Shown here piece by piece: positions 1 to 64,000 of a stretch of 64,000 nt of DNA. A program made the translations under genes and the position numbers. How positions within the stretch are numbered: position 1 is the first letter of the stretch; the number at the start of each line of letters is the position of its first letter. The notes beneath the pieces are model-generated. The model worked only from the letters and a program-made list of their open reading frames with translations. It searched no databases and had not been told where the DNA came from. The DNA lies in assembly GCF_003012815.1 (NCBI RefSeq), contig NZ_PXYJ01000003.1, positions 124,001 through 188,000 on the forward strand. Direction: 5' to 3'. This DNA is from Allosphingosinicella vermicomposti (GTDB lineage Bacteria > Pseudomonadota > Alphaproteobacteria > Sphingomonadales > Sphingomonadaceae).

Positions 1-1671
1 GAGTGATGATGTCGTTTTCCCCTCCGCCGGCCGTGAACTCGTGACGAGTAGCGAGCGGGGGAATCCATGCTCGGTGGAAAAGGCCAGATTGGATTGAACG
101 CTCAAATATGCCTCGACCATCTCTGACTTGACGTCGGAAAGCACTTCGCTGGCAGACTCGTACTCGAACTGGGGAACGGCCCCCAAGAACGGAACGTGGA
201 GCAATGTCGTCGCGCTAGAGGGATCCTTTAGCCCTTCATCAATCTGCTCGAGCGCCAGAACAACTACAAACGCCAATGCAAGACCGCCAACCAGGGCCAG
301 AGCTAAATTGATCATGAGCTTTGGCGAGGATGGAACATCTGGAATCCTCGCGGTATCAACCACGGATATATTGCTAAGCGCTACGCCTGCAACGCCAATT
401 TCTTTGTACCGCTGGAGAAGACTATCAAATAGCTCTCGGTTGGTATCCGCCTCACGTTGGAATATGTTGTACTGAATTGCATCACGTTGCTGCTGGTTCA
501 ACTGCACCTTCAGCTGCTCCACCTCTTGGCGCAAGGTTGCCTCACGTCGAGCAGCGTCGGAATATGCCCTTGCACGACCAGCAGGCAGGCGCGCCTCCTC
601 GCGCGCGATGCTCGCGTCCAATGTGCGGATTTGCTCCGCCAACGCCTGTGCGGTTGGATATTCAGGCTCATATTGCACGAGTGATTTCGCGTACTCCGCT
701 GCCGCCTCAGCCCGTTTCTGCCGCAGGCCGGCCAGCGCAGGGTTTGAAATCCCGCCATCGGCCGCCCCGGCAGCACCGCCCAGACGGCTGGCGGCCTCGA
801 TCCGCTCGGCCGTTGCCTTGCCCAGCTCGGCGTTAAGCGTCTGGAGATCAGCCGCGACGAGGGTTTGCTCGGCGCCTATCCGGCCGTCTGGCCCCTGTTG
901 GCGGCCAAGACTCACGATACCCTTCTCGGTAGCGTATCGTACCACGGCACGCTCAGATGCCTCAAGGCGGCCCCCGAGTGTGGCCAGACGCTCTTCCAAA
1001 AACTTTCTTGCGTTGGCGGTGGACGCAAATCGTCGATCGATTGTGGCTTCGATGAACTGCTGGGTCCAAGTATTGGCGATCTCGGCCGAAAGACCAGGGG
1101 AGGCACTGGTATAGCGAACATCAACCAAGCGCGAGCGAGTGATCGGGCTGATAGTTACGTGATCGAGTAGCAAGTCAACGGCAAGGGCCTCTCTTTTAGC
1201 ACGCTCGGCCTGACTAAGAGTCTGCCGACGATCGCTATCGAAAAATATGCCCCGATCCGGGTCGACCCCGTGCGCATCGAAAAAGCCGTCATTTGTTGCA
1301 AGACGCAATTGCTTTGCTACGCGCTCTGCCAAGGATCGAGCAGATAGCAGCGAGTATTGAGTTTGATAGAACTCATCGTCTTGACCGGCTTGAGGCGACT
1401 CTAGCCCTTCCACCTTTGTGACATTCTGCTGCTCGCGGCTAATCTCAATCCGAGCCGTGGCCGTGTATACCGGAGTGGTCAGCAGAGTGGTTAAAAGGCC
1501 GATCGCGAGAGCGCCGACAAAGATCGTCAATACCGCCCATTTACGACGATATATAATGTTCCAATACTGAACGAGCATTGGAGGAGCTCCGCCCTCCCCG
1601 GCGGCAACACCCTCACCGATCGAGGCCTCCGACGCAACGGCGCCATTAGCTTTGACGATTTCATGTATCAT
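1..1671 (-). CDS. Exopolysaccharide co-polymerase / BY-kinase (Wzc/ExoP/GumC family), 3' part cut by window edge
   Basis: The visible 557 codons start at an ATG at 1671 and stay open to base 1. An N-terminal Wzz-type chain-length domain has a first membrane segment at about residues 42-62. A long periplasmic coiled-coil-rich stretch follows, with many Ala/Glu/Arg/Gln residues. A second membrane segment lies near residues 450-475. The frame ends inside the Walker A loop of a bacterial tyrosine kinase domain (TSSRPAEGKTTSS). The family controls polymer length and export together with the Wza-type channel encoded just upstream on the same strand. The catalytic Walker A'/B motifs and the tyrosine-rich tail lie outside the window, so autokinase activity is inferred from the family only. 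Confidence 0.9.
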   Translation of the reverse strand, partial: MIHEIVKANGAVASEASIGEGVAAGEGGAPPMLVQYWNIIYRRKWAVLTIFVGALAIGLLTTLLTTPVYTATARIEISREQQNVTKVEGLESPQAGQDDEFYQTQYSLLSARSLAERVAKQLRLATNDGFFDAHGVDPDRGIFFDSDRRQTLSQAERAKREALAVDLLLDHVTISPITRSRLVDVRYTSASPGLSAEIANTWTQQFIEATIDRRFASTANARKFLEERLATLGGRLEASERAVVRYATEKGIVSLGRQQGPDGRIGAEQTLVAADLQTLNAELGKATAERIEAASRLGGAAGAADGGISNPALAGLRQKRAEAAAEYAKSLVQYEPEYPTAQALAEQIRTLDASIAREEARLPAGRARAYSDAARREATLRQEVEQLKVQLNQQQRDAIQYNIFQREADTNRELFDSLLQRYKEIGVAGVALSNISVVDTARIPDVPSSPKLMINLALALVGGLALAFVVVLALEQIDEGLKDPSSATTLLHVPFLGAVPQFEYESASEVLSDVKSEMVEAYLSVQSNLAFSTEHGFPRSLLVTSSRPAEGKTTSSL

Positions 1672-1700
1672 CAAGATAGTACTCTTTCGTGGGTGTTTGA

Positions 1701-2453
1701 TCAGTTTGTTAACGCCACAACTAGCGGCGTCGAGATTACAGGAATAATCTGCAGGAGATCCCGGAACATTCTACGTGCTCGAGATTCTCCTACCACTATT
1801 ACATCATTGGCAAAAATGTCCGGATCATCGTAGATGCCGCGTCGTATGGCGTCCAGATTGTACAGCGCCGCATATTTACGCCCACCCGCGGTTCTGAACA
1901 CGACAACCTCGTTAACAGCGGCGTCATCCGTCAACCCCTCCGCTCGCGCCATCGCCTTTAGCAGGCTCATACGATTGACGACGGGGTATAAGCCCGGCTT
2001 ATTTACCTCGCCTTCCACAGATACAACCTGACTGACTGTTTCCGTTAGATTGACCGTAACCTGAGGTGCTCGGACATGATTTTGCCTAAGCGCCGCCTCC
2101 AGGATCAATGAAAGCTCCTGTGGGGACTTGCCTGCCGCCCGAACTGCACCTGCAAACGGAAAAGATATTCTTCCCGCCCCATCAACTTGCAGCTCTTTGT
2201 CACTTAGCTCGCTGATGCCCAATACATCAATTGAGAGCTTATCGTAGGGACCTATGACAACCTCTCCCGCCCGGCTGAGAAAGTCCGTGCTCTGGGGCGC
2301 CGGCAACTGCGCGCTGTTTACGACCTCCACGCTCGACGTAAGGTCATTGGTTCCAGGTCGGCTAAGCGGCCCAATGGAGGGTGAGCCGCAGCTAGCGCTC
2401 ATACAGCACATTGCCAACAAAACTGCCCGCTTCATCATCTTAGTCTCAACCAC
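1701..2453 (-). CDS. Polysaccharide export outer-membrane lipoprotein (Wza/GumB-like)
   Basis: A 250-residue protein begins with a lipoprotein signal whose lipobox is SASC. A Poly_export domain follows (IGPYDKLSIDVLG...), then a SLBB-type domain (VSVEGEVNKPGLYPV). The frame opens with GTG at 2453, but the ATG at 2438 gives a more usual signal peptide (MMKRAVLLAM...) and is an equally good start. It overlaps the end of the upstream polymerase gene by 8 bases and lies 29 bases before the co-polymerase, so the three genes are probably one transcript. Proteins of this family form the outer-membrane exit channel for capsule or exopolysaccharide. This one is shorter than E. coli Wza, like GumB types, which lack the C-terminal helix barrel. 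Confidence 0.88.
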   Translation of the reverse strand: MVETKMMKRAVLLAMCCMSASCGSPSIGPLSRPGTNDLTSSVEVVNSAQLPAPQSTDFLSRAGEVVIGPYDKLSIDVLGISELSDKELQVDGAGRISFPFAGAVRAAGKSPQELSLILEAALRQNHVRAPQVTVNLTETVSQVVSVEGEVNKPGLYPVVNRMSLLKAMARAEGLTDDAAVNEVVVFRTAGGRKYAALYNLDAIRRGIYDDPDIFANDVIVVGESRARRMFRDLLQIIPVISTPLVVALTN

Positions 2454-3864
2454 TTATTCTGTGCGACGAAGCTACGCCTCCGACGCTTTCCTCGGCTTCG
2501 CTCGTTCGTCTAATAGGGTCGCCGCGGAGCCACACGACGAATAATGTTGCCGCGCATGCCACGCTCGGCACACGAAGCGGATAGTCGAAGATGCTAGCAA
2601 GGCCAACCAATAAAACAAGGACGGAACCAAGGCGCTGATATGCCAATCCCCGAGTAAGCGGGCGAGAGCGGCACCAGCACTTGATTGTGGGTACTAACCA
2701 AGCAATGAAAGCCGCCAATATCAATGCTAATGCCAATGCACCCCCGCCAAGGAAAAATTCCAACCAGTCATTATGCGCGTGATTCAGATAAGTCGAAGTG
2801 AGCAAAGCATCCGCCTCATCAATCTTGTAGCTTTCAACAAACGCTCCCAAACCCGACCCCACAGGAAAATACTTCGAAGCCATATCGGCTATCGGCCCCC
2901 AAATCTGAAAACGGGTGTCGTCGAAAACGTCAGGGGCCAGAACGCGGAGCAACGCGTCAGCTCGACCTTGCGATACCGCAACGATCATAATTCCCAGAAG
3001 GCTCAAAATTCCGAATATAAGCGGAGCATAGCGCCTCGTCCGCGGCAGGCCGCGACCGTCAGCCGAGGCGAGCAATAGAGGTATCGATACCAGGCCGATC
3101 ATTCCCATCACCAACCCAGATCGCGAGCCGGTCAGCAGGATGAGGACCACGAATATTGCACCAACTGCGGCGACCACCATCGTACGCAAAACCGACAGCC
3201 CGAGAAATTTGCCGAACTTTGCATACACAGCGAGCATGGGAATTAGGCAGGCCAGTAATAGGCCGTGGTGATTCCGGTTAGCGAAAAGCCCAACCGCCCA
3301 ACCATAATTTGTGACCCTGTGGAAATAGAAAGGGCCTTGCTCGGGGCCAATCGTCTGAAGCAGCCCCAGCGCGGCAGAAAGCAGACCAATTCCTATCAAT
3401 CCAGGCAAGAGAGCGAACCGCTCTTCGCGATTTAGCTGTATAGCTAGGAGCAACACCCCAAGTGGAACGAACAAAGCAAACAGGGAATTTAAAGTTGCCG
3501 ATGGAGCCATGCTTATTGGTCTCCAGACCCCACCCAAGGACACTGCATGATCAATGTCTGCAATCAGCGTACGACCCGGAAGATGCTGCCAGACCTCGGG
3601 AGGGAGCGGAACAAGGTGCAACGCAGTCAAAAAGAACAGGGCCGCAAAAAGACTGAATATCAGGGCATTGTCTCTAAAATGCTCTAGTCGAATAGATGCC
3701 AGGCCAATCGCGCAGACAATGATCGAAAGAGGGCGCAATATTATTAGAGACATCGAGTCAGCGCGACTACTTCCACCTAGGACGAAGACGATCATAATAT
3801 AGATCAGCAGAACCCAGAACGCGCGCGTCTGCGGGAAAACTTTTGCTAGGCGGATTGGCACCAA
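2446..3864 (-). CDS. O-antigen ligase / Wzy-type polymerase family membrane protein
   Basis: A 472-residue polytopic protein with about 10-12 hydrophobic segments. A large non-cytoplasmic loop near the middle-to-C-terminal part contains the Wzy_C-type signature FANRNHHG and a later NHAHNDWLEFFLGGG stretch, as in O-antigen ligases and exopolysaccharide polymerases. Context within the export locus favours polymerisation of the repeat unit in the periplasm rather than ligation to lipid A; this is inference. The start is uncertain: TTG at 3864 or GTG at 3861, with no convincing upstream ATG. Base composition is lower in GC than in the housekeeping genes after 5.3 kb. Confidence 0.8.
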   Translation of the reverse strand: MVPIRLAKVFPQTRAFWVLLIYIMIVFVLGGSSRADSMSLIILRPLSIIVCAIGLASIRLEHFRDNALIFSLFAALFFLTALHLVPLPPEVWQHLPGRTLIADIDHAVSLGGVWRPISMAPSATLNSLFALFVPLGVLLLAIQLNREERFALLPGLIGIGLLSAALGLLQTIGPEQGPFYFHRVTNYGWAVGLFANRNHHGLLLACLIPMLAVYAKFGKFLGLSVLRTMVVAAVGAIFVVLILLTGSRSGLVMGMIGLVSIPLLLASADGRGLPRTRRYAPLIFGILSLLGIMIVAVSQGRADALLRVLAPDVFDDTRFQIWGPIADMASKYFPVGSGLGAFVESYKIDEADALLTSTYLNHAHNDWLEFFLGGGALALALILAAFIAWLVPTIKCWCRSRPLTRGLAYQRLGSVLVLLVGLASIFDYPLRVPSVACAATLFVVWLRGDPIRRTSEAEESVGGVASSHRISG

Positions 3865-3986
3865 CGACCCCGATACGAATGCAATTAGGATAAGAAGGGG
3901 CGGAGGTGGTGCCCCCCCTAGCCGCTTCTGTCGCGTCAGAGAATTAGAGTCAAATACCTTAGCGCCTTATCGCTGCCATACCCGCC

Positions 3987-4745
3987 TTAAGTGTTTAGAT
4001 ACCAACGCCGCTCTTCCTCGAGCGCAACTGCGGTTAGGCGCCCACTCGCCCACGCTCCTGTATCGATTCCGATCCGGTTGGATTGCTCATCGACATATTG
4101 GCAGACACTGTGGCCGTGCACGACCATCAATCCATGGGATTCTCGATGTTCCAAAAATTCTCGGCGAATCCAACGAAGATCACTTTGCCTCTGAGACGTA
4201 AGCGGGACATGCGGCCGCAATCCCGCGTGAACGAACACGTATTCATTGCTAACGTGCCAATCTTCAAAGGCCTCGATAAAATTGATATGATTTTCGGGTA
4301 TGTATTTCGCTAGAAGAATTAGCAAATCCCCAAGATCTGCATGATCATACTCCTCGGGTGTTACCCCGTAACTTAGCAGGGTTTCGCGCCCCCCCACCCT
4401 GTTTAAGACACTCGCCGCACGCCTGTCCCCGCGGTATGCCTTGATGAACAATTCCTCATGATTTCCCTTAAGAAAAATGATTTTATACTTGGAATTTGCC
4501 AGTGCCATGGCCCGCTCTATCACCCGTCGAGAGTCGGGGCCGCGGTCAATAAGGTCGCCGAGAAAGATTATTTTGGTTTGAGCGAGTAAACGGCCGTTGT
4601 TATCCTGCTCAATCTTTTGCAGCAATTTCTCGAGTAAATCTAATCGGCCATGCACGTCACCGATCGCATAAATGCGCTCGCCAGTTTCGACCGAAGGCAA
4701 AGCACGTGCTCCAGCACGAATTTTCCGCAAGCGATTCAGGATCAT
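3987..4745 (-). CDS. PP-family metallophosphoesterase (serine/threonine-phosphatase-like)
   Basis: A 252-residue protein with the complete calcineurin-like motif set: GDVHGR, GDLIDRGPDS, GNHEE, then VHAG and HGHS and a final GIDTGAWASGRL typical of bacterial PrpA/diadenosine-tetraphosphatase-like enzymes. These residues bind two metals and hydrolyse phosphoesters. The gene lies 122 bases upstream of the polymerase and on its strand, so it could belong to the exopolysaccharide locus. Many such loci carry a low-molecular-weight tyrosine phosphatase that resets the BY-kinase, and this enzyme could play that part, but its substrate is unknown. Start ATG at 4745. Confidence 0.85.
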   Translation of the reverse strand: MILNRLRKIRAGARALPSVETGERIYAIGDVHGRLDLLEKLLQKIEQDNNGRLLAQTKIIFLGDLIDRGPDSRRVIERAMALANSKYKIIFLKGNHEELFIKAYRGDRRAASVLNRVGGRETLLSYGVTPEEYDHADLGDLLILLAKYIPENHINFIEAFEDWHVSNEYVFVHAGLRPHVPLTSQRQSDLRWIRREFLEHRESHGLMVVHGHSVCQYVDEQSNRIGIDTGAWASGRLTAVALEEERRWYLNT

Positions 4746-5300
4746 CGATTTACCATGTTGAAGCCTTAACAGACCCCTTTTTTAAAGCTCACGGAATCAT
4801 GCATTGAATTGCGCATATCTACGCTCGCCGCTATGCTCATCACTACGAAATGAATTCGCCTTCTCACCGCCTGAGAAATCTGGCCGTCAAATGTCATAGA
4901 CATTCAAAACTTAGCCAGGATTTTGAGTTTCCCTTTACCCGGCGGTTTTGCAAGGGCTTTCCAAGGGATCAGAGGATCCTGAACAGCCATATCTGCAGGG
5001 TGAAGGCTCCATCCCTCACGTTCGAGCATGCGACATGCTGGCAATGAGGGCAGAACATAGCCCGACAGCAATTTTTGAATTGCTGTTTTGGTATAACGCG
5101 AAGCCAAATAAATGACAGCTCCCTACAGAAGTGGTGCTCGATCAACGTTTTCGATACTAGGATAAAGTATAGACTAGCCTATGCTTCTCGACGCATTGCA
5201 ACGCCTCCGCATGAAAATACCATCTGAACAAAATCTATAAGATAAGCGAATTTATACATCAGGGCAGGTGCCCCTGATCCATATCAGCGCTTTCTACAAA
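4746..5300. other. Gene-poor AT-rich gap between the EPS locus and tRNA-Phe
   Basis: About 555 bases with no reading frame I can support. A 67-codon open frame on the minus strand (4904-5107) has a plausible composition but no family I recognise, and may be a remnant of an integrated or transposed gene. The part 5110-5300 is strikingly AT-rich. Together with the tRNA boundary this looks like an island junction, but no direct repeat of the tRNA end is visible inside the window. Confidence 0.5.
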
Positions 5301-5376
5301 TGGTGCCTAGGGACGGGATCGAACCGCCGACACTGCGATTTTCAGTCGCATGCTCTACCAACTGAGCTACCTAGGC
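5301..5376 (-). tRNA. tRNA-Phe (GAA)
   Basis: The reverse complement folds into a full cloverleaf. The acceptor stem GCCTAGG pairs with CCTAGGC, the D arm is AGCTCAGTTGGTAGAGC, and the anticodon loop CTGAAAA carries GAA. The T arm reads GGCGGTTCGATCCCGTC, followed by discriminator A and an encoded CCA. It is 76 bases long with CCA. It follows the infA-maf-rng-yacG gene group on the same strand and marks the border with the AT-rich exopolysaccharide region. Confidence 0.97.
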
Positions 5377-5432
5377 ATGTCCGGCGAAGCGGAAGCCGCG
5401 CCTATAGAGGGCGGCGGCGGCGGCTGTCCAGC

Positions 5433-5624
5433 TTATTTATCGCTGAAATCGTCTATCCCCGGATCAGCGGCGGGGCCGGGAACGCGATAGCCCTCGCCGA
5501 GCCATTTGAGGAGATCGCGATCCTTGCAGCCGCGGCTGCAGAATGGCGTGTGGTCTGACGCTTCGGGCTTGCCGCAAAGGGGGCAGTCGGTGCGGCGTTG
5601 GCTAGAGGGGGCGGCAGTGGACAT
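5433..5624 (-). CDS. yacG: DNA gyrase inhibitor / zinc-binding protein YacG
   Basis: 63 residues with the YacG zinc knuckle CPLCGK...FCSRGC followed by RDLLKWLGEGYRVPG. The family binds one zinc and inhibits GyrB. I chose the ATG at 5624 because it gives the usual family length; a longer open frame upstream is only overlap with the preceding gene. The first 23 bases overlap the 3' end of the RNase E/G-like gene, so the two are translationally coupled. The order infA-maf-rng-yacG is conserved in alphaproteobacteria. Confidence 0.92.
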   Translation of the reverse strand: MSTAAPSSQRRTDCPLCGKPEASDHTPFCSRGCKDRDLLKWLGEGYRVPGPAADPGIDDFSDK

Positions 5625-6594
5625 GGCCCGCCGATATGGCGAGGCCGGGCTCCGCGCGCAAGACGACCGGAGCACCGGTTCTAGCCACCAGCGCCTCCGT
5701 CCAGGCGGGATGGACTTCAAGGCAGGCGATGACGGCCGGGTGAGCGCTGATTTCGCGCGGGCCCGTCCCTTCCGATCGTTCGGCGCGGCGGAGGAGTGCG
5801 CGGGCGGCCGCAGAAACAGGATCGCCCTGTAAAAGCTCGGGGATGGACGGGCGTTCGCGGCGTCGGATGATCTGGATGAAGCCGAAGCCGTTCATCGCGG
5901 TGCGTTCGAAAGGCTGGGACAGTTCCGCATCCAGAGCCGCTGTCACAGCCTGACGGTCCGCCTTGGCGGCCAGGGTCGGGAGATCGATGCCGATGGAGCC
6001 CGTAACGCTCATACGCCGTATGGCGCGCCCGGCAGCGGCTGCACCAGCGATGGCGAGTTCGCGCGGCGAGACGGGCCCATCGACGTCGAACAGGGTCATT
6101 GCGGGCGTAAGGCTCATGCGCAGGCCGCCGCCGCGGAAGGCGATTTCGCCGGTTGCCGCTTCCTCGAGGAGCTCGGACCAGCCCGCATCCTCGAACCGGT
6201 CTGTACGCTCAGCTGCATGCATCCGGACGGTGTGGCCCGCCGCGATAAGGCGGTCTCGTAGGGCGGGGCCACGACGAGGCGGATCCTCGGTGACGCGGAC
6301 GCGAGGACGCTTGGCGCGGCCTTTTTCGGGTAGTGCTTCCCGACTGATTTCGACGCGGAGGGCGGCACCTTCGGTCAGCTTGGGAGGAAGCGGTTCGAGC
6401 AGGGCTTCCGCGCCGCCCTCCAATGTGACGAGGCCGCGCCGGCACGGAATAAGGATTGCGGCGAGGCGGGCAGGAAGGACGGTGCCGGTGGTGAGCGTGC
6501 CTTCCAGTTCGATCGCCGCCTCGACGATCACGCCGCCTTCGATCCGCACGGCGCGGCTTTCACCGATGCCGGCTTCGACGCACCACTCAGCCAA
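5602..6594 (-). CDS. Ribonuclease E/G-family protein (short form)
   Basis: 330 residues related to the catalytic half of RNase E/G. It starts at TTG 6594 (LAEWCVEAGIGESR), overlapping maf by 8 bases. The region around residues 165-250 (MTLFDVDGP..., SIGIDLPTLAAK..., NGFGFIQIIRRRER) matches the RNase_G domain core, including the DNase I-like subdomain where the Mg ligands lie. It lacks the long disordered scaffold of full RNase E and appears to lack the zinc-link cysteine pair, so its activity may differ from housekeeping RNase E. It sits between maf and yacG in a tight operon. Confidence 0.8.
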   Translation of the reverse strand: MAEWCVEAGIGESRAVRIEGGVIVEAAIELEGTLTTGTVLPARLAAILIPCRRGLVTLEGGAEALLEPLPPKLTEGAALRVEISREALPEKGRAKRPRVRVTEDPPRRGPALRDRLIAAGHTVRMHAAERTDRFEDAGWSELLEEAATGEIAFRGGGLRMSLTPAMTLFDVDGPVSPRELAIAGAAAAGRAIRRMSVTGSIGIDLPTLAAKADRQAVTAALDAELSQPFERTAMNGFGFIQIIRRRERPSIPELLQGDPVSAAARALLRRAERSEGTGPREISAHPAVIACLEVHPAWTEALVARTGAPVVLRAEPGLAISAGHVHCRPL

Positions 6595-7156
6595 ATGGAT
6601 ATCCGGCCGCTTCGAGCAGCGCGCGGGTTTCGAACAGGGGAAGGCCGACCACCCCCGAATGGCTGCCGCTCAGTGAGCGGATCAGGGCTTCGGCGCGGCC
6701 CTGGATCGCATAGCCCCCCGCTTTGCCCAGCCCCTCGCCGCACGCGACATAAAGGTCGATTTCCGCCGCGGACAGGCGCTTGAAGGTGACGATCGTGTCG
6801 GCAAGGCGGGTGCGGGCCCGCCCTTCGCGATCGATAACGCAAATGGCGGACAGGGCGCGATGGCGGCGGCCGGACAGAAGCCCGAGCAGATTGCGCTGGG
6901 TCTCTTCCGTTTCGGCAGGCGGCAATATGCGGCGGCCAAGCGCGATCGTGGTGTCGCCAGCGATAACGATCGTGCCCGGATCATGCGGAACGGCGCGCGC
7001 TTTCTCCTCGGCCAGGCGCAGGGCGTAGGCGCGGGGCAGCTCGCCCTTCAAGGGGCTTTCGTCGATATCGGGGCTATGGACGGCATCCGGCACGACGCCG
7101 ATCCGCGCGAGCAGATCGAGGCGTCTCTGACTGGACGAAGCGAGGATGAGCCGCAC
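6587..7156 (-). CDS. maf: Maf-family nucleotide pyrophosphatase
   Basis: 189 residues. It opens with the Maf signature ILASSSQRR (phosphate-binding loop) and contains DIDES, YALRLAEEKA and VIAGDTTIALG, with the catalytic Asp in AGDT, and ends with a GSHSGVVGLPL segment. Maf proteins hydrolyse non-canonical or modified nucleoside triphosphates and have been linked to septum inhibition. It begins 13 bases after infA and overlaps the RNase gene, so it is an internal gene of the operon. Confidence 0.93.
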   Translation of the reverse strand: MRLILASSSQRRLDLLARIGVVPDAVHSPDIDESPLKGELPRAYALRLAEEKARAVPHDPGTIVIAGDTTIALGRRILPPAETEETQRNLLGLLSGRRHRALSAICVIDREGRARTRLADTIVTFKRLSAAEIDLYVACGEGLGKAGGYAIQGRAEALIRSLSGSHSGVVGLPLFETRALLEAAGYPFG

Positions 7157-7169
7157 GGGCCTTCCTCGC

Positions 7170-7388
7170 TTATTTGAAGCGGTAGGTAATCCGACCCTTG
7201 GTCAGATCATAAGGGGTGAGTTCGACGAGCACCTCGTCGCCCACGAGCACGCGAATGCGGTTCTTGCGCATCTTGCCCGCGGTGTGACCGAGAATTTCAT
7301 GATCATTCTCAAGCTTCACACGGAACATGGCGTTGGGGAGAAGCTCCACAACCTGCCCGCGCATTTCCAGAAGTTCTTCCTTGGCCAT
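7170..7388 (-). CDS. infA: Translation initiation factor IF-1
   Basis: 72 residues, exactly the family length, with the S1/OB-fold sequence running from [19 protein letters not shown] through [17 protein letters not shown] to [10 protein letters not shown]-1 binds the ribosomal A site and assists IF-2 and IF-3. It is the first gene of the infA-maf-rng-yacG group. Confidence 0.98.
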
Positions 7389-7445
7389 TCAAATCCTGAC
7401 GTGAAAAGGTTTGCGCGCCCTTAGCGTTTCAAGCGGCAAAATGAA

Positions 7446-7473
7446 ACCCCGCCCGAATTGCTCCGGGCGGGGT
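7446..7473 (-). terminator. Rho-independent terminator after hppA
   Basis: A perfect 10-bp GC-rich stem (ACCCCGCCCG / CGGGCGGGGT) has an 8-base loop. On the minus strand it is followed by a T-rich tract (TTTCATTTT). It sits just past the hppA stop codon and ahead of infA. Confidence 0.8.
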
Positions 7474-7496
7474 GACATCAACTTCGGCTATCGAGA

Positions 7497-9641
7497 TCAA
7501 CCGCCGTGACCTGCCAATGCGGCGAGCAGCAGCAGTGCGACGATGTTGGTGATCTTGATCATCGGATTGACCGCCGGGCCCGCCGTGTCCTTGTAGGGAT
7601 CGCCGACCGTGTCGCCGGTGACGGCGGCCTTGTGGGCTTCCGAGCCCTTGCCGCCATAATTGCCGTCCTCGATATATTTCTTGGCATTATCCCAGGCGCC
7701 GCCGCCGCTCGTCATCGACAGAGCGACGAAGAGGCCGGAGACGATGACGCCAAGGAGAAGGGCGCCAAGGGCCGCAAAGCCGTTGGCCTGGCCCGCCGTC
7801 GCGGTGATGACGTAATAGACGACGATCGGGGCCAGTACGGGGAGCAGCGATGGGATGATCATTTCCTTGATCGCCGCCTTTGTCACCAGGTCCACCGTCC
7901 GCGCATAATTGGGGCGGCTGGTGCCCTGCATGATGCCGGGATTGTCGCGGAACTGGCCGCGTACTTCTTCCACCACCGCGCCGCCTGCCCGGCCGACGGC
8001 GGTCATGCCCATGGCTCCGAAGAGATAGGGGAGAAGCGCGCCCAGCAGCAGGCCGACGATGACGTACGGATTGCTCAGGCTGAAATCGACCGCGACGCCC
8101 GGGAAATAGAGACCGAGATCGGTCGTATAGGCGCCGAACAGCACGAGCGCCGCCAAGCCCGCCGAACCGATCGCATAGCCCTTCGTGACCGCCTTGGTGG
8201 TGTTGCCGACTGCGTCCAGCGCATCGGTGCGGACGCGAACGGCATCCTCAAGACCCGCCATTTCGGCGATGCCGCCCGCATTGTCGGTGACAGGCCCGTA
8301 GGCGTCGAGGGCCACGACCATACCCGCAAGCGCCAGCATCGCGGTGGCAGCGAAGCCGATGCCGATCAGGCCGGCGAGCTGATAGGCAATGACGATGCCG
8401 ACACAGATGACGAGCGTCGGAAGCGCCGTCGCTTCCAGGCTGATGGCGAGGCCCTGGATCACATTGGTGCCGTGGCCCGTCTGCGAAGCCTTGGCGATCG
8501 ATTTGACCGGACGGTAATTGGTGCCGGTATAATATTCGGTGATCCAGACGATGAGGGCGGTGACGCCAAGGCCGACGAGCATCGCATAGAAGAGATCCCA
8601 GCCGGTAAAGCCGCCTGCCCCGGCCGCGACCTGCGGCTCGACGTCGAAGCCGGCGGCTTCCTGCGGTCCGCCGATCACAGCGTTCATGTCGCCAAGCGTC
8701 CATTGCGTGACGAGGAACAATGCCGGGATGGACAGGATCGCGGTGGTCCAAAAGCCCTTGTAGAGCGCGCCCATAATCGATTCGTTGCGGCCAAGGCGCA
8801 CCATATAGGTGCCGATGATCGAAGTGATGATGCAGACGCCGCCGATGATAAGCGGCAGCGACATGAGGCTGAGAATATTCGCCGCGCCGCTGCCGACGAG
8901 AAGCGCGACGAGCACCATGGTCGCGCCGACGGTGACGACATAGGTTTCGAAAAGGTCGGCGGCCATGCCGGCGCAATCGCCGACATTGTCGCCGACATTG
9001 TCCGCGATAACGGCCGGGTTGCGGGGATCATCCTCCGGAATGCCCGCTTCCACCTTGCCGACGAGGTCGGCGCCGACGTCCGCGGCTTTGGTGAAGATAC
9101 CGCCGCCGAGACGCGCGAAGATGGAGATGAGCGAAGCGCCAAAAGCGAGGGCGACGAGCGCGTCCACGACTTCACGGCTTTCCGGCGCCGCGCCGCCATC
9201 CACCAGCACGTAGAAGAAGATGGCGATGGCGAGGAGCGCGAGGCCCGCGACCAACATGCCGGTGATGGCGCCAGCGCGAAAGGCGACGGTCAGGCCCTTT
9301 TGCAGGCTCGTCCGTGCAGCTTCGGCGGTGCGCACGTTAGCGCGTACCGAAATGTTCATGCCGATATAGCCAGCGACGCCGGACAAGAGCGCGCCGATCA
9401 CGAAGCCGATCGCTTCGGTGCCGCCGAGGAAGAAGAAGACAAGCGCCGCGACGACGACGCCGACCACGGCGATGGCGGTATATTGGCGGCCGAGATAGGC
9501 CTTGGCGCCTTCCTGAATGGCACCGGCGATTTCGATCATCCGTTCATTGCCGGCGGGCGCGGACAAGACCTGCCGCGACGTCACAAAGCCATAGAGTACG
9601 GCAATGATGCCGCAAACGATGGCGACTAGCACAACCTCCAT
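7497..9641 (-). CDS. hppA: Membrane-bound proton-translocating inorganic pyrophosphatase
   Basis: 714 residues with about 16 hydrophobic segments. The pyrophosphate-binding motif region reads [31 protein letters not shown], followed by [19 protein letters not shown], with the conserved acidic residues that bind Mg-PPi. A second acidic motif [12 protein letters not shown] occurs near residue 450. The determinant position reads GNTTKA, with Lys at about residue 483, which marks the K+-independent H+-pumping subfamily. The enzyme couples cytoplasmic PPi hydrolysis to proton export. It lies downstream of nusB-thiL, as in many alphaproteobacteria, and is followed by a strong terminator. Confidence 0.97.
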
Positions 9642-9752
9642 AAAGCCTTCCTTCCCCTATTATCCGGGCAGGATTGAACTCATTTTGTCGTTGGGCATGC
9701 CCGGTATAGGCCAAGGTGTAACAGCGGAAAGGCAGGTTGCAAGCCGCGAGGT

Positions 9753-11075
9753 TCAGGCGCCGTGTTCGTAACCGAGACGGTCGGGCAGCGGCATATCTTC
9801 GCCATCATCTTGCAGGACAAGACCCGATCCTTCGCAGACCTTGCCGATCATGGTGATGGGAAGGCCGAGATCGGCGGCAATCGCTTCGATGCTGTCCCGC
9901 GCAGACGGTGGCGCCGCGAAGAGCAGTTCATAATCATCGCCCGCCTGTGCGGCATAGATCCGCGCCGACCGGTCCGCACCATTCATGCTGAGATAGGCGG
10001 CTGACAGAGGAACCTGGGCGAGATCGATCAGCAGCCTGGCCTTGCTGGCTTGCCCCATACGAAACGCATCGATCAGCAGGCCGTCCGACACATCCATCAT
10101 CGCATGGACAATCGGCGCGAGCCTCTGCCCCGCCGCCAATCGAGGCTGCGGGCGGCGATAGCGCTCGGCGAGAAGAGCGGGCCCTTCCCGTTCGCCCCGC
10201 GCAACGGCGAGCCCCGCGCCTGCATCGCCGATCGTGCCCGTTACGAAGAGAAGATCGCCGGGCCGGGCACCGGAGCGCGCGGGCGCCGCATTGCTTTCCC
10301 CGATCGCGGTCAGCCCCAAAACCCGCGCCGAACCGGACGGCACCGCCACGGTATCGCCGCCCAGCAAAGGCGCGTCGAAAGCCGTCGCCGCCTCAGCCAA
10401 CCCGCCGATGAAGGCGCGATCCCATTCCGCATCGCCGGACAGGCAATAGCCGGTCAGCAACCCAACGGGCCGCGCACCCTTCGCCGCAAGATCGGAAAGG
10501 TTCACCGCGACCAACTTCCACGCAATGTCGGCGGGCGGATCGGTGGGGAGGTAGTGGACGCCCTCCACGACCATGTCGTGGGTCAAGACAAGGTGCCTGC
10601 CCCCGATTTCCAACACTGCCGCATCGTCGAAAAGCCCGCGCGCGGCGGAATGGAAGGAGATCGACCGCAAGGATTGAATAAAGTCGCGTTCTAAAGCCCT
10701 CCCCCTCGATGGGGGAGGGTTGGGTGGGGGTGATGCCGGGCGTAGAGCGGCGGAGATCGTCGTGGCCACACCTGTCCTGTTCCCAAGCACCTCATTGTTC
10801 CAGAAGCGAAGAACACGATAGCCCTCAGCTTCGATCACACGCGTGCGTTCGGCATCCACTTCGTCCGAATGCTGCCCACCATCTACTTCCACAACCAGCT
10901 TTGCCCGATGACTGGCGAAGTCTGCAATATAATGCCGGATAGGGACCTGCCGTCGAAATCGCTGCTCAGGGAAATCCTCCCGCAGCAAGCGCCACATGGC
11001 CTTCTCAGCTTCTGTGGGATTGCAGCGAAGTTCTCGCGACCTCTTCGTCACCTCTGATGGAGGATGATTTTTCAC
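9753..11075 (-). CDS. thiL: Fusion: DUF559 endonuclease-like domain + thiamine-monophosphate kinase
   Basis: 440 residues. Residues 1-112 are a DUF559 domain (Vsr-like PD-(D/E)XK fold) with RSRELRCNPTEAEKAMWRLL, FRRQVPIRHYIADFA and the signature VVEVDGGQH. Residues 113-127 (SPPPNPPPSRGRA) are encoded by the palindromic repeat R1. Residues 128-440 are a complete ThiL/AIR-synthase fold: DDAAVLE, THDMVVEGVHY, LLGGDTV, DVSDGLLID, AGDDYELLFA. ThiL phosphorylates TMP to TPP. The ThiL part has no plausible start codon of its own; a TTG eight codons in would cut off conserved residues. ThiL synthesis therefore seems to depend on reading through from the GTG at 11075. nusB is next upstream, as in normal nusB-thiL operons, so the nuclease module looks like an insertion at the thiL 5' end. 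Confidence 0.85.
   Translation of the reverse strand: MKNHPPSEVTKRSRELRCNPTEAEKAMWRLLREDFPEQRFRRQVPIRHYIADFASHRAKLVVEVDGGQHSDEVDAERTRVIEAEGYRVLRFWNNEVLGNRTGVATTISAALRPASPPPNPPPSRGRALERDFIQSLRSISFHSAARGLFDDAAVLEIGGRHLVLTHDMVVEGVHYLPTDPPADIAWKLVAVNLSDLAAKGARPVGLLTGYCLSGDAEWDRAFIGGLAEAATAFDAPLLGGDTVAVPSGSARVLGLTAIGESNAAPARSGARPGDLLFVTGTIGDAGAGLAVARGEREGPALLAERYRRPQPRLAAGQRLAPIVHAMMDVSDGLLIDAFRMGQASKARLLIDLAQVPLSAAYLSMNGADRSARIYAAQAGDDYELLFAAPPSARDSIEAIAADLGLPITMIGKVCEGSGLVLQDDGEDMPLPDRLGYEHGA
10696..10735 (+). repeat. R1 repeat, copy a (inside the DUF559-thiL frame)
   Basis: A 40-base GC-rich element whose first half is a hairpin (CCCTCCCCC...GGGGGAGGG), followed by a tail ending GGGGGTGATG. 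Its minus-strand reading encodes the proline-rich linker between DUF559 and ThiL. It is the inverted partner of copy b at 11095. Confidence 0.9.
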
Positions 11076-11094
11076 AGGGGCACCTTACGCCAAC

Positions 11095-11134
11095 CATCAC
11101 CCCCACCCAACCCTCCCCCATCGAGGGGGAGGGC
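11095..11134 (-). repeat. R1 repeat, copy b (between nusB and the DUF559 start)
   Basis: The sequence of copy a in opposite orientation, essentially base for base. Together the two copies bracket the DUF559 segment (10736-11094) as inverted terminal-like repeats. Confidence 0.9.
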
Positions 11135-11150
11135 GATAGGCGTAGGGCAC

Positions 11151-11606
11151 TTAGCCCCTCACATCCTTCGCGATCGCGTCGAGGAGGCCGTTCACGAAGG
11201 CGGACTCCTTTTTGTCGTAGAAAGCGTGTGCAACATCGACATATTCGGAAATGACGCTGCCGGTGGGCACGTCGATGCGGGCGGCAAGTTCATAGGCGCC
11301 GGCGCGGAGGATCTGGCGCATGGGCTTGTCGAGGCGGGAGAGGCTCCAGCCGTCCGCGAGGCGCTTTTCGATCATCGCGTCCAACTCTTCGCGGCGCGCG
11401 TCGACGCCGGTCACGACATCGTCGAAGAAGTCCACCTCCGCATCGGTATATTCGACCTCCTCGATCGTCGCGCCGAGCCGATGTTGGTGGAATTCGTGGA
11501 GCAGAGTGCGGAGCGGCGTCTTCTCCATTTCCAGCTGATAAAGGGCCTGCACGGCGGCAAGCCGGGCGGCGGAGCGGGATTTCGAACGGGCGGGAGTCGC
11601 GGACAT
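11151..11606 (-). CDS. nusB: Transcription antitermination factor NusB
   Basis: 151 residues from the ATG at 11606 (MSATPARSKSRSAARLAAVQALYQ). The all-alpha NusB signature includes RLAAVQALYQLE near the N-terminus and VISEYVDVAHAFYDKKESAFVNGLLDAIAKD at the end. NusB binds boxA of rRNA leaders with NusE (S10). An upstream in-frame Met at 11642 lies too far out for the family. Downstream lies the R1 repeat and then the DUF559-ThiL fusion; elsewhere nusB usually precedes thiL directly. Confidence 0.95.
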   Translation of the reverse strand: MSATPARSKSRSAARLAAVQALYQLEMEKTPLRTLLHEFHQHRLGATIEEVEYTDAEVDFFDDVVTGVDARREELDAMIEKRLADGWSLSRLDKPMRQILRAGAYELAARIDVPTGSVISEYVDVAHAFYDKKESAFVNGLLDAIAKDVRG

Positions 11607-11652
11607 GGGCGCGGCATAAAGATGTGATGCGAAAAACGCCACACCCCCCGCC

Positions 11653-11733
11653 CGTCATTCCGGCGCAAACCGGAATCTCTTCGAGGCATAGGCGTCTTTT
11701 CGTCATGAGATCCCGGCTTTCGCCGGGATGACG
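11653..11733. repeat. R2 paired palindrome, copy a
   Basis: Two hairpins, CGTCATTCCGGCG...CCGGAATCTC and GAGATCCCGGCTTTCGCCGGGATGACG, arranged head to head around a spacer of about 30 bases. It fills the gap between divergent nusB and the M48 protease gene. Confidence 0.85.
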
Positions 11734-11797
11734 TCGGGGGCCGTTCATTCCGTGTTCGCTCTCGCCTTGTCACTTAGCCTCGGCTAGCGTCCGATCC

Positions 11798-12769
11798 ATG
11801 CCGAAACTCTTGCCCTTTCTCGCGCTGCTCGCGCTCGCTGCCCCGGTCGAGGCGCAGCCGGGCGCGCCTTTGCTCGCCTTGCAGGCCATGGATCAACGCG
11901 TCGCCACCATCGGCCATCGCATCGCCATCGCCAATCGCGAAATCTGCCCGAAGGTGGAGCCGGTGCCCGGCTTTTCGGTTCACGTCCTCGATCAATATGA
12001 TCGCAAGGCGCGGAAGATCGTCGCCGCAACCTTCGGCTTCACCGACACGCCCGTCATACTTCTCGTCGCGCCGGGCTCCGCCGCCGAGCGTGCGGGGCTG
12101 AAGGTCGGCGATCAGATTGCGGCGATGGGCGGGCAATCACTCGCCGCGCCGCCTTCCAAGAAGCGCGGCTATGCGCGGGTGAAGGCTTTCGAGGAACGGC
12201 TGGAAAGCCTGCTCGCGGCTGGCCCCGTGGCGCTCACCATCGTTCGGGGCGGTCAAAGCGAACCAGTCACCCTTGAGCCCGAAACCGGCTGTGCATCGCG
12301 CGTGCAGCTCATCCCGGCCCGGCGCCTCAACGCGGCGGCGGACGGCACTTATGCGCAGCTCACCACCGGCATCGTCGAATTCACCAAGAATGACGACGAG
12401 CTCGCAATTATCGTCGCGCATGAAATGGCGCACAATATTCTCGATCACCGCGCCCGGCTCGACGCGCAGAACGTCTCGCGGGGGCTGCTCAAGGTGATCG
12501 ACGGCAGCGCGGGCAAGATCAAGGTGACGGAGGAAGAGGCCGATTATCTCGCCCTCTATCTGATGGCCCGCGCCGGCTTCGACATCGGTGCCGCGCCCGG
12601 CTTCTGGGACCGTTATGGCCGCGCGATGGGTCCGGGCTTCCTGTCCGACGGCACCCATCCCGGCCGCGGCGCGCGGATGAAGGGCGCGCGGGCCGCGATC
12701 GTCGAGATTCAAGCCAAGCAAGCGGCTGGATTGCCGCTCACCCCGGAACTGCCGGTTATCTTCCCTTAA
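11798..12769 (+). CDS. M48-family metallopeptidase with internal PDZ domain, exported
   Basis: 323 residues. A signal peptide occupies residues 1-20 (LLALAAPVEAQ). A PDZ-like segment lies around residues 85-160 (LLVAPGSAAERAGLKVGDQIAAMGG). A gluzincin domain follows with HEMAH at 208-212 and the third ligand region EEEADYLALY at 245-253. The arrangement predicts a periplasmic zinc protease whose PDZ domain selects substrates or regulates access. The PDZ sits ahead of the protease domain, unlike BepA, which carries TPRs after it. It is a single gene on the plus strand with repeats on both sides. Confidence 0.85.
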   Translation: MPKLLPFLALLALAAPVEAQPGAPLLALQAMDQRVATIGHRIAIANREICPKVEPVPGFSVHVLDQYDRKARKIVAATFGFTDTPVILLVAPGSAAERAGLKVGDQIAAMGGQSLAAPPSKKRGYARVKAFEERLESLLAAGPVALTIVRGGQSEPVTLEPETGCASRVQLIPARRLNAAADGTYAQLTTGIVEFTKNDDELAIIVAHEMAHNILDHRARLDAQNVSRGLLKVIDGSAGKIKVTEEEADYLALYLMARAGFDIGAAPGFWDRYGRAMGPGFLSDGTHPGRGARMKGARAAIVEIQAKQAAGLPLTPELPVIFP

Positions 12770-12776
12770 ATCTTAT

Positions 12777-12853
12777 CGTCATTGCGAGAAGCGAAGCGAC
12801 GAAGCAATCCAGCGGCACCGGTCTGGATTGCTTCGCTCACGCTCGCCATGACG
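12777..12853. repeat. R5 paired palindrome
   Basis: CGTCATTGCGAG...GAAGCAATCCAG followed by the inverted partner CTGGATTGCTTCGCTCACGCTCGCCATGACG. It lies between the convergent M48 and pirin genes. It is the only copy of this family in the window. Confidence 0.8.
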
Positions 12854-12862
12854 ACGAGTGGA

Positions 12863-13762
12863 TCAGGGATAGCTGACCGTCATCGGCACTTCGGGAAGCG
12901 GGATGCGATCCTCGGCATCGTCTGGCACCAGCGGAAAACGCTCGGCCTTCCAGTCCTGACGCGCCTGGCGGATGCGCTCCCGGTCGGAAGACACGAAATT
13001 CCACCATACGTGACGCGGCCCATCCATCGTCGCACCGCCGCAGAGCATCACGCGCCCGCCTCTTTCAGAGCGGAGCGACGCGCTGATGCCGGGCCGCAAG
13101 ACATATAATGTTTGAGGAGCGAGCGGCATTCCATCGAGGTTCGCCTCGCCTTCCGCGAGATAAAGCGCACGTTCGTCGGCGGCGGGATCGATCGGGATCG
13201 CGCCGCCTGCTCCCAGGGCGATGTCGGCATAGATGGTTTCGCTGTGGCATGTGACCGGCGCGGTGCGACCCCACAGGCTTCCCATCACGATGCGGGCCTG
13301 GACGCAGCTATCCTCAATGATCGGCAAGGCGTCCTTCGCGACATGTTCGAAAGCCGGATCCATTTCCTCCTTCGCCTGCGGAAGGGCGAGCCAGGTCTGG
13401 ATGCCCGACAGTTCCGGTCCGCCCGGGCGAACGGACGCTGGCGAGCGTTCGGAATGGACGATGCCCTTTCCCGCCGTCATCAGATTAACCGCGCCCGGCT
13501 CGATCGTGCGGAAGGTGCCGAGCGAATCCCGGTGATCCATCGCGCCCGCGAACAGATAAGTGACGGTGGCGAGATTGATGTGCGGATGCGGACGGACGTC
13601 GACCCCTTGGCCCGGCGGCAGATGCGCGGGGCCCATCTGATCGAAGAAGATGAACGGCCCCACCATTGTCCGCTCCTTATGCGGCAGGGTGCGATGCACC
13701 TTGAACCCGCCGAGATCGTGGGTGGTGGGGAGGAGAGTCTGGAGAATGAGATCGTCGGTCAT
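12863..13762 (-). CDS. Pirin family protein
   Basis: 299 residues from the ATG at 13762. The bicupin pirin fold is shown by VHRTLPHKERTMVGPFIFFDQMGP, the metal-binding PHPHINLATVTYLFAG with its closely spaced histidines, and GKGIVHSERSP. Bacterial pirins include quercetin 2,3-dioxygenases and redox-responsive regulators of metabolic enzymes; the sequence alone does not say which. The downstream end converges on the M48 gene across the R5 element. Confidence 0.9.
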   Translation of the reverse strand: MTDDLILQTLLPTTHDLGGFKVHRTLPHKERTMVGPFIFFDQMGPAHLPPGQGVDVRPHPHINLATVTYLFAGAMDHRDSLGTFRTIEPGAVNLMTAGKGIVHSERSPASVRPGGPELSGIQTWLALPQAKEEMDPAFEHVAKDALPIIEDSCVQARIVMGSLWGRTAPVTCHSETIYADIALGAGGAIPIDPAADERALYLAEGEANLDGMPLAPQTLYVLRPGISASLRSERGGRVMLCGGATMDGPRHVWWNFVSSDRERIRQARQDWKAERFPLVPDDAEDRIPLPEVPMTVSYP

Positions 13763-13807
13763 GGCGGGGCTCCGTTTCACCACCACTTTATCCCCCACCC
13801 CACTGAT

Positions 13808-13893
13808 CGTCACCCTGAACTTGTTTCAGGGTCCATGTCGAAGACAGTCATGTTGTCCGCAGTATGGATGCTGAAACAAGCTGAGCATGACGG
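13808..13893. repeat. R3 paired palindrome, copy a
   Basis: CGTCACCCTGAACTTGTTTC...GGGTCCATG and the inverted partner ATGGATGCTGAAACAAGC..GCATGACGG around a short centre. It lies between the 5' end of the pirin gene and the 3' end of bolA. Confidence 0.85.
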
Positions 13894-13899
13894 GCGGGG

Positions 13900-14184
13900 T
13901 TATTCGCCGGGCGCCCGCGCCTTGATTGCAAGCGCATGGACGCGCTCCTTCAACAACTCGGCAAGCGCCTGATTGACGAGGCGCTGGCGCTGGACGCGGT
14001 TTAGCCCCTCGAAACGCGTTGAGACGATCTCCACGGTGAAATGGCTCTCGCCGCGCGGATCGTGCCCGGCATGGCCGCGATGCTGTTCGCTGTCGTCCCG
14101 GACGATGAGGTGCGACGGGTCGAGGCTTTCCTCGAGGCGCTTCGTGATTTCTGCGGCAACGGGGCCGGTGAAAGTGTCTGACAT
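13900..14184 (-). CDS. BolA family protein
   Basis: 94 residues from the ATG at 14184. The sequence has the BolA class-II KH-like fold: LIVRDDSEQHRGHAG, SHFTVEIVSTRFEGLNRVQRQRLVNQAL. The histidines in HRGH and SHF are the usual Fe-S sharing positions with monothiol glutaredoxins. BolA proteins act in Fe-S cluster trafficking and stress morphology. It is divergent from the J-domain gene with only 22 bases between start codons, so both promoters must overlap or lie within coding sequence. Confidence 0.92.
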   Translation of the reverse strand: MSDTFTGPVAAEITKRLEESLDPSHLIVRDDSEQHRGHAGHDPRGESHFTVEIVSTRFEGLNRVQRQRLVNQALAELLKERVHALAIKARAPGE

Positions 14185-14206
14185 ATTCCCCATATAGGCC
14201 GTTTGC

Positions 14207-14815
14207 TTGGCGAAAGGCAGCAGGGTTTTGAGCGACGGACGGGTAAGGCACACGCGATTCCACGGGCGGATGGAAACGGATGGCCGCGCCTGCTCCGCGC
14301 CGGGCTGCCGGGAACCGGGCGAGTTTCGCGCGCCGGCCGGCCGCGGCGCCAATTTCGACGGCCCGGGCGCATGGCGCTGGCTCTGCCTCGACCATGTCCG
14401 GGCATTCAACAGCGGTTACAATTATTTCGAAGGCATGAGCACCGACGAGATCGAGGCGGCACAGACGCCTTATGGCGGCTGGGACCGCGAAACCCGCGCC
14501 TTCGCGACGGCGGGCACCACGCCCCCGCCCAAATGGGCCGACTTTGCCGATCCGCTCGACGCCATCGGCGCCCGCTTCAAACGCCGCACGGGTGATCGCA
14601 AGGACGGCAAGGAATTGAGCGAGCAGGACCGGAAATCGCTGCGTGTTCTGGGCCTCGACGTCGACGCCGACCGCAAGGCGCTCCGCCAGCGCTACACGGA
14701 GCTCGTCCACAAATTCCATCCCGATCGCAATGGCGGCGACCGCAGTCACGAACGCGCGTTGCAGGCGGTGATCGAAGCCTATCAGCAGCTGAAAGGCCGA
14801 CCTGCTTTTGCGTGA
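14207..14815 (+). CDS. J-domain (DnaJ-like) protein with N-terminal Cys/His region
   Basis: 202 residues if translated from TTG at 14207; no ATG exists before residue 22 and no clear ribosome site is seen. A TTG at 14228 is an alternative. An N-terminal segment with Cys29, Cys34, Cys60 and His63 could bind a metal. The C-terminal J domain spans about 144-197 with the HPD tripeptide at 171-173 (KFHPDRNGGD). J proteins stimulate the Hsp70 DnaK ATPase. It resembles a small sphingomonad protein conserved next to bolA; its client is unknown. Confidence 0.82.
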   Translation: MAKGSRVLSDGRVRHTRFHGRMETDGRACSAPGCREPGEFRAPAGRGANFDGPGAWRWLCLDHVRAFNSGYNYFEGMSTDEIEAAQTPYGGWDRETRAFATAGTTPPPKWADFADPLDAIGARFKRRTGDRKDGKELSEQDRKSLRVLGLDVDADRKALRQRYTELVHKFHPDRNGGDRSHERALQAVIEAYQQLKGRPAFA

Positions 14816-14823
14816 GTCAAAAA

Positions 14824-14908
14824 CGTCATCCTGAACTTGTTTCAGGATCGATTTTGTCGGTAACGCGACGTCATCGGCATGGATGCCGAAACAAGTTCAG
14901 CATGACGG
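14824..14908. repeat. R3 paired palindrome, copy b
   Basis: CGTCATCCTGAACTTGTTTC and the inverted partner GAAACAAGTTCAGCATGACGG. It lies in the convergent gap between the J-domain gene and the AHSA1 gene. Confidence 0.85.
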
Positions 14909-14914
14909 GAAAGG

Positions 14915-15382
14915 TTAGCCTCTGGCCATGCCTTCCGCGATCTCCGCGAGCTGGCTTATCACCTGTCCCCAACCGGCCTCGAACCCCATCTTCTGATGCT
15001 GCTCCACCGCCTCTTCCGTCCAATGCCGCGCCGCCACCTTGTAGCGCGTCTTGCCAGTCCCTGCGTCCTCGAACGTGCAGATTCCGACCATGAACGGTCC
15101 CTGCGGCATCCAGCCCGCCTTGAATGCGTCGGTGAAGACGATCCGTTCATTCGGCGTCACTTCCAGGAACACGCCGTCCCCTTCCGACGTCTCGCCATTC
15201 GGCCCGGTCATCACCACGGCCGAGCGGCCGCCGGCGCGGAAATCCTGCTCGATCACCCGGGTCGTCCAAGGCCTGGGCGCGAACCATTCTTCCAACCGCT
15301 CTGTCCAGGCGCGGTAGACGATCTCGCGCGGGGCATCGATGATGCGGGTGATCGACAATTCCAATCCGTTCGTATCGGTCAT
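14915..15382 (-). CDS. SRPBCC / AHSA1-domain protein
   Basis: 155 residues from the ATG at 15382. The START/Bet v1-like fold of the AHSA1 group is shown by ITRIIDAPREIVYRAWT near the N-terminus, EWFAPRPWTT, and a C-terminal helix GFEAGWGQVISQLAEIAEG. Such proteins bind hydrophobic ligands and often accompany ArsR-type or HxlR-type regulators and VOC enzymes. It is the last gene of the minus-strand operon that starts at 18477, 13 bases after the GST gene. Confidence 0.88.
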   Translation of the reverse strand: MTDTNGLELSITRIIDAPREIVYRAWTERLEEWFAPRPWTTRVIEQDFRAGGRSAVVMTGPNGETSEGDGVFLEVTPNERIVFTDAFKAGWMPQGPFMVGICTFEDAGTGKTRYKVAARHWTEEAVEQHQKMGFEAGWGQVISQLAEIAEGMARG

Positions 15383-15395
15383 CTTGCGGATATCC

Positions 15396-16055
15396 TTAAT
15401 CGCGGTCCGGTGCGCCGGGCGGGAAGAGGTCACGATAGGGCCGCGCCTCATCCACCGCTCGGGCGAAAGCAGGCCGAGCCAGCAATCTCGCGCGATAGGA
15501 TTTGAGATTTCCGCAAGCCTCCGGGATCGGATGCACCCAATCGGCATAGAAGAGCGAGGGCGCGGCGGCACAATCGGCAAGGGTGAAGGCTTCACCCGCC
15601 CCCCACTCCCGGCCATCGAGCCGCTGGTCGAGCCAGGCATAGCTCCGGTCGAGCAGCGCCTTTGCCTCCGCGACGTTGATGGGATCGCGATCCGCTTCGA
15701 GCCGGATGAAATCGGCGACGATACGCTGCATCGGCGTCATCACATAATTGTCGAAGACGCGGTCCATCATGCGAATCTCGAGCGCGGCCTCGCGGTCTTC
15801 CGGCACGAAGCGCACCGGCCCGGCATGATGAAGATCGAGATATTCGACGATCACGCTCGCTTCGGCGACCATGCGACCATCGTCCACCAGCATCGGAAAC
15901 TTGCCGATCGGCCAGAGCGCCGCGAAGCGCGCGCCATTGTCCGGCTCGTCCGGCCCGAGCGCGCGATAGTCGAACGGCGTGCCATTCTCGTAAAGAGCGG
16001 TCAGAACCTTCTGGCAGTAGGAGGAAAAAGGGTGGGCGAAGAGTTCAAGCGCCAT
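15396..16055 (-). CDS. Glutathione S-transferase family protein
   Basis: 219 residues. The N-terminal thioredoxin-like domain reads LFAHPFSSYCQKVLTALYENG..., with the SSYCQK active-site area, then GKFPMLVDDG and EASVIVEYLD for glutathione binding. An all-alpha C-terminal domain follows (AGEAFTLADCAAAPSLFY, with the N-capping box). It probably conjugates glutathione to an electrophile. It overlaps the upstream VOC gene by 11 bases. Confidence 0.92.
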   Translation of the reverse strand: MALELFAHPFSSYCQKVLTALYENGTPFDYRALGPDEPDNGARFAALWPIGKFPMLVDDGRMVAEASVIVEYLDLHHAGPVRFVPEDREAALEIRMMDRVFDNYVMTPMQRIVADFIRLEADRDPINVAEAKALLDRSYAWLDQRLDGREWGAGEAFTLADCAAAPSLFYADWVHPIPEACGNLKSYRARLLARPAFARAVDEARPYRDLFPPGAPDRD

Positions 16056-16524
16056 GTGCCGCCGCCTCCAGCGCCGCGATGTCGAGCTTCTTCATGCCCA
16101 TCATCGCCTTGAAGGCGCGCTGAGAACGGGAGGGGTCGGGATCCCCCAGCAATTCGTTCATTCGCTTTGGAACGATCTGCCACGAAAAGCCGTATCTGTC
16201 CTTCACCCAGCCGCATTGCTCCGATTCCGGAACCGCCGACAGCGCGCCCCACAGCCTGTCCACTTCCGCTTGGTCGTCGCACATGATTTGGAGGGACACG
16301 GCCTCGTTGGGCGTGAAATAGGGACCGCCGTTGAGCGCGGTGTAAGACTGACCGGCCAGGGTGAATTCCACCATCAGCACGTCGCCTTGTTTCCCCGCCG
16401 GATAATCGTCCGGCGCGCGATGAACCTTATCGATCCGGCTGTCGGGGAGAAGGGAGACATAGAATTTCGCCGCTTCCTCGGCCTGCTTGTCGAACCACAG
16501 GCAGGGAATGATCTTGTCGCTCAT
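16045..16524 (-). CDS. VOC superfamily protein, PhnB/3-demethylubiquinone-methyltransferase-like type
   Basis: 159 residues from the ATG at 16524. It has MSDKIIPCLWFDKQAEEAAKFYVSLLPDS, FTLAGQSYTALNGGP, FTPNEAVSLQIMCDDQAEVDRLW and CGWVKDRYGFSWQIVP, the pattern of PhnB-like VOC proteins. The ATG overlaps the stop of the upstream VOC gene (ATGA), and its own end overlaps the GST start, so translation is coupled on both sides. Substrate unknown. Confidence 0.88.
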   Translation of the reverse strand: MSDKIIPCLWFDKQAEEAAKFYVSLLPDSRIDKVHRAPDDYPAGKQGDVLMVEFTLAGQSYTALNGGPYFTPNEAVSLQIMCDDQAEVDRLWGALSAVPESEQCGWVKDRYGFSWQIVPKRMNELLGDPDPSRSQRAFKAMMGMKKLDIAALEAAAHGA

Positions 16525-17297
16525 GCCGTCTCTCCTTTGAAATTCGGGCGCATCCCGACCAAGGCGAACATCGCGCCTCGCGGATCCTTGGCCTGAACGA
16601 TCCACGCGCCGCCAGGCACTTCGACCGGCCCCATCAGGATCGTGCCGCCGCCCGCCTTGATCCGATCGATCCCGGCATCGACGTCGGGGACGGAGAAATA
16701 GAAGAGCCAGGCTGGATGCGGCATGTTGGGATTGTTCATCATCGCGCCGGTTGCCTGCGCCCCGCCGGTCGCGAAGAGCTGGTATGTCCCCATCGCGCCC
16801 ATGTCCATCGCCTCATCCTTCGTCCAACCATAATGGCCCGAATAGAAGGTGAAGGCCTTCTCCCAATCGATCGTGTGAAGCTCGTTCCAGCCCACATGGC
16901 CGGGCGCCATGAAGGGCGCGGGATCGGCATTGCCGTCCGATCCTGCGAAGAGGACGAAAACCGCGCCTTGCGGGTCGGCGACGACCGCGAAACGGCCGAT
17001 GCCGGGAATGTCGGCGGCGCTCTTGTGAACCGTCCCGCGATCCCGTTCCAGCCGCGCCGCTTCCTCGTCCACATCGTCGACGCCGACATAGCCGAGCCAG
17101 ACCGGCTCCATTCCGGCGCCTTCGGGCGGGAAGGGCATGACGCCGCCCATCGCCCGGCCGTTCGCGGAAAGGACGACGTAGCGGGGCCCACCCATGTCCA
17201 TTTCCTCATATGTCCAGCCGACCACGTCGCCGTAGAAGCCGAGCGCGCCGTCCACGTCGGTGGTGACAAGCTCATGCCAGATGAATTGGCCCGCCAT
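16521..17297 (-). CDS. VOC family protein with two glyoxalase-like modules
   Basis: 258 residues from the ATG at 17297. Two halves each carry the VOC beta-alpha-beta-beta-beta pattern: FIWHELVTTDVDGALGFYGDVVGW near residue 5 and VGWNELHTIDWEKAFTFYSGHYGW near residue 135. Each half ends with a metal-site-like segment (ADPQGAVFVLF and KDPRGAMFALVG). Such double-VOC proteins include glyoxalase/bleomycin-resistance and extradiol dioxygenase relatives. Third gene of the operon. Confidence 0.88.
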   Translation of the reverse strand: MAGQFIWHELVTTDVDGALGFYGDVVGWTYEEMDMGGPRYVVLSANGRAMGGVMPFPPEGAGMEPVWLGYVGVDDVDEEAARLERDRGTVHKSAADIPGIGRFAVVADPQGAVFVLFAGSDGNADPAPFMAPGHVGWNELHTIDWEKAFTFYSGHYGWTKDEAMDMGAMGTYQLFATGGAQATGAMMNNPNMPHPAWLFYFSVPDVDAGIDRIKAGGGTILMGPVEVPGGAWIVQAKDPRGAMFALVGMRPNFKGETA

Positions 17298-17308
17298 AAC
17301 GCCTCTCC

Positions 17309-18022
17309 TTATTGATCGACGAGTGTCGAACAGCCGCCATAGATCATGCGTTTGCCATCGAACGGCATTGGCTTGTCGCCCTGCATGCCGGGGTCTTCCA
17401 TCACTTTCTTCCAGCCCGCGTCCCGCGCTTCTTTGTCCGGCCATTCGATCCAGGAATAAGCGATGGTCTCGCCATCCTGTGCTTCGATTGCTTTCTTATA
17501 GTCGGTGACCTTGCCGTCCATGATGTCGTCGCCAAACGTCTCCACGACGCGGGTGGCGCCATAGCGCAGGAACATGTCGGAGTTCTTTTCGGCCAGGTCG
17601 CGATAGGCGTCCTCGCTTCCGGCCGGAACCGGAGCGATGAAGCCGTCGATATAGCCGCCCTTGCCCGCCTCACCCTTGTCGAGGATCGGCGAAAAGCCCG
17701 ACCAGATCATCCGCACCCCGTCGAAGGGCATGTCGGACATGTTCTGCATGGCGGGATGTTCCATCATGTTCTTGTTGGCAGCGTCGCGCACGTCCTTCGA
17801 CGGATATTCGATGAAGGAGAAAAGGACGGTTTCATCCTCTTTCGCCTGCACCGCCCGCTTGAAATCGGTCTGCTTGCCATCCGGTACATCGTCGCCCCAG
17901 CCTTCGTAGAGACGGGTGGCGCCGAGATCCTTGAACATGGCCGAAGCGTCTTCGGCATGCTTCTTATAAGCGTCCTTGTTGGCGTTGGGGACGGGGGTCA
18001 AAAAGCCTTCGATATAGGTCAT
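17309..18022 (-). CDS. Tandem DUF1428 (YbaA-like) protein
   Basis: 237 residues made of two homologous DUF1428 units, residues 1-117 (MTYIEGFLTPVPNANKDAYKK...) and about 122-237 (GYIDGFIAPVPAGSEDAYRD...). Both keep the family features: a YI(E/D)GF opening, the GATR...GDD turn, and MPFDG(V/K)RMI. DUF1428 proteins such as E. coli YbaA are normally single-domain dimers of about 117 residues; this gene encodes a covalent dimer. Function is not known. It lies between two VOC genes in the operon, 11 bases upstream of the next. Confidence 0.9.
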   Translation of the reverse strand: MTYIEGFLTPVPNANKDAYKKHAEDASAMFKDLGATRLYEGWGDDVPDGKQTDFKRAVQAKEDETVLFSFIEYPSKDVRDAANKNMMEHPAMQNMSDMPFDGVRMIWSGFSPILDKGEAGKGGYIDGFIAPVPAGSEDAYRDLAEKNSDMFLRYGATRVVETFGDDIMDGKVTDYKKAIEAQDGETIAYSWIEWPDKEARDAGWKKVMEDPGMQGDKPMPFDGKRMIYGGCSTLVDQ

Positions 18023-18051
18023 CGTCTCTCTCCCTTTTCCGGCCTCGGGGC

Positions 18052-18477
18052 TCAGGCTGCGGGTTCCGCCGTCGCCCGGGCGATCATGTCCTGCGTGAAA
18101 TACATCATCTGCCAGCCGTGGCCGTCCGGATCCTCGAACGCGCGTTCGTACATGAAGCCGTGGTCAGTCGGGCCGTCGAGATGGCGCCCGCCCGCTGCCA
18201 GGGCCGCCTCGCCGATCCGGTCGACATCCTCGCGATTGTCCACCGTCAGGCAAAGCAAGGCCTGGCTGGTTTCCCGCGCGTCGGCGATGCGCTTCGACGT
18301 AAACTGGCGATATTTGTCGTGTGTCAGCAGCATCACGTAGATGGCGTCGGAAAACACCATCCCGCACGCCGTCTCATCGGAAAAATTCGGGTTCTTTCTC
18401 GCGCCCAGTGCTTCGTAGAAAGCAACCGATTTGTGCAGATCGGCGACCGGCAAATTCACGAAAATCATCTTCGTCAC
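18052..18477 (-). CDS. VOC family protein (glyoxalase-like), first gene of the operon
   Basis: 141 residues: MIFVNLPVADLHKSVAFYEALG, VMLLTHDKYRQFT, FMYERAFEDPDGHGWQMMYF, which is the typical lactoylglutathione lyase-like VOC profile with a possible metal Glu/His near the end. It is the promoter-proximal gene of the minus-strand operon, divergent from the HxlR regulator across a 64-base gap that holds the putative shared control region. Confidence 0.9.
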   Translation of the reverse strand: MTKMIFVNLPVADLHKSVAFYEALGARKNPNFSDETACGMVFSDAIYVMLLTHDKYRQFTSKRIADARETSQALLCLTVDNREDVDRIGEAALAAGGRHLDGPTDHGFMYERAFEDPDGHGWQMMYFTQDMIARATAEPAA

Positions 18478-18496
18478 CGGATTTCTCCCTTTTTCC

Positions 18497-18535
18497 GACT
18501 CGATGGTTGCAGCCTAAGTCCACGAGTCATATATT
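18497..18535 (+). promoter_or_regulatory. Divergent promoter region with inverted repeat, giving a leaderless hxlR transcript
   Basis: TTGCAG (18507-18512), a 17-base spacer, and TATATT (18530-18535) form a near-ideal sigma-70 promoter for the plus strand. The predicted transcription start, 7 bases after the -10 box, coincides with the ATG at 18542, and there is no Shine-Dalgarno. An inverted repeat GACTCG-N20-CGAGTC (18497-18528) overlaps the promoter. On the minus strand TTGTAA and TAGGCT, also 17 apart, could serve the VOC operon. It is a candidate operator for the adjacent regulator. Confidence 0.6.
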
Positions 18536-18541
18536 ACAACT

Positions 18542-19228
18542 ATGGAGTTAGAAAAGATAACCGAAAGTAAATCCTCTCGCCGCCGATACAATGACGCGTG
18601 CGGCGCGGCGCATGCGCTGGACATCGTGGGCGAGCGTTGGGCTCTGCTCGTCATCCGCGAGCTTATGTTCGGTCCAAAGCGATTCAGCGACATTCGGGCC
18701 AGCCTGCCCGGAATCAGCGCCAATGTGTTGACGCAGCGGCTGGAAGGGCTTGAGACATTTGGTGTCCTCACCCGCAAACGCCTGCCGCCGCCTGCATCTG
18801 CCTGGGCCTATGAACTGACGCCGTGGGGTTATCAGGCCGAGCCGATCTTTCAGGTGTTCGGCCGTTGGGGCGCATCATCGCCCCTCCACGATCCGACGCT
18901 CCCTTTAAGCGCCGCATCGATCCTCCTCTCCTTCCGCACCATGATCGATGCGAACCGAGCCGAAGGGTTTTCCGCGCGGATCGGCTTCACCATTGGGCAG
19001 GAAGATTTCGTCGCGACTGTCGCGGATGGCGAAATTTCCATCGTCCGCGAAGAGGTGCGGGATGTCGCCGCTCACTTCATCGGCCGGGCCGAAGCCCTCG
19101 CCGCTGCCGCTTATGGCGCCGTTCCTCTCGAGACCTTGGAGCAGGACGGCGCGCTCCGCGTTGAAGGGGATAGAGCGCTTGCACGCGGCTTCCTCACCCT
19201 CTTCGTGCTTCCGGACAAAGCGGGCTGA
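18542..19228 (+). CDS. HxlR-family winged-helix transcriptional regulator with C-terminal SCP2-like extension
   Basis: 228 residues. Residues about 17-110 are an HxlR winged helix: CGAAHALDIVGERWALLVIRELMFGPKRFSDIRASLPGISANVLTQRL. The C-terminal half (about 125-225) resembles the sterol-carrier-like ligand domain found in longer HxlR proteins. Its divergent placement suggests that it controls the AHSA1-GST-VOC-DUF1428 operon, probably in response to an electrophile or hydrophobic ligand; this is inference from context. Confidence 0.88.
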   Translation: MELEKITESKSSRRRYNDACGAAHALDIVGERWALLVIRELMFGPKRFSDIRASLPGISANVLTQRLEGLETFGVLTRKRLPPPASAWAYELTPWGYQAEPIFQVFGRWGASSPLHDPTLPLSAASILLSFRTMIDANRAEGFSARIGFTIGQEDFVATVADGEISIVREEVRDVAAHFIGRAEALAAAAYGAVPLETLEQDGALRVEGDRALARGFLTLFVLPDKAG

Positions 19229-19291
19229 AGGATTGCGGGATAAAGGCTGACGTTCTACCGAGCGGCGAGACGCCAAAGGCCAGGATTTCCG

Positions 19292-20299
19292 ATGACCGAC
19301 ATCCCGAACGTGAACCCCGACAGCCGCGCGACCACGGTGATGGACGCACCCGACAAGATCGTGAAGGTGCGCGATTTGTTCGGCGTCGACACGGACATGG
19401 AGGTTCCGGCCTTTTCGGAAGCCGACGAACGGGTGCCGGATATCGATCCCACCTATGTCTTCGATCCCGATACCACGCTCGCCATCGTCGCGGGCTTCGC
19501 CAAAAACCGCCGCGTCATGGTGCAGGGCTATCACGGCACCGGCAAGTCGAGCCATATCGAACAGGTCGCCGCCCGGCTCAACTGGCCGCTCATCCGCATC
19601 AACCTCGACGCGCATATCAGTCGCATCGACCTGATCGGCCGCGACGCCATCGTGCTGAAGGACGGGCAGCAGGTGACGGAGTTCAAGGAAGGCCTCCTCC
19701 CCTGGGCGCTGCAGACGCCGACCGCCCTTGTTTTCGACGAATATGATGCGGGCCGTCCGGACGTGATGTTCGTCATCCAGCGCGTGCTGGAAACGGAAGG
19801 GAAACTGACCCTCCTCGACCAGAATCGCGTGATCCGCCCCAACCCCTGGTTCCGCTTGTTCGCGACGACCAACACGGTCGGCCTTGGCGACACGAGCGGC
19901 CTTTATCATGGCATCCAGCAGATCAACCAGGCGCAGATGGACCGCTGGAACATCGTCGTCACGCTGAACTATCTCCCGGCCGAGACCGAGGCGCGCATCG
20001 TCCTCGCCAAATCTGGCGAATACGACCATGAAGGCGGTCGCCAGGAAGTCGAACGGATGATCAAGGTCGCGGACTTGACGCGCCAGGGCTTCGTCAACGG
20101 CGACATCTCCACCGTCATGAGCCCGCGCACCGTCATCAGCTGGGCCCAGAATGCCCTACTCTTCGGCGACGTCGGTTTCGCCTTCCGCCTATCCTTCCTC
20201 AACAAATGCGACGAAGCCGAACGCCCGCTGGTCGCCGAATATTATCAACGCGTGTTTGGAAAAGATCTCCCCGAGAGCATCGTGGGACGCGCGGGATGA
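19292..20299 (+). CDS. cobS: Cobaltochelatase subunit CobS (MoxR-like AAA+ ATPase)
   Basis: 335 residues with Walker [10 protein letters not shown], Walker [14 protein letters not shown], a sensor region [10 protein letters not shown] and the arginine-rich C-terminal lid. It is close to CobS of alphaproteobacteria throughout. CobS and CobT form the ATP-driven part of aerobic cobalt insertion with CobN. No cobN or other corrin gene lies in this window, so a chelatase role in this organism rests on genes elsewhere. Followed by an R1 repeat pair and then cobT. Confidence 0.92.
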
Positions 20300-20319
20300 T
20301 CCCGTCCCGTCGCCTCCTA

Positions 20320-20427
20320 GCCCTCCCCCTGGATGGGGGAGGGTTGGGTGGGGGTGATGGTCGGCGCAGGGCAGCAATCTTCCCCGGCATCACCCCACCC
20401 CAACCCCTCCTCATCGAGGGGAGGGGC
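20320..20427. repeat. R1 repeat inverted pair (copies c and d) between cobS and cobT
   Basis: Copy c (20320-20359) is in plus orientation and copy d (20388-20427) is its inverse, with 28 bases between them. This gives a REPIN-like palindrome within the cobS-cobT intergenic gap. Sequence matches the two copies around DUF559 at 10.7 and 11.1 kb with a few substitutions. Inside a presumed operon it would form a large stem-loop in the mRNA. Confidence 0.9.
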
Positions 20428-20454
20428 TTTAAGATCGAAGGGCTGGGCTAAAAT

Positions 20455-22290
20455 ATGCCCCAGGACAACAATCCCCTCGAAACCTTCCGCCAGGCGCTGG
20501 CCGGCGCCTCGCGCGCCCTCGCGCATGAGCCGGAGCTGGAGTTAAGCTTCACCGCGGACGGATCCGGCGCGTCGGGCAAGACCGTGCGCGTACCCGTCCC
20601 CAGCCGCACCCTCCCGGCGCGCGATGTCGCCGAAGCGCGGGGTTATGCGGACGCCGCGGCACTCAAGCTCCGCCACCATGACGTCATCCTCCACAGCAGG
20701 AACGCCCCTGCCGACGACATCGCCCGCGCCGTCTTCGACGCCGCCGAGCAGGCCCGGGTCGAGGCCCTAGGCGCCCGCGCAATGGAGGGGATCCGCGCCA
20801 ATCTCGCCAGCGCATTGGACCTCAAGGTCCGCACCGATCCCATCACCCGCGCCCGCAGCAAGGCTGAAGTGCCGCTGGCTACCGCCGTCCAGCTCCTTGT
20901 CCGCGAACGCCTGACCGGCGACGCGCCTCCCCAAGCCGCGCGCGAGGGGCTGAAGCTCGTTTCCGACTGGATCGAGGAGAAAGCGGGCGCCGATCTCGAC
21001 GCGCTGGGCCTCGCTCTCGACGATCAGGCCGCCTTTGCCAGCCTCGCCACCAAGATGCTCCGCGACCTCGAACTCATTGAGGCCGAGCCCGAATCCGAGC
21101 GCCCCGAAGAGGAAGGCGAGGAGGACGAGGAAGGCGACACCTCTGAAACCGGCGAAGGCGAGGAAGAGGAAGAAGACGAATCCGGCGGCGGCGAGGGCCA
21201 GTCGGAAATACGCGGCGAGCCGGAAAAGGGCGAAGAGGAAGAGAGCGAAACCGATTGGTCCGAAGAGGACATGTCGGAAGCCGCCGAGGGCATGGCCGAG
21301 GATGCGGAGGAAGGCATGATGCCCGTCCGTCCCAACCGCCAGCTGTCGGATCTCACGCCGCAATTCGATTATCAGGTCTATACCGACCGCTTCGACGAGA
21401 TGGTCGAGGCCACCGAGCTTTGCGACGAGGAGGAGCTAACGCGCCTCCGGTCCTATCTCGACCAACAGCTCGTCCACCTGCAGGGCGCGGTGACCAAGCT
21501 CGCCAACCGGCTCCAGCGCCGCCTGATGGCGCAGCAGGCCCGCTCCTGGGATTTCGACCAGGAAGAGGGGCTGCTCGACGCCGCCCGCCTCGCCCGCGTG
21601 GTCATCAACCCCGCACAGAGCCTGTCCTACAAGATCGAGCGCGATACCGAGTTCAAGGACACGGTCGTCAGCCTGCTCATCGACAATAGCGGTTCGATGC
21701 GCGGCCGCCCCATTTCGATCGCCGCCATCTCCGCCGACATCCTCGCCCGCACGCTCGAACGTTGCGGCGTGAAGGTGGAGATATTGGGCTTCACCACCCG
21801 CGCGTGGAAAGGCGGCCAGTCCCGCGAGAAATGGCTGAGCCAAGGCCGCCCGCCATTGCCTGGCCGCCTCAACGACCTGCGCCACATTCTCTACAAGAAA
21901 GCCGACGAACCCTGGCGCCGCGCGCGCAAGAATCTCGGCCTGATGATGCGCGAGGGGCTCTTAAAGGAAAATATCGACGGCGAAGCTCTGCTCTGGGCCC
22001 ATAACCGCCTGCTCGCCAGGGCCGAAGAACGCCGCATTCTCATGGTCATTTCGGACGGGGCCCCGGTCGACGATTCAACCTTGTCGGTGAACAGCGGCAC
22101 CTATCTCGAGCGCCATCTGCGCCAGGTCATCGGCTGGATCGAAAGCCGCTCGCCCGTCGAGCTCGCCGCGATCGGCATCGGCCATGACGTCACCCGCTAT
22201 TACGAGCGCGCCGTCACCATCATGGATGCCGAACAATTGGGCGGGACGATGATCGAACAGCTGGCGGGATTGTTCGACGCTCGCACATAG
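20455..22290 (+). CDS. cobT: Cobaltochelatase subunit CobT
   Basis: 611 residues. An N-terminal domain is followed by a very acidic low-complexity linker at about residues 205-280 (runs of E/D with G and S). A VWA domain follows with the MIDAS motif DNSGSM near residue 408, and [10 protein letters not shown] further on. CobT pairs with CobS to power metal insertion by CobN. The acidic linker is normal for the family. Start ATG at 20455; 155 bases from cobS because of the R1 pair. Confidence 0.92.
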
Positions 22291-22291
22291 C

Positions 22292-22377
22292 CGTCACCCT
22301 GAACTTGGTTCAGGGTCCATGCCTTTAGCCGTGGAGCTGTCACCGGAATGGATGCTGAAACAAGTTCAGCATGACGG
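22292..22377. repeat. R3 paired palindrome, copy c
   Basis: CGTCACCCTGAACTTGGTTC...GGTCCATG and the inverted partner ATGGATGCTGAAACAAGTTC..ATGACGG. It begins one base after the cobT stop codon. Confidence 0.85.
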
Positions 22378-22398
22378 ATAAATGGCCCGAATACATTT

Positions 22399-22431
22399 GG
22401 GGCCGGCGTTCCAGTGCGGAACGCCAGCCCC
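22399..22431 (-). terminator. Possible terminator hairpin after the glycine-zipper gene
   Basis: A 14-bp GC-rich stem with one G-T/A-C mismatch region (GGGGCCGGCGTTCC / GGAACGCCAGCCCC) and a 5-base loop. It lacks a clear T tract, so termination is uncertain. Confidence 0.4.
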
Positions 22432-22460
22432 TCCCTCGCTACGCGACTCGAGGGATACTT

Positions 22461-22862
22461 TTAGCAGCGGTTACCGCCGCTATTTTTGTCGATCGCGCGG
22501 CCGGCGAGGGCGCCCGCGGCGCCGCCGATGATCGCGCCGACCGCCCGGTCGCCACGCCCGGCAACCTCATGTCCAAGAAGGCCGCCCGCAATCGCGCCGA
22601 CGATAGTGCCGGTCGTGCCCTTGTCGCAGCGCTGGCTGTTATAGCGGCCCTGATAGCTGCGGTTGGCATAGCGGCGATCGTAGCCACCGTAACGGTCGTT
22701 GCGGCTATAGCGGTCATAGCGGTCGCCACGGTATGACTGGCTGTAATAGCCATTGTCGTAATAGCCCCTACGCGGTGCCGCTTCGGCGGCCGCCGGAAGG
22801 GCGGTGAAAGCGGTCGCGGCGGCGAGGACTCCGAGGGTCATCTTCTTGAACATGTTACGCAC
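22461..22862 (-). CDS. Glycine-zipper 2TM domain protein, exported
   Basis: 133 residues. A signal peptide (about residues 1-28, ending TALPAAAEA) is followed by a Tyr/Arg/Gly/Asn-rich low-complexity region (YYDNGYYSQSYRGDRYDRY). A glycine-zipper membrane hairpin follows (TIVGAIAGGLLGHEVAGRGDRAVGAIIGGAAGALAGRAID). Rickettsial 17-kDa surface antigen and SlyB-like proteins share this zipper. It is probably inserted in the outer or inner membrane from the periplasm; function unknown. Start is ATG 22862, or the internal ATG three codons in. Confidence 0.85.
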   Translation of the reverse strand: MRNMFKKMTLGVLAAATAFTALPAAAEAAPRRGYYDNGYYSQSYRGDRYDRYSRNDRYGGYDRRYANRSYQGRYNSQRCDKGTTGTIVGAIAGGLLGHEVAGRGDRAVGAIIGGAAGALAGRAIDKNSGGNRC

Positions 22863-22930
22863 TCCTGAAAACTCGATACAGGCACCGGGATGCCCGGCAC
22901 GTCCCCCTTTTGCGCTGATTCGCTTGAGCC

Positions 22931-23947
22931 ATGTCTGAATGCGCCCGTCAGGGATCGTTAATCGTGGTTAACGACTTTCCCCGGGCAGTCAGGCGGGCGC
23001 GCTTAATTCTCCCGCTCCTTGCCCTGCCGCTGTTGGCAAGCTTCATCCAGCCGCCGCTTTATGGCGATGAACTCCTTCCCCGCGCCGCACGGCTCAGCGT
23101 CACGTCCGTCACGCTCGATGAGGACAATCCCACTCGAAGGCGCATTGGCCGATTGCTCTTCCTGAATGGCTGGGCGATCCGCAGCAACGACCGGCGCTTT
23201 GGCGGCCTTTCCGCTCTGCATGTTGAGAACGGCATTGCGCTGGCGCTGAGCGATTCAGGCGACCTCATCCGCTTCCGCCTAGACGACATGACGACGGCAA
23301 CGATCCACCCGCTGGCCGCAGGGCCCGGCGCTTCGTTCACCAAGCACATGCGGGACAGCGAATCCCTCGTCATTGGCGAAGGGCGCCTGTGGATCGGCTT
23401 TGAACGCTATAATGAAGTCTGGGCCTATGCCCGCGACACGCTTGTCCCGCTATCGAAGGCCGCGCCGCAAGCTATGGCGGAATGGGGCCGAAATGCGGGC
23501 GCCGAGGCCATGGCCCGCCTGCCAGGCGGCCGCTTTCTGATTTTGGAAGAGGCCGAGGTGAGGGACGAAAAGGGCGTCGCGGCGGCGCTGTTTGACGGCG
23601 ATCCCGCAGGTCCGGCGACGAAAGCCCGAACATTGCGCTACCGCCCGCCCGCCGGATACCGGCCCGTGGACGCCGCCGCTTTGGCGGATGGCCGTATCCT
23701 GATCCTCAATCGCCGCTTCACATTGTTCGGTGGTTTCACCGCGAAACTGGTCGCCGCGCGAATCGCGGGAAACGATGTGATGATCGAGGAAGATCTGGCG
23801 TACTTCGCCCCGCCGGTTACCACCGACAATTATGAGGCGCTGGGCGTCACACACGAAAACGGACGCCAGATCCTGTGGCTGGCGTCCGACGATAATTTCA
23901 ATCCGCTGCAGCGGACTTTGATCCTGAAGTTCGCTCTGGAACCCTGA
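22931..23947 (+). CDS. Esterase-like activity of phytase family protein
   Basis: 338 residues with an N-terminal membrane or signal segment (LILPLLALPLLASF). A beta-propeller-like domain of the PF13449 type follows: FGGLSALHVENGIALALSDSGDLIRFRLD, DSESLVIGEGRLWIGFERYNEVWAY, NAGAEAMARLPGGRFLILEEA, DNYEALGVTHENGRQILWLASDDNF. Members are exported and may hydrolyse phosphoesters; activity here is not shown. The first 14 residues may be untranslated, since several starts are possible. Confidence 0.8.
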   Translation: MSECARQGSLIVVNDFPRAVRRARLILPLLALPLLASFIQPPLYGDELLPRAARLSVTSVTLDEDNPTRRRIGRLLFLNGWAIRSNDRRFGGLSALHVENGIALALSDSGDLIRFRLDDMTTATIHPLAAGPGASFTKHMRDSESLVIGEGRLWIGFERYNEVWAYARDTLVPLSKAAPQAMAEWGRNAGAEAMARLPGGRFLILEEAEVRDEKGVAAALFDGDPAGPATKARTLRYRPPAGYRPVDAAALADGRILILNRRFTLFGGFTAKLVAARIAGNDVMIEEDLAYFAPPVTTDNYEALGVTHENGRQILWLASDDNFNPLQRTLILKFALEP

Positions 23948-23988
23948 AAGGTGCGCTGGCGGACAAGGTGCCCGCCAGTTCGCAAGAA

Positions 23989-24279
23989 TCAGGCCGCGGC
24001 CTTCGCCTTCTTGGCGATTTCGCGCTTCAGGCGCTGTGCCTTCAGGCTCAGCTTTTCGTCCGACGTCTTGGTCAGCCAATTGTCGAGGCCGCCAACATGT
24101 TCGACCGAACGCAGGCCGTTCATCGACACGCGAAGCTTCACGCCGCGCTCCAGCGAATCCGACATCAAGGTCACCGTCTGCAGATTCGGCAGGAAGGTGC
24201 GCTTCGTCTTGTTGTTGGCGTGGGAAACATTGTGGCCCACCTGCCGGCCCTTGCCGGTCAGCTCGCAAATACGCGACAT
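23989..24279 (-). CDS. rpmB: 50S ribosomal protein L28
   Basis: 96 residues: [62 protein letters not shown], with a basic C-terminal tail. Length and sequence fit the alphaproteobacterial family. It is a monocistronic gene on the minus strand, ending 42 bases from the convergent esterase-like gene. Confidence 0.97.
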
Positions 24280-24464
24280 GATCGAATCTCTTCTTTTGGG
24301 TTGGGGATAATGTCCCCGTTAAAGCGTGCGCCGATAACGGGCGGGGCGGATTTCGTCAACCGTCCCCGCCGTTTCGCCGGATGCAGTAATCGTTCCGCCC
24401 GTGCAACCCTTCGCCGCCGACTTTCGTTGTCCCGCGCATAATCCCGACCCAAATGGAGGAAAAC

Positions 24465-24737
24465 ATGCGCAAAGTCCTGGTTCTCTTGGCGATCGTTGTC
24501 ATCGTCGCGATCGTTCTGTTCGCCACCGGTTTCTGGAAAGTCGATCAGACGAAGGAAGGCGCACTGCCGGACGTAAACATCAGCGCGGAAGGCGGCCAGC
24601 TTCCCGCTTTCGACGTCGATTCGAAGGAAGTCGTTGTCGGCACCACCGAAACCAATGTCGAAGTGCCGAAGATCGAAACCAAGACCGAGACGGTTGAAGT
24701 GCCGACCGTCGGCGTCAAGGACAATGGCGAAGAATAA
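24465..24737 (+). CDS. Small membrane-anchored protein of unknown function
   Basis: 90 residues. The ATG at 24465 is chosen because of the strong Shine-Dalgarno GGAGG eight bases upstream; a Met four codons earlier lacks one. One N-terminal membrane helix (VLVLLAIVVIVAIVLFATGFW) is followed by an acidic extracytoplasmic tail with Val/Glu/Thr repeats (TNVEVPKIETKTETVEVP). It resembles small proteins common in sphingomonads. No function can be assigned. Confidence 0.75.
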   Translation: MRKVLVLLAIVVIVAIVLFATGFWKVDQTKEGALPDVNISAEGGQLPAFDVDSKEVVVGTTETNVEVPKIETKTETVEVPTVGVKDNGEE

Positions 24738-24756
24738 GACGTCCGCCACTTCGAAG

Positions 24757-24793
24757 AAGGCCGCGTTGTCCATGAGGGCCAGCGCGGCCTTTT
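24757..24793 (+). terminator. Rho-independent terminator
   Basis: A 9-bp stem AAGGCCGCG / CGCGGCCTT with a 17-base loop, followed by TTTT. It lies 20 bases after the small membrane protein gene. Confidence 0.7.
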
Positions 24794-24870
24794 CATATCG
24801 CCTAGCGATTCCCCCTCGCGATTCGTACGCTTAAGCTTTTCCGCGCGACTCTCGCCCGTTAGGGAGGCTG

Positions 24871-26103
24871 ATGCCTTCCACCAACCGTTCCTCCGCACTC
24901 CGCGCCTTTCTCAAAAATGAGGCTGCGGGCGGCATCCTGCTCATCGCCGCTGCCGCGCTGGCGCTGATCGTCGCGAACAGCCCGCTTGGCGAGGCCTATC
25001 ACCACATGCTTCACGCGCCCTTGGGCCCCGAACTGACGCCGAAGCTCGGGCCGATGACCTTGCATCTGTGGATCAATGACGGGCTAATGGCGATCTTCTT
25101 CCTGCTCGTCGGGCTCGAGATCAAACGCGAATTCCTCGACGGCCACCTCGCCACCTGGGAAGAAAGACGCCTGCCGATCGTCGCGGCGGCGAGCGGCATG
25201 GCTGTACCCGCTTTGCTCTACCTTCTGTTCGCGGGATCCGATCCCGAGCTCGTCGGAGGTTGGGCGATACCAGCCGCCACGGACATCGCCTTCGCCATCG
25301 GTGTTCTTGCTCTCCTTGGCAGCCGCGCACCCGCGTCGCTGAAGCTATTCCTCACCACTGTGGCCATAGTCGACGATATGGGTGCGGTCGCGATCATCGC
25401 GCTCGCTTATACCGCCTCCATCAACACGCTCGCGCTTGGCGCCGCCGCCGCGATCTTTCTCATCCTCTATGTAATGGGGAAAAGCGGTGTCCGCGCCCTG
25501 ACGCCCTATCTCATCGGCGCCGCGGCTCTCTGGTATGCAATTCTGCTCTCCGGCGTCCACGCGACGATTGCGGGCGTGCTCGCCGCCATCGTCATCCCGA
25601 TCGTGCCGAGCCCCGCCGCGCCCGATGCCGCCGGTTCGCCGCTCCACCGCCTCGAACATGCCTTGAGCCCTTGGGTCGCCTTTCTGATCGTTCCCTTGTT
25701 CGGTTTCGCCAATACGGGCGTGTCGCTCTTCGGCCTCGGATTTGACGATCTGTTCGCGCCGCTGCCGCTCGGCATCGCGGCGGGCCTCTTCCTCGGCAAG
25801 CAGCTTGGTGTGTTCGGCGCGATCCTGCTCTGCGTGAAAACCGGCGTCGCTCCCAAGCTCAACGGGGCAAGCTGGCTCCAGATTTACGGCGTCTGCATCC
25901 TCTGCGGCATCGGCTTCACGATGAGCCTGTTCATCGGTGCGCTCGCCTTCCCGGGCCAGCCGCAGCTCGTGGAGGAGGCGAAAATCGGCATTCTCGCAGG
26001 CTCCCTTCTTTCCGCCCTTGCCGGTTTCGCGATTCTGCGCTTTGCTCCGCGTCCGAAACGGCCCGCCGATATCGGCCCCATCACGCAGGACCGCTCTTTA
26101 TGA
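24871..26103 (+). CDS. nhaA: Na+/H+ antiporter NhaA
   Basis: 410 residues with about 12 membrane segments. The hallmark paired aspartates occur in ATDIAFAIGVLALLG and VDDMGAVAIIAL, with further family blocks LWINDGLMAIFFLLVGLEIKREF and GIGFTMSLFIGALAF. NhaA exports Na+ in exchange for protons at alkaline pH. A Shine-Dalgarno AGGGAGG precedes the ATG. Its stop overlaps the start of the DUF885 gene (ATGA). Confidence 0.95.
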   Translation: MPSTNRSSALRAFLKNEAAGGILLIAAAALALIVANSPLGEAYHHMLHAPLGPELTPKLGPMTLHLWINDGLMAIFFLLVGLEIKREFLDGHLATWEERRLPIVAAASGMAVPALLYLLFAGSDPELVGGWAIPAATDIAFAIGVLALLGSRAPASLKLFLTTVAIVDDMGAVAIIALAYTASINTLALGAAAAIFLILYVMGKSGVRALTPYLIGAAALWYAILLSGVHATIAGVLAAIVIPIVPSPAAPDAAGSPLHRLEHALSPWVAFLIVPLFGFANTGVSLFGLGFDDLFAPLPLGIAAGLFLGKQLGVFGAILLCVKTGVAPKLNGASWLQIYGVCILCGIGFTMSLFIGALAFPGQPQLVEEAKIGILAGSLLSALAGFAILRFAPRPKRPADIGPITQDRSL

Positions 26104-27389
26104 AGCTCTCCGCTTTTCTCCTGTCTTTTGTCTTCCTTGCCGCCTGCGTGTCGAGTGACGGCGCACATCACAGCCTTGACGAGATCGCCGCCGATTACGT
26201 CCAGATGACGCTGGAAATCGGCGAGCGCGAACCCGGCTATGTCGACGCTTATTATGGGCCCAAGGAATGGCAGGATGCCGCCAAGGCAGCGCCCCGCTCG
26301 CTCGCCGATCTGGCAGAGGAAGCCAGCCGCCTCACCGGCCGCATCAACAGCCTCGACACCAAAGGCCTCGATACGATGAGCCTTAGACGCCGCGATTTTC
26401 TCCTCGCACAATTGACCGCCGCCACGACGCGGCTTCGCATGCTGCAGGGCGAGAAGCTCTCCTTCGCCGAAGAAGCGAAGGGGCTGTTCGGCGTCGCGCC
26501 GGAATTGAAGGAACTCTCCGCCTACGATTCCGTCCTCGCCCGCATCGAAACCCTCGTCCCCGGCACCGGCCCGCTCGCCGAGCGCGTCGATGCCTTTCAG
26601 GATCGCTTCACGATTCCCAAGGACCGGTTGCGGCCTGTCTTGGATGCCGCCATCGCCGAATGCCGCCGCCGCACGGCGCAGCATATCGCCATGCCCGCCG
26701 ACGAGAGCTTCAGGATGGAATTCGTGACCGGCAAGAGCTGGTCTGGCTATAATTATTATCAGGGCAACGCCCACAGCCTCATCCAGATCAATACCGACCT
26801 GCCGATCCGCATCAGCCGCGCCGTCGATCTTGGCTGTCACGAAGGCTATCCCGGCCACCATGCATTGAACATGCTACTCGAACAGCGGCTGACAAAGGAG
26901 AAGGGCTGGATCGAATTCAGCGTCTATCCGCTTTATTCGCCACAATCTTTGATCGCCGAAGGGTCCGCCAATTACGGCATCGACCTCGCTTTCCCGGGCG
27001 CCGAGCGCGTCTCTTATGAAGCGGACTTTCTCTATCCGCTCGCGGGCCTGCCCACTGCGGACGCCGCCAAATATCTGGAACTGCTCCACGCCATCAACGA
27101 CCTGTCAGGCGCCCGCTTCACCATCGCCCGCGATTTCCTCGAAGGCCGCATCCACCGCGCCAAGGCAGTCGAACTCACCCAGAAATATCAGCTCGTCTCA
27201 AAAGCCCGCGCTGAGCAGTCGATCGACTTCACCAGCCAATATCGCAGCTACGTGATCAATTACGGCCTCGGCCAGGACATGGTCCGCGCCTATGTCGAAG
27301 CCGCCGGTCCAAGCCCGGAAGCCCGCTGGAAACGGATGGAACAGGTCATCTCCGAACCCACCCTGCCCAGCGACCTGCTGAGGCGGTAA
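26100..27389 (+). CDS. DUF885-family lipoprotein, putative metallopeptidase
   Basis: 429 residues. A lipoprotein signal with lipobox LAAC occurs at residues 13-16. A DUF885 domain follows with the zinc-site-like motif GCHEGYPGHHALN and downstream EGSANYGIDLAFPG. DUF885 proteins resemble gluzincin-type peptidases. Overlap by ATGA with nhaA implies co-translation, although the functional connection is not evident. Confidence 0.85.
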   Translation: MKLSAFLLSFVFLAACVSSDGAHHSLDEIAADYVQMTLEIGEREPGYVDAYYGPKEWQDAAKAAPRSLADLAEEASRLTGRINSLDTKGLDTMSLRRRDFLLAQLTAATTRLRMLQGEKLSFAEEAKGLFGVAPELKELSAYDSVLARIETLVPGTGPLAERVDAFQDRFTIPKDRLRPVLDAAIAECRRRTAQHIAMPADESFRMEFVTGKSWSGYNYYQGNAHSLIQINTDLPIRISRAVDLGCHEGYPGHHALNMLLEQRLTKEKGWIEFSVYPLYSPQSLIAEGSANYGIDLAFPGAERVSYEADFLYPLAGLPTADAAKYLELLHAINDLSGARFTIARDFLEGRIHRAKAVELTQKYQLVSKARAEQSIDFTSQYRSYVINYGLGQDMVRAYVEAAGPSPEARWKRMEQVISEPTLPSDLLRR

Positions 27390-27403
27390 GGACTTAAGAG
27401 GTT

Positions 27404-27510
27404 CCGTTCGCCTGAGTAGCCGTTGAGCCTGCCGAAGCGGCGTATCGAAGGGCCTGAGCTCGCTTCGATACGCGCCTTCGACAAGCTCAGGCCCTACTCA
27501 GCACGAACGG
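27404..27510. repeat. R4 paired palindrome, copy a (long variant)
   Basis: It runs from CCGTTCGCCTGAGTAGCC to GGCCCTACTCAGCACGAACGG with two nested inverted arms (GAGCCTGCCGAAG, CTTCGACAAGCTCAG, and CGTATCGAAG / CTTCGATACG). It lies between the convergent DUF885 and etfA genes and probably forms a long hairpin in both transcripts. Confidence 0.85.
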
Positions 27511-27541
27511 ACTGGATATCTTCAATCCCCGTTGCGGGGCA

Positions 27542-28471
27542 TCATAACTTATCCGTCAGCTCCGGCACGATCTTGAACAGATCACCCACCAAACCGATGT
27601 CCGCGACCTGGAAGATCGGTGCGTCCTCATCCTTGTTGATCGCGACGATCGTCTTGGAATCCTTGATGCCCGCAAGGTGCTGGATCGCGCCGGAAATGCC
27701 GATGGCGATATAGACTTCCGGGGCGACGATCTTGCCGGTTTGGCCAACCTGATAGTCGTTCGGCACATAGCCCGCATCCACCGCCGCGCGGCTTGCGCCG
27801 ACCGCGGCGCCGAGCTTGTCGGCGAGCGGCTCGATATATTCGTGGAAGGCTTCGCCCGACCCAAGCGCGCGGCCGCCCGACACGATGATCTTCGCGCTGG
27901 TCAGTTCCGGCCGCTCGTTCGCCGACACTTCCGCGCCGACGAAGGAGGAGAGCCCCGTGTCGCCAGTCGCGGAAACCGCCTCGACAACGCCCGAACCGCC
28001 TTCCGCAGCCGCCTTTTCAAAGGCAGTGCCGCGCACCGTGATCACCTTCTTCGCGTCAGACGACTGAACGGTCGCGATGGCGTTGCCCGCATAAATGGGC
28101 CGCGTGAAGGTATCGGCACTTTCGACCGACAGGATATCGGAAATCTGCATGACGTCGAGCAGAGCGGCGACGCGCGGCGCGATATTCTTGCCGGTCGTCG
28201 TCGCGGGCGCGACGAACGCATCGTGGCTCGCCATCAGATCGACGGCGAGCGGCGCGACATTTTCGGCCAGGCCATGCGCATAAGCCGCATCGTCCGCGAC
28301 ATGCACCTTCTGCACGCCCGCGATCTTCGCGGCTTGCTCGGCAACGCCGCCGACATTCTGGCCCGCGACGAGCAGGTGCACTTCGCCCAATTTCGAAGCG
28401 GCGGTGACGGCGGCGAGGGTGGCGTCCTTCACTTGGCCATTGTCATGTTCGACAAGAACTAGCGTCTTCAT
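27542..28471 (-). CDS. etfA: Electron transfer flavoprotein, alpha subunit
   Basis: 309 residues. The C-terminal FAD domain carries the ETF-alpha signature: [79 protein letters not shown]. The N-terminal domain resembles adenine nucleotide hydrolases. With EtfB it passes electrons from acyl-CoA dehydrogenases to ETF-ubiquinone oxidoreductase. Its start overlaps the etfB stop (ATGA). Confidence 0.97.
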
Positions 28472-29217
28472 GCCACCACTCCCAGCGTCTTGAGTTTGCC
28501 GATCAATTCGTCGACCGATCCCACCTTCACCCCCGCCTGGCGCTTGGCCGGCTCGACCACCTTCAGCGTCTTCAAACGCGGCGCGGTGTCGACGCCGTAA
28601 TCGGCGGGCGCCTTGGTCGCCAGTGGCTTCGACTTCGCCTTCATGATGTTCGGCAGCGAGGCATAACGCGGCTCGTTCAAACGCAGGTCGGTGGTGACCA
28701 CCGCCGGGACGTTCAATTTCACCGTCTCAAGCCCGCCATCGACTTCGCGGGTCACGTTGACGCTGTCGCCATTCACCTCGACCTTGGAAGCGAATGTGCC
28801 CTGGCCCCAGCCGAGCAAAGCAGCGAGCATCTGGCCGGTCTGGTTCGAATCATCGTCGATCGCCTGCTTGCCCATGATGACGAGGCCGGGCGCTTCTTCC
28901 TCGACCACCTTCTTCAGGATCTTGGCGACAGCGAGCGGCTCCACCTCATCGTCGGTCTGGACCAGAATCGCGCGGTCGGCACCCATGGCGAGCGCGGTGC
29001 GGAGCGTCTCCTGCGCCTTGGCCGGGCCGATCGAAACGACGACGATCTCGGTCGCGGCGCCCTTTTCCTTCAGGCGGATGGCTTCCTCGACGGCGATTTC
29101 GTCGAACGGGTTCATGCTCATCTTGACGTTGGCAAGATCGACGCCCGTTCCATCCGCCTTCACGCGCGGCTTCACATTATAGTCGATGACCCGCTTCACG
29201 GGGACCAGCAGCTTCAT
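28468..29217 (-). CDS. etfB: Electron transfer flavoprotein, beta subunit
   Basis: 249 residues: [82 protein letters not shown] (AMP site), [21 protein letters not shown]. It is the first gene of the etfBA pair. A 246-base gap containing R4 and R2 elements separates it from sucC on the same strand. Confidence 0.97.
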
Positions 29218-29236
29218 GCTCTTTCCTCTCCATCCT

Positions 29237-29322
29237 CCGTTCGCCTGAGCTTATCGAAGGGCTGCCCTTCACTTTCCAGCGCTGGAAAAAGGACAGGGCT
29301 TCGACAGGCTCAGCCCGAACGG
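29237..29322. repeat. R4 paired palindrome, copy b
   Basis: CCGTTCGCCTGAGCTTATCGAAGGGC and the inverted partner GGGCTTCGACAGGCTCAGCCCGAACGG, with a TTCCAGCGCTGGAA palindrome at the centre. In the sucC-etfB gap. Confidence 0.85.
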
Positions 29323-29376
29323 CAAAGGTTTTCGACAGCCCTTGCCTCGACCTTTACGTTAACGTCAAGCCCTCGT

Positions 29377-29455
29377 CGTCATTCCGGCGAAAGCCGGAAT
29401 CTCGGAACGAGAACGCACTTCTTCGTCACGAGACCCCGGCTTGCGCCGGGGTGAC
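29377..29455. repeat. R2 paired palindrome, copy b
   Basis: CGTCATTCCGGCGAAAGCCGGAATCTC and the inverted partner GAGACCCCGGCTTGCGCCGGGGTGAC. It ends 8 bases from the sucC stop codon. Confidence 0.85.
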
Positions 29456-29463
29456 AAGAAAAA

Positions 29464-30660
29464 TCAGGCCGCCTTCACCTGCGCGACGATCTTCTGCGCG
29501 GCATCGCCCAGATCGTTGGCCGCGACGATCGGCAGGCCGCTCTCGGCGAGGATGCGCTTGCCTTCCTCGACGTTCGTGCCTTCCAGACGCACGACCAAGG
29601 GCACGCCAAGATTCACTTCCTTCGCCGCGGCGATGATGCCTTCAGCGATGATGTCGCAGCGCATGATGCCGCCGAAGATGTTGACGAGGATGCCCTTCAC
29701 CGCCGGATCAGAGAGGATGATCTTGAACGCCGCCGTCACCTTTTCCTTGTTGGCGCCGCCGCCGACGTCGAGGAAGTTGGCCGGGAAAGCGCCATTCAGC
29801 TTGATGATGTCCATCGTCGCCATGGCGAGGCCAGCGCCATTCACCATGCAGCCGATATCGCCGTCCAATTTGATGTAAGCCAGGTCGTATTTGGACGCCT
29901 CGACTTCCATCGGATCTTCTTCGGTGAGGTCGCGAAGCTCGGCCAAATCCTTGTGGCGGAACATCGCGTTCGAATCGAAGCCGACCTTGGCGTCGAGCAC
30001 CATCAGCTCGTTCTTGTCGGTTACCGCGAGCGGATTGATCTCGATCTGCGAGGCGTCCGTGCCGATGAAGGCATTGTAAAGACCCTGCAGCACCTTCGCC
30101 GCCTGCTTGGCGAGATCGCCGTCCAGCTTCAGCGCAGCGGCCACGGCGCGCCCATGATGCGGCATCAGGCCGGTCGCAGGGTCGATGGTGATCGTCGTGA
30201 TCTTTTCCGGCGTGTTGTGCGCGACATCCTCGATGTCCATGCCGCCTTCGGTCGAGGCGACGACGGCGATGCGGCCGGTCGCGCGGTCGACGAGGAGGGC
30301 GAGATAATATTCCTTGGCGATGTCGACACCGTCAGTGACGTAGAGGCGCTGCACCTGCTTGCCTTCCGCGCCGGTCTGGATGGTGACGAGCGTGTTGCCG
30401 AGCATTTCGGAAGCCGCGTGGCGCACTTCATCCTCGGTGCGGGCGAGGCGGACGCCGCCCTTCGCATCCGGGCCCAATTCCTTGAACTTGCCCTTGCCGC
30501 GGCCGCCGGCATGGATTTGCGCCTTCACCACATAAAGCGGCCCGGGCAGCTTCTTCGAAGCCTCGACGGCTTCCTCGACGCTCATCGCGGCAAAGCCCTG
30601 CGGCACGGCGACGCCGAACTTGGCGAGCAATTCCTTGGCCTGATATTCATGGATATTCAT
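29464..30660 (-). CDS. sucC: Succinyl-CoA ligase (ADP-forming), beta subunit
   Basis: 398 residues. It begins with [22 protein letters not shown], then [16 protein letters not shown] (ATP-grasp glycine loop), [11 protein letters not shown], and the C-terminal ligase half with [38 protein letters not shown] and [17 protein letters not shown]. It performs the substrate-level phosphorylation step of the TCA cycle with SucD. sucD, usually directly downstream, is not present; etfB follows instead. Confidence 0.97.
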
Positions 30661-30768
30661 GGAAAGGCAGTCCCTTCGGCAAAGAGTTTGCGCGCCCTAA
30701 AGCACAGACGGCCCCGCTTTGGAAGGGTTGCGCGGCGAAGAGCCTTCTAAGCAGCCCGACGCTTTGCT

Positions 30769-31866
30769 ATGGAACAAGGCGTGAACGACGCACTACCCCT
30801 TCGCAAGATTATCCATGTCGACATGGACGCTTTCTATGCGTCGGTCGAACAGCGCGATAATCCGGCGCTTCGCGGCAAGCCTTTGGCCGTGGGCGGCATG
30901 CATCGCGGCGTCGTCGCCGCGGCATCTTACGAAGCGCGCACGTTCGGCGTCCGCTCGGCCATGCCGTCCGTCACCGCCCTTCGCAAATGTCCGGACCTCA
31001 TCTTCGTCAAACCCCGTTTCGACGCCTATCGTGAGGTATCGGGGCAAATTCGCGCCATCTTCCTCGATTATACGCCGCAAGTCGAACCGCTCAGCCTCGA
31101 CGAAGCCTATCTCGACGTGACGGAGGATTTGAAGGGCATCGGCATCGCGACCGAAATCGCCAAGGAAATCCGCGCGCGCATCAGGCAGGAAACCGGCCTC
31201 ACCGCGTCGGCGGGCGTCTCCTACAACAAGTTCCTCGCCAAATTGGCGTCGGATCAGAACAAGCCCGACGGCCTCTGCATCATTCCGCCCGCCAAGGGCC
31301 CCGCCTTCGTCGCCTCGCTTCCGGTCAGCCGCTTCCACGGCGTGGGGCCCAAGACGGCGGCGAAGATGGCGCGGCTCGGCATCGAAACTGGCGCCGACCT
31401 GCGCGACTGCACCCGCGAGTTCCTCTCGGAGAATTTCGGCAGCAGCGCGGATTATTATTACGATCTCGCGCGCGGTATCTGCCACCGTCAGGTCCGCGCG
31501 AACCGCGAGCGCAAGTCGATCGGCGCCGAAGACACATTCTTCGCGGACCTGGCCGAAGAAGCCGAGATGGTCGCCGAACTCGATCGCATCAGTCAGACTG
31601 TCTGGCGCCGCATCGGCGAAAAAGGCGACATCTCCGGCCGCACCGTGACGCTGAAGGTCAAATATCAGGATTTCCAGATCGTCACCCGCGCCAAGAGCCT
31701 CGACCGCCCGGTCAGCGACCGCGAGGAATTCCTCGCCATCGGCTGCGCTTTGCTGCGCACCCTGCTGCCCGTACCCAAGGGTGTGCGGCTGTTGGGGCTG
31801 ACCCTCTCCAATTTGGGCGAGGCTGAACCCGCACCCGGCATTGCGGAACCAGCCCTACCTCTCTAA
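30769..31866 (+). CDS. dinB: DNA polymerase IV (Y family)
   Basis: 365 residues. Palm motifs are IIHVDMDAFYASVEQRD (first metal Asp) and PLSLDEAYLDVT (second Asp/Glu). A helix-hairpin-helix thumb segment (FHGVGPKTAAKMARLGI) and a little-finger domain follow. It carries out translesion synthesis. Starts at ATG 30769; the GTG four codons in is possible. No clear C-terminal beta-clamp motif (QLxLF-like) is seen; the tail ends in a Pro/Ala-rich stretch. Confidence 0.95.
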   Translation: MEQGVNDALPLRKIIHVDMDAFYASVEQRDNPALRGKPLAVGGMHRGVVAAASYEARTFGVRSAMPSVTALRKCPDLIFVKPRFDAYREVSGQIRAIFLDYTPQVEPLSLDEAYLDVTEDLKGIGIATEIAKEIRARIRQETGLTASAGVSYNKFLAKLASDQNKPDGLCIIPPAKGPAFVASLPVSRFHGVGPKTAAKMARLGIETGADLRDCTREFLSENFGSSADYYYDLARGICHRQVRANRERKSIGAEDTFFADLAEEAEMVAELDRISQTVWRRIGEKGDISGRTVTLKVKYQDFQIVTRAKSLDRPVSDREEFLAIGCALLRTLLPVPKGVRLLGLTLSNLGEAEPAPGIAEPALPL

Positions 31867-31872
31867 CCCGCC

Positions 31873-31952
31873 CGTTACCCCGGCGAAAGCCGGGGTCTCA
31901 TGACGAAAAGGCGCCCCGTCTCCACGAGATTCCGGCTTCCGCCGGAATGACG
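31873..31952. repeat. R2 paired palindrome, copy c
   Basis: CGTTACCCCGGCGAAAGCCGGGGTCTC and the inverted partner GAGATTCCGGCTTCCGCCGGAATGACG. It fills the entire gap between convergent dinB and the next gene. Confidence 0.85.
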
Positions 31953-31953
31953 A

Positions 31954-32538
31954 TCAGTTCGGGCTATAACCCCAGGCCCCAGGCGGCACCGCAACGGGCT
32001 TGGTCAAGTCGAACTCGACCCGAAAGAACCGCCCCTCCGGCCTCCGCAGTTCATAAGCGAAAGTTCGTCCCGGATGGACCTCCATCGCCCAGACATTGGT
32101 GACGGACGCCGGAATACTCCCCGCCACGAACATCTCCTTGGAGAAAGGATCGGCCGGAAACTCCTGCCGATCCACCATGCCCCCGCTTACCGTGTCGCCG
32201 CCATATTGAGTGAGCTTGTCCTCGCTCCCATCCTCATGCCGATGGTCGTGCTTCAGCCGCAGGCCGGTTTCCGTCCGCGACACCACCCAGGTGCGCGACC
32301 GGTCTTCGCCGACATGGAAGGGGATGCGCACCACATCCGCTTTGCAGTCCCGCACATGCATGACGAGCGCCTTGCCCGCAAAAGCATCGTCGCCGCTCGC
32401 CGCCGGACTGACGATCCGCCCCTCATAAGCCTTGCCGCAAAGGGCGGAGAGGGCCTCGACAAACTGGTCGGCGGGCTGCGGCGCCGCCCTTAAGGCGGAG
32501 AAGGCGAGGGCGGAGAGGCCCAGGATCATCATGCTCAT
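31954..32538 (-). CDS. Exported protein of unknown function
   Basis: 194 residues with an N-terminal signal peptide (MSMMILGLSALAFSALRAA). The mature part is rich in charged and aromatic residues (VMHVRDCKADVVRIPFHVGEDRSRTWVVSRTETGLRLKHDHRHEDGS) with cysteines near residues 34 and 64 that could form a disulfide. It resembles conserved sphingomonad hypothetical proteins, but no domain is recognised. It is divergent from the thiC riboswitch region. Confidence 0.7.
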   Translation of the reverse strand: MSMMILGLSALAFSALRAAPQPADQFVEALSALCGKAYEGRIVSPAASGDDAFAGKALVMHVRDCKADVVRIPFHVGEDRSRTWVVSRTETGLRLKHDHRHEDGSEDKLTQYGGDTVSGGMVDRQEFPADPFSKEMFVAGSIPASVTNVWAMEVHPGRTFAYELRRPEGRFFRVEFDLTKPVAVPPGAWGYSPN

Positions 32539-32622
32539 GGCCCGACGCTAGCGCTTCCATCAGGTGCCGCCAAGCCGCCGCCGATTCCGCTTCCGCTCGA
32601 ATGGCGATCGGAGTAGAAGGCG

Positions 32623-34741
<2,119 letters not shown>

Positions 34742-34790
34742 AAGTCACGTCACGCGCTCAACGCCTGTTCTTCAATGGAAGGGCCCCGCA

Positions 34791-35261
34791 ATGTCCGATC
34801 ATTCGACCGATTTCGATTTTCAGCAGGGCCGCTGGCGGGTGAAGCATCGCCGCCTCAAGGCCCGGCTCGCCGGCTGCACCGAATGGGAGGAGTTCGAAGG
34901 AACCAGCGAACAGCGCCCGCTGCTGGGCGGCAACGGCAATGTCGAGGATAATCTGCTCCACCTGCCCGGCGGCGATTATCGCGCGGTGGCGCTCCCCTCC
35001 TTCGATTCGGCGAGCGGCACCTGGGCGATCTGGTGGCTCGACGCGCGTCAGCCGCACCAGCTCGACGTGCCGGTGATCGGCCGCTTTGAAGATGGCGTCG
35101 GCAGCTTCTTCGCCGAAGACATGCATGAAGGCCGCCCGGTCCGCCTCCGCTTCCAATGGCACACGGCCAACCCGCAAGCGCCCCGCTGGGAACAGGCGCT
35201 GTCCGATGATGGCGGGGCGACCTGGGAAACGAACTGGGTGATGGACTTCACCCGGGCCTAG
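34791..35261 (+). CDS. DUF1579-like small protein
   Basis: 156 residues from the ATG at 34791, 49 bases after thiC. It has FDFQQGRWRVKHRRLKARLAGCTEWEEFEGTSEQRPLLGGNGNVED, SGTWAIWWLDARQPHQLDVPVIGRFEDGVGSFF and WEQALSDDGGATWETNWVMDFTR, the pattern of the lipocalin-like DUF1579 family. It probably binds a small hydrophobic ligand; no function is established. Confidence 0.75.
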   Translation: MSDHSTDFDFQQGRWRVKHRRLKARLAGCTEWEEFEGTSEQRPLLGGNGNVEDNLLHLPGGDYRAVALPSFDSASGTWAIWWLDARQPHQLDVPVIGRFEDGVGSFFAEDMHEGRPVRLRFQWHTANPQAPRWEQALSDDGGATWETNWVMDFTRA

Positions 35262-35322
35262 GGACCGCGCCCAGCCGCGCGCACGCTTGACGCCAGTCCC
35301 GCGCGTCAGTCACCATGCCCGC

Positions 35323-35537
35323 ATGAACGAAGACAAAGTCAAAGGGCCGGCCTCCTACTTCCCGTCGATCGAGAAGACCTACGGCCGCCCCATCCCCGAC
35401 TGGAAAGCCCTCCTCCGCGCCCGCGCTCCCGCTAAGCATTGGAGCTGGTCAACTGGCTGAAGCAGGACCACAATATGGGCCACGGCCACGCCAACGCGTT
35501 AGTGGCGCATATGCTGAGTGAGGATAAGGGGTTGAGC
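35323..35537 (+). pseudogene. DUF4287 protein gene with a one-base deletion
   Basis: Codons from the ATG at 35323 give MNEDKVKGPASYFPSIEKTYG...RAPAKH, the start of a DUF4287 protein, and then stop at 35458-35460. One base out of frame, from 35442, the expected continuation ELVNWLKQDHNMGHGHANALVAHMLSEDKG is intact. Restoring one A in CATTGG at 35438-35441 (to CATATGG) rejoins the two. It is either a very recent inactivation or an assembly error. Confidence 0.8.
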
Positions 35538-36111
35538 CTTCCTTGTTTTCGAGTTGCCGGCCAACGCCCGCCCCGTCGGCCTCCCGACGGGAGAATCCGC
35601 AGAAAACTGCGAATATAAAGCTTTCCTTATGTGTTGACTTGTTCCGATTTTCGGAACAGAATCTGGCTACAGTGACGGTAGTGGCCGCGCTGCCTAGTTA
35701 CGTCAGACTCTGGGATTAGAAATCAAACGATAGCTGGGGCCAGCGCCGGGTGTGAGCACAGACATGCTCCTCCCGGCCAAAGCGCCAGCGGCGATATGCA
35801 CGGACAAACACCCGAGGCATATTTCACCACCTTTCTCGCTACCGGAAGTAAGTCCGGTTCTCCGAAGAGCCCCTTGCCCTTCGCCCCATTCAAAGGATCT
35901 CAGGGGTCGGAGTGAGAAAAGGCGGCAGCGCGACCGTGACGTCATTATCGAGTCGCCAGCCGTAATGAGTCAAGACGATGTTCTCGTTTTTCTGTTGGAA
36001 AACAAAAACAGGGAATAAGAAGAACAGACCAATGGCCGGCGGTCATCGATCGCTTGTCCGGCTAGCAACTGGACGCCGCAGATCGCGCAGTGATCGCGCG
36101 CCCGCTCCTGC
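35538..36111. other. AT-richer non-coding gap upstream of the accessory block
   Basis: About 570 bases with no supportable gene. Short open frames on both strands have no family resemblance and poor codon character. The notable element is the promoter/operator at 35634-35662. The sequence after it (35663-36110) holds no ribosome site plus reading frame that I would call a gene, so the transcript it starts is unexplained. Confidence 0.5.
35634..35662 (+). promoter_or_regulatory. Strong promoter with a palindromic operator in its spacer
   Basis: TTGACT (35634-35639), a spacer of exactly 17 bases, and CAGAAT (35657-35662). The spacer region is a perfect inverted repeat, TGTTCCGA-TTT-TCGGAACA (35640-35658), as expected for the site of a dimeric repressor. 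No convincing downstream gene is seen, and no cognate regulator is evident next to it. Confidence 0.6.
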
Positions 36112-37281
36112 TTAGCCCGCCCGTCGCTCTGGATAGGAGAACAAGTGTACATAGGGCGTATACTGATACATCCGGTACCGATCTTGCCCCGTAATTTCGA
36201 CGAGAATGTCCGCCTCCACCATCCGCTGTACCAGTTCGCTGGCTGGCGGGAAGCTAATACCGAGCTGATCGCGTACATTGCTCACGGTGATATAAGGTCT
36301 GCGATAAAGCGTCTCTAAGATGCGCAAGCCATTGCCCGCCGCGCGGCCAAAATTCTCCGTGATGCGGTTGCGATGAGTTTCCCTCAGCGACACGATCGCC
36401 CGGGCTGTTTCCGTAGCTTCAAGGCTGACGGTCGCCACGCCCTGCAAGAAGAACTTGATCCACTCCTCCCACTCGCCTTCGTCTCGGACTTTTTGAAGCA
36501 GCTCATAATAGCGCTGCCGGTTCGCCTTGAAATAGTGCGAGAGGTACAGCACAGGCTTGATCAGAATCTCCTTTAAACAAAGGAAGAAGGTGATTAGCAG
36601 CCGACCAATACGTCCATTGCCGTCGAGAAACGGGTGGATCGTCTCGAATTGCGCGTGGATCAGACCGATCTTGATCAACGGCGGGATCGGATCGTCGCCA
36701 TGGATAAACCTCTCCAGATCGGAAAGCAGGCGCTCCACTTCGTGCGGAGGGGGAGGTACGAAGACCGCCTCGTTCAGCGTCGATCCGGGCGGGCCAATCC
36801 AGTTTTGGCTTCGACGAATTTCCCCAGGATTCATGTGGCGACCGCGTACGCCATGAAGCAGTTTCTCATGAATTTCACGGATGAGACGTACTGAGATCGG
36901 CAGATCGCGCAGCCGCGCCAGCCCGTGGTTCATCGCATTTACGTAATTCAGTACTTCATCAACATCCTTTGGTCGGTGGCTGTCTGTTATCGAGGCTTCG
37001 GCCTCAAGAACATCGTTGAGCGAAGATTGGGTTCCCTCAATCTGGCTCGACAGCACTGCTTCTTTGCGAACGTACATAAAGACGAAAAGATCGGGGTCAG
37101 GTAATGTTTGGATCGATCCATCTAACCGGCCCAGCGCCCGATCTGCCCTTGAAAGCAACGTCTGTAGCTCGTCATCCATGCGGATTGACGGCCTAGGAGG
37201 CAGGGGTTCAGGGATAAACGCCGCATAACGGCTATCTTGCCGCATATATCGTCCGGCACGATGACTAGCGTTCTCTGGCAT
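36112..37281 (-). CDS. Fic-domain protein with N-terminal inhibitory motif and C-terminal winged helix
   Basis: 389 residues. The Fic core HPFLDGNGRIGR spans 216-227 with the catalytic His at 216, so AMP transfer from ATP to a target hydroxyl is expected. An inhibitory helix motif (SSQIEGT at 78-84) precedes it, marking an autoinhibited class II Fic protein. Fic_N-type sequence lies at 15-110. The C-terminal 70 residues (LRILETLYRRPYITVSNVRDQLGISFPPASELVQRMVE) form a helix-turn-helix. No separate antitoxin gene adjoins it, in keeping with built-in inhibition. Codon use is less GC-biased than in its neighbours, suggesting acquisition. Confidence 0.92.
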   Translation of the reverse strand: MPENASHRAGRYMRQDSRYAAFIPEPLPPRPSIRMDDELQTLLSRADRALGRLDGSIQTLPDPDLFVFMYVRKEAVLSSQIEGTQSSLNDVLEAEASITDSHRPKDVDEVLNYVNAMNHGLARLRDLPISVRLIREIHEKLLHGVRGRHMNPGEIRRSQNWIGPPGSTLNEAVFVPPPPHEVERLLSDLERFIHGDDPIPPLIKIGLIHAQFETIHPFLDGNGRIGRLLITFFLCLKEILIKPVLYLSHYFKANRQRYYELLQKVRDEGEWEEWIKFFLQGVATVSLEATETARAIVSLRETHRNRITENFGRAAGNGLRILETLYRRPYITVSNVRDQLGISFPPASELVQRMVEADILVEITGQDRYRMYQYTPYVHLFSYPERRAG

Positions 37282-37471
37282 TCGCCACCTATAATTTAAG
37301 ACAGCCCTTAATCTCTAGCCCTTGCAGGCCTTAGTCAAGGACTACCTTTAATCAACCTGGCGCATCGGCCTCTTATTCAGCGTTACCCTTGAGCCTGCCT
37401 GATCATATGCCGCTAGCTATAGGCTGCCCTATCTAACCCCTCTTCGCGACCAAGCTATTAAGCCTTGGCCT

Positions 37472-37828
37472 TCACCCCACCCGCAAAATCTTGTCCATCG
37501 TCCTGCCCTTGGCCAGGTCATCGATCAGCTTGTCCAAATACCGTATCCCCCGCATCGTCTCCTCCTCGATCGCCTCGATCCGGACGCCGCAGATCGTGCC
37601 GGTGATCGCGGCCCGCGCGGGGTTCATCGCGGGTGCCTGCGCGAAGAAAGTCTCGAAATCCGTGCCCGCGTCGAGTTCCGCCTGCAAGGCGTCCGCTGAA
37701 TAGCCGGTCAGCCAGCCGATGATCGCATCGACCTCCGCTCGTGTGCGCCCCTTCTTCTCCGCCTTGGCGACATAGAGCGGGTAAACGCTCGCGACGCTGG
37801 CCGTATAGATGCGGTGCCTGGCCATCAT
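37472..37828 (-). CDS. DUF2200 family protein
   Basis: 118 residues from the ATG at 37828 (a second ATG follows directly; AAAGGG lies upstream as a weak ribosome site). The DUF2200 pattern is complete: [90 protein letters not shown]. Function unknown. It is divergent from the HTH-like gene at 37914. Confidence 0.88.
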
Positions 37829-37913
37829 CTTTTCCCTTTCCAAACCTGTTCGACGTCATAATCCGGTCAGAATATATTTTCCTACTTCCGCCTTTTGTGA
37901 TCCATCCTTCCGG

Positions 37914-38393
37914 ATGACGCAGCGCCGCACTCCATCCCGCCGCCCTTTGCCCGCCACCCATATCCGCGTGCCCGCCTTCGCGCCGGTGCCGCTCCGCTAT
38001 CGCGCCGACGGCTGGACGCCGGGGCGGCAGGCGGATTTTCTTGGGAAGCTTGCCGAAACCCGCTCCGTCGCCGCCGCCGCGCGCCATGTCGGCATGACTC
38101 GGGAAAGCGCCTATCGCCTGCGGGAGAAAGAGGGCGCGGGAAGCTTCGCCGCCGCCTGGGACGCGATCATGCCCCGCCTCGCCGCGCTCCAACTGGCCGG
38201 GCCCCGGAAGGTCACACCGTCACCCAATTTCCACCGCGCTTTTTATGGCACATTGAAACCCATCATGCGCGGCGGCAAACATGTCGCGACGCTCCATTCC
38301 ACGAGCAACGACGCGGCCTTGCAGCTTTACCGGCAGGACATGGCCATTCGCCGCCTTCACCGCCGCAGGGCCGAAAGGTCACAGGTGAAATGA
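37914..38393 (+). CDS. Putative helix-turn-helix protein
   Basis: 159 residues from the ATG at 37914. The middle segment RQADFLGKLAETRSVAAAARHVGMTRESAYRLREK reads as a helix-turn-helix, like many small sphingomonad DNA-binding proteins. The rest is Arg/Ala-rich, and the C-terminus (MAIRRLHRRRAERSQ) is basic. Target and function unknown. It may be an orphan regulator of the divergent DUF2200 gene. Confidence 0.65.
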   Translation: MTQRRTPSRRPLPATHIRVPAFAPVPLRYRADGWTPGRQADFLGKLAETRSVAAAARHVGMTRESAYRLREKEGAGSFAAAWDAIMPRLAALQLAGPRKVTPSPNFHRAFYGTLKPIMRGGKHVATLHSTSNDAALQLYRQDMAIRRLHRRRAERSQVK

Positions 38394-38420
38394 TTTGAAG
38401 AAGCATCAACTTCTGGACGT

Positions 38421-38912
38421 TCACCGGCCGAGAAACGCGCGGCGGAGGCGTCGCCAGACGCCTGGCTTCGGCGGGGCCATATCCTCGACCGAACACCCGC
38501 TCGGCGCGATGAGGCGGCCTTCGATACCGAGCGCCTTGAACGCCGCGACGGACTCGCCCAGGCGGAACCGGCACCGGGTTCGCGAGGTGGCGCCGTCGGC
38601 CTGGAAGATGATGTCGAGCCCGACAAACCCGTCCCACTCCCATCCGGCAACATCGCCGATCCTCGCGGTCGCGCCGGGTGCGAGCAATATGGCCATCGCA
38701 TCGGCGCCATGAGCCAGCGCCGCCCCCGTTTCTTCATCCACCGTCGTGAAGGACGCGCTCCGCACCTCCACGTGGAAAAGCGTGGGCGTGAGGTTCGCGC
38801 AATAAATGTCTGTGTCGATCTCGGTCGCGTCGGTCACGCCCTCACGCGACACACGCACGATGGCGGGCAGATCGGGCAGGGTATCGCGGTGTTGGACGGG
38901 GCTCTTCGGCAT
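38421..38912 (-). CDS. Hypothetical protein
   Basis: 163 residues from the ATG at 38912. No signal peptide or membrane segment. Sequence such as EIDTDIYCANLTPTLFHVEVRSASFTTVDEETGAALAHG and AILLAPGATARIGDVAGWEWDGFVGLDIIFQAD suggests an all-beta fold. Not recognised. It converges on the HTH-like gene and is divergent from the broken DUF1801 gene. Confidence 0.6.
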   Translation of the reverse strand: MPKSPVQHRDTLPDLPAIVRVSREGVTDATEIDTDIYCANLTPTLFHVEVRSASFTTVDEETGAALAHGADAMAILLAPGATARIGDVAGWEWDGFVGLDIIFQADGATSRTRCRFRLGESVAAFKALGIEGRLIAPSGCSVEDMAPPKPGVWRRLRRAFLGR

Positions 38913-39030
38913 CGAACGCCTTCTATGCCCGGACGGTGGTCCGTACAAATCCGCCGCGCCGGTGTTCGTGCAATCTTTCCACGACCCCATGCCTGGCCGA
39001 GCATCAGGGACAAGCGGAAAGGCGCGGCGC

Positions 39031-39454
39031 ATGACGAAGGCGAACGACGACGAAGGCCCCACCCTCCTGTCCGGCGGCAAACCGCAAATCGCCAAGGGTT
39101 ATGGCGACGCTCCGGTCCAGGCCTATATCGCCGCCATGCCGGGCTGGAAGAGCGCGGCCGGTGCCCGCATCGACGCGATCATCACGGAAACCGTGCCGGG
39201 CGTCTGCAAGGCGGTGAAGTGGAATTCACCTTTCTATGGCGTCGAACAGGGCCTGTGGTTCTTAAGCTTCCACGTCTTTGCCAAATATATCAAATCGCCT
39301 TCTTCCGCGGCACCTCGCTCGATCCCGTCCCGCCTGTCGCGTCCAAAAGCGGAGACACGCGTTACTCCACATCAATGAAGGCGAAATGTGGGACGAAGCG
39401 CAATTCGCCGCCTGGGTCGCCGCCGCGAGCCAGCTACCGGGAGAAAAGATGTGA
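39031..39454 (+). pseudogene. DUF1801 gene with two frameshifts
   Basis: From the ATG at 39031 the frame reads a clear DUF1801 protein (GGKPQIAKGYGDAPVQAYIAAMPGWKSAAGARIDAIITETVPGV, KWNSPFYG, FHVFAKYIK). After 39294 the homology moves by one base (IAFFRGTSLDPVPPVASKSGDTRY), and after about 39365 by another (LHINEGEMWDEAQFAAWVAAASQLPGEKM), ending with TGA at 39452-39454. Each break is explained by one missing base (an A and a C). The last codons overlap the GTG of the following lipoprotein gene, as in an intact operon. Confidence 0.82.
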
Positions 39455-40068
39455 AGCCCCTGAAGACCAGCCTTGCCGCCGCCGCGCTCACCCTCAGCCT
39501 CGCCGCCTGTTCGTCCGAGCCATCGGACAATGAGGCGATGGCAGAGCCCGCAAATGTCGCAGCGCCCGCCGCTGACACTCCTCAGCCCGCGCAATCTTCG
39601 CCCGCCAACACCGCCGCCCCCGCGACGCCCGCCGCCGCCAACGTGCTGGCGCTGGAGGGCCTTGGTGCCCTCCGCATCGGCGAGGCTGTGCCCGCGAACA
39701 GCGGCTGGGCCGAACGCGGCGCGCAAATTTCCGACGCGTGCCGCACCGTCACCTCGCCCGATGTGCCCGGCGTCTATGCGATCGTCGAGGATAGCCGCGT
39801 CCGCCGCATCACGCTTGGCCAGCGCTCCACGGTGAAGCTCATCGAAGGGATCGGCGTCGGGGCCACCGAAGCGGACGTGCGCGCCGCCTTCCCCGGTTTC
39901 CGCGAGACGCCGCACAAATATGTCGAGGCGCCGGGCAAATACCTCACCGCCCCTAATGTGGAGAGCGGCGATCCCGCGCTGCGCTTCGAAATCGGCAAGG
40001 ACGGCAAGGTCAGCCTCATCCATGTCGGCACCATGCCGGTCCTTGGCTATGTGGAGGGCTGCGCATGA
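39451..40068 (+). CDS. Small lipoprotein of unknown function
   Basis: 205 residues from the GTG at 39451, which overlaps the preceding stop codon (ATGTGA). A lipoprotein signal (LKTSLAAAALTLSLAAC) is followed by a Pro/Ala/Glu-rich linker and then a compact domain (ALEGLGALRIGEAVPANSGWAERGAQISDACRTVTSPDVPGVYAIVEDSRVRRITLG...). It resembles periplasmic lipoproteins with a repeated small beta domain; no name can be given. Its stop overlaps the next start (ATGA). Confidence 0.75.
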   Translation: MKPLKTSLAAAALTLSLAACSSEPSDNEAMAEPANVAAPAADTPQPAQSSPANTAAPATPAAANVLALEGLGALRIGEAVPANSGWAERGAQISDACRTVTSPDVPGVYAIVEDSRVRRITLGQRSTVKLIEGIGVGATEADVRAAFPGFRETPHKYVEAPGKYLTAPNVESGDPALRFEIGKDGKVSLIHVGTMPVLGYVEGCA

Positions 40069-40481
40069 GCAGTGATGAAAATCCCTCGGCGCTGATCGAC
40101 GCCAAGATCGCGGCGTTGGGCGACTGGCGGGGCGAAACCCTCGCCCGCCTCCGCGCACTCATCCGCGCACTCATCCGCGCGGCCGATCCCGACGTCGTCG
40201 AAAGCGTGAAGTGGCGAAAGCCCACCAATCCCGCTGGCGTGCCGGTGTGGGACCATGCCGGCATCCTCTGCACGGGGGAGGTCTACAAAAATTATGTGAA
40301 GCTCACCTTCGCCCAAGGCGCCGCGCTGCCCGACCCCAATGGTCTGTTCAATGCCAGCCTGGAGGGCAATACCCGCCGCGCCATCGACATTCGCGAAGGA
40401 GAGACGAGCGACGAAGGCGCCTTCAAGGCCCTGATCCAGGCCGCCGCCGCCTTGAACAGCGCCCGCATGGCCGGAAAATAA
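40065..40481 (+). CDS. DUF1801 domain protein
   Basis: 138 residues. The YdhG-like DUF1801 fold is shown by ALIDAKIAALGDWRGETLARLRALIRA, VESVKWRKPTNPAGVPVWDHAGILCTGEVYKNYVKLTFAQGA and NTRRAIDIREGE. It carries a 12-base in-frame tandem duplication giving RALIRALIRA near residue 30. Coupled by ATGA to the lipoprotein gene; the broken DUF1801 gene upstream makes this a group of two paralogues. Confidence 0.88.
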   Translation: MSSDENPSALIDAKIAALGDWRGETLARLRALIRALIRAADPDVVESVKWRKPTNPAGVPVWDHAGILCTGEVYKNYVKLTFAQGAALPDPNGLFNASLEGNTRRAIDIREGETSDEGAFKALIQAAAALNSARMAGK

Positions 40482-40559
40482 AAGGAGGAATGAAGGAGAC
40501 AGCGCAAACCGTCGCTCGGCGACGAGCCGGTTGAGATGATCTCGCAAATATCGGAAATC

Positions 40560-40634
40560 TGGAGCGGGCGAAGGGATTCGAACCCTCGACCCCAACCTTG
40601 GCAAGGTTGTGCTCTACCCCTGAGCTACGCCCGC
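40560..40634 (-). tRNA. tRNA-Gly (GCC)
   Basis: The reverse complement gives a cloverleaf with acceptor GCGGGCG / CGCCCGC, D arm GCTCAGGGGTAGAGC, anticodon stem CAACC/GGTTG with loop TTGCCAA (GCC), T arm GAGGGTTCGAATCCCTT, discriminator T and an encoded CCA. 75 bases including CCA. Confidence 0.97.
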
Positions 40635-40793
40635 TCTGGCGCCTGAAGCGCGATCGATGATCGGCTTGGGTGCGGGGCTGCTAGCAGGGAGTCGGGCGGG
40701 CGGCAAGCCCCCTTTGCCGCTTTTCTGGGCCTTGGCAGGAAGGGGCGCGATCCCACATAGAAAAGGCCGAATGGCAAGCATGGAGAGAATGAC

Positions 40794-41708
40794 GTGGCGA
40801 CATTGGGGATGAGCGCGGCCGAAAAGGAGGCTTTCGACGCTTTCACGAAGGACGTGATCGAACCGTCGATGACGCGCCTCGTCATCCTCGATTTCTGGGC
40901 CGAATGGTGCGGGCCGTGCAAGCAGCTTACGCCGGTGCTCGAAAAGGTCGCCGCGGATTACGCGGACAAGGGCGTGATGCTCGCCAAGATCAACGTCGAT
41001 GAAAACAAGATCATCGCCGCGCAATTCCGCGTTCAGACCATCCCCACCGTCTATGCCGTATTCCAGGGTCAGCTTGTCGCGGACCTGACCCCGGCGCGAA
41101 CCGAGGGGCAGTTGACCCGCGCGCTCGACCAGCTTCTCGCTCAATTGCCGGTGCAGGGCGAAGCGCAGCAGACCGAAGCTGAAATCGCGCCACTGATCGC
41201 GATGGGCGAGCAGGTTTTGGGCGAAGGCGACGCGCCGCGCGCCATCTCGATCTTTCGTCAGATCGCCGACATGGCGCCCGATCATGCCGAGATACTGAGC
41301 GGCCTCGCCCGCGCCCTGATCGCGAATGGAGAGGTGGACGAGGCGCGCACGACCCTCGACTCCGCGCCGGAAAAATCCGCGAGCGATCGCGCCATCCAGC
41401 GCGCCCGGGCGGCCCTCGACCTCGCGGCCTCGGCACCGGAACCCGGCGTCGACACAGCCGCGCTCGATGCGCGGATTGCTGCCGATCCCGACGATCACGA
41501 CGCCCGCTATGAGCTGGCGGGCATCCTCATGAATGCCGGACAGCGCGATGCCGCGGCGGATCAGTTGCTGGAAAGCATCGCCCGGAACCGCGACTGGAAT
41601 GACGGCGCGGCCCCCAAGCGCCTCCTCCAATTCCTCGAAGTCGTCGGCCTTGAAGATCCCTGGGCGGGCACCCAGCGGCGGCGGCTGTCCGCTATCCTCT
41701 TCACATGA
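40794..41708 (+). CDS. Thioredoxin-domain chaperone (CnoX/YbbN-like)
   Basis: 304 residues from the GTG at 40794. An N-terminal thioredoxin fold has the active site WCGPC at 38-42. A C-terminal TPR-like half (about 130-304) is alanine-rich with repeated helices (GDAPRAISIFRQIADMAPDHAEILSGLARALIANGEVDEA). This is the YbbN/CnoX architecture, which protects proteins from hypochlorous-acid oxidation and hands them to DnaK and GroEL. It overlaps the LON-domain gene by ATGA, a conserved alphaproteobacterial pair. Confidence 0.92.
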   Translation: MATLGMSAAEKEAFDAFTKDVIEPSMTRLVILDFWAEWCGPCKQLTPVLEKVAADYADKGVMLAKINVDENKIIAAQFRVQTIPTVYAVFQGQLVADLTPARTEGQLTRALDQLLAQLPVQGEAQQTEAEIAPLIAMGEQVLGEGDAPRAISIFRQIADMAPDHAEILSGLARALIANGEVDEARTTLDSAPEKSASDRAIQRARAALDLAASAPEPGVDTAALDARIAADPDDHDARYELAGILMNAGQRDAAADQLLESIARNRDWNDGAAPKRLLQFLEVVGLEDPWAGTQRRRLSAILFT

Positions 41709-42343
41709 GCGAGGGGCCGTTCCGCGTTCCGGTCTTCCCATTGGCCGGCGCCTTGCTGTTTCCGCACAGCCAATTGCCGCTCCACATCTTCGAGCCGCGC
41801 TATCGGGCAATGGTGAAGGATGCGCTGGAAGGCAAAGGGCTGATCGCCATGGTCCAGCCCAAAGGCGGCAGCGACGATCGGCCCGACTTGTTCGACATTG
41901 GCTGCCTTGGCCAGATCGTCGCATCCGATGCGCTGGACGATGGGCGCTACAATATCGTGCTGGAGGGGGTGAAACGGTTCCGCATCGCCCGCGAAGTGCC
42001 GGTTGATACGGCCTATCGCCAGCTCGAAATCGATCTGCGTCCCTTCGCGCGGGATGAGGATGAACCCGATCCGCTCGCCAGCATCCAGCGTGCCGATCTG
42101 GAGCGCGAATCGCGGCGCTATGCCGATGCGCTCGGCTATTCGGTGGATTGGAATGCGGTGAGCCGCCTTGACGATGAGATGCTGGTCAACGGGATCGCCC
42201 AGATCGCGCCGTTCGACGTCGGATCGAAACAGGCCCTGCTGGAGGCGAACACGATCGCCGATCGCGCAGACCTCATCGTCCAGTTCATGCAGTTTCAGGT
42301 GATGGTGCCGGGCGGGGCCGACATGCCCGAAACGCTCCAGTAA
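41705..42343 (+). CDS. LON-substrate-binding-domain protein
   Basis: 212 residues. The whole protein is a Lon N-terminal-like domain: FRVPVFPLAGALLFPHSQLPLHIFEPRYRAMVKDAL, GCLGQIVASDALDDGRYNIVLEGVKRFRIARE, LVNGIAQIAPFDVGSKQALLEA. It has no ATPase or protease part. Such proteins may bind unfolded substrates or act as adaptors. Co-translation with the CnoX-like gene supports a proteostasis role. Confidence 0.9.
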   Translation: MSEGPFRVPVFPLAGALLFPHSQLPLHIFEPRYRAMVKDALEGKGLIAMVQPKGGSDDRPDLFDIGCLGQIVASDALDDGRYNIVLEGVKRFRIAREVPVDTAYRQLEIDLRPFARDEDEPDPLASIQRADLERESRRYADALGYSVDWNAVSRLDDEMLVNGIAQIAPFDVGSKQALLEANTIADRADLIVQFMQFQVMVPGGADMPETLQ

Positions 42344-42346
42344 CCG

Positions 42347-43555
42347 TCAGATGCTGAGGCCGCGAAGCAACAAGGGCAGGTCGCCGCTCTCACCCCGCGC
42401 CTCGGCCATCAGGCGATCCTTGAGCGGGCCGATGCGATGAATGAGGCTCATGCCAAAGCGGCGCACGGCGGACGCCGTCTTGCCGGGCACACCATAGAGG
42501 CGGGTGAGCGTATCGGTGGACGCCGCGACCATGAACGTGTCGAGGCTCCGCCAGCGCGCATAGCGAGCGAGCAATTGCGCGTCGCCAAGGTCGAGCCCGA
42601 GACGGGCGCCTTCGACCAGTACCTGCGCCAAAGCGGCAGCGTCGCGGAAACCAAGATTGAGGCCCTGCCCCGCAATCGGGTGGATGCCGTGCGCGGCGTC
42701 CCCCACCAATGCGAGCCGTTCCCCGGTAATTTGCGTAGCGTGATGAAAGCCAAGCGGGTAGCTGGACCGCGGCCCGGCAAGCGTAATGGCGCCAAGGAAA
42801 CCGCCCATCCGCTTTTCGATCTCCGCCGCAATGGCGCGGTCGGGCAGGCCGAGCGTGGCTGGCGCATCGGCGGCGGAAATCGACCAGACGATTGCGGACC
42901 GCGTGCCGGGCAGCATCGGCAGGATCGCGAACGGGCCCGCCGGATAAAAGATTTCGTAAGCGACATTGCCGTGCGGCCGCTCATGCTCGATCGTCTGGAT
43001 AATCGCGACATGATCATAGGACCAGCGCGCCATGGGGATCTGCGCCGCGTCCCGAGTCGGAGAATTACGGCCTTCTGCCCCGATCAGCAGCGGCGCGGCG
43101 AGCAAACGCCCATCTTCGAGCGCGATACGAACGCCCGCCGCATCCCGCACGACTTCGGCGGCGCGGGTCTTGGGGAGGAAGTTGAGGCCCGGCACAGTCT
43201 TGGCGGTTTCGAACAAGGCGGCGCGAATCAGCCGGTTTTCGAACATCATCCCGAGCGGATCGTCGCCCTGTTCCGCGTCGAAGACGAGCCCGCCGGGCGC
43301 AAGGCCGTCGCTCACCTGGATGGACTGGATCGGGCAGCCATGGCCTTCCAGCCGGCCCGCGACCCCGATCGCCTGCAACATGCGGAAGGACGAACTGGAA
43401 ACCGCCGTGGCGCGGCCATCGAACGTCTTGGCGATCGTCTGTTCCGGATCGGCGGGATCGACGACGATCGTGGAAACCCCATGTTTGCCAAGGGCGATGG
43501 CCAGCGTCAGGCCAACGAGCCCGCCGCCCAAAATGATCACGTCCGCGCGTTCCAT
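42347..43555 (-). CDS. FAD-dependent ubiquinone-biosynthesis monooxygenase (UbiH/UbiF/COQ6 family)
   Basis: 402 residues from the ATG at 43555. It has the dinucleotide-binding GGGLVGLTLAIALGKHG, the second FAD motif GDAAHGIHPIAGQGLNLGFRDAAAL, and a central LLIGAEGRNSPTRD block. Members hydroxylate ring positions C5, C6 or C1 of the ubiquinone precursor; which position cannot be told from sequence. It converges on the LON gene with 3 bases between stops, and is divergent from ftsK across an R4 element. Confidence 0.92.
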   Translation of the reverse strand: MERADVIILGGGLVGLTLAIALGKHGVSTIVVDPADPEQTIAKTFDGRATAVSSSSFRMLQAIGVAGRLEGHGCPIQSIQVSDGLAPGGLVFDAEQGDDPLGMMFENRLIRAALFETAKTVPGLNFLPKTRAAEVVRDAAGVRIALEDGRLLAAPLLIGAEGRNSPTRDAAQIPMARWSYDHVAIIQTIEHERPHGNVAYEIFYPAGPFAILPMLPGTRSAIVWSISAADAPATLGLPDRAIAAEIEKRMGGFLGAITLAGPRSSYPLGFHHATQITGERLALVGDAAHGIHPIAGQGLNLGFRDAAALAQVLVEGARLGLDLGDAQLLARYARWRSLDTFMVAASTDTLTRLYGVPGKTASAVRRFGMSLIHRIGPLKDRLMAEARGESGDLPLLLRGLSI

Positions 43556-43608
43556 GGAGTGGGAGATAGACCGTTTGAACGATGAAGAGAAGAATGTTGA
43601 AATCCGAA

Positions 43609-43684
43609 CCGCTAGCCCTGAGCCTGTCGAAGGGCGTGTGAATGAGACGGTGCACACGCCCTTCGACAGGCTCAGGGCTAGCGG
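43609..43684. repeat. R4 paired palindrome, copy d
   Basis: CCGCTAGCCCTGAGCCTGTCGAAGGGCGTGT and the exactly inverted partner ACACGCCCTTCGACAGGCTCAGGGCTAGCGG around a short centre. It lies in the promoter region between the monooxygenase and ftsK. It is the best-preserved copy in the window. Confidence 0.9.
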
Positions 43685-43782
43685 GAGAGCAAGGGTGGGT
43701 GGGGTCACGATGAACCAGGCTGGCCTTGACCTGGGAGTCCGCTCAAGCGCATGGTAAACAAGCGGAACATTTGGGGGCCAGG

Positions 43783-46089
43783 ATGGCGACTTCGGCAGCG
43801 CGGAATGGGCGGATGACCCGGATGCGCGACGGCATGAAAAAGGGTGCGAAACGATCAGGCACGATGCTGGGCGGCGCTGGCCTCGTCGCGGGCGCTGTCG
43901 TGACCAGCCTGTCGCTGGTCAGCTACCGCCCCACCGATCCGGCTCTCAACACGGCGGCGGCGGGCCCTGTCGGCAATTGGATGTCGGTGCCCGGTGCCTA
44001 TCTGTCGGACCTGTCACTTAGCCTGTTCGGCTTGCCCTCAATCCTCTTTATCCCCCTGCTTCTGCTTCTCGGTCTACGCCTCGTCCGGGGGATTGAAGCG
44101 GGCCGGTGGAAGCGATCGCTGACGCTCATGCTTGTTGCGATTATCCTGGTCGGCACCGGCGCCGGCATGGTCGCTGGCGGAGCAATCAACGGCCTTCCCG
44201 GCGGCTGGGGCGGAGCGATCGGTCTGTCACTCGCCAGCCTTGCTGATCTTGGACTCGCCATGATCGAGCCGAGCTTTGCCGAACCGTTCCGTCTGGTTGT
44301 GATCGGCCTTCTCATCCTGTCGGGTCTGCTGTTTGCATGGTTCGGCCTTGGCCTGCGTTCCGAAGAGCGGCGCTGGCTCATCGGACGCCGCCGCAAGGTC
44401 ATCCGCTCGGCGGTCGCCGACGACCATTATGATGAAAAGGATTTCGAGGAGCCGGAGGAGCGCACGCCCGTCGCCCCGCCCCAACCGAGCCGCACGATCA
44501 TCGCCGACCGCGCCCAGACACCGACAAAGAGTAAAAGGCCGCAGCGGGAGCGTCAGGCGGCGCTGGCACTGGGCGACTCATACGTTCTCCCGACTCTCGA
44601 CCTTCTGACCCCGGCCCCTCCGCCTGCTAACGCTGCGTTGGATAAAGCGAGTTTGGAGCGGAATGCCCGCCTGCTCGAATCGGTGCTCGAAGACTTTTCG
44701 GTGAAAGGCGAGATCGTCGAGGTTCGCCCTGGCCCCGTCGTCACCATGTATGAGCTTGAGCCGGCGAGCGGGATCAAGGCGAGCCGCGTCATCCAGCTGG
44801 CCGACGATATCGCGCGCAACATGTCCGCCCTGTCCGCGCGCGTCGCGACCATTCCCGGCCGCAGCGTGATCGGCATCGAGCTTCCCAATGTGAAGCGTGA
44901 AATGGTGTCCCTGTCCGAACTCATCGCAAGCCATGCGTTCGAGGATCAGAATGCGGCGCTCCCGCTCGTCCTTGGCAAGAATATCGCTGGCGATCCCGTG
45001 GTCGCGGATCTGTCGCCGATGCCGCACTTGCTCGTCGCGGGCACCACCGGATCGGGTAAGTCGGTGGGCCTCAACTGCATGATCCTGTCCCTGCTCTACC
45101 GGCTGACACCGGACGAGTGCCGGATGATCATGATCGATCCCAAGATGCTGGAACTCAGCATCTATGACGACATTCCGCATTTGCTCTCGCCGGTCGTCAC
45201 CGAGCCTGCCAAGGCGATCCGCGCATTGAAATGGACCGTCGAGCAGATGGAGGAGCGCTACCGGATGATGGCGTCGGTTGGTGTCCGGTCGCTCTCCAGC
45301 TTCAACCAGAAGGTGCGCGAAGCAAAGGCCAAGGGGCAGCCCCTCGGCCGCCGCGTCCAGACCGGCTATGATTCGGATACCGGCCAGCCAAAATATGAGA
45401 ATGAGGAGCTGGATTACGACACGTTGCCGCTGATCGTGGTCGTGGTCGACGAGCTGGCTGACCTCATGATGACGGCGGGTAAGGAAGTCGAATTCCTGAT
45501 CCAGCGACTGGCACAGAAGGCGCGCGCGGCGGGCATCCACCTCATCATGGCGACGCAGCGCCCGTCGGTGGACGTCATCACCGGCGTTATCAAGGCCAAC
45601 CTGCCGACCCGCATCTCCTTCTCCGTCACCTCAAAGATCGATTCGCGCACCATCCTTGGCGAGCAAGGCGCGGAGCAATTGCTCGGCAAGGGCGACATGC
45701 TCTACATGCCCGGCGGAAAGCAGATCGCCCGCGTCCACGGCCCCTTCGTGTCGGACGAGGAAGTGCGCGCGGTTGCCGACCATTGGCGCGCGCAGGGAAC
45801 GCCGGATTACAATCAATCCGTCACCGAAGAGCCCGAAGACGGCGGCTACCTGTTCGAAGGTCAGCCAACCGGCGACGACGACGCTGAAACGCAGCTTTAC
45901 CGCAAGGCCGTGCAGACGGTGGCGGAGAGCCAGAAGGCCTCAACGAGCTACATTCAGCGTCAGCTTCGCATCGGCTATAACAGCGCCGCGCGCCTGATCG
46001 AACGGATGGAAAAGGAAGGTATTGTTTCCTCTCCCGATCATGTCGGCCGCCGCGAAGTGCTGATCGATGCCGAAGGGCACGCCATCTGA
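43783..46089 (+). CDS. ftsK: DNA translocase FtsK
   Basis: 768 residues from the ATG at 43783. The N-terminal part has about four membrane segments (residues 25-200). A short linker follows with EEPEERTPVAPPQPS. The alpha/beta motor has Walker A GTTGSGKSVGLN and Walker B LIVVVVDELADLMM. The gamma winged helix lies at the C-terminus (QKASTSYIQRQLRIGYNSAARLIERMEKEGIVSSPDHVGRREVL), which reads KOPS sites. It anchors at the division septum and pumps chromosome dimers to dif. Confidence 0.97.
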   Translation: MATSAARNGRMTRMRDGMKKGAKRSGTMLGGAGLVAGAVVTSLSLVSYRPTDPALNTAAAGPVGNWMSVPGAYLSDLSLSLFGLPSILFIPLLLLLGLRLVRGIEAGRWKRSLTLMLVAIILVGTGAGMVAGGAINGLPGGWGGAIGLSLASLADLGLAMIEPSFAEPFRLVVIGLLILSGLLFAWFGLGLRSEERRWLIGRRRKVIRSAVADDHYDEKDFEEPEERTPVAPPQPSRTIIADRAQTPTKSKRPQRERQAALALGDSYVLPTLDLLTPAPPPANAALDKASLERNARLLESVLEDFSVKGEIVEVRPGPVVTMYELEPASGIKASRVIQLADDIARNMSALSARVATIPGRSVIGIELPNVKREMVSLSELIASHAFEDQNAALPLVLGKNIAGDPVVADLSPMPHLLVAGTTGSGKSVGLNCMILSLLYRLTPDECRMIMIDPKMLELSIYDDIPHLLSPVVTEPAKAIRALKWTVEQMEERYRMMASVGVRSLSSFNQKVREAKAKGQPLGRRVQTGYDSDTGQPKYENEELDYDTLPLIVVVVDELADLMMTAGKEVEFLIQRLAQKARAAGIHLIMATQRPSVDVITGVIKANLPTRISFSVTSKIDSRTILGEQGAEQLLGKGDMLYMPGGKQIARVHGPFVSDEEVRAVADHWRAQGTPDYNQSVTEEPEDGGYLFEGQPTGDDDAETQLYRKAVQTVAESQKASTSYIQRQLRIGYNSAARLIERMEKEGIVSSPDHVGRREVLIDAEGHAI

Positions 46090-46169
46090 ACGAAAGGGAA
46101 CCGGCGGGTTCACTGGGCATTCAAGACCAAAACCCCATATCCCCAAACCACATGATTGGAGATTTCGTG

Positions 46170-46793
46170 ATGACGCGTTTTCTGGCGCTCTCCCTTGCCG
46201 CCGTGCCGTTGGCCGCTTCCGCCGTAACGCCCGCCGCGGCGGTCACGCCGGTCATGGCGATTAATCAAGTGCAGTCGCATCTTAAGGCGGTGAATACGAT
46301 GACCGCCAATTTCAGCCAGACCGGGCGAGGGGGCCAAACTTTGACCGGCACGTTGAGCTTGAAGCGGCCTGGCAAGATCCGCTTTCAATATCAGAAGGGC
46401 GTGCCGATGCTGATCGTGGGCGACGGCAAATCGCTCGCCATGATCGACTATGAGGTCAATCAGGTGCAGCGCTGGCCGATCGGCGGATCGCCGCTCGCCG
46501 TCTTGCTCAACCCCAACCAGGATCTGTCGCGGGTTGCGAAAGTGACGCGTAATGACGGTCAGGTCATGCTCGTTCAGGCGCGCGATCCCAAGCGCCCGGA
46601 ATTCGGCACGATCACCCTCTCCTTTGCAAAGGTCGCAAGCGGCCCGGCGGGGCTGGTTCTGTCGGGCTGGACGACGCGCGATGCGCAGAACAATGTGACG
46701 ACAGTGCGCCTGTCGGGCCACCGCTTCAACGTCGCGGTTGCCGACAGCCTGTTCCGCTACGCCGACCCCCGCCGCAAGGGGCCAAAAGGTTAA
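46170..46793 (+). CDS. lolA: Outer-membrane lipoprotein carrier protein LolA-like
   Basis: 207 residues from the ATG at 46170. The signal peptide is MTRFLALSLAAVPLAASAVTPAAA. The mature part shows the LolA half-barrel: VQSHLKAVNTMTANFSQTGRGGQTLTGTLSLKRPGKIRFQYQKGVPMLIVGDGKSLAMIDYEVNQVQRWPI. LolA carries lipoproteins across the periplasm. It follows ftsK by 80 bases on the same strand, a widely conserved ftsK-lolA order. Confidence 0.92.
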   Translation: MTRFLALSLAAVPLAASAVTPAAAVTPVMAINQVQSHLKAVNTMTANFSQTGRGGQTLTGTLSLKRPGKIRFQYQKGVPMLIVGDGKSLAMIDYEVNQVQRWPIGGSPLAVLLNPNQDLSRVAKVTRNDGQVMLVQARDPKRPEFGTITLSFAKVASGPAGLVLSGWTTRDAQNNVTTVRLSGHRFNVAVADSLFRYADPRRKGPKG

Positions 46794-46829
46794 CGCGTTC
46801 ATCGGCCCGACAGGTTCGGGCTTCTATAG

Positions 46830-46970
46830 AAAGAATGCAGTCGAGCCGCACGAACCGGGTTTCCCCCTGTTGCTCGGTCAGTGCGGCAAAGGCTGACCCT
46901 CGCGGAAGCTCCGCGTTTGGTAGGCCCCCGCTCCAAGCCCCCGGAGTGGGGGCCTTTCCATGTGCGGATC
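46830..46970 (+). ncRNA. Candidate 6S-like structured RNA between lolA and xthA
   Basis: A 225-base gap that is far more structured than a normal spacer. A TATAGA box lies at 46825-46830. A possible closing stem CCGCAC (46846-46851) / GTGCGG (46962-46967) encloses three hairpins: GGTCAG/CTGACC, CGCGGA/TCCGCG, and a strong GGCCCCC-GCTCC / GGAG-T-GGGGGCC stem with TTT after it (46923-46957). The segment GCTCCGCGTTTGGTAGGC closely resembles the GCTCCGCGGTTGGTGAGC part of E. coli 6S RNA. The 6S identity is inference; a structured small RNA is better supported. Confidence 0.5.
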
Positions 46971-47018
46971 GCCGCCAATATCGACACGCAAAGCGGGGCC
47001 CGTTACAGCCTCTTGCCC

Positions 47019-47813
47019 ATGGCCACCAACCTCAAGATCGCATCCTGGAACATCAATTCGGTTCGCGCCCGGATTGGAATCGTCGAACAGTTCCTGAATC
47101 AGGAACAGCCCGACATCCTCTGCCTTCAGGAAACCAAGGTCGTGGACCAGGATTTTCCGAAGGCCGCGTTCCAGCGCCTTGGCTACAAGCATATGATGAT
47201 GTGCGGCCAACGCATGCATCATGGCGTTGCGATCGTCAGCCGCATTCCGATCGAGGCCGATCATCGGCACGATTGGCAGGATAATGGCGAAGCCAGGCAT
47301 TTGGGCGTGAACCTGGAATGCGGGATCCGGCTGGAGAACGTCTATATTCCGGCGGGCGGAGATATTCCGGACCGCACGCTCAATCCAAAATTCGGACAGA
47401 AGCTGGACTTTATCGAGCGCATGACGCGCTGGTCGGAAACCTGTGCCCGGCCGACGATCCTGGTCGGCGACTTCAACGTCGCGCCGCTGGAATGCGATGT
47501 GTGGAGCCACAAGCAGCTGCTGAACGTCGTCAGCCACACGCCGATCGAGGTGGAGGCGCTGAACCGGCTGCAGCAGGCTGGCGACTGGGTTGACCTTGGC
47601 CGCCATTTCTTCCCGGCGCCGCAGCGACTCCATACCTGGTGGAGCTACCGCTCGCCCGATTTCACCAAGAACGACCGGGGCCGCCGCCTCGATCATATGT
47701 GGGCGTCGAAGGATGTCGCCGCGCTCGCTGTCGCGCATAAGGTGCACGAACCCTGTCGGAGCTGGGAGCGGCCTTCGGACCATGTGCCGCTCGTTACCGA
47801 GTTCGTCGTGTGA
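47019..47813 (+). CDS. xthA: Exodeoxyribonuclease III
   Basis: 264 residues from the ATG at 47019. It has KIASWNINSVRARI, the catalytic Glu in LCLQETK, LVGDFNVAP with the Asp/Asn pair, and the C-terminal DHMWAS and RPSDHVPL. The enzyme cleaves at abasic sites and has 3'-5' exonuclease activity. A longer in-frame upstream extension overlaps the small RNA and is not coding. Its end overlaps the GTG of ribA. Confidence 0.95.
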   Translation: MATNLKIASWNINSVRARIGIVEQFLNQEQPDILCLQETKVVDQDFPKAAFQRLGYKHMMMCGQRMHHGVAIVSRIPIEADHRHDWQDNGEARHLGVNLECGIRLENVYIPAGGDIPDRTLNPKFGQKLDFIERMTRWSETCARPTILVGDFNVAPLECDVWSHKQLLNVVSHTPIEVEALNRLQQAGDWVDLGRHFFPAPQRLHTWWSYRSPDFTKNDRGRRLDHMWASKDVAALAVAHKVHEPCRSWERPSDHVPLVTEFVV

Positions 47814-48856
47814 CGGACGCGCGGCAGGTCGCGCGGGCGGTGGATGCGCTGCGGCGCGGCTGGCCCGTACGAGTGGACGGCCTCACCATTCTTGCGGTGG
47901 AAACCGCCGACGAGGCGGGCCTTGCCGCTTTCGACGCGGGCGCACCGACAGACCTCCTCATTTCCGGCAATCGCGCGGCGACGTTGAAGCTCGCCAACCA
48001 GCGCGAGGGCACGCCGACCGGCCCAGTCCGGATCGCTCGCGCGCCGTGGATCGACCTTGCCGAGGCGACCGCGATCGCCGATCCCGCGCTTGACCTCCAG
48101 ATGCCGCTCAAGGGGCCGTTCCGGACCGTGGCTGTCACGGATGCGGACCCTGCGATGGCGGCGATCCGGCTCGCGAGGCTGGCCGGTTTGCTTCCTGCTT
48201 TTTTCGTCAGCGACAGTGCCGAGGCTGATCTTGCCATCGATACGGCGGACATTCTTTCCTATCGCGAAGCCGACAGCCTGGTCATCGCATCGCGCGCGCG
48301 CTTGCCCGTGGCCGCGGCGGAGCAGGCGGAGATCGTCGCCTTCCGGTCCGAAGGCGATGCCGCCGAACATGTCGCCTTGCTGATCGGCGCGCCAAACGGG
48401 CAGCCGCCGCTCGTGCGGCTGCACAGCGAATGTTTGACCGGCGACGTGCTGGGATCGCTGAAATGCGATTGCGGGCCGCAATTGAATGTCGCCCTCGACG
48501 CGATCCGCGCCGCGGGCTGGGGCATCCTCCTCTACCTTCGCCAGGAAGGGCGCGGCATCGGTCTCGTCAACAAATTGCGCGCTTATGCTCTGCAGGATCA
48601 GGGCTTCGACACGGTGGACGCAAACCTGCGCCTTGGTTTCGGCGATGACGAGCGTGATTTCGGTGTCGCGGCACGAATGCTGAAGCTGCTGAAGCAGGAC
48701 GCGGTGCGGCTGCTTTCGAACAACCCCCGCAAAGCGGAGGGGCTGGAGGCAGAAGGCGTCAAGGTCGTCGAACGCGTGCCGCTTAAGATCGCGGCCAATC
48801 CGCATAACGAGCAATATCTTGCTACAAAGCGGGATCGCAGCGGGCATCAATTATAA
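47810..48856 (+). CDS. ribA: GTP cyclohydrolase II with a non-RibB N-terminal domain
   Basis: 348 residues from the GTG at 47810, overlapping the xthA stop (GTGA). The C-terminal GCHII domain (about 165-340) has the zinc ligands in HSECLTGDVLGSLKCDCGPQ and the arginine-rich YLRQEGRGIGLVNKLRAYALQD. It opens GTP to start riboflavin synthesis. The first 160 residues lack the acidic motif of DHBP synthase (RibB), so this is not the fused RibBA; the N-terminal extension is of unknown role, as in other sphingomonad RibA proteins. Confidence 0.93.
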   Translation: MTDARQVARAVDALRRGWPVRVDGLTILAVETADEAGLAAFDAGAPTDLLISGNRAATLKLANQREGTPTGPVRIARAPWIDLAEATAIADPALDLQMPLKGPFRTVAVTDADPAMAAIRLARLAGLLPAFFVSDSAEADLAIDTADILSYREADSLVIASRARLPVAAAEQAEIVAFRSEGDAAEHVALLIGAPNGQPPLVRLHSECLTGDVLGSLKCDCGPQLNVALDAIRAAGWGILLYLRQEGRGIGLVNKLRAYALQDQGFDTVDANLRLGFGDDERDFGVAARMLKLLKQDAVRLLSNNPRKAEGLEAEGVKVVERVPLKIAANPHNEQYLATKRDRSGHQL

Positions 48857-48869
48857 GTACCCCCTACCC

Positions 48870-48937
48870 CGTTAGGGCTGAGCTTGTCGAAGCCCGTTCC
48901 AGCTGGAACCGTCCTTCGACAGGCTCAGGACTAGCGG
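48870..48937. repeat. R4 paired palindrome, copy e
   Basis: CGTTAGGGCTGAGCTTGTCGAAGCCC and the inverted partner TCCTTCGACAGGCTCAGGACTAGCGG around a GTTCCAGCTGGAAC centre. Lies between convergent ribA and yggS. Confidence 0.85.
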
Positions 48938-48952
48938 TGGGGAAGAGGGAGG

Positions 48953-49621
48953 TTAGTCGCGCGCACCGAACAGAGCGGTGCCGACTCGGACATGGGTGGC
49001 GCCGATCGTGACGGCGGTCTCGAAATCTTCCGACATACCCATGCTGAGTCCGGCCAGTTGATGGCGCTTCGCCAGCTTGGCGAGCAGCGCGAAATAGGGA
49101 GCGGGCTCGACGTCGGCGGGCGGCACGCACATGAGGCCCGCGACGGGCAGATCCGCTTGCTCGGCAAGGGCAAGAAGCTCGGGAAGCTGATCGACCGCGC
49201 AGCCGCCCTTTTGCGCTTCGGCCCCAATATTGACCTGGATGAAGCAATCGGGACGCCGCCCGCTCTTCGCCATGGCGGCTGCGAGCGCGGTGACGAGCGA
49301 TGGCCGGTCGAGGCTGTGGATTGCATCGAAGAGCAATACCGCCTCTTCGGACTTGTTCGACTGGAGCTGGCCGACAAGGTGAAGGCGAACATCAGGATAT
49401 TCGGCGCGGAGCGTGGGCCATTTCTCGGCAGCTTCCTGAACCCGGTTTTCTCCAAATATACGGTGCCCGGCGGCGAGAAGCGGCTTGATCTCCTCCGCAC
49501 TTTTCATCTTGGACACCGCGATCAGCGTCACCGCTTCCGCCTTGCGTCCTGCAATGCGGGCGGATTTGGCAATCGCGTCGTTGACGGCGGCGAGGCGTGC
49601 TTCAGGTGGTGCGCTGGTCAT
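48953..49621 (-). CDS. YggS-family pyridoxal-phosphate homeostasis protein
   Basis: 222 residues. It has the PLP-lysine region VTLIAVSKMKSAEEI, FGENRVQEAAEKW, LHLVGQLQSNKSEEAVLLFDAIHSLD, and the C-terminal phosphate site SMGMSEDFETAVTIGATHVRVGTALFG. Members have an alanine-racemase-like barrel and buffer PLP levels. The gene is divergent from the ThiE-like gene, with 23 bases between starts. Confidence 0.93.
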   Translation of the reverse strand: MTSAPPEARLAAVNDAIAKSARIAGRKAEAVTLIAVSKMKSAEEIKPLLAAGHRIFGENRVQEAAEKWPTLRAEYPDVRLHLVGQLQSNKSEEAVLLFDAIHSLDRPSLVTALAAAMAKSGRRPDCFIQVNIGAEAQKGGCAVDQLPELLALAEQADLPVAGLMCVPPADVEPAPYFALLAKLAKRHQLAGLSMGMSEDFETAVTIGATHVRVGTALFGARD

Positions 49622-49644
49622 GGGCCTTGCCTATAGAAAGCGCG

Positions 49645-50220
49645 ATGATGCGCCGCCAGCCCCTCCCGCGTGTATGGATGATGACCGATGAGCGCCAAGG
49701 CGATGCGCTATGGGCCGCGCTCGATCGGCTGCCGCGTGGCGCGGGCGTCGTCTTTCGCCACTATGCTTTGCCCTTGAGAGAGCGGCGACGACTGTTCGAG
49801 CGCATGAAGAAAGTGGCGCGGCGGCGGGGTCTGCTTCTCGTCGCGGCCAAGCCGGAAGGACTACGTCTTCATTCAGCTGTCGGCGTGCATAATCATAAAC
49901 GCCACGTTTATTCTTACGTAGGGCAACGACCGGTCATGACTGCGGCCGTGCATAATATGCGCGAACTCCGCAGGGCGCAGTTTATGGGAGCGGACCTCAT
50001 CTTCGTCTCTCCCATCTTTCCTACGCGGTCGCATCCGGACGCCCGGTCGCTGGGAATCGAGGGGTTTAGCCGGTTGGCGCGGGCGGCGCGGGTTCCAGTC
50101 ATTGCGCTCGGCGGAATGGACGGGGATCGATATCGGGAATTGCGTCGTCATGGCGCTTATGGGTGGGCGGGCATCGATGCCTGGATATGTTCAGGATCGC
50201 CCCGGATCCGCCAGTCTTGA
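49645..50220 (+). CDS. Thiamine-phosphate synthase-like (ThiE/TenI) protein
   Basis: 191 residues from the ATG at 49645 (or the next codon). A TIM-barrel of the ThiE/TenI group is shown by SAVGVHNHKRH, VMTAAVHNMRELRRAQFMGADLIFVSPIFPTRSHPDARSLGIEGFSRLARAARVPVIALGGMDGD. The order of FVSPIFPT and IALGGM matches the phosphate-binding loops. It could couple HMP-PP and THZ-P to TMP, or be a TenI-like regulator without catalysis. The last residues and the stop lie inside an R4 element. Confidence 0.85.
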   Translation: MMRRQPLPRVWMMTDERQGDALWAALDRLPRGAGVVFRHYALPLRERRRLFERMKKVARRRGLLLVAAKPEGLRLHSAVGVHNHKRHVYSYVGQRPVMTAAVHNMRELRRAQFMGADLIFVSPIFPTRSHPDARSLGIEGFSRLARAARVPVIALGGMDGDRYRELRRHGAYGWAGIDAWICSGSPRIRQS

Positions 50221-50275
50221 GACTGTCGAAGACGGAACCAGCTGGAACGGGCTTCGACAGACTCAGCCCTAGCGG
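50209..50275. repeat. R4 paired palindrome, copy f, at the end of the ThiE-like gene
   Basis: CTTGAGACTGTCGAAGACGGAACCAGCTGG and the inverted GGGCTTCGACAGACTCAGCCCTAGCGG. The ThiE-like stop codon TGA (50218-50220) lies within the left arm, so the final residues of that protein are repeat-derived. Confidence 0.8.
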
Positions 50276-50305
50276 TGGTTCGAGAAAGGCGAAAAAGAAC
50301 GCGAA

Positions 50306-51022
50306 TTAGAAGCGGAAGGCGGTGCCGACGTAAACCGATTGACTGTCGCGGCGATTGTCTTCCAGCGGCTCAAGGCGGTCGCGCTGAATGCGATAGCGTG
50401 CGCCCGCGGTCACCGCGACGTTGCGGGCGATCGAATAAGAGCCGCCGACGTCGAGCGAATAAGCCTCTTCCGGCGCAACGATGCGCGGCAGCGGACTGTT
50501 CGCGCGTTCGGTGCCGACTTCGACGCGGCCAGTGAACTTCTTGGCCGTGTAGCTGACGCCGATATCGGCCACTTCGCGGTCGCCGGGAAGCGTTCCGCCC
50601 TGAACCTTTGCAACGTCGCCCGAAATGGCGAAACGCTTCCAGCCCACCGCAACGCCAAGATTATAGGAAACCGGCGTAAGCGCGTTGATCGGGCTTGCCG
50701 AGGTTTCCACCGCCGACCGGTCCGCAACCTGCCGATTGCCCGACGCGCGTACCGCGACGCGGACAGATTTGTTGCGATCGGCTGCAGCAGAGGGCGTGAA
50801 ACGATAGGCGCCCATGCGGCTGCCGCGTCGCGCAAATTCGGCGGCAAGCCGCGGATCAGCGATCGCCGGAGTGAAAGAACCGACATTGGCGAGAGCCACG
50901 GACCGCGAGGGCCGCGCTTTCTTGGCCTTCGTTTCTTGGGCAGCGATTGCAGGCGACAGTACGAGCGCAAGCGCTGTCAGCGCTGCTCCCCCCGTTCCTG
51001 CTATCCATGCCGCCCTGTTCAC
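50306..51022 (-). CDS. Exported protein, possibly a small outer-membrane beta-barrel
   Basis: 238 residues. Signal peptide at residues 1-28 (ALTALALVLSPAIAAQ). The mature part alternates polar and hydrophobic residues (YNLGVAVGWKRFAISGDVAKVQG, VADIGVSYTAKKFTGRVEVGTE, YSLDVGGSYSIARNVAVTAGARYRIQ) and ends in a terminal Phe (VYVGTAFRF), the usual C-terminal outer-membrane signature. Function unknown; it resembles proteins common in sphingomonads. Confidence 0.75.
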   Translation of the reverse strand: MNRAAWIAGTGGAALTALALVLSPAIAAQETKAKKARPSRSVALANVGSFTPAIADPRLAAEFARRGSRMGAYRFTPSAAADRNKSVRVAVRASGNRQVADRSAVETSASPINALTPVSYNLGVAVGWKRFAISGDVAKVQGGTLPGDREVADIGVSYTAKKFTGRVEVGTERANSPLPRIVAPEEAYSLDVGGSYSIARNVAVTAGARYRIQRDRLEPLEDNRRDSQSVYVGTAFRF

Positions 51023-51260
51023 ATTCGACTCCCGTAACGATCGTCTATTTAGAACGACTCATCCGTCCAAACTATAGCATGATCGGCCGCGAACGCCGGA
51101 ATCCCCGTCCGTGTTGCATCTTTCACACAAAGCAGACTGACAGGAGATGAACGTTCAGGGCGGATACAGGCGCGCGCTCCAGAACAGCGCTTGCCGGTTT
51201 CGCGGGGGAAACTATAACGTCGCGCAAACCTCCTTTTCGCGTGCAAGGAATGTAAGCAAG

Positions 51261-51767
51261 ATGAAGCGTGCTGTTATCCTGGGCCTGACCATGTCGGCGG
51301 CCGTGCTGGTTTCGGGCTGCCAATGGGTGCAGAACGATATCGCCAAATCGTCCGACTGGATCACGCGCGACGTCAACAAGAGCTTCGGCAAGGATGAGCC
51401 GACCGGCATCGAAAAGGCGGATCTCGCCGCCAGCCAAGTGACGACGATCGGCGTCAACGCCTATCTGTGGAAGGCAGCGCTCGACACATTATCCTTTGCG
51501 GCGATCGCCCAGACCGACTCCAACGGCGGTGTGATCGTAACCGATTGGTACACCAACCCGAGCAATCCGGGTGAGCGGATGAAGATCACCGCGGCGATCC
51601 TCGACCGCGATCTGCGCGCTGATGCCCTCCGCGTTTCCGCCGCCCGCCAGGTGTCGCAGAACGGCCAGTGGGTCGATGCGCCGGTTGCGGCCGCGACCGT
51701 TCAGAAGCTCGAGGAAATCATCCTCACCAAGGCTCGCGATCTGCGCCGTTCGGCCATCGTAAACTAG
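51261..51767 (+). CDS. DUF3576 family lipoprotein
   Basis: 168 residues from the ATG at 51261. A lipoprotein signal with VSGC occurs near residue 19. The DUF3576 domain reads GVNAYLWKAALDTLSFAAIAQTDSNGGVIVTDWYTNPSNPGERMKITAAILDRDLRADALRVSAARQV, followed by IILTKARDLRRSAI. The family is almost always the gene in front of leuS and lptE in alphaproteobacteria, which hints at an envelope role. Only 25 bases separate it from leuS. Confidence 0.92.
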   Translation: MKRAVILGLTMSAAVLVSGCQWVQNDIAKSSDWITRDVNKSFGKDEPTGIEKADLAASQVTTIGVNAYLWKAALDTLSFAAIAQTDSNGGVIVTDWYTNPSNPGERMKITAAILDRDLRADALRVSAARQVSQNGQWVDAPVAAATVQKLEEIILTKARDLRRSAIVN

Positions 51768-51792
51768 AAGCGTCAACTAAAAGGCTCGTCCC

Positions 51793-54309
51793 ATGGCAGC
51801 GCGTTTCAACCCGCTCGACGCCGACGCCCGTTGGCAAAGGGTCTGGGAAGAAAGGGGCGTGTTCCACGCGTCCGATCAAAGCAGCAAGCCCAAGGCTTTT
51901 GTCCTGGAGATGTTCCCCTATCCTTCGGGGCGCATCCATATGGGCCATGTCCGCAACTATACGATGGGCGACGTGCTCGCCCGGTTCCGGCGGATGCAGG
52001 GCTTCGAGGTGCTCCATCCGATGGGCTGGGACGCGTTCGGCATGCCCGCCGAAAACGCCGCGATGGAAAAGAAGGTGCATCCGGGCGACTGGACGCGCGC
52101 CAATATCGCGACGATGCGCGCTCAGTTGAAGCGTCTGGGCTTCGCGCTCGATTGGAGCCGCGAACTCGCCACCTGCGAGCCCGATTATTATGGCCAGGAA
52201 CAGGCTTTGTTCCTCGACCTTTACGAAGCCGGTCTCGTCTATCGCAAGCAGAGCGAGGTGAATTGGGATCCGGTCGACATGACCGTGCTCGCCAACGAAC
52301 AAGTGATCGACGGGCGCGGCTGGCGTTCCGGCGCTCTGGTCGAGCGGCGCAAGCTCAATCAGTGGTTCCTGAAGATCACCGATTTCGCCGAGGAACTGCT
52401 CGACGGGCTCGATGATCTCGATGAATGGCCGGAAAAAGTCCGGCTGATGCAAAAGAATTGGATCGGCAAGAGCCAGGGCATGCGCTTCCGCTTCCAGCTC
52501 GCAGCGCCGGTGGATGGCCAGAATGAGGTAGAGGTCTTCACCACCCGACCCGACACGATCTTTGGCGCGAGCTTCGTCGCCGTATCCGCAGATCATCCGA
52601 TCGCACTGGCGCTGGCGGGCGATCCTGCGGTTGCCGCCTTCATCGCCGAATGCAAGCAAGGCGGCACGACCGCGGCCGAACTCGAAACGGCGGAGAAGAA
52701 GGGTTTCGATACCGGTATCCGGGTCGCCCATCCGCTCGATCCCGATTGGCAGTTGCCGCTCTACATCGCGAACTTCGTACTGATGGATTATGGCACCGGT
52801 GCCGTGTTCGGCGTGCCGGGACACGACCAGCGCGACTTTGAATTTGCCAGCAAATATGGGCTCCCCATCAACCGTGTCGTCGCGGCAAGCCTCGACGAGG
52901 CCGGTGCGCCGATCGGCGGAGAAGCCGAGACGGGCGGCGGCGTGATCGTCAACAGCCGCTTCCTCGATGGGCTGGACGTAGAGGCTGCTAAGGCCGAAGT
53001 CATCGCCCGCGCCGAACAAGGCGGCTGGGGCCAGGGGACGACCGTCTGGCGCCTGCGCGACTGGGGCGTGTCGCGCCAGCGTTACTGGGGCACGCCGATC
53101 CCGATCATCCATTGCGAGGCCTGCGGCCCCGTAAGCGTGCCGAAGGACCAGCTGCCGGTCGTTCTGCCGGAAGATGTGAGCTTCGACATTCCCGGCAATC
53201 CGCTGGAACGCCATCCGACCTGGAGCCAGGCAAGCTGCCCGACATGCGGCGCGGCAGCGCGGCGGGAGACCGACACGCTCGACACATTCGTCGATTCAAG
53301 CTGGTATTTCATCCGTTTCGCAAGCCAACCCGACGACAAGCCCTTCGACAAGGAAGTGGCCGAGAGCTGGCTCCCCGTCGGGCAATATATTGGCGGCGTC
53401 GAACACGCGATCCTCCACTTGCTGTACGCCCGCTTCTGGACGCGCGCGCTGAAACGCATCGGCAAGCTCGACATCGCCGAGCCGTTCAAGGGCCTGTTCA
53501 CACAAGGGATGGTGACGCACGAAACCTACAAGGCGGGCGATGGCAGCTGGCTGTCGCCTGACGAAGTACGGGCGGAGGGCGACGACTGGATCCATATCGA
53601 AAGCGGCAAGCCGGTGAGCGTCGGCCGCGTCGAGAAGATGTCCAAGTCCAAAAAGAATGTCGTCGATCCCGAGCCGATCGTCGATCAATATGGCGCGGAC
53701 GCCGTGCGCTGGTTCATGCTTTCCGATAGCCCGCCAGAGCGCGACCTGCCGTGGAGCGAGGCGGGGATCGAGGGCGCGTGGCGCTTCGTCCAGCGCGTCT
53801 GGCGCCTGGTTGACGAGGAAGCGACCGGCGACGGCGCAGACAGGGCGCTCGACCGCAAGCTCCACCAGACGATCGCCAGCGTTGCCGCGAACATTGAATC
53901 GCTCGCCTTCAACAAGGCTGTGGCGAATATCTATGAACTGACGAGCGCCATCGAAAAGGCCCCGCCGTCGGCATCCCGCATCCACGCGATCCGCACGCTT
54001 CTCCGTATCGTCTCGCCAATGGTTCCGCATTTGGCCGAGGAGGCATGGGCATCGCTGGGGCAGCAAGGCCTCATTGCCGATGCGGCTTGGCCCGAGGTTG
54101 ATGCGACTTTGCTGGTCGAAGACGAGGTTACGATCGCGGTCCAGGTCAATGGAAAGCTCCGCGACACTTTGACCGTGCCCAAAGCAATCGATGCAAAGGC
54201 ATTGGAGGAAATCGCCCTCGCGTCCGAAAAGATCGTCCGTGCCATGGACGGCAAGCCTGCGCGCAAGGTGATTGTCGTCCCCGGCAGGTTGGTGAATATC
54301 GTCGCATGA
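51793..54309 (+). CDS. leuS: Leucyl-tRNA synthetase
   Basis: 838 residues. The class I signature is present as [14 protein letters not shown] (HIGH variant HMGH) near residue 45 and KMSKSKKN near residue 617. The editing domain lies at about 220-420 ([20 protein letters not shown]...). The anticodon domain and C-terminal extension follow. It charges tRNA-Leu. The stop overlaps the lptE start by ATGA, and lptE in turn overlaps holA, so the group is one operon. Confidence 0.97.
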
Positions 54310-54797
54310 GGATCGCTGCGGCTCTTGGCTTCGCGCTTTTGCTTTCGGCCTGCGGGCTGCGGCCTCTTTACGGCGGCGGTCAGCAGCAGGAGGTCGTCGC
54401 AACATTGAGCGAGATCGAGATCGCGCCGATCGAGGGCCGCGCCGGATGGCTGGTGCGCACGGCGCTGCAAGACCGGCTGCGCGCCGCCGGCGAGGGTAGC
54501 CCGCGCTATCGTCTGCGCGTCGAACTGGACGACGAAATCAGCGGCTTCGGCCTCCGTGCCGACAATGCCGTGACGCGCGAACGGCGGACGTTACGCGCGC
54601 GCTATCAACTGACCGATGCGGCGCTCGGCACCGTGCTGCTCGATGCAACGGCGGGGTCGGACGCCGGCATTGACGTCGTCAGCTCCGAATATGCGACGGT
54701 CGCGGCTGAAGAAACCGCGCTTGAACGGCTATCGGCCGAGATAGCCGATCAGATCGTCGCACGCGTGGCGCTCTACGCGACGCGAACCGAGCCGTGA
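54306..54797 (+). CDS. lptE: LPS-assembly lipoprotein LptE
   Basis: 163 residues. Lipoprotein signal [23 protein letters not shown], with the Cys near residue 16. The LptE/RlpB fold follows ([60 protein letters not shown]). It plugs the LptD barrel in the outer membrane. The order leuS-lptE-holA is highly conserved. Confidence 0.93.
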
Positions 54798-55816
54798 AGG
54801 CGAATAAGGGGCAGATTGAAAGCGCGCTCAAGGCGCCAGGCAATCATCGTTTCTTCCTGCTCTACGGCCCGGATGATTCAGGATCGCGGGCGCTCGCCAA
54901 GCTTGTTTCGACCGCGTTGGGGCCGGATGCGGAGCGGATCGATCTCACCGGCGCCGATCTGAAAGGAGATCCGGCACGCCTTGCGGACGAAGCTGCGGCT
55001 TTCTCTCTCTTCGGCGGCGCACGCTACATTCTGGTCGACCAGGTGGGTGACGAAAGCCTGGCTGCGGTCGAGGCCCTGCTTGAGACCCAGGCTGAGGGCA
55101 ATCCGGTTATCCTCATCTCCGGGGCGCTGAAGGCGACGTCGAAGTTGCTCAAGCTCGCCCTCGCAGCGCCCGACGCGTTGGCCTTTGCCAGTTATGCCCC
55201 GGAAGGACGTGACGGCGGGCGGGTAGTGATCGATATGGCGCGCGCCGAAGGCCTCACTTTGCGCCCCGACATCGCGCAGAGGATTGCCGATCTGACCGGC
55301 GGGAACCGCGCGTTGATCGGACAGGAACTCACAAAATACGCGCTCTATGCGGGCGCCAGCCCGGAGCATCCTCAAGCGATTGATCATGACGTCATCGATG
55401 CGGTGGGTGCCGAAAGCGATGAGGGCGACTTATCGCGATTGGTTGAGGCTGTGGCGGGCGGTAATCCCGCAATGCTGGAGAGCGAGTTAAGCCGCCTTGC
55501 AATGGAGGGGATTGAGGGTATCGCCTTGCTCCGCGCCGTTCTGCGCCGGATATCGCTCCTCACCCGTATGCGTTCGGTCGTGGAGGCTGGAAGCTCCCTG
55601 GATGCCGTCATGGCGTCAGAGGGCAAGGCGCTGTTTTGGAAAGAGAAGCCCGCCATACAACAGCAGCTGGGCCGTTGGCGCGGTAATCTCCTGGCTCGCG
55701 CACTGGAGCGCCTGTTGGCGGCCGAGCGGCTGGTGAAGAGCACCAATGGACCCGGGCCTATTGTCGCCGAGGACGCTCTTCTTGCGATAGCGCGCCAGGC
55801 CGCCCGGCTACGTTGA
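54794..55816 (+). CDS. holA: DNA polymerase III, delta subunit
   Basis: 340 residues from the GTG at 54794. It has FFLLYGPDDSGSRALAKLV near the N-terminus, followed by the delta AAA-like fold (LIGQELTKYALYAG, LSRLVEAVAGGNPAMLESELSRLAMEGIEGIALLRAVLRRI). Delta opens the beta clamp. It converges on parB with 36 bases between stops. Confidence 0.93.
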   Translation: MKANKGQIESALKAPGNHRFFLLYGPDDSGSRALAKLVSTALGPDAERIDLTGADLKGDPARLADEAAAFSLFGGARYILVDQVGDESLAAVEALLETQAEGNPVILISGALKATSKLLKLALAAPDALAFASYAPEGRDGGRVVIDMARAEGLTLRPDIAQRIADLTGGNRALIGQELTKYALYAGASPEHPQAIDHDVIDAVGAESDEGDLSRLVEAVAGGNPAMLESELSRLAMEGIEGIALLRAVLRRISLLTRMRSVVEAGSSLDAVMASEGKALFWKEKPAIQQQLGRWRGNLLARALERLLAAERLVKSTNGPGPIVAEDALLAIARQAARLR

Positions 55817-55852
55817 CACAAACCAGGCGCAGCCGCTCCCTCATGGGCGGTT

Positions 55853-56749
55853 TTAGATGCGTTCGTTGCTGAGCCGCTGGCAGATCATGTCGAGCTGGTC
55901 GAGCGTTGAATATTGCAGCGTCACATTGCCGCCGGCGCCGTCTTGATGGGCGATTTTCACTTTGATGCCCAGAATATCGCCCAACTGACGTTCGAGCGCG
56001 GCAATATCGGCTTTTTCGCCGCTCGCCGCGTAACCGGCCTTAAGCGAGCCGCTCTGAGCGGGCGGGCGCGGCCTGGCATCGCGAGCCAGTTGCTCGGCAT
56101 CACGAACAGACAGGCCCTTTGCCACGATTTCGTCCGCCAGAACTTCAGGATCCGGCGCCGACACAAGCGCACGCGCGTGCCCCATGCTGAGATGGCCCGC
56201 CGCGACCTTCGCTCGCACGGGCGTCGGCAGGTCGAGAAGACGTAGCAAATTGGCAACATGGCTGCGCGATTTGTGGACGAGCTTCCCCAGAGCCTCCTGC
56301 GTATGCCCGAAATCGGCAATCAGGCGCTGATAGGCTTCCGCCTCTTCTATTGCGTTCAGATCCTGACGCTGGATATTCTCGATCAGGGCAACTTCGAGCG
56401 TGTTGGTATCATCGAACTCGCGGACGATGACCGGCACTTCGTGAAGCTGCGCGCGCTGCGCCGCACGCCAGCGACGCTCACCGGCGACAATCTGATACCG
56501 CCCGCCATGGGGCCGAACTACGATCGGCTGAAGGATACCGCGCAAACGGATCGATTCCGCCAATTCCGCCAGCGCTTCATCGTCGAAATGTCGCCGCGGC
56601 TGATCGGGATTGGGGGCGATGCTGGCCACGGGAATGGCCTGAACGCCACGGCCGACTCCACGGCTTTCATCCTGCGGCGTCTCGCCCAGAAGTGCGGACA
56701 GTCCGCGGCCGAGGCCGGGAGCACGCTTTCTCATCGGAATGTCATTCAT
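55853..56749 (-). CDS. parB: Chromosome-partitioning protein ParB (CTPase)
   Basis: 298 residues from the ATG at 56749. It begins with RKRAPGLGRGLSALLGE. The ParB/Noc domain reads IAPNPDQPRRHFDDEALAELAESIRLRGILQPIVVRP, then the CTP-binding GERRWRAAQRAQ and LIENIQRQDLNAIEEAEAYQRL. A HTH region (TQEALGKLVHKSRSHVANLLRLL) and a C-terminal dimer domain follow. It spreads from parS sites, two of which lie at 58107 and 60047. Start overlaps the parA stop (ATGA). Confidence 0.97.
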   Translation of the reverse strand: MNDIPMRKRAPGLGRGLSALLGETPQDESRGVGRGVQAIPVASIAPNPDQPRRHFDDEALAELAESIRLRGILQPIVVRPHGGRYQIVAGERRWRAAQRAQLHEVPVIVREFDDTNTLEVALIENIQRQDLNAIEEAEAYQRLIADFGHTQEALGKLVHKSRSHVANLLRLLDLPTPVRAKVAAGHLSMGHARALVSAPDPEVLADEIVAKGLSVRDAEQLARDARPRPPAQSGSLKAGYAASGEKADIAALERQLGDILGIKVKIAHQDGAGGNVTLQYSTLDQLDMICQRLSNERI

Positions 56750-57528
56750 GCAGCTTCTGCTTTCTCGGGGAGCCGTGCAATGAGCTCTCGGGCCAAGGCC
56801 ATATAGGCTTCTGACCCGGGGCAACGCATGTCATAGATCAGGGCCGGAATGCCGTGGCTGGGCGCCTCGGACAACCGGACGTTACGCGGGACCACGGTGT
56901 CAAAAACGGTCTTGCCGAGTACGGCGCGAACGTCGTCACCCACTTGGGAAGACAGATTGTTGCGCTTGTCATACATGGTGAGCGCCACGCCAAGCAGCGA
57001 GAGCCCCGGGTTGAACCGTTCGCGAACGAGCTCGATCGTGCGGAGCAACTGGCTCAATCCCTCAAGCGCGAAAAATTCCGCCTGGAGCGGCACCAGGATT
57101 GATTGCGACGCCACCAGGGCATTAATGGTGAGGAGGCCGAGAGAAGGCGGACAATCGATAAGGCAAATGTCCCACCGTGTGGCGGCCGGCGCGGACAGGG
57201 CGGCGTCGAGGCGATGGGTCCGGTCGGCTTCATTCACTAACTCGATTTCGGCACCGGACAAGTTGATGGTCGCCGGGACGACATGAAGGCCTGGGACAGC
57301 GGTGGGGACCGCAACATCGTCCAGCCCGCAATTTTCGATCAGCAACTCATAGCTGCACGCTTCACGCTGGCTCTGGTCGACACCTAAGCCGGTCGACGCA
57401 TTCCCTTGCGGATCCAGGTCGACGACCAAGACGCGCCATCCAGTAGCTGCGAGGGCGGTTGCAATATTGATGGCTGTGGTGGTCTTGCCAACCCCGCCCT
57501 TCTGATTTGCGATCGCGACCTTGATCAT
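56746..57528 (-). CDS. parA: Chromosome-partitioning ATPase ParA
   Basis: 260 residues from the ATG at 57528. A deviant Walker A KGGVGKTTTAINIA opens the protein, then VLVVDLDPQGNASTGLG and LIDCPPSLGLLTINAL. ParA forms the nucleoid gradient that pulls ParB-parS complexes apart. It shares one base with the rsmG stop (TAATG). A longer upstream reading only overlaps rsmG. Confidence 0.97.
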   Translation of the reverse strand: MIKVAIANQKGGVGKTTTAINIATALAATGWRVLVVDLDPQGNASTGLGVDQSQREACSYELLIENCGLDDVAVPTAVPGLHVVPATINLSGAEIELVNEADRTHRLDAALSAPAATRWDICLIDCPPSLGLLTINALVASQSILVPLQAEFFALEGLSQLLRTIELVRERFNPGLSLLGVALTMYDKRNNLSSQVGDDVRAVLGKTVFDTVVPRNVRLSEAPSHGIPALIYDMRCPGSEAYMALARELIARLPEKAEAA

Positions 57529-58163
57529 TACCGTCTCGCCCCCCTGGCCCGCCGCGAAACACCATGCGCGACGATGATCCCGGCTTCGGAATCGGTCAGG
57601 CTCGGCTCCACGCGGAATGAACCTTGCCACAAAGGCTTTTCCGCTTCCAGTTCCGATGCGGCGCTTCGCCCTTTTGGCAATAGCCAGAAAGTATCCTGCT
57701 TGGAGAACGGCAAGGCGAGAGGGAGAAGTTTCGACAGGGGAGCGAAAGCGCGGGCGCTAATGACGTCAAAGGCCTGCGGCGATACACGTTCGACCTTAGC
57801 GCATATGATTTCGGTATTTTTCGGAAGGGCTAACACCTCAGCGGCGCGACGGAGGAAATCCACTCTCTTGGGCCGCGCCTCGATCATAGTCACTCGCGCG
57901 GGGGAAAGTGCAGCGATGATGAGGCCGGGGAATCCAGCGCCGGTTCCAAGGTCGAGCCAAGTTTTTGGATTAGACGCGAACCGCAATAATTGAGCACTGT
58001 CCAGGACATGTCGGGCCCAGATATCGCCGACCGTTCCACGTGAAATCAGATTCTGCGTTTCATTTTCTTGGGAAAGGAATTCCACAAAGCGATCGAGGGC
58101 ATCGAATGTTTCACGTGAAACATCACAATATTCGGTCAGCCAGGACTTGGCGAACTCGCTCAT
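57528..58163 (-). CDS. rsmG: 16S rRNA (guanine-527-N7)-methyltransferase RsmG
   Basis: 211 residues from the ATG at 58163. The SAM-binding motif [15 protein letters not shown] and the downstream [16 protein letters not shown] match GidB/RsmG. Loss of this methylation gives low-level streptomycin resistance in other bacteria. The N-terminal DVSRETFD is encoded by a perfect parS site. Starts within the mnmG stop (ATGA). Confidence 0.96.
58107..58122. promoter_or_regulatory. parS site within rsmG
   Basis: Perfect 16-base palindrome TGTTTCACGTGAAACA, the universal parS consensus. On the minus strand it encodes VSRET inside RsmG. A related, weaker match CGTTCCACGTGAAATC lies at 58032-58047 in the same gene. 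Confidence 0.95.
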
Positions 58164-60007
58164 GCGGCGAGCTTTCGCCGAACATGGACTAAAATCGCTG
58201 CAAGCGCTGCAGGGGTAATGCCTCGAACACGGGCGGCCGCGCCAAGCGAAGTCGGGCACGCGCCGCTCAACCGCTCCGCCATTTCGTTGGAAAGCCCCGC
58301 GACCGAGAAATAATCGAGGTTCGACGGCAAACTAACTGCATCATCCGCCCGAACCCTGAGTACTTCCGCTTCTTGGCGCTGAAGATAGGGCGCGTAGCGG
58401 TGGTCTTGGATTGCAGTATCAATCAGCGCCGCCGGGAAGGCCGCCAGGTCCGGCACCAACTGAAATAGAGTCGCTTCGACGACCTCAGGGAACCGCAACC
58501 ACTCAGCCAAGCTGCGACCAACACCGTCCTCTTTGACTGCTGCGCCGGCTGCGTTGAGCGCGCCACCTCGCATTCGATGCGACAAGAGCTTATCAATCGC
58601 CGATCGGTCGTCCTGTCGCTGCGAGAAAAATCTTCGACGATCCGCTGATGTACATCCGGCCGCAATCGCCTTGGGTGTCAGCCGGTCGCTGACATTGTCC
58701 GCGCGCAATCGCAGACGATATTCGGCGCGGGCCGTCAGCATACGATAAGGTTCAGTTATCCCCTGCAACGTAAGGTCGTCGACCATGACACCGATATAGC
58801 TATCGCTGCGGTCGAACAATATGGGCGCGCTTTGCGTTACGAATGCAGCGGCGTTCAGACCTGCGACGAGCCCCTGCGCCGCCGCCTCTTCATAGCCCGT
58901 AGTGCCGTTAATCTGTCCAGCGAGGAACAGCCCCGGTTGTTTGCCAAGCGCAAGCGTCGGCTCCAATACGCGTGGGTCGATATGGTCATACTCGACGGCA
59001 TAACCGGCTTGCGCGATCTCGACCTGCTCCAGGCCCGTCATCGTCCTGAGGAACGCCAATTGTACGTCCTCCGGAAGCGATGTGGAAATACCATTAGGAT
59101 AGATAAGCGGGTCGTTAAGCCCCTCCGGCTCCAGGAAAACCTGGTGGCCATCGCGATCGCCAAACCGGTGAATCTTATCTTCTATCGATGGACAATAACG
59201 CGGTCCCACACCTTCAATCTCCCCCGCAAAAAGGGGAGAGCGATCGAGATTCTCGCGAATGATCCGATGGGTCTCGGCATTGGTCCGGGTAATTGCACAA
59301 TGAAGCTGCGGCGCAACCCGGCGGTCCGAAAGGTCGGAAAAGGTCCAAGCCTCGACGTCTGAAGGCTGTCGTTCAAGCCGCGACCAATCAATTGTACGAC
59401 CATCCAAACGGGGCGGCGTCCCCGTTTTCAAACGCCCCATCGGAAGGTTCATGGTTCGCAACTGACTGGCAAGCGTCGCTGCCGCAGCCTCTCCAACCCG
59501 GCCGCCGGCGCGGTTGGACAAGCCAAAATGAAGCTTCCCATTCAAGAAAGTGCCTGTCGCTAGAACGACTGCAGGCGCGCGAAGTGTTCGGCCATCCGCG
59601 AGCATCAGCCCGGCGAGCTTTGGTCCATCAAAGACCAAGGACGCCGCTTCACCTTCGATAATCTGAAGGTTGTCCTGCCGGTTGAGCAGACCGTGAATCG
59701 CGGTCTTGAACCGTTGGCGATCCGCTTGAACGCGAGGGCCGCGAACCGCAGCCCCCTTGCTCGCATTGAGCATCCGGTAATGGATTGCGGCATAATCCGC
59801 CGCACGCGCAAGGATACCATCGAATGCATCGATCTCGCGGACGAGATGCCCCTTGCCTAGGCCGCCAATAGCAGGGTTGCATGACATCGCGCCGATTGTC
59901 GCGCGCGAGAAGCTGATGAGGGCTGTCGACGCGCCCATACGGGCCGCAGCAGCCGCAGCTTCGCAGCCTGCATGTCCGCCCCCGACAACGATCACATCGA
60001 ATATCAT
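58160..60007 (-). CDS. mnmG: tRNA uridine-34 carboxymethylaminomethyl-modification enzyme, FAD subunit
   Basis: 615 residues. The FAD-binding loop [19 protein letters not shown] opens the protein. Further blocks include [56 protein letters not shown] and the C-terminal tRNA-interaction region. With MnmE it installs cmnm5 on U34 of certain tRNAs. Confidence 0.97.
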
Positions 60008-60046
60008 GATGGTGCTCCGCTAAGCGCGGCGCCACTCCCTGTCAAA

Positions 60047-60062
60047 TGTTCCACGTGGAACA
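60047..60062. promoter_or_regulatory. parS-like site between mnmE and mnmG
   Basis: Perfect palindrome TGTTCCACGTGGAACA. It differs from the consensus at two symmetric positions, which is a natural variant among alphaproteobacterial parS sites. It lies in the 56-base gap, upstream of mnmG. Confidence 0.85.
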
Positions 60063-60063
60063 C

Positions 60064-61353
60064 CTATTTGCCAATGCAGAAACGCCCGAATAGGGCGTCG
60101 AGCATATTTTCGACACCGGCACGCCCAGTTATCCGATCAAGCGTTTGTCGTGCCAATCTCAATTCTTCCGCGACGATCAACATATCAGGAGCAGCGCAAG
60201 CTCGATCGAGGCTTTCCTTAACCTCATGAAGCGCGACGCGGTGCCGGCGATATAAGGCTACTTCTCCCTCCGACGGCAAGAGATCGCTCGCCCGTTTCTC
60301 CAGCAGTGCAACCAAATCATCGAGCCCTTCCCCGGTCACTGCGGAAACCGCGACGTCAGCCGAGGCTTCCGAACTGGAAATATCCGCCTTTGCGGCGACA
60401 CGAATGATCCGCCGAGGATCACCGCCTTCCGCAAAATCTGGATCGCCCAGCCACAATATGAGGTCCGCGTCATCAATCCGGTCCCGTGCTCTTTGTATAC
60501 CGATGGTCTCGATCGCATCGATGCTGTCGCGCAGCCCGGCTGTGTCGACGAGCACATATGGACGCCCGTTAAGTGCTAACGGTGCTTCCACCACATCCCG
60601 GGTTGTGCCGGCTATCGGTGAGGTGATCGCGACCTCACGCCCTGCAAGCGCGTTGAGCAATGTCGACTTGCCCGCATTAGGCGGTCCCGCAACGACAACG
60701 CGTATGCCGTCGCGCAGACGTTCCCCTGCCGGGCGCGCGAGCGCGGCAGCAATCTCGTTCGCGAGAGCCTCAATCGGTCCTCGCCAAGCCTCTCCTTCCG
60801 GCACATCACCTTCGTCGGAAAAATCGAGGACGGCCTCAACCTGTCCAGCAACCGCCAGAATGCGATCCTGCCAGCCTCCGATCATCCGTCCGAGCGCGCC
60901 CCCGGCCATCGCTAGAGCAGCGCGGCGCTGGCTTTCCGTTTCCGCAGCCAAAAGATCCGCAAGGCCTTCAGCCTCGGTAAGGTCGATCCTGCCATTGTCG
61001 AAGGCCCGCCGCGTAAACTCACCCGGCTCCGCAGGGACGAGATGGTTTAGCTTCGCCAGGGCCGCCAGCACTGCCGCTACTACGGCCCGCCCGCCGTGAA
61101 GGTGGAGCTCGGCCAGATCCTCACCCGTGGCCGTCGCAGGCCCTGGAAAATAAAGGATGAGGGCCTGATCGAGAGTGCGGCCATCCACTGGGTCAAATAG
61201 GGTTGCCAGCGACGCCCGCCGTGGTTCCGGTACTCTACCCGCCATGGCGTTAACCGCCGCCGACGCATCAGGGCCGCTGATCCGGATGATCGCGATGGCC
61301 GCTGGCGGCGCGCCGGAAGATAGCGCGAAGATCGTGCGGCGGTCCGGATTCAC
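60064..61353 (-). CDS. mnmE: tRNA modification GTPase MnmE
   Basis: 429 residues from the GTG at 61353 (MNPDRRTIFALSSG), which overlaps the stop of the upstream DUF6489 gene. The folate-binding domain (residues 1-115) is followed by the G domain with GPPNAGKSTLLNAL (G1), TRDVVE (G2) and DTAGLRD (G3). The C-terminal FCIGK matches the CxGK that supports catalysis. Partner of MnmG in wobble-uridine modification. Confidence 0.96.
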   Translation of the reverse strand: MNPDRRTIFALSSGAPPAAIAIIRISGPDASAAVNAMAGRVPEPRRASLATLFDPVDGRTLDQALILYFPGPATATGEDLAELHLHGGRAVVAAVLAALAKLNHLVPAEPGEFTRRAFDNGRIDLTEAEGLADLLAAETESQRRAALAMAGGALGRMIGGWQDRILAVAGQVEAVLDFSDEGDVPEGEAWRGPIEALANEIAAALARPAGERLRDGIRVVVAGPPNAGKSTLLNALAGREVAITSPIAGTTRDVVEAPLALNGRPYVLVDTAGLRDSIDAIETIGIQRARDRIDDADLILWLGDPDFAEGGDPRRIIRVAAKADISSSEASADVAVSAVTGEGLDDLVALLEKRASDLLPSEGEVALYRRHRVALHEVKESLDRACAAPDMLIVAEELRLARQTLDRITGRAGVENMLDALFGRFCIGK

Positions 61354-61580
61354 TTCTTCAGGCTCACCTGATCCATCATCTGACGCCACATGGTGAGGCC
61401 ATTCTCGCCCATCGGCGCCCAGTTCTTCATCATCTCGGCAAAATATTCGCTGTTTCCACCATCGGCGAGCGCCTGCTGCATCCGCGCCACGAAGGCGTCG
61501 TGGACCGGCGTCAGATCGGGAAGGCCGAAGAAACGGCGCGCTTCCTCCGGCGTGCAATCGATATCGACGGAAACTTTCAT
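61350..61580 (-). CDS. DUF6489 family small protein
   Basis: 76 residues from the ATG at 61580: MKVSVDIDCTPEEARRFFGLPDLTPVHDAFVARMQQALADGG, ending WAPMGENGLTMWRQMMDQVSLKK. It resembles a small conserved alphaproteobacterial protein linked to mnmE. The stop overlaps the mnmE GTG (GTGA), implying coupling. Function unknown; the amphipathic helices suggest a helical fold similar to phasin fragments. Confidence 0.85.
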   Translation of the reverse strand: MKVSVDIDCTPEEARRFFGLPDLTPVHDAFVARMQQALADGGNSEYFAEMMKNWAPMGENGLTMWRQMMDQVSLKK

Positions 61581-61657
61581 GCGGCTCAGCCCTTCCTGCT
61601 TCAACGCCCGCTTATGCGGACAAGCAGCCCCACCATGCAAGGGCAAGGGAGGACGAG

Positions 61658-62356
61658 ATGCCCATGATCGAGATTGAAACGCTGGACGGCCACGAACGCT
61701 TCAATGCCTATCTGTCCCAACCCCACGGCACTCCACGCGGCGCCATCGTCGTCATCCAGGAGATATTCGGGGTCAACGAAGGCATCCGGTGCAAATGCGA
61801 TAGCTGGGCCTCGCAGGGCTATGTCGCTATTGCCCCCGACCTCTTCTGGCGGCTCGAACCTGGCGTTGAACTGGACGCCGACATTCCGGAAGAGTTCAAG
61901 CACGCCTTGAATCTGATGAGCCAGTTCGACCAGGATGGGGCGATACGCGACATCGAAGCGACCATTCGTGCTGCACGCACGCGCCTGTCCAGCCGCGGCA
62001 AGGTGGGCATAGTCGGCTATTGTCTGGGCGGGCGTCTCGCTTACATGGCCGCCGCGCGAACGGACGTGGATGCGAGCGTTGGCTATTATGCTGTCGGTCT
62101 CGACGATCTGCTTGACGAGAGCCACGCCATCGCAAAGCCCCTCCTCCTCCACATCGCCGGCGCCGATCACTTCGTCGATGTCCAGACGCAGAAGAAGATG
62201 CATGAGGCCCTAGACAATCATCCCCGCGTCACCCTGATCGACTATCCGGCTGAGGATCACGGCTTTGCCGCAGAGATAGGCAAGAGGCGGAGCGAGGAGG
62301 CTGCGCAGCGCGCCGATGGGCATACGCGGGCGTTCTTTTCAGAGCATCTCAACTGA
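61658..62356 (+). CDS. Dienelactone hydrolase family protein
   Basis: 232 residues. An alpha/beta hydrolase of the DLH group has the nucleophile Cys in GYCLGG near residue 123, an acid at DHFVDVQ and the catalytic His in EDHGFA. It has IVVIQEIFGVNEGIRCKCDSWASQGYVAIAPDLFWR. DLHs open cyclic lactones in aromatic degradation, but many members act on other esters. Promoter and substrate unknown. Confidence 0.92.
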   Translation: MPMIEIETLDGHERFNAYLSQPHGTPRGAIVVIQEIFGVNEGIRCKCDSWASQGYVAIAPDLFWRLEPGVELDADIPEEFKHALNLMSQFDQDGAIRDIEATIRAARTRLSSRGKVGIVGYCLGGRLAYMAAARTDVDASVGYYAVGLDDLLDESHAIAKPLLLHIAGADHFVDVQTQKKMHEALDNHPRVTLIDYPAEDHGFAAEIGKRRSEEAAQRADGHTRAFFSEHLN

Positions 62357-62379
62357 GGCTCAGTCATCCTCAGCAAACG

Positions 62380-62403
62380 AAAGGGCGCCATCTGGCGCCC
62401 TTT
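62380..62403. terminator. Bidirectional terminator between the dienelactone hydrolase and TerC genes
   Basis: Perfect stem AAAGGGCGCCA / TGGCGCCCTTT with a tiny loop, T-rich on the plus strand (TTTCATAATT). A-rich bases on the other side give a U tract for the minus-strand TerC transcript as well. Confidence 0.8.
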
Positions 62404-62429
62404 CATAATTAGATACCTGTTCGCGAGGA

Positions 62430-63134
62430 TCAGGCGAAGAAGGTCGAGATCCCAACCTGAGGATCCACAACCCCGTCATAAACCATCGTAACGGCTACAT
62501 AGAGAATGACCACAAGGCCGATCCACGCGATCCAGCGATAACGCTCAATATATTTGGCGAGGATATTCGCGGCGATGCCCATCAGCGCCACGGAAAGCAG
62601 GAGGCCGATGATGAGGATGCCGGGGTGATCGCGCGCGGCACCCGCGACAGCAAGAACGTTGTCGAGGCTCATCGACACGTCGGCCACGGCAACAGCCCAG
62701 GCAGCACCGGCGAAACTCTTGGCCGGACCAAGACCCGCATGCTCGTCGCCTTCGACTTCCGGTGAACCCCCCGAGGCTGCGGACGGGCGCAGTTCGCGGT
62801 ACATCTTCCATGAGACCCAGAGCAGCAACAGGCCGCCAGCGAATATCAGGCCGACGATCTGCATCAATTGCGTCACGAGAAGTGCGAAGATGATGCGGAG
62901 CACCAGAGCGGCCAGAATGCCGATCAGGATGACCTTCTTGCGCTGATCGGCGGGAAGCCCGGCGGCGAGCGCACCGACGATGATCGCATTGTCGCCCGCG
63001 AGCATGATGTCGATCATCAGCACCTGCCCGAAAGCGGCAAGGGCCGTGGGCGAACCAAGATTGGAAAGGTCCGCGACGATGTGGCCCCACATCGTGCCGA
63101 GAGCGCCAAATTGGTTCAGAACAGCATCAAGCAT
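62430..63134 (-). CDS. TerC/YjbE-family integral membrane protein
   Basis: 234 residues with about seven membrane segments. The TerC signature aspartates are in IDIMLAGDNAIIVGALAAGL and VADVSMSLDNVLAVAGAA. This group includes YjbE/YkoY manganese exporters used in Mn2+ efflux or metallation of exported proteins, as well as tellurite-resistance TerC. An Mn2+-related role is more likely than tellurite, by inference. Confidence 0.9.
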   Translation of the reverse strand: MLDAVLNQFGALGTMWGHIVADLSNLGSPTALAAFGQVLMIDIMLAGDNAIIVGALAAGLPADQRKKVILIGILAALVLRIIFALLVTQLMQIVGLIFAGGLLLLWVSWKMYRELRPSAASGGSPEVEGDEHAGLGPAKSFAGAAWAVAVADVSMSLDNVLAVAGAARDHPGILIIGLLLSVALMGIAANILAKYIERYRWIAWIGLVVILYVAVTMVYDGVVDPQVGISTFFA

Positions 63135-63157
63135 CGCCGCTTAACCCCTTGTCCGGC

Positions 63158-64000
63158 TTATTGGTTCATCGAAGCGAAGAAATCCTCGTTGGATTTCGCG
63201 TCCTTCATCTTGTCGAGAAGGAACTGCATAGCGTCGACCGTGCCCATCTGCATGAGAATACGGCGGAGCACCCACATTTTCGAAAGCGTCGCCGGATCGA
63301 CAAGCAGCTCTTCCTTGCGGGTGCCAGACTTGCCGACGTCGAGCGCCGGGAAGATGCGCTTGTCGGCAACCTTGCGATCAAGGACGATTTCCGAGTTGCC
63401 GGTGCCCTTGAACTCTTCGAAAATGACTTCATCCATCTTCGAACCGGTGTCGATGAGCGCGGTCGCGATGATCGAGAGCGAGCCGCCTTCCTCAATGTTG
63501 CGCGCGGCACCGAAGAAGCGCTTCGGCCGCTGCAGGGCATTGGCGTCCACACCGCCGGTCAGAACCTTGCCCGAGCTCGGCACGACCGTGTTGTAGGCGC
63601 GGCCGAGGCGGGTGATCGAGTCAAGAAGGATCACGACATCCTTCTTGTGTTCGACCAGGCGCTTGGCCTTTTCGATCACCATTTCGGCGACTTGAACGTG
63701 GCGCTGCGCCGGTTCGTCGAAGGTCGAGGAGATAACTTCGCCGTTCACACTGCGCTGCATGTCCGTGACTTCTTCCGGACGCTCGTCGATGAGGAGCACG
63801 ATCAGGAAGACTTCCGGATGATTGTCAGTGATCGCCTTGGCGATATTCTGGAGAAGGACGGTCTTACCCACACGCGGCGGCGCGACGATCAGCGCGCGCT
63901 GGCCCTTACCCTGCGGGCTGACGATGTCGATGACGCGGGCGGACTTGTCCTTGACCGTCGGGTCGAGCGTATCGAGGCGCAATTTTTCCTGCGGATAAAG
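63158..64000 (-). CDS. rho: Transcription termination factor Rho, C-terminal part
   Basis: The window holds the last 280 residues; the gene continues beyond base 64000. It has Walker [12 protein letters not shown], Walker [18 protein letters not shown], the Q/R-loop regions ([35 protein letters not shown]) and [14 protein letters not shown]. Rho is an RNA-dependent hexameric helicase that ends transcription. Lies upstream of TerC, 24 bases away. Confidence 0.97.

Follow-up and report, generated by a model that had tools for sequence, protein, structure and literature searches.

A nuclease and ThiL share one reading frame

The window, by which we mean the whole 64,000-nucleotide stretch of DNA analysed here, encodes on its minus strand a protein of 440 amino acids with a GTG start (9753-11075). 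This open reading frame, delineated by ORF calling and Pfam searches, combines a DUF559 nuclease, a linker translated from the palindromic repeat R1, and ThiL. The nuclease domain corresponds to residues 1-112 (10740-11075, minus strand); Pfam assigns residues 9-111 to DUF559 (PF04480) with an E-value of 5.5e-33 and a score of 113.5 bits, to be compared with a curated cut-off of 20.6. The domains AIRS (residues 150-260) and AIRS_C (residues 271-423) mark the ThiL part (9753-10691, minus strand), in which no ATG is present close to where ThiL normally starts. Residues 113-127 (PASPPPNPPPSRGRA) stem from translation of the inner copy of R1 (10691-10744). An outer copy, inverted relative to the inner one, is located at 11086-11139. 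The two arms are 54 nt long each and 91% complementary, and they form the 3' and 5' ends, respectively, of a putative mobile unit of 449 bp with the organization REP-nuclease-REP (10691-11139, minus strand). The upstream operon neighbour is nusB (11151-11642, minus strand; ORF call and Pfam).

An earlier note, made from the sequence of this locus, had described a 15-residue linker that is translated R1 and joins DUF559 to a complete ThiL. The ORF, the Pfam matches and the repeat alignment bear this out, and the inverted R1 copy just 5' of the DUF559 start and the position of nusB were also correctly described. The end of the feature, placed at 11134, needs a small correction: since the upstream repeat reaches 11139, the feature including this repeat extends from 9753 to 11139. 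A 21-nt part of R1, searched with up to 3 mismatches, occurs in 3 copies in the window, for an expectation of 0.00 in 100 shuffles. A nuclease-free R1 doublet, similar to a REPIN, is found at 20321-20425, between two ORFs that we take from their protein sequences to be cobS-like (19292-20299) and cobT-like (20455-22290).

A second species has the same fusion

In order to determine if the fusion is shared, we compared the window genome (G000) with its congener G053, in which the frame is likewise open through the nuclease, R1 and ThiL. The two proteins are 79% identical in DUF559 and 70% in ThiL. The pN/pS ratios calculated by the NG86 method are 0.23 for DUF559, 0.39 for ThiL and 0.10 for NusB; both fused domains thus look constrained. 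The R1 linker is even more alike: 41 of the 42 nucleotides tested are identical despite a dS of 1.3 and 1.0 in the flanking codons, showing that it was kept more similar than its surroundings.

These data bear on the rival view that an error of assembly or sequencing, or a chance read-through, produced the fusion, with ThiL starting independently inside the frame. In favour of this view, codon 9 of the ThiL part in the window is a TTG preceded by a purine-rich stretch. The claim that ThiL lacks a start of its own therefore stands as regards an ATG near the usual start, but is weakened by this TTG. In contrast, no ATG, GTG or TTG is present among the first 36 codons of the G053 ThiL part, although ThiL may start at a rare non-standard codon. 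An assembly or frameshift artefact was rejected because the same fusion is conserved in G053, and a sequencing accident is unlikely given the identities and pN/pS values above. We consider an origin by error or read-through most improbable. Judged from the two sequences, the DUF559-R1-ThiL fusion is real and has been kept in both species.

nusB-thiL sites exist with and without the unit

ThiL was matched in 58 of 59 family genomes, and the best 30 thiL loci of these genomes were read for a nuclease and a start codon. A nuclease precedes thiL in two of these loci only, those of G000 and G053. At the usual start or within a few codons of it, the remaining 28 loci present an in-frame ATG or GTG in 23 cases, a TTG in 3 and none of these in 2. 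We also searched 26 genomes of the genus, read 25 thiL loci and classed the content of the nusB-thiL gap by eye. The nuclease lies in the gap of three genomes, the fused G000 and G053 and a third one, G168, and is absent from the other 22. Sites free of the module, for which the earlier note had proposed to look, were thus found in both genus and family, mostly with thiL's own start. G168 carries an R1 unit at the same place as the window genome and retains the thiL ATG a few bases after R1, which shows that capture of the thiL start is not obligatory.

Palindromes of other kinds also occupy this gap. An inverted pair of another type, devoid of nuclease, is present in G163, G170 and G164, and a single palindrome of that same non-R1 type in G161 and G158. 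G150 and G151 have a different inverted pair, and the gap of G162 is long and contains other inverted repeats. No palindromes were seen in the gap of most remaining genus loci, for example that of G129, which is only 2 nt long.

In a tree of NusB and ThiL from 23 genomes, G168 is the sister of G129 (support 98/97), apart from the pair formed by G000 and G053 (100/99). Because G168 groups with a genome whose gap is 2 nt, the nucleases at the thiL site reflect either two insertions or repeated loss. A single origin of the three was set aside on the basis of this tree; an AU test on the nuclease tree did not reject a single clade (p 0.33) and does not decide the matter. The proposal that the unit inserted at the 5' end of thiL and captured its translation thus agrees with the fusion in two species and with the filled and unfilled sites, but capture is optional, as G168 illustrates, and that the unit moved is what we infer.

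Inverted palindromes flank DUF559 nucleases in many bacteria

To quantify the palindromes at the ends of DUF559 genes, we aligned the 200 bp that precede the DUF559 domain locally with the reverse complement of the 200 bp that follow it, allowing an overlap of 20-30 nt, and took the best match as the end score. DUF559 is present in 127 of the 149 family genomes. Ninety family loci were taken from the best-scoring listed matches rather than drawn at random, and long open frames were included on purpose. Their median end score is 32.5, with 76 of the 90 at 20 or above and 82 at 15 or above. Random intervals in the same loci scored at most 13.5 (n=90), and ends paired from different family loci gave a median of 11.5. 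Flanks of other genes in the family loci never reached 20 (0 of 63), a single one scoring 18.5. At the level of the class, DUF559 was found in 93 of 289 genomes; among the 30 best-scoring loci, 17 have an end score of at least 20, while the control is at most 14.

A further set of 80 named loci was chosen, 79 of which could be scored and 60 of which reached 20. Leaving out two loci with a run of N (L300) or of C (L299), the count is 59 of 77, for a control of at most 13.5. L102, which is not a DUF559 locus, and L249, which lies near a contig end, were also left out of the counts. Two named loci overlap earlier sets by contig and position (L234 is L220 and L257 is L006), and two pairs have identical ends (L283 and L202; L269 and L206). 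Among the high-scoring named loci are some from Gammaproteobacteria, one from a Caulobacter (L304) and one from a genome of the Nitrospirae (L294). For unit length, target duplication and reading frame, units with a score below 22, N runs or identical ends were left out. The 159 different units have a median length of 459 bp, with a nuclease of about 115 amino acids between inverted REPs.

Not all loci show this organization. The end score is below 20 at 14 of the 90 family loci and 13 of the 30 class loci, and below 15 at 8 of the family loci. The other DUF559 locus of the window genome (L001) is of this kind: its score is below 15 and its one palindrome pair lies downstream. In E. coli, the DUF559 gene ycjD has C/G-rich palindromes downstream only and a different long hairpin upstream. 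A 2.4-kb ycjD query was matched over at least 80% of its length in 3362 of 5426 E. coli genomes. A clean empty site between sapF and fabI was sought and given up, since in the two ycjD-less records that were inspected an efflux-gene cluster follows sapF. Overall, the earlier description of DUF559 as flanked by inverted R1 holds in that inverted palindromes occur far above controls, but the palindrome is that of the nuclease's own lineage and not always R1. As far as the compared sequences tell, the REP-nuclease-REP unit is general.

R1 repeats are dispersed in the window genome and its genus

We counted 2 DUF559 genes and 33 R1-type hairpins in the window genome (2.51 Mb, 6 contigs). Four pairs of hairpins are 81-83 bp apart and resemble REPINs, in addition to the pair in the window. 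R1 thus occurs, as REPINs do, as two close inverted REPs with several dispersed copies in one genome; its contexts were inspected at 20 places of the genome and in the window. Counting R1 tails with at most 1 mismatch across the genus gave 27 copies in G053, 20 in G000, 13 in G164, 8 each in G152 and G166, 6 each in G158 and G171, 4 in G167 and 1-2 in four other genomes. The tail was absent at this threshold from 14 of the 26 genomes, and control matches were 0.

Eight nucleases of the genus form an R1 clade (support 100/97). All 8 have at least one R1-type end at a score of 20 or more, as against 1 of the 24 other genus loci, several of which share other end types. The own pair of ends reaches 20 at 24 of the 32 DUF559 loci of the genus. 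Members of the R1 clade adjoin different genes in congeners. From their protein sequences, we take these neighbours to be nusB-thiL in three genomes, a lexA-like gene in G160 and G153 (and in G171, only in a shifted frame), a UDP-galactopyranose-mutase-like gene in G170 and an acetolactate-synthase-like gene in G167. The nuclease of G170 contains an in-frame stop. The relation between tails and nucleases is a loose one: G160 and G170 have R1-clade nucleases and 0 R1 tails at up to 1 mismatch; G152, assembled in one contig, has 8 tails, yet R1 ends at 0 of its 3 DUF559 loci; and in G164, G166 and G158, which have 13, 8 and 6 tails, none of the loci read was found to hold an R1-clade nuclease. 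These six genomes count against a strict one-to-one rule.

End type follows the nuclease lineage

If the ends belong to the nuclease, they should match each other better than the ends of another nuclease of the same genome. This was the case at 49 of 56 loci from genomes with at least 2 sampled DUF559 genes, where the own ends beat every same-genome cross pair. Over 76 loci, nuclease identity and end similarity are correlated with a rho of 0.229, a value reached by 0 of 999 permutations. Pairs with a nuclease identity of at least 60% (n=39) have a median end similarity of 0.83, as against 0.27-0.33 for those below 50%. Related nucleases have an end type in common, and different nucleases in one genome usually differ in theirs. 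Some of this co-variation would arise in any case, since a gene and its flanks are inherited together.

The general hairpin count of 149 genomes correlates with their number of DUF559 genes (rho 0.58, p 1.5e-14, kinship being ignored), and a control with the pattern written backwards gives a rho of -0.005. DUF559 is present in 53 of the 54 genomes with at least 20 hairpins; the exception, G049, has 82 hairpins and no DUF559 match. A single DUF559 gene is not accompanied by an excess, the median being 2 hairpins in genomes with one DUF559 and 3.5 in those with none.

Units are read in frame with host genes

In 134 of 160 units, no nuclease stop precedes the 3' REP, and the frame runs into or past it. 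A second case comparable to thiL was found in G044, where a unit in frame with RimM separates rimM from an rpsP-like gene. The only other genome of that genus compared, G124, has the unfilled site, made of the rpsP stop, six bases, ATG and rimM. Relative to this site, the unit of G044 replaces 16 bp including the rimM ATG. An in-frame GTG remains early in rimM, so that independent initiation of RimM is possible. Two cases, thiL and rimM, show a downstream gene that lacks the ATG of its relatives and is open in frame with the nuclease.

Pfam confirmed further in-frame joins. The unit is joined to a precorrin-8X methylmutase with no Met at the join (L289), and to a RecF/SMC-type ATPase (L291), NrdB (L222) and an FAD dehydrogenase (L021), each with a Met at or before the host part. 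Other units lie inside a gene, with host domains on both sides. One Rickettsiales bacterium has such units in a class I tRNA synthetase gene (L248) and in a TRCF gene (L287), Pfam matches that we presume to be valS-like and mfd-like, respectively, and a Devosia has one in its CobN gene (L301). In a zinc carboxypeptidase gene (L272), a clear host match was obtained only after the unit. The valS-like gene also contains a second doublet, in frame and nuclease-free, with 37 of 38 positions at its end identical to those of the unit. Pfam scans of the in-frame units detected neither an intein nor a splicing domain. As in palindromic elements of the Rickettsia type, the repeat lies in frame, either as a linker (ThiL, RimM) or as an insert (valS-, mfd- and cobN-like genes).

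DUF559 is related to Vsr and to a homing endonuclease

Alignment of 15 DUF559 members, including that of the window, revealed six invariant residues: E24, D52, E63, D65, H69 and D74. Residues of the DUF559 protein VsrA were equated with the Vsr active site by its authors, in the available text of PMC12907096. By their spacing, E24, D52, D65, H69 and D74 are presumed to be these VsrA/Vsr active-site residues. A profile search retrieved 3HRL (1.1e-34) and 3R3P, the homing endonuclease I-Bth0305I (3.5e-4). The predicted fold of the nuclease (pLDDT 89.9) likewise matches 3HRL, then I-Bth0305I as second best, and Vsr more weakly. The earlier note had likewise assigned DUF559 to the Vsr-like nuclease fold.

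Besides DUF559, Pfam gave a weak match to PF18741 in the nuclease part and detected no transposase domain there. A search for the Y1 transposase (PF01797) gave no match in G000, G053, G152 and G168; 11 of the 26 genus genomes have one, including G164, G166, G158 and G171, which hold R1 tails. The units have terminal inverted repeats as insertion sequences do, with arms of 54 nt here and inverted ends in the 159 units overall. Target-site duplications were not detected in these 159 units: the longest shared direct word averages 3.50 nt against 3.41 (sd 0.08) under the null, and 29 of 200 shuffles reach the observed mean.

Discussion

We think it likely that the feature in the window is one copy of a general selfish unit of about 450 bp, in which the gene of a Vsr/homing-type nuclease is boxed by its own REP pair. 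By analogy, the best reading of DUF559 is that of a REP-associated nuclease of this type doing what RAYT transposases do elsewhere. The parallel with RAYTs drawn earlier thus holds as an analogy, but the enzyme is not a tyrosine transposase and the genome has no Y1 match. Our comparison shows the architecture, its wide occurrence, lineage-linked ends, dispersed REPINs and filled and unfilled sites, and from these we infer that the unit is mobile. The nuclease would recognise the REP pair cognate to it, which probably forms hairpins in extruded or single-stranded DNA, and would cut there; host repair would then patch the REP-bounded piece into breaks elsewhere. The lack of target duplications and the small loss of target at rimM suggest such cutting and host repair and not classical transposition. 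REPINs would be moved in trans, while the nuclease unit itself would rarely move; trans action is suggested by the few nuclease copies and many doublets of each type, as for RAYTs. A copy of the unit that supplies the start of an important gene would then be hard for the host to lose. Against this reading stand the low-scoring loci, the six genomes with unmatched tails or nucleases, the hairpin-rich G049, the lack of an excess in genomes with one DUF559, the missing target duplications, and the fact that a nuclease by itself has no strand-transfer chemistry.

The main rival is homing between REPs, in which a break made by the nuclease at or beside a REP is followed by recombination with a REP-flanked copy, so that the REP site becomes nuclease-bearing and units would home into REPINs. 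The resemblance to I-Bth0305I in structure and sequence speaks for it, as do the nuclease-free palindrome pairs of another type in the nusB-thiL gap of three congeners and the near-identical R1 linker amid diverged codons, which gene conversion would give. However, the unfilled rpsP-rimM site is free of palindromes and 16 bp of it are missing from the filled one, and no earlier REP would be expected within the coding sequences of the valS-, mfd- and cobN-like genes that contain in-frame units. We hold homing to be possible but rather unlikely. DUF559 could also be a domesticated repair nuclease, a Vsr-like mismatch-repair enzyme kept for the host, with palindromes that are regulatory or accidental. 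The conserved presumed active site is compatible with such a role, and a Caulobacter strain without a cytosine methyltransferase requires VsrA for its SOS response, Vsr-type repair being proposed in the available text of PMC12907096. This explanation leaves unaccounted for the lineage-matched end pairs with their changing locations, the dispersed similar doublets and the insertions in unrelated proteins, and seems doubtful to us.

Finally, the REPs could be moved by another enzyme, such as a RAYT-type Y1 transposase, DUF559 being a passenger trapped between two of them. REPINs elsewhere are tied to RAYTs in the available text of PMC3116915, and Y1 matches do occur among the holders of R1 tails. 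Yet G053 and G000, the two genomes richest in R1, and G152 have no Y1 match, and DUF559 recurs between inverted palindromes with lineage-related ends in many proteobacterial genomes. Random trapping should moreover yield many gene families, our scan having covered DUF559. Such a passenger role appears highly unlikely. The selfish REP-boxed nuclease hence remains our preferred reading of the locus.

Its widest form would be that DUF559 defines a hitherto unrecognised, bacteria-wide class of mobile elements, REP-boxed nucleases that write their own palindromes. They would drive repeats in lineages devoid of RAYTs, Alphaproteobacteria above all, and invade genes in frame, persisting in enzymes of importance (ThiL, RimM, ValS and Mfd) as domains that are read through and so becoming tied to host survival. 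We see the chances of this generalisation as evenly balanced. CGTC REPs, mostly from Alphaproteobacteria, lack a dedicated transposase according to the available text of PMC3733652. DUF559 genes are common, yet are mostly named as a domain of unknown function or an endonuclease-domain protein. No link between DUF559 and REPs was found by title or start of abstract in the open-licence literature, which speaks weakly for there being none. Should every DUF559 lineage prove to be the enzyme of its own REP, a protein of some 115 residues and an oligonucleotide of 45 nt would allow the spread of such repeats to be addressed directly. Capture of host genes illustrates a simple route by which a selfish unit becomes hard to lose, and is a source of new domain fusions.

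Comparison with known systems

The DUF559 units share features with several known systems. They differ from DDE-type insertion sequences in that they have neither target-site duplication nor transposase domain. With VsrA and NGO0050 (3HRL), they share the DUF559 domain (PF04480) and the presumed active site; VsrA is treated as a repair-type nuclease in PMC12907096, and the string 'palindrom' occurs 0 times in the available text of that paper. I-Bth0305I (3R3P) resembles them by its fold, its distant sequence similarity and the logic of a selfish nuclease. It is, according to its record, a protein of a mobile intron, whereas DUF559 units have REP ends that stay in frame, with no intein seen.

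Palindromic repeats in frame within or next to coding sequence are also known from the palindromic elements of Rickettsia (RPEs) and from other bacterial MITEs, in the available text of PMC2229807. Those elements are described there as non-autonomous, whereas the valS-like gene of the Rickettsiales bacterium holds a nuclease unit together with a nuclease-free doublet whose ends are nearly identical to those of the unit. The RPE tag CGTC is found on neither strand of the 45-nt R1 end, but occurs repeatedly further inside several R1 copies.

The units also resemble the REPIN/RAYT/REPtron systems, which, in the available text of PMC3116915 (Bertels and Rainey 2011) and PMC3733652 (Di Nocera group 2013), combine dispersed inverted doublets, an enzyme gene among its own REPs and matched types of both. 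In the DUF559 units, the boxed gene is a Vsr-type nuclease instead of a Y1 HUH transposase. R1 does not have the GTAG tag of RAYT REPs at its hairpin foot; the word, which reads CTAC on the opposite strand, does occur inside several R1 copies, past the G-rich tail. Unlike RAYT REPs, the ends of DUF559 units are C/G-rich hairpins with a G-rich tail, and the frame of the nuclease usually runs into or through the 3' REP.

Further R1 and R1-like sequences and a different repeat at the nusB-thiL gap

Relative to G053, a congener that carries the same DUF559-R1-ThiL fusion, the window is about 15 bp longer in the stretch that separates nusB from the outer R1 hairpin (11134-11150). This surplus, which reads GTGCCCTACGCC on the gene strand, is similar to the inner part of the R1 doublets found at other places in this genome, and is possibly what is left of an earlier R1 doublet. 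A nuclease-free R1 doublet at window positions 20321-20425 is wedged between two ORFs, one cobS-like and the other cobT-like, with about 20-30 bp to spare at either end. The nusB-thiL gap of two other congeners, G151 (locus L139) and G150 (L140), is occupied by a different inverted repeat, CCCGAGCGnAGTCGAGGGGCG, which is another repeat family at the same nusB-thiL spot.

DUF559 genes and their neighbours

The second DUF559 gene of this genome sits on contig 4 between two ribonucleotide-reductase-like genes (L001). Such genes adjoin DUF559 genes as well in G044, a family genome with a DUF559 unit in frame with RimM, and in G167, a congener with an R1-clade nuclease (loci L033 and L222). The neighbour at L222 is NrdB, the sole case backed by a Pfam match; the remaining neighbours are taken to be ribonucleotide-reductase-like. 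The location may be one that is targeted repeatedly, or the insertion there may be an old one.

A REP-boxed DUF559 gene separates sufB from sufC within an iron-sulphur cluster operon of Sphingomonas parapaucimobilis (L128). On pSymB of Sinorhizobium meliloti (L125), a DUF559 gene is flanked on both sides by long palindrome doublets of 114 nt, near-identical to one another, and L129 resembles this arrangement. The E. coli gene ycjD (L122) is also a DUF559 gene, which some genomes lack. After it come palindromes built on the same general plan, and a 41-bp piece of them is repeated at other sites, for example next to tkt; for the whole 2.4-kb L122 query, the median number of places in a genome was 4. 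The 4.9-Mb E. coli record NZ_CP141089.1, which the plasmid collection lists as a plasmid, looks like the chromosome.

Comparison with known REP families

GTAG and CGTC are the tag words of the two known REP super-families. Many R1 copies of this genome (L164-L183) contain GTAG, or CGTC on the other strand, about 8-30 nt inward of the G-rich tail, in the context ACGTAGG / CCTACGTCG. In R1 these words are not placed at the foot of the hairpin.
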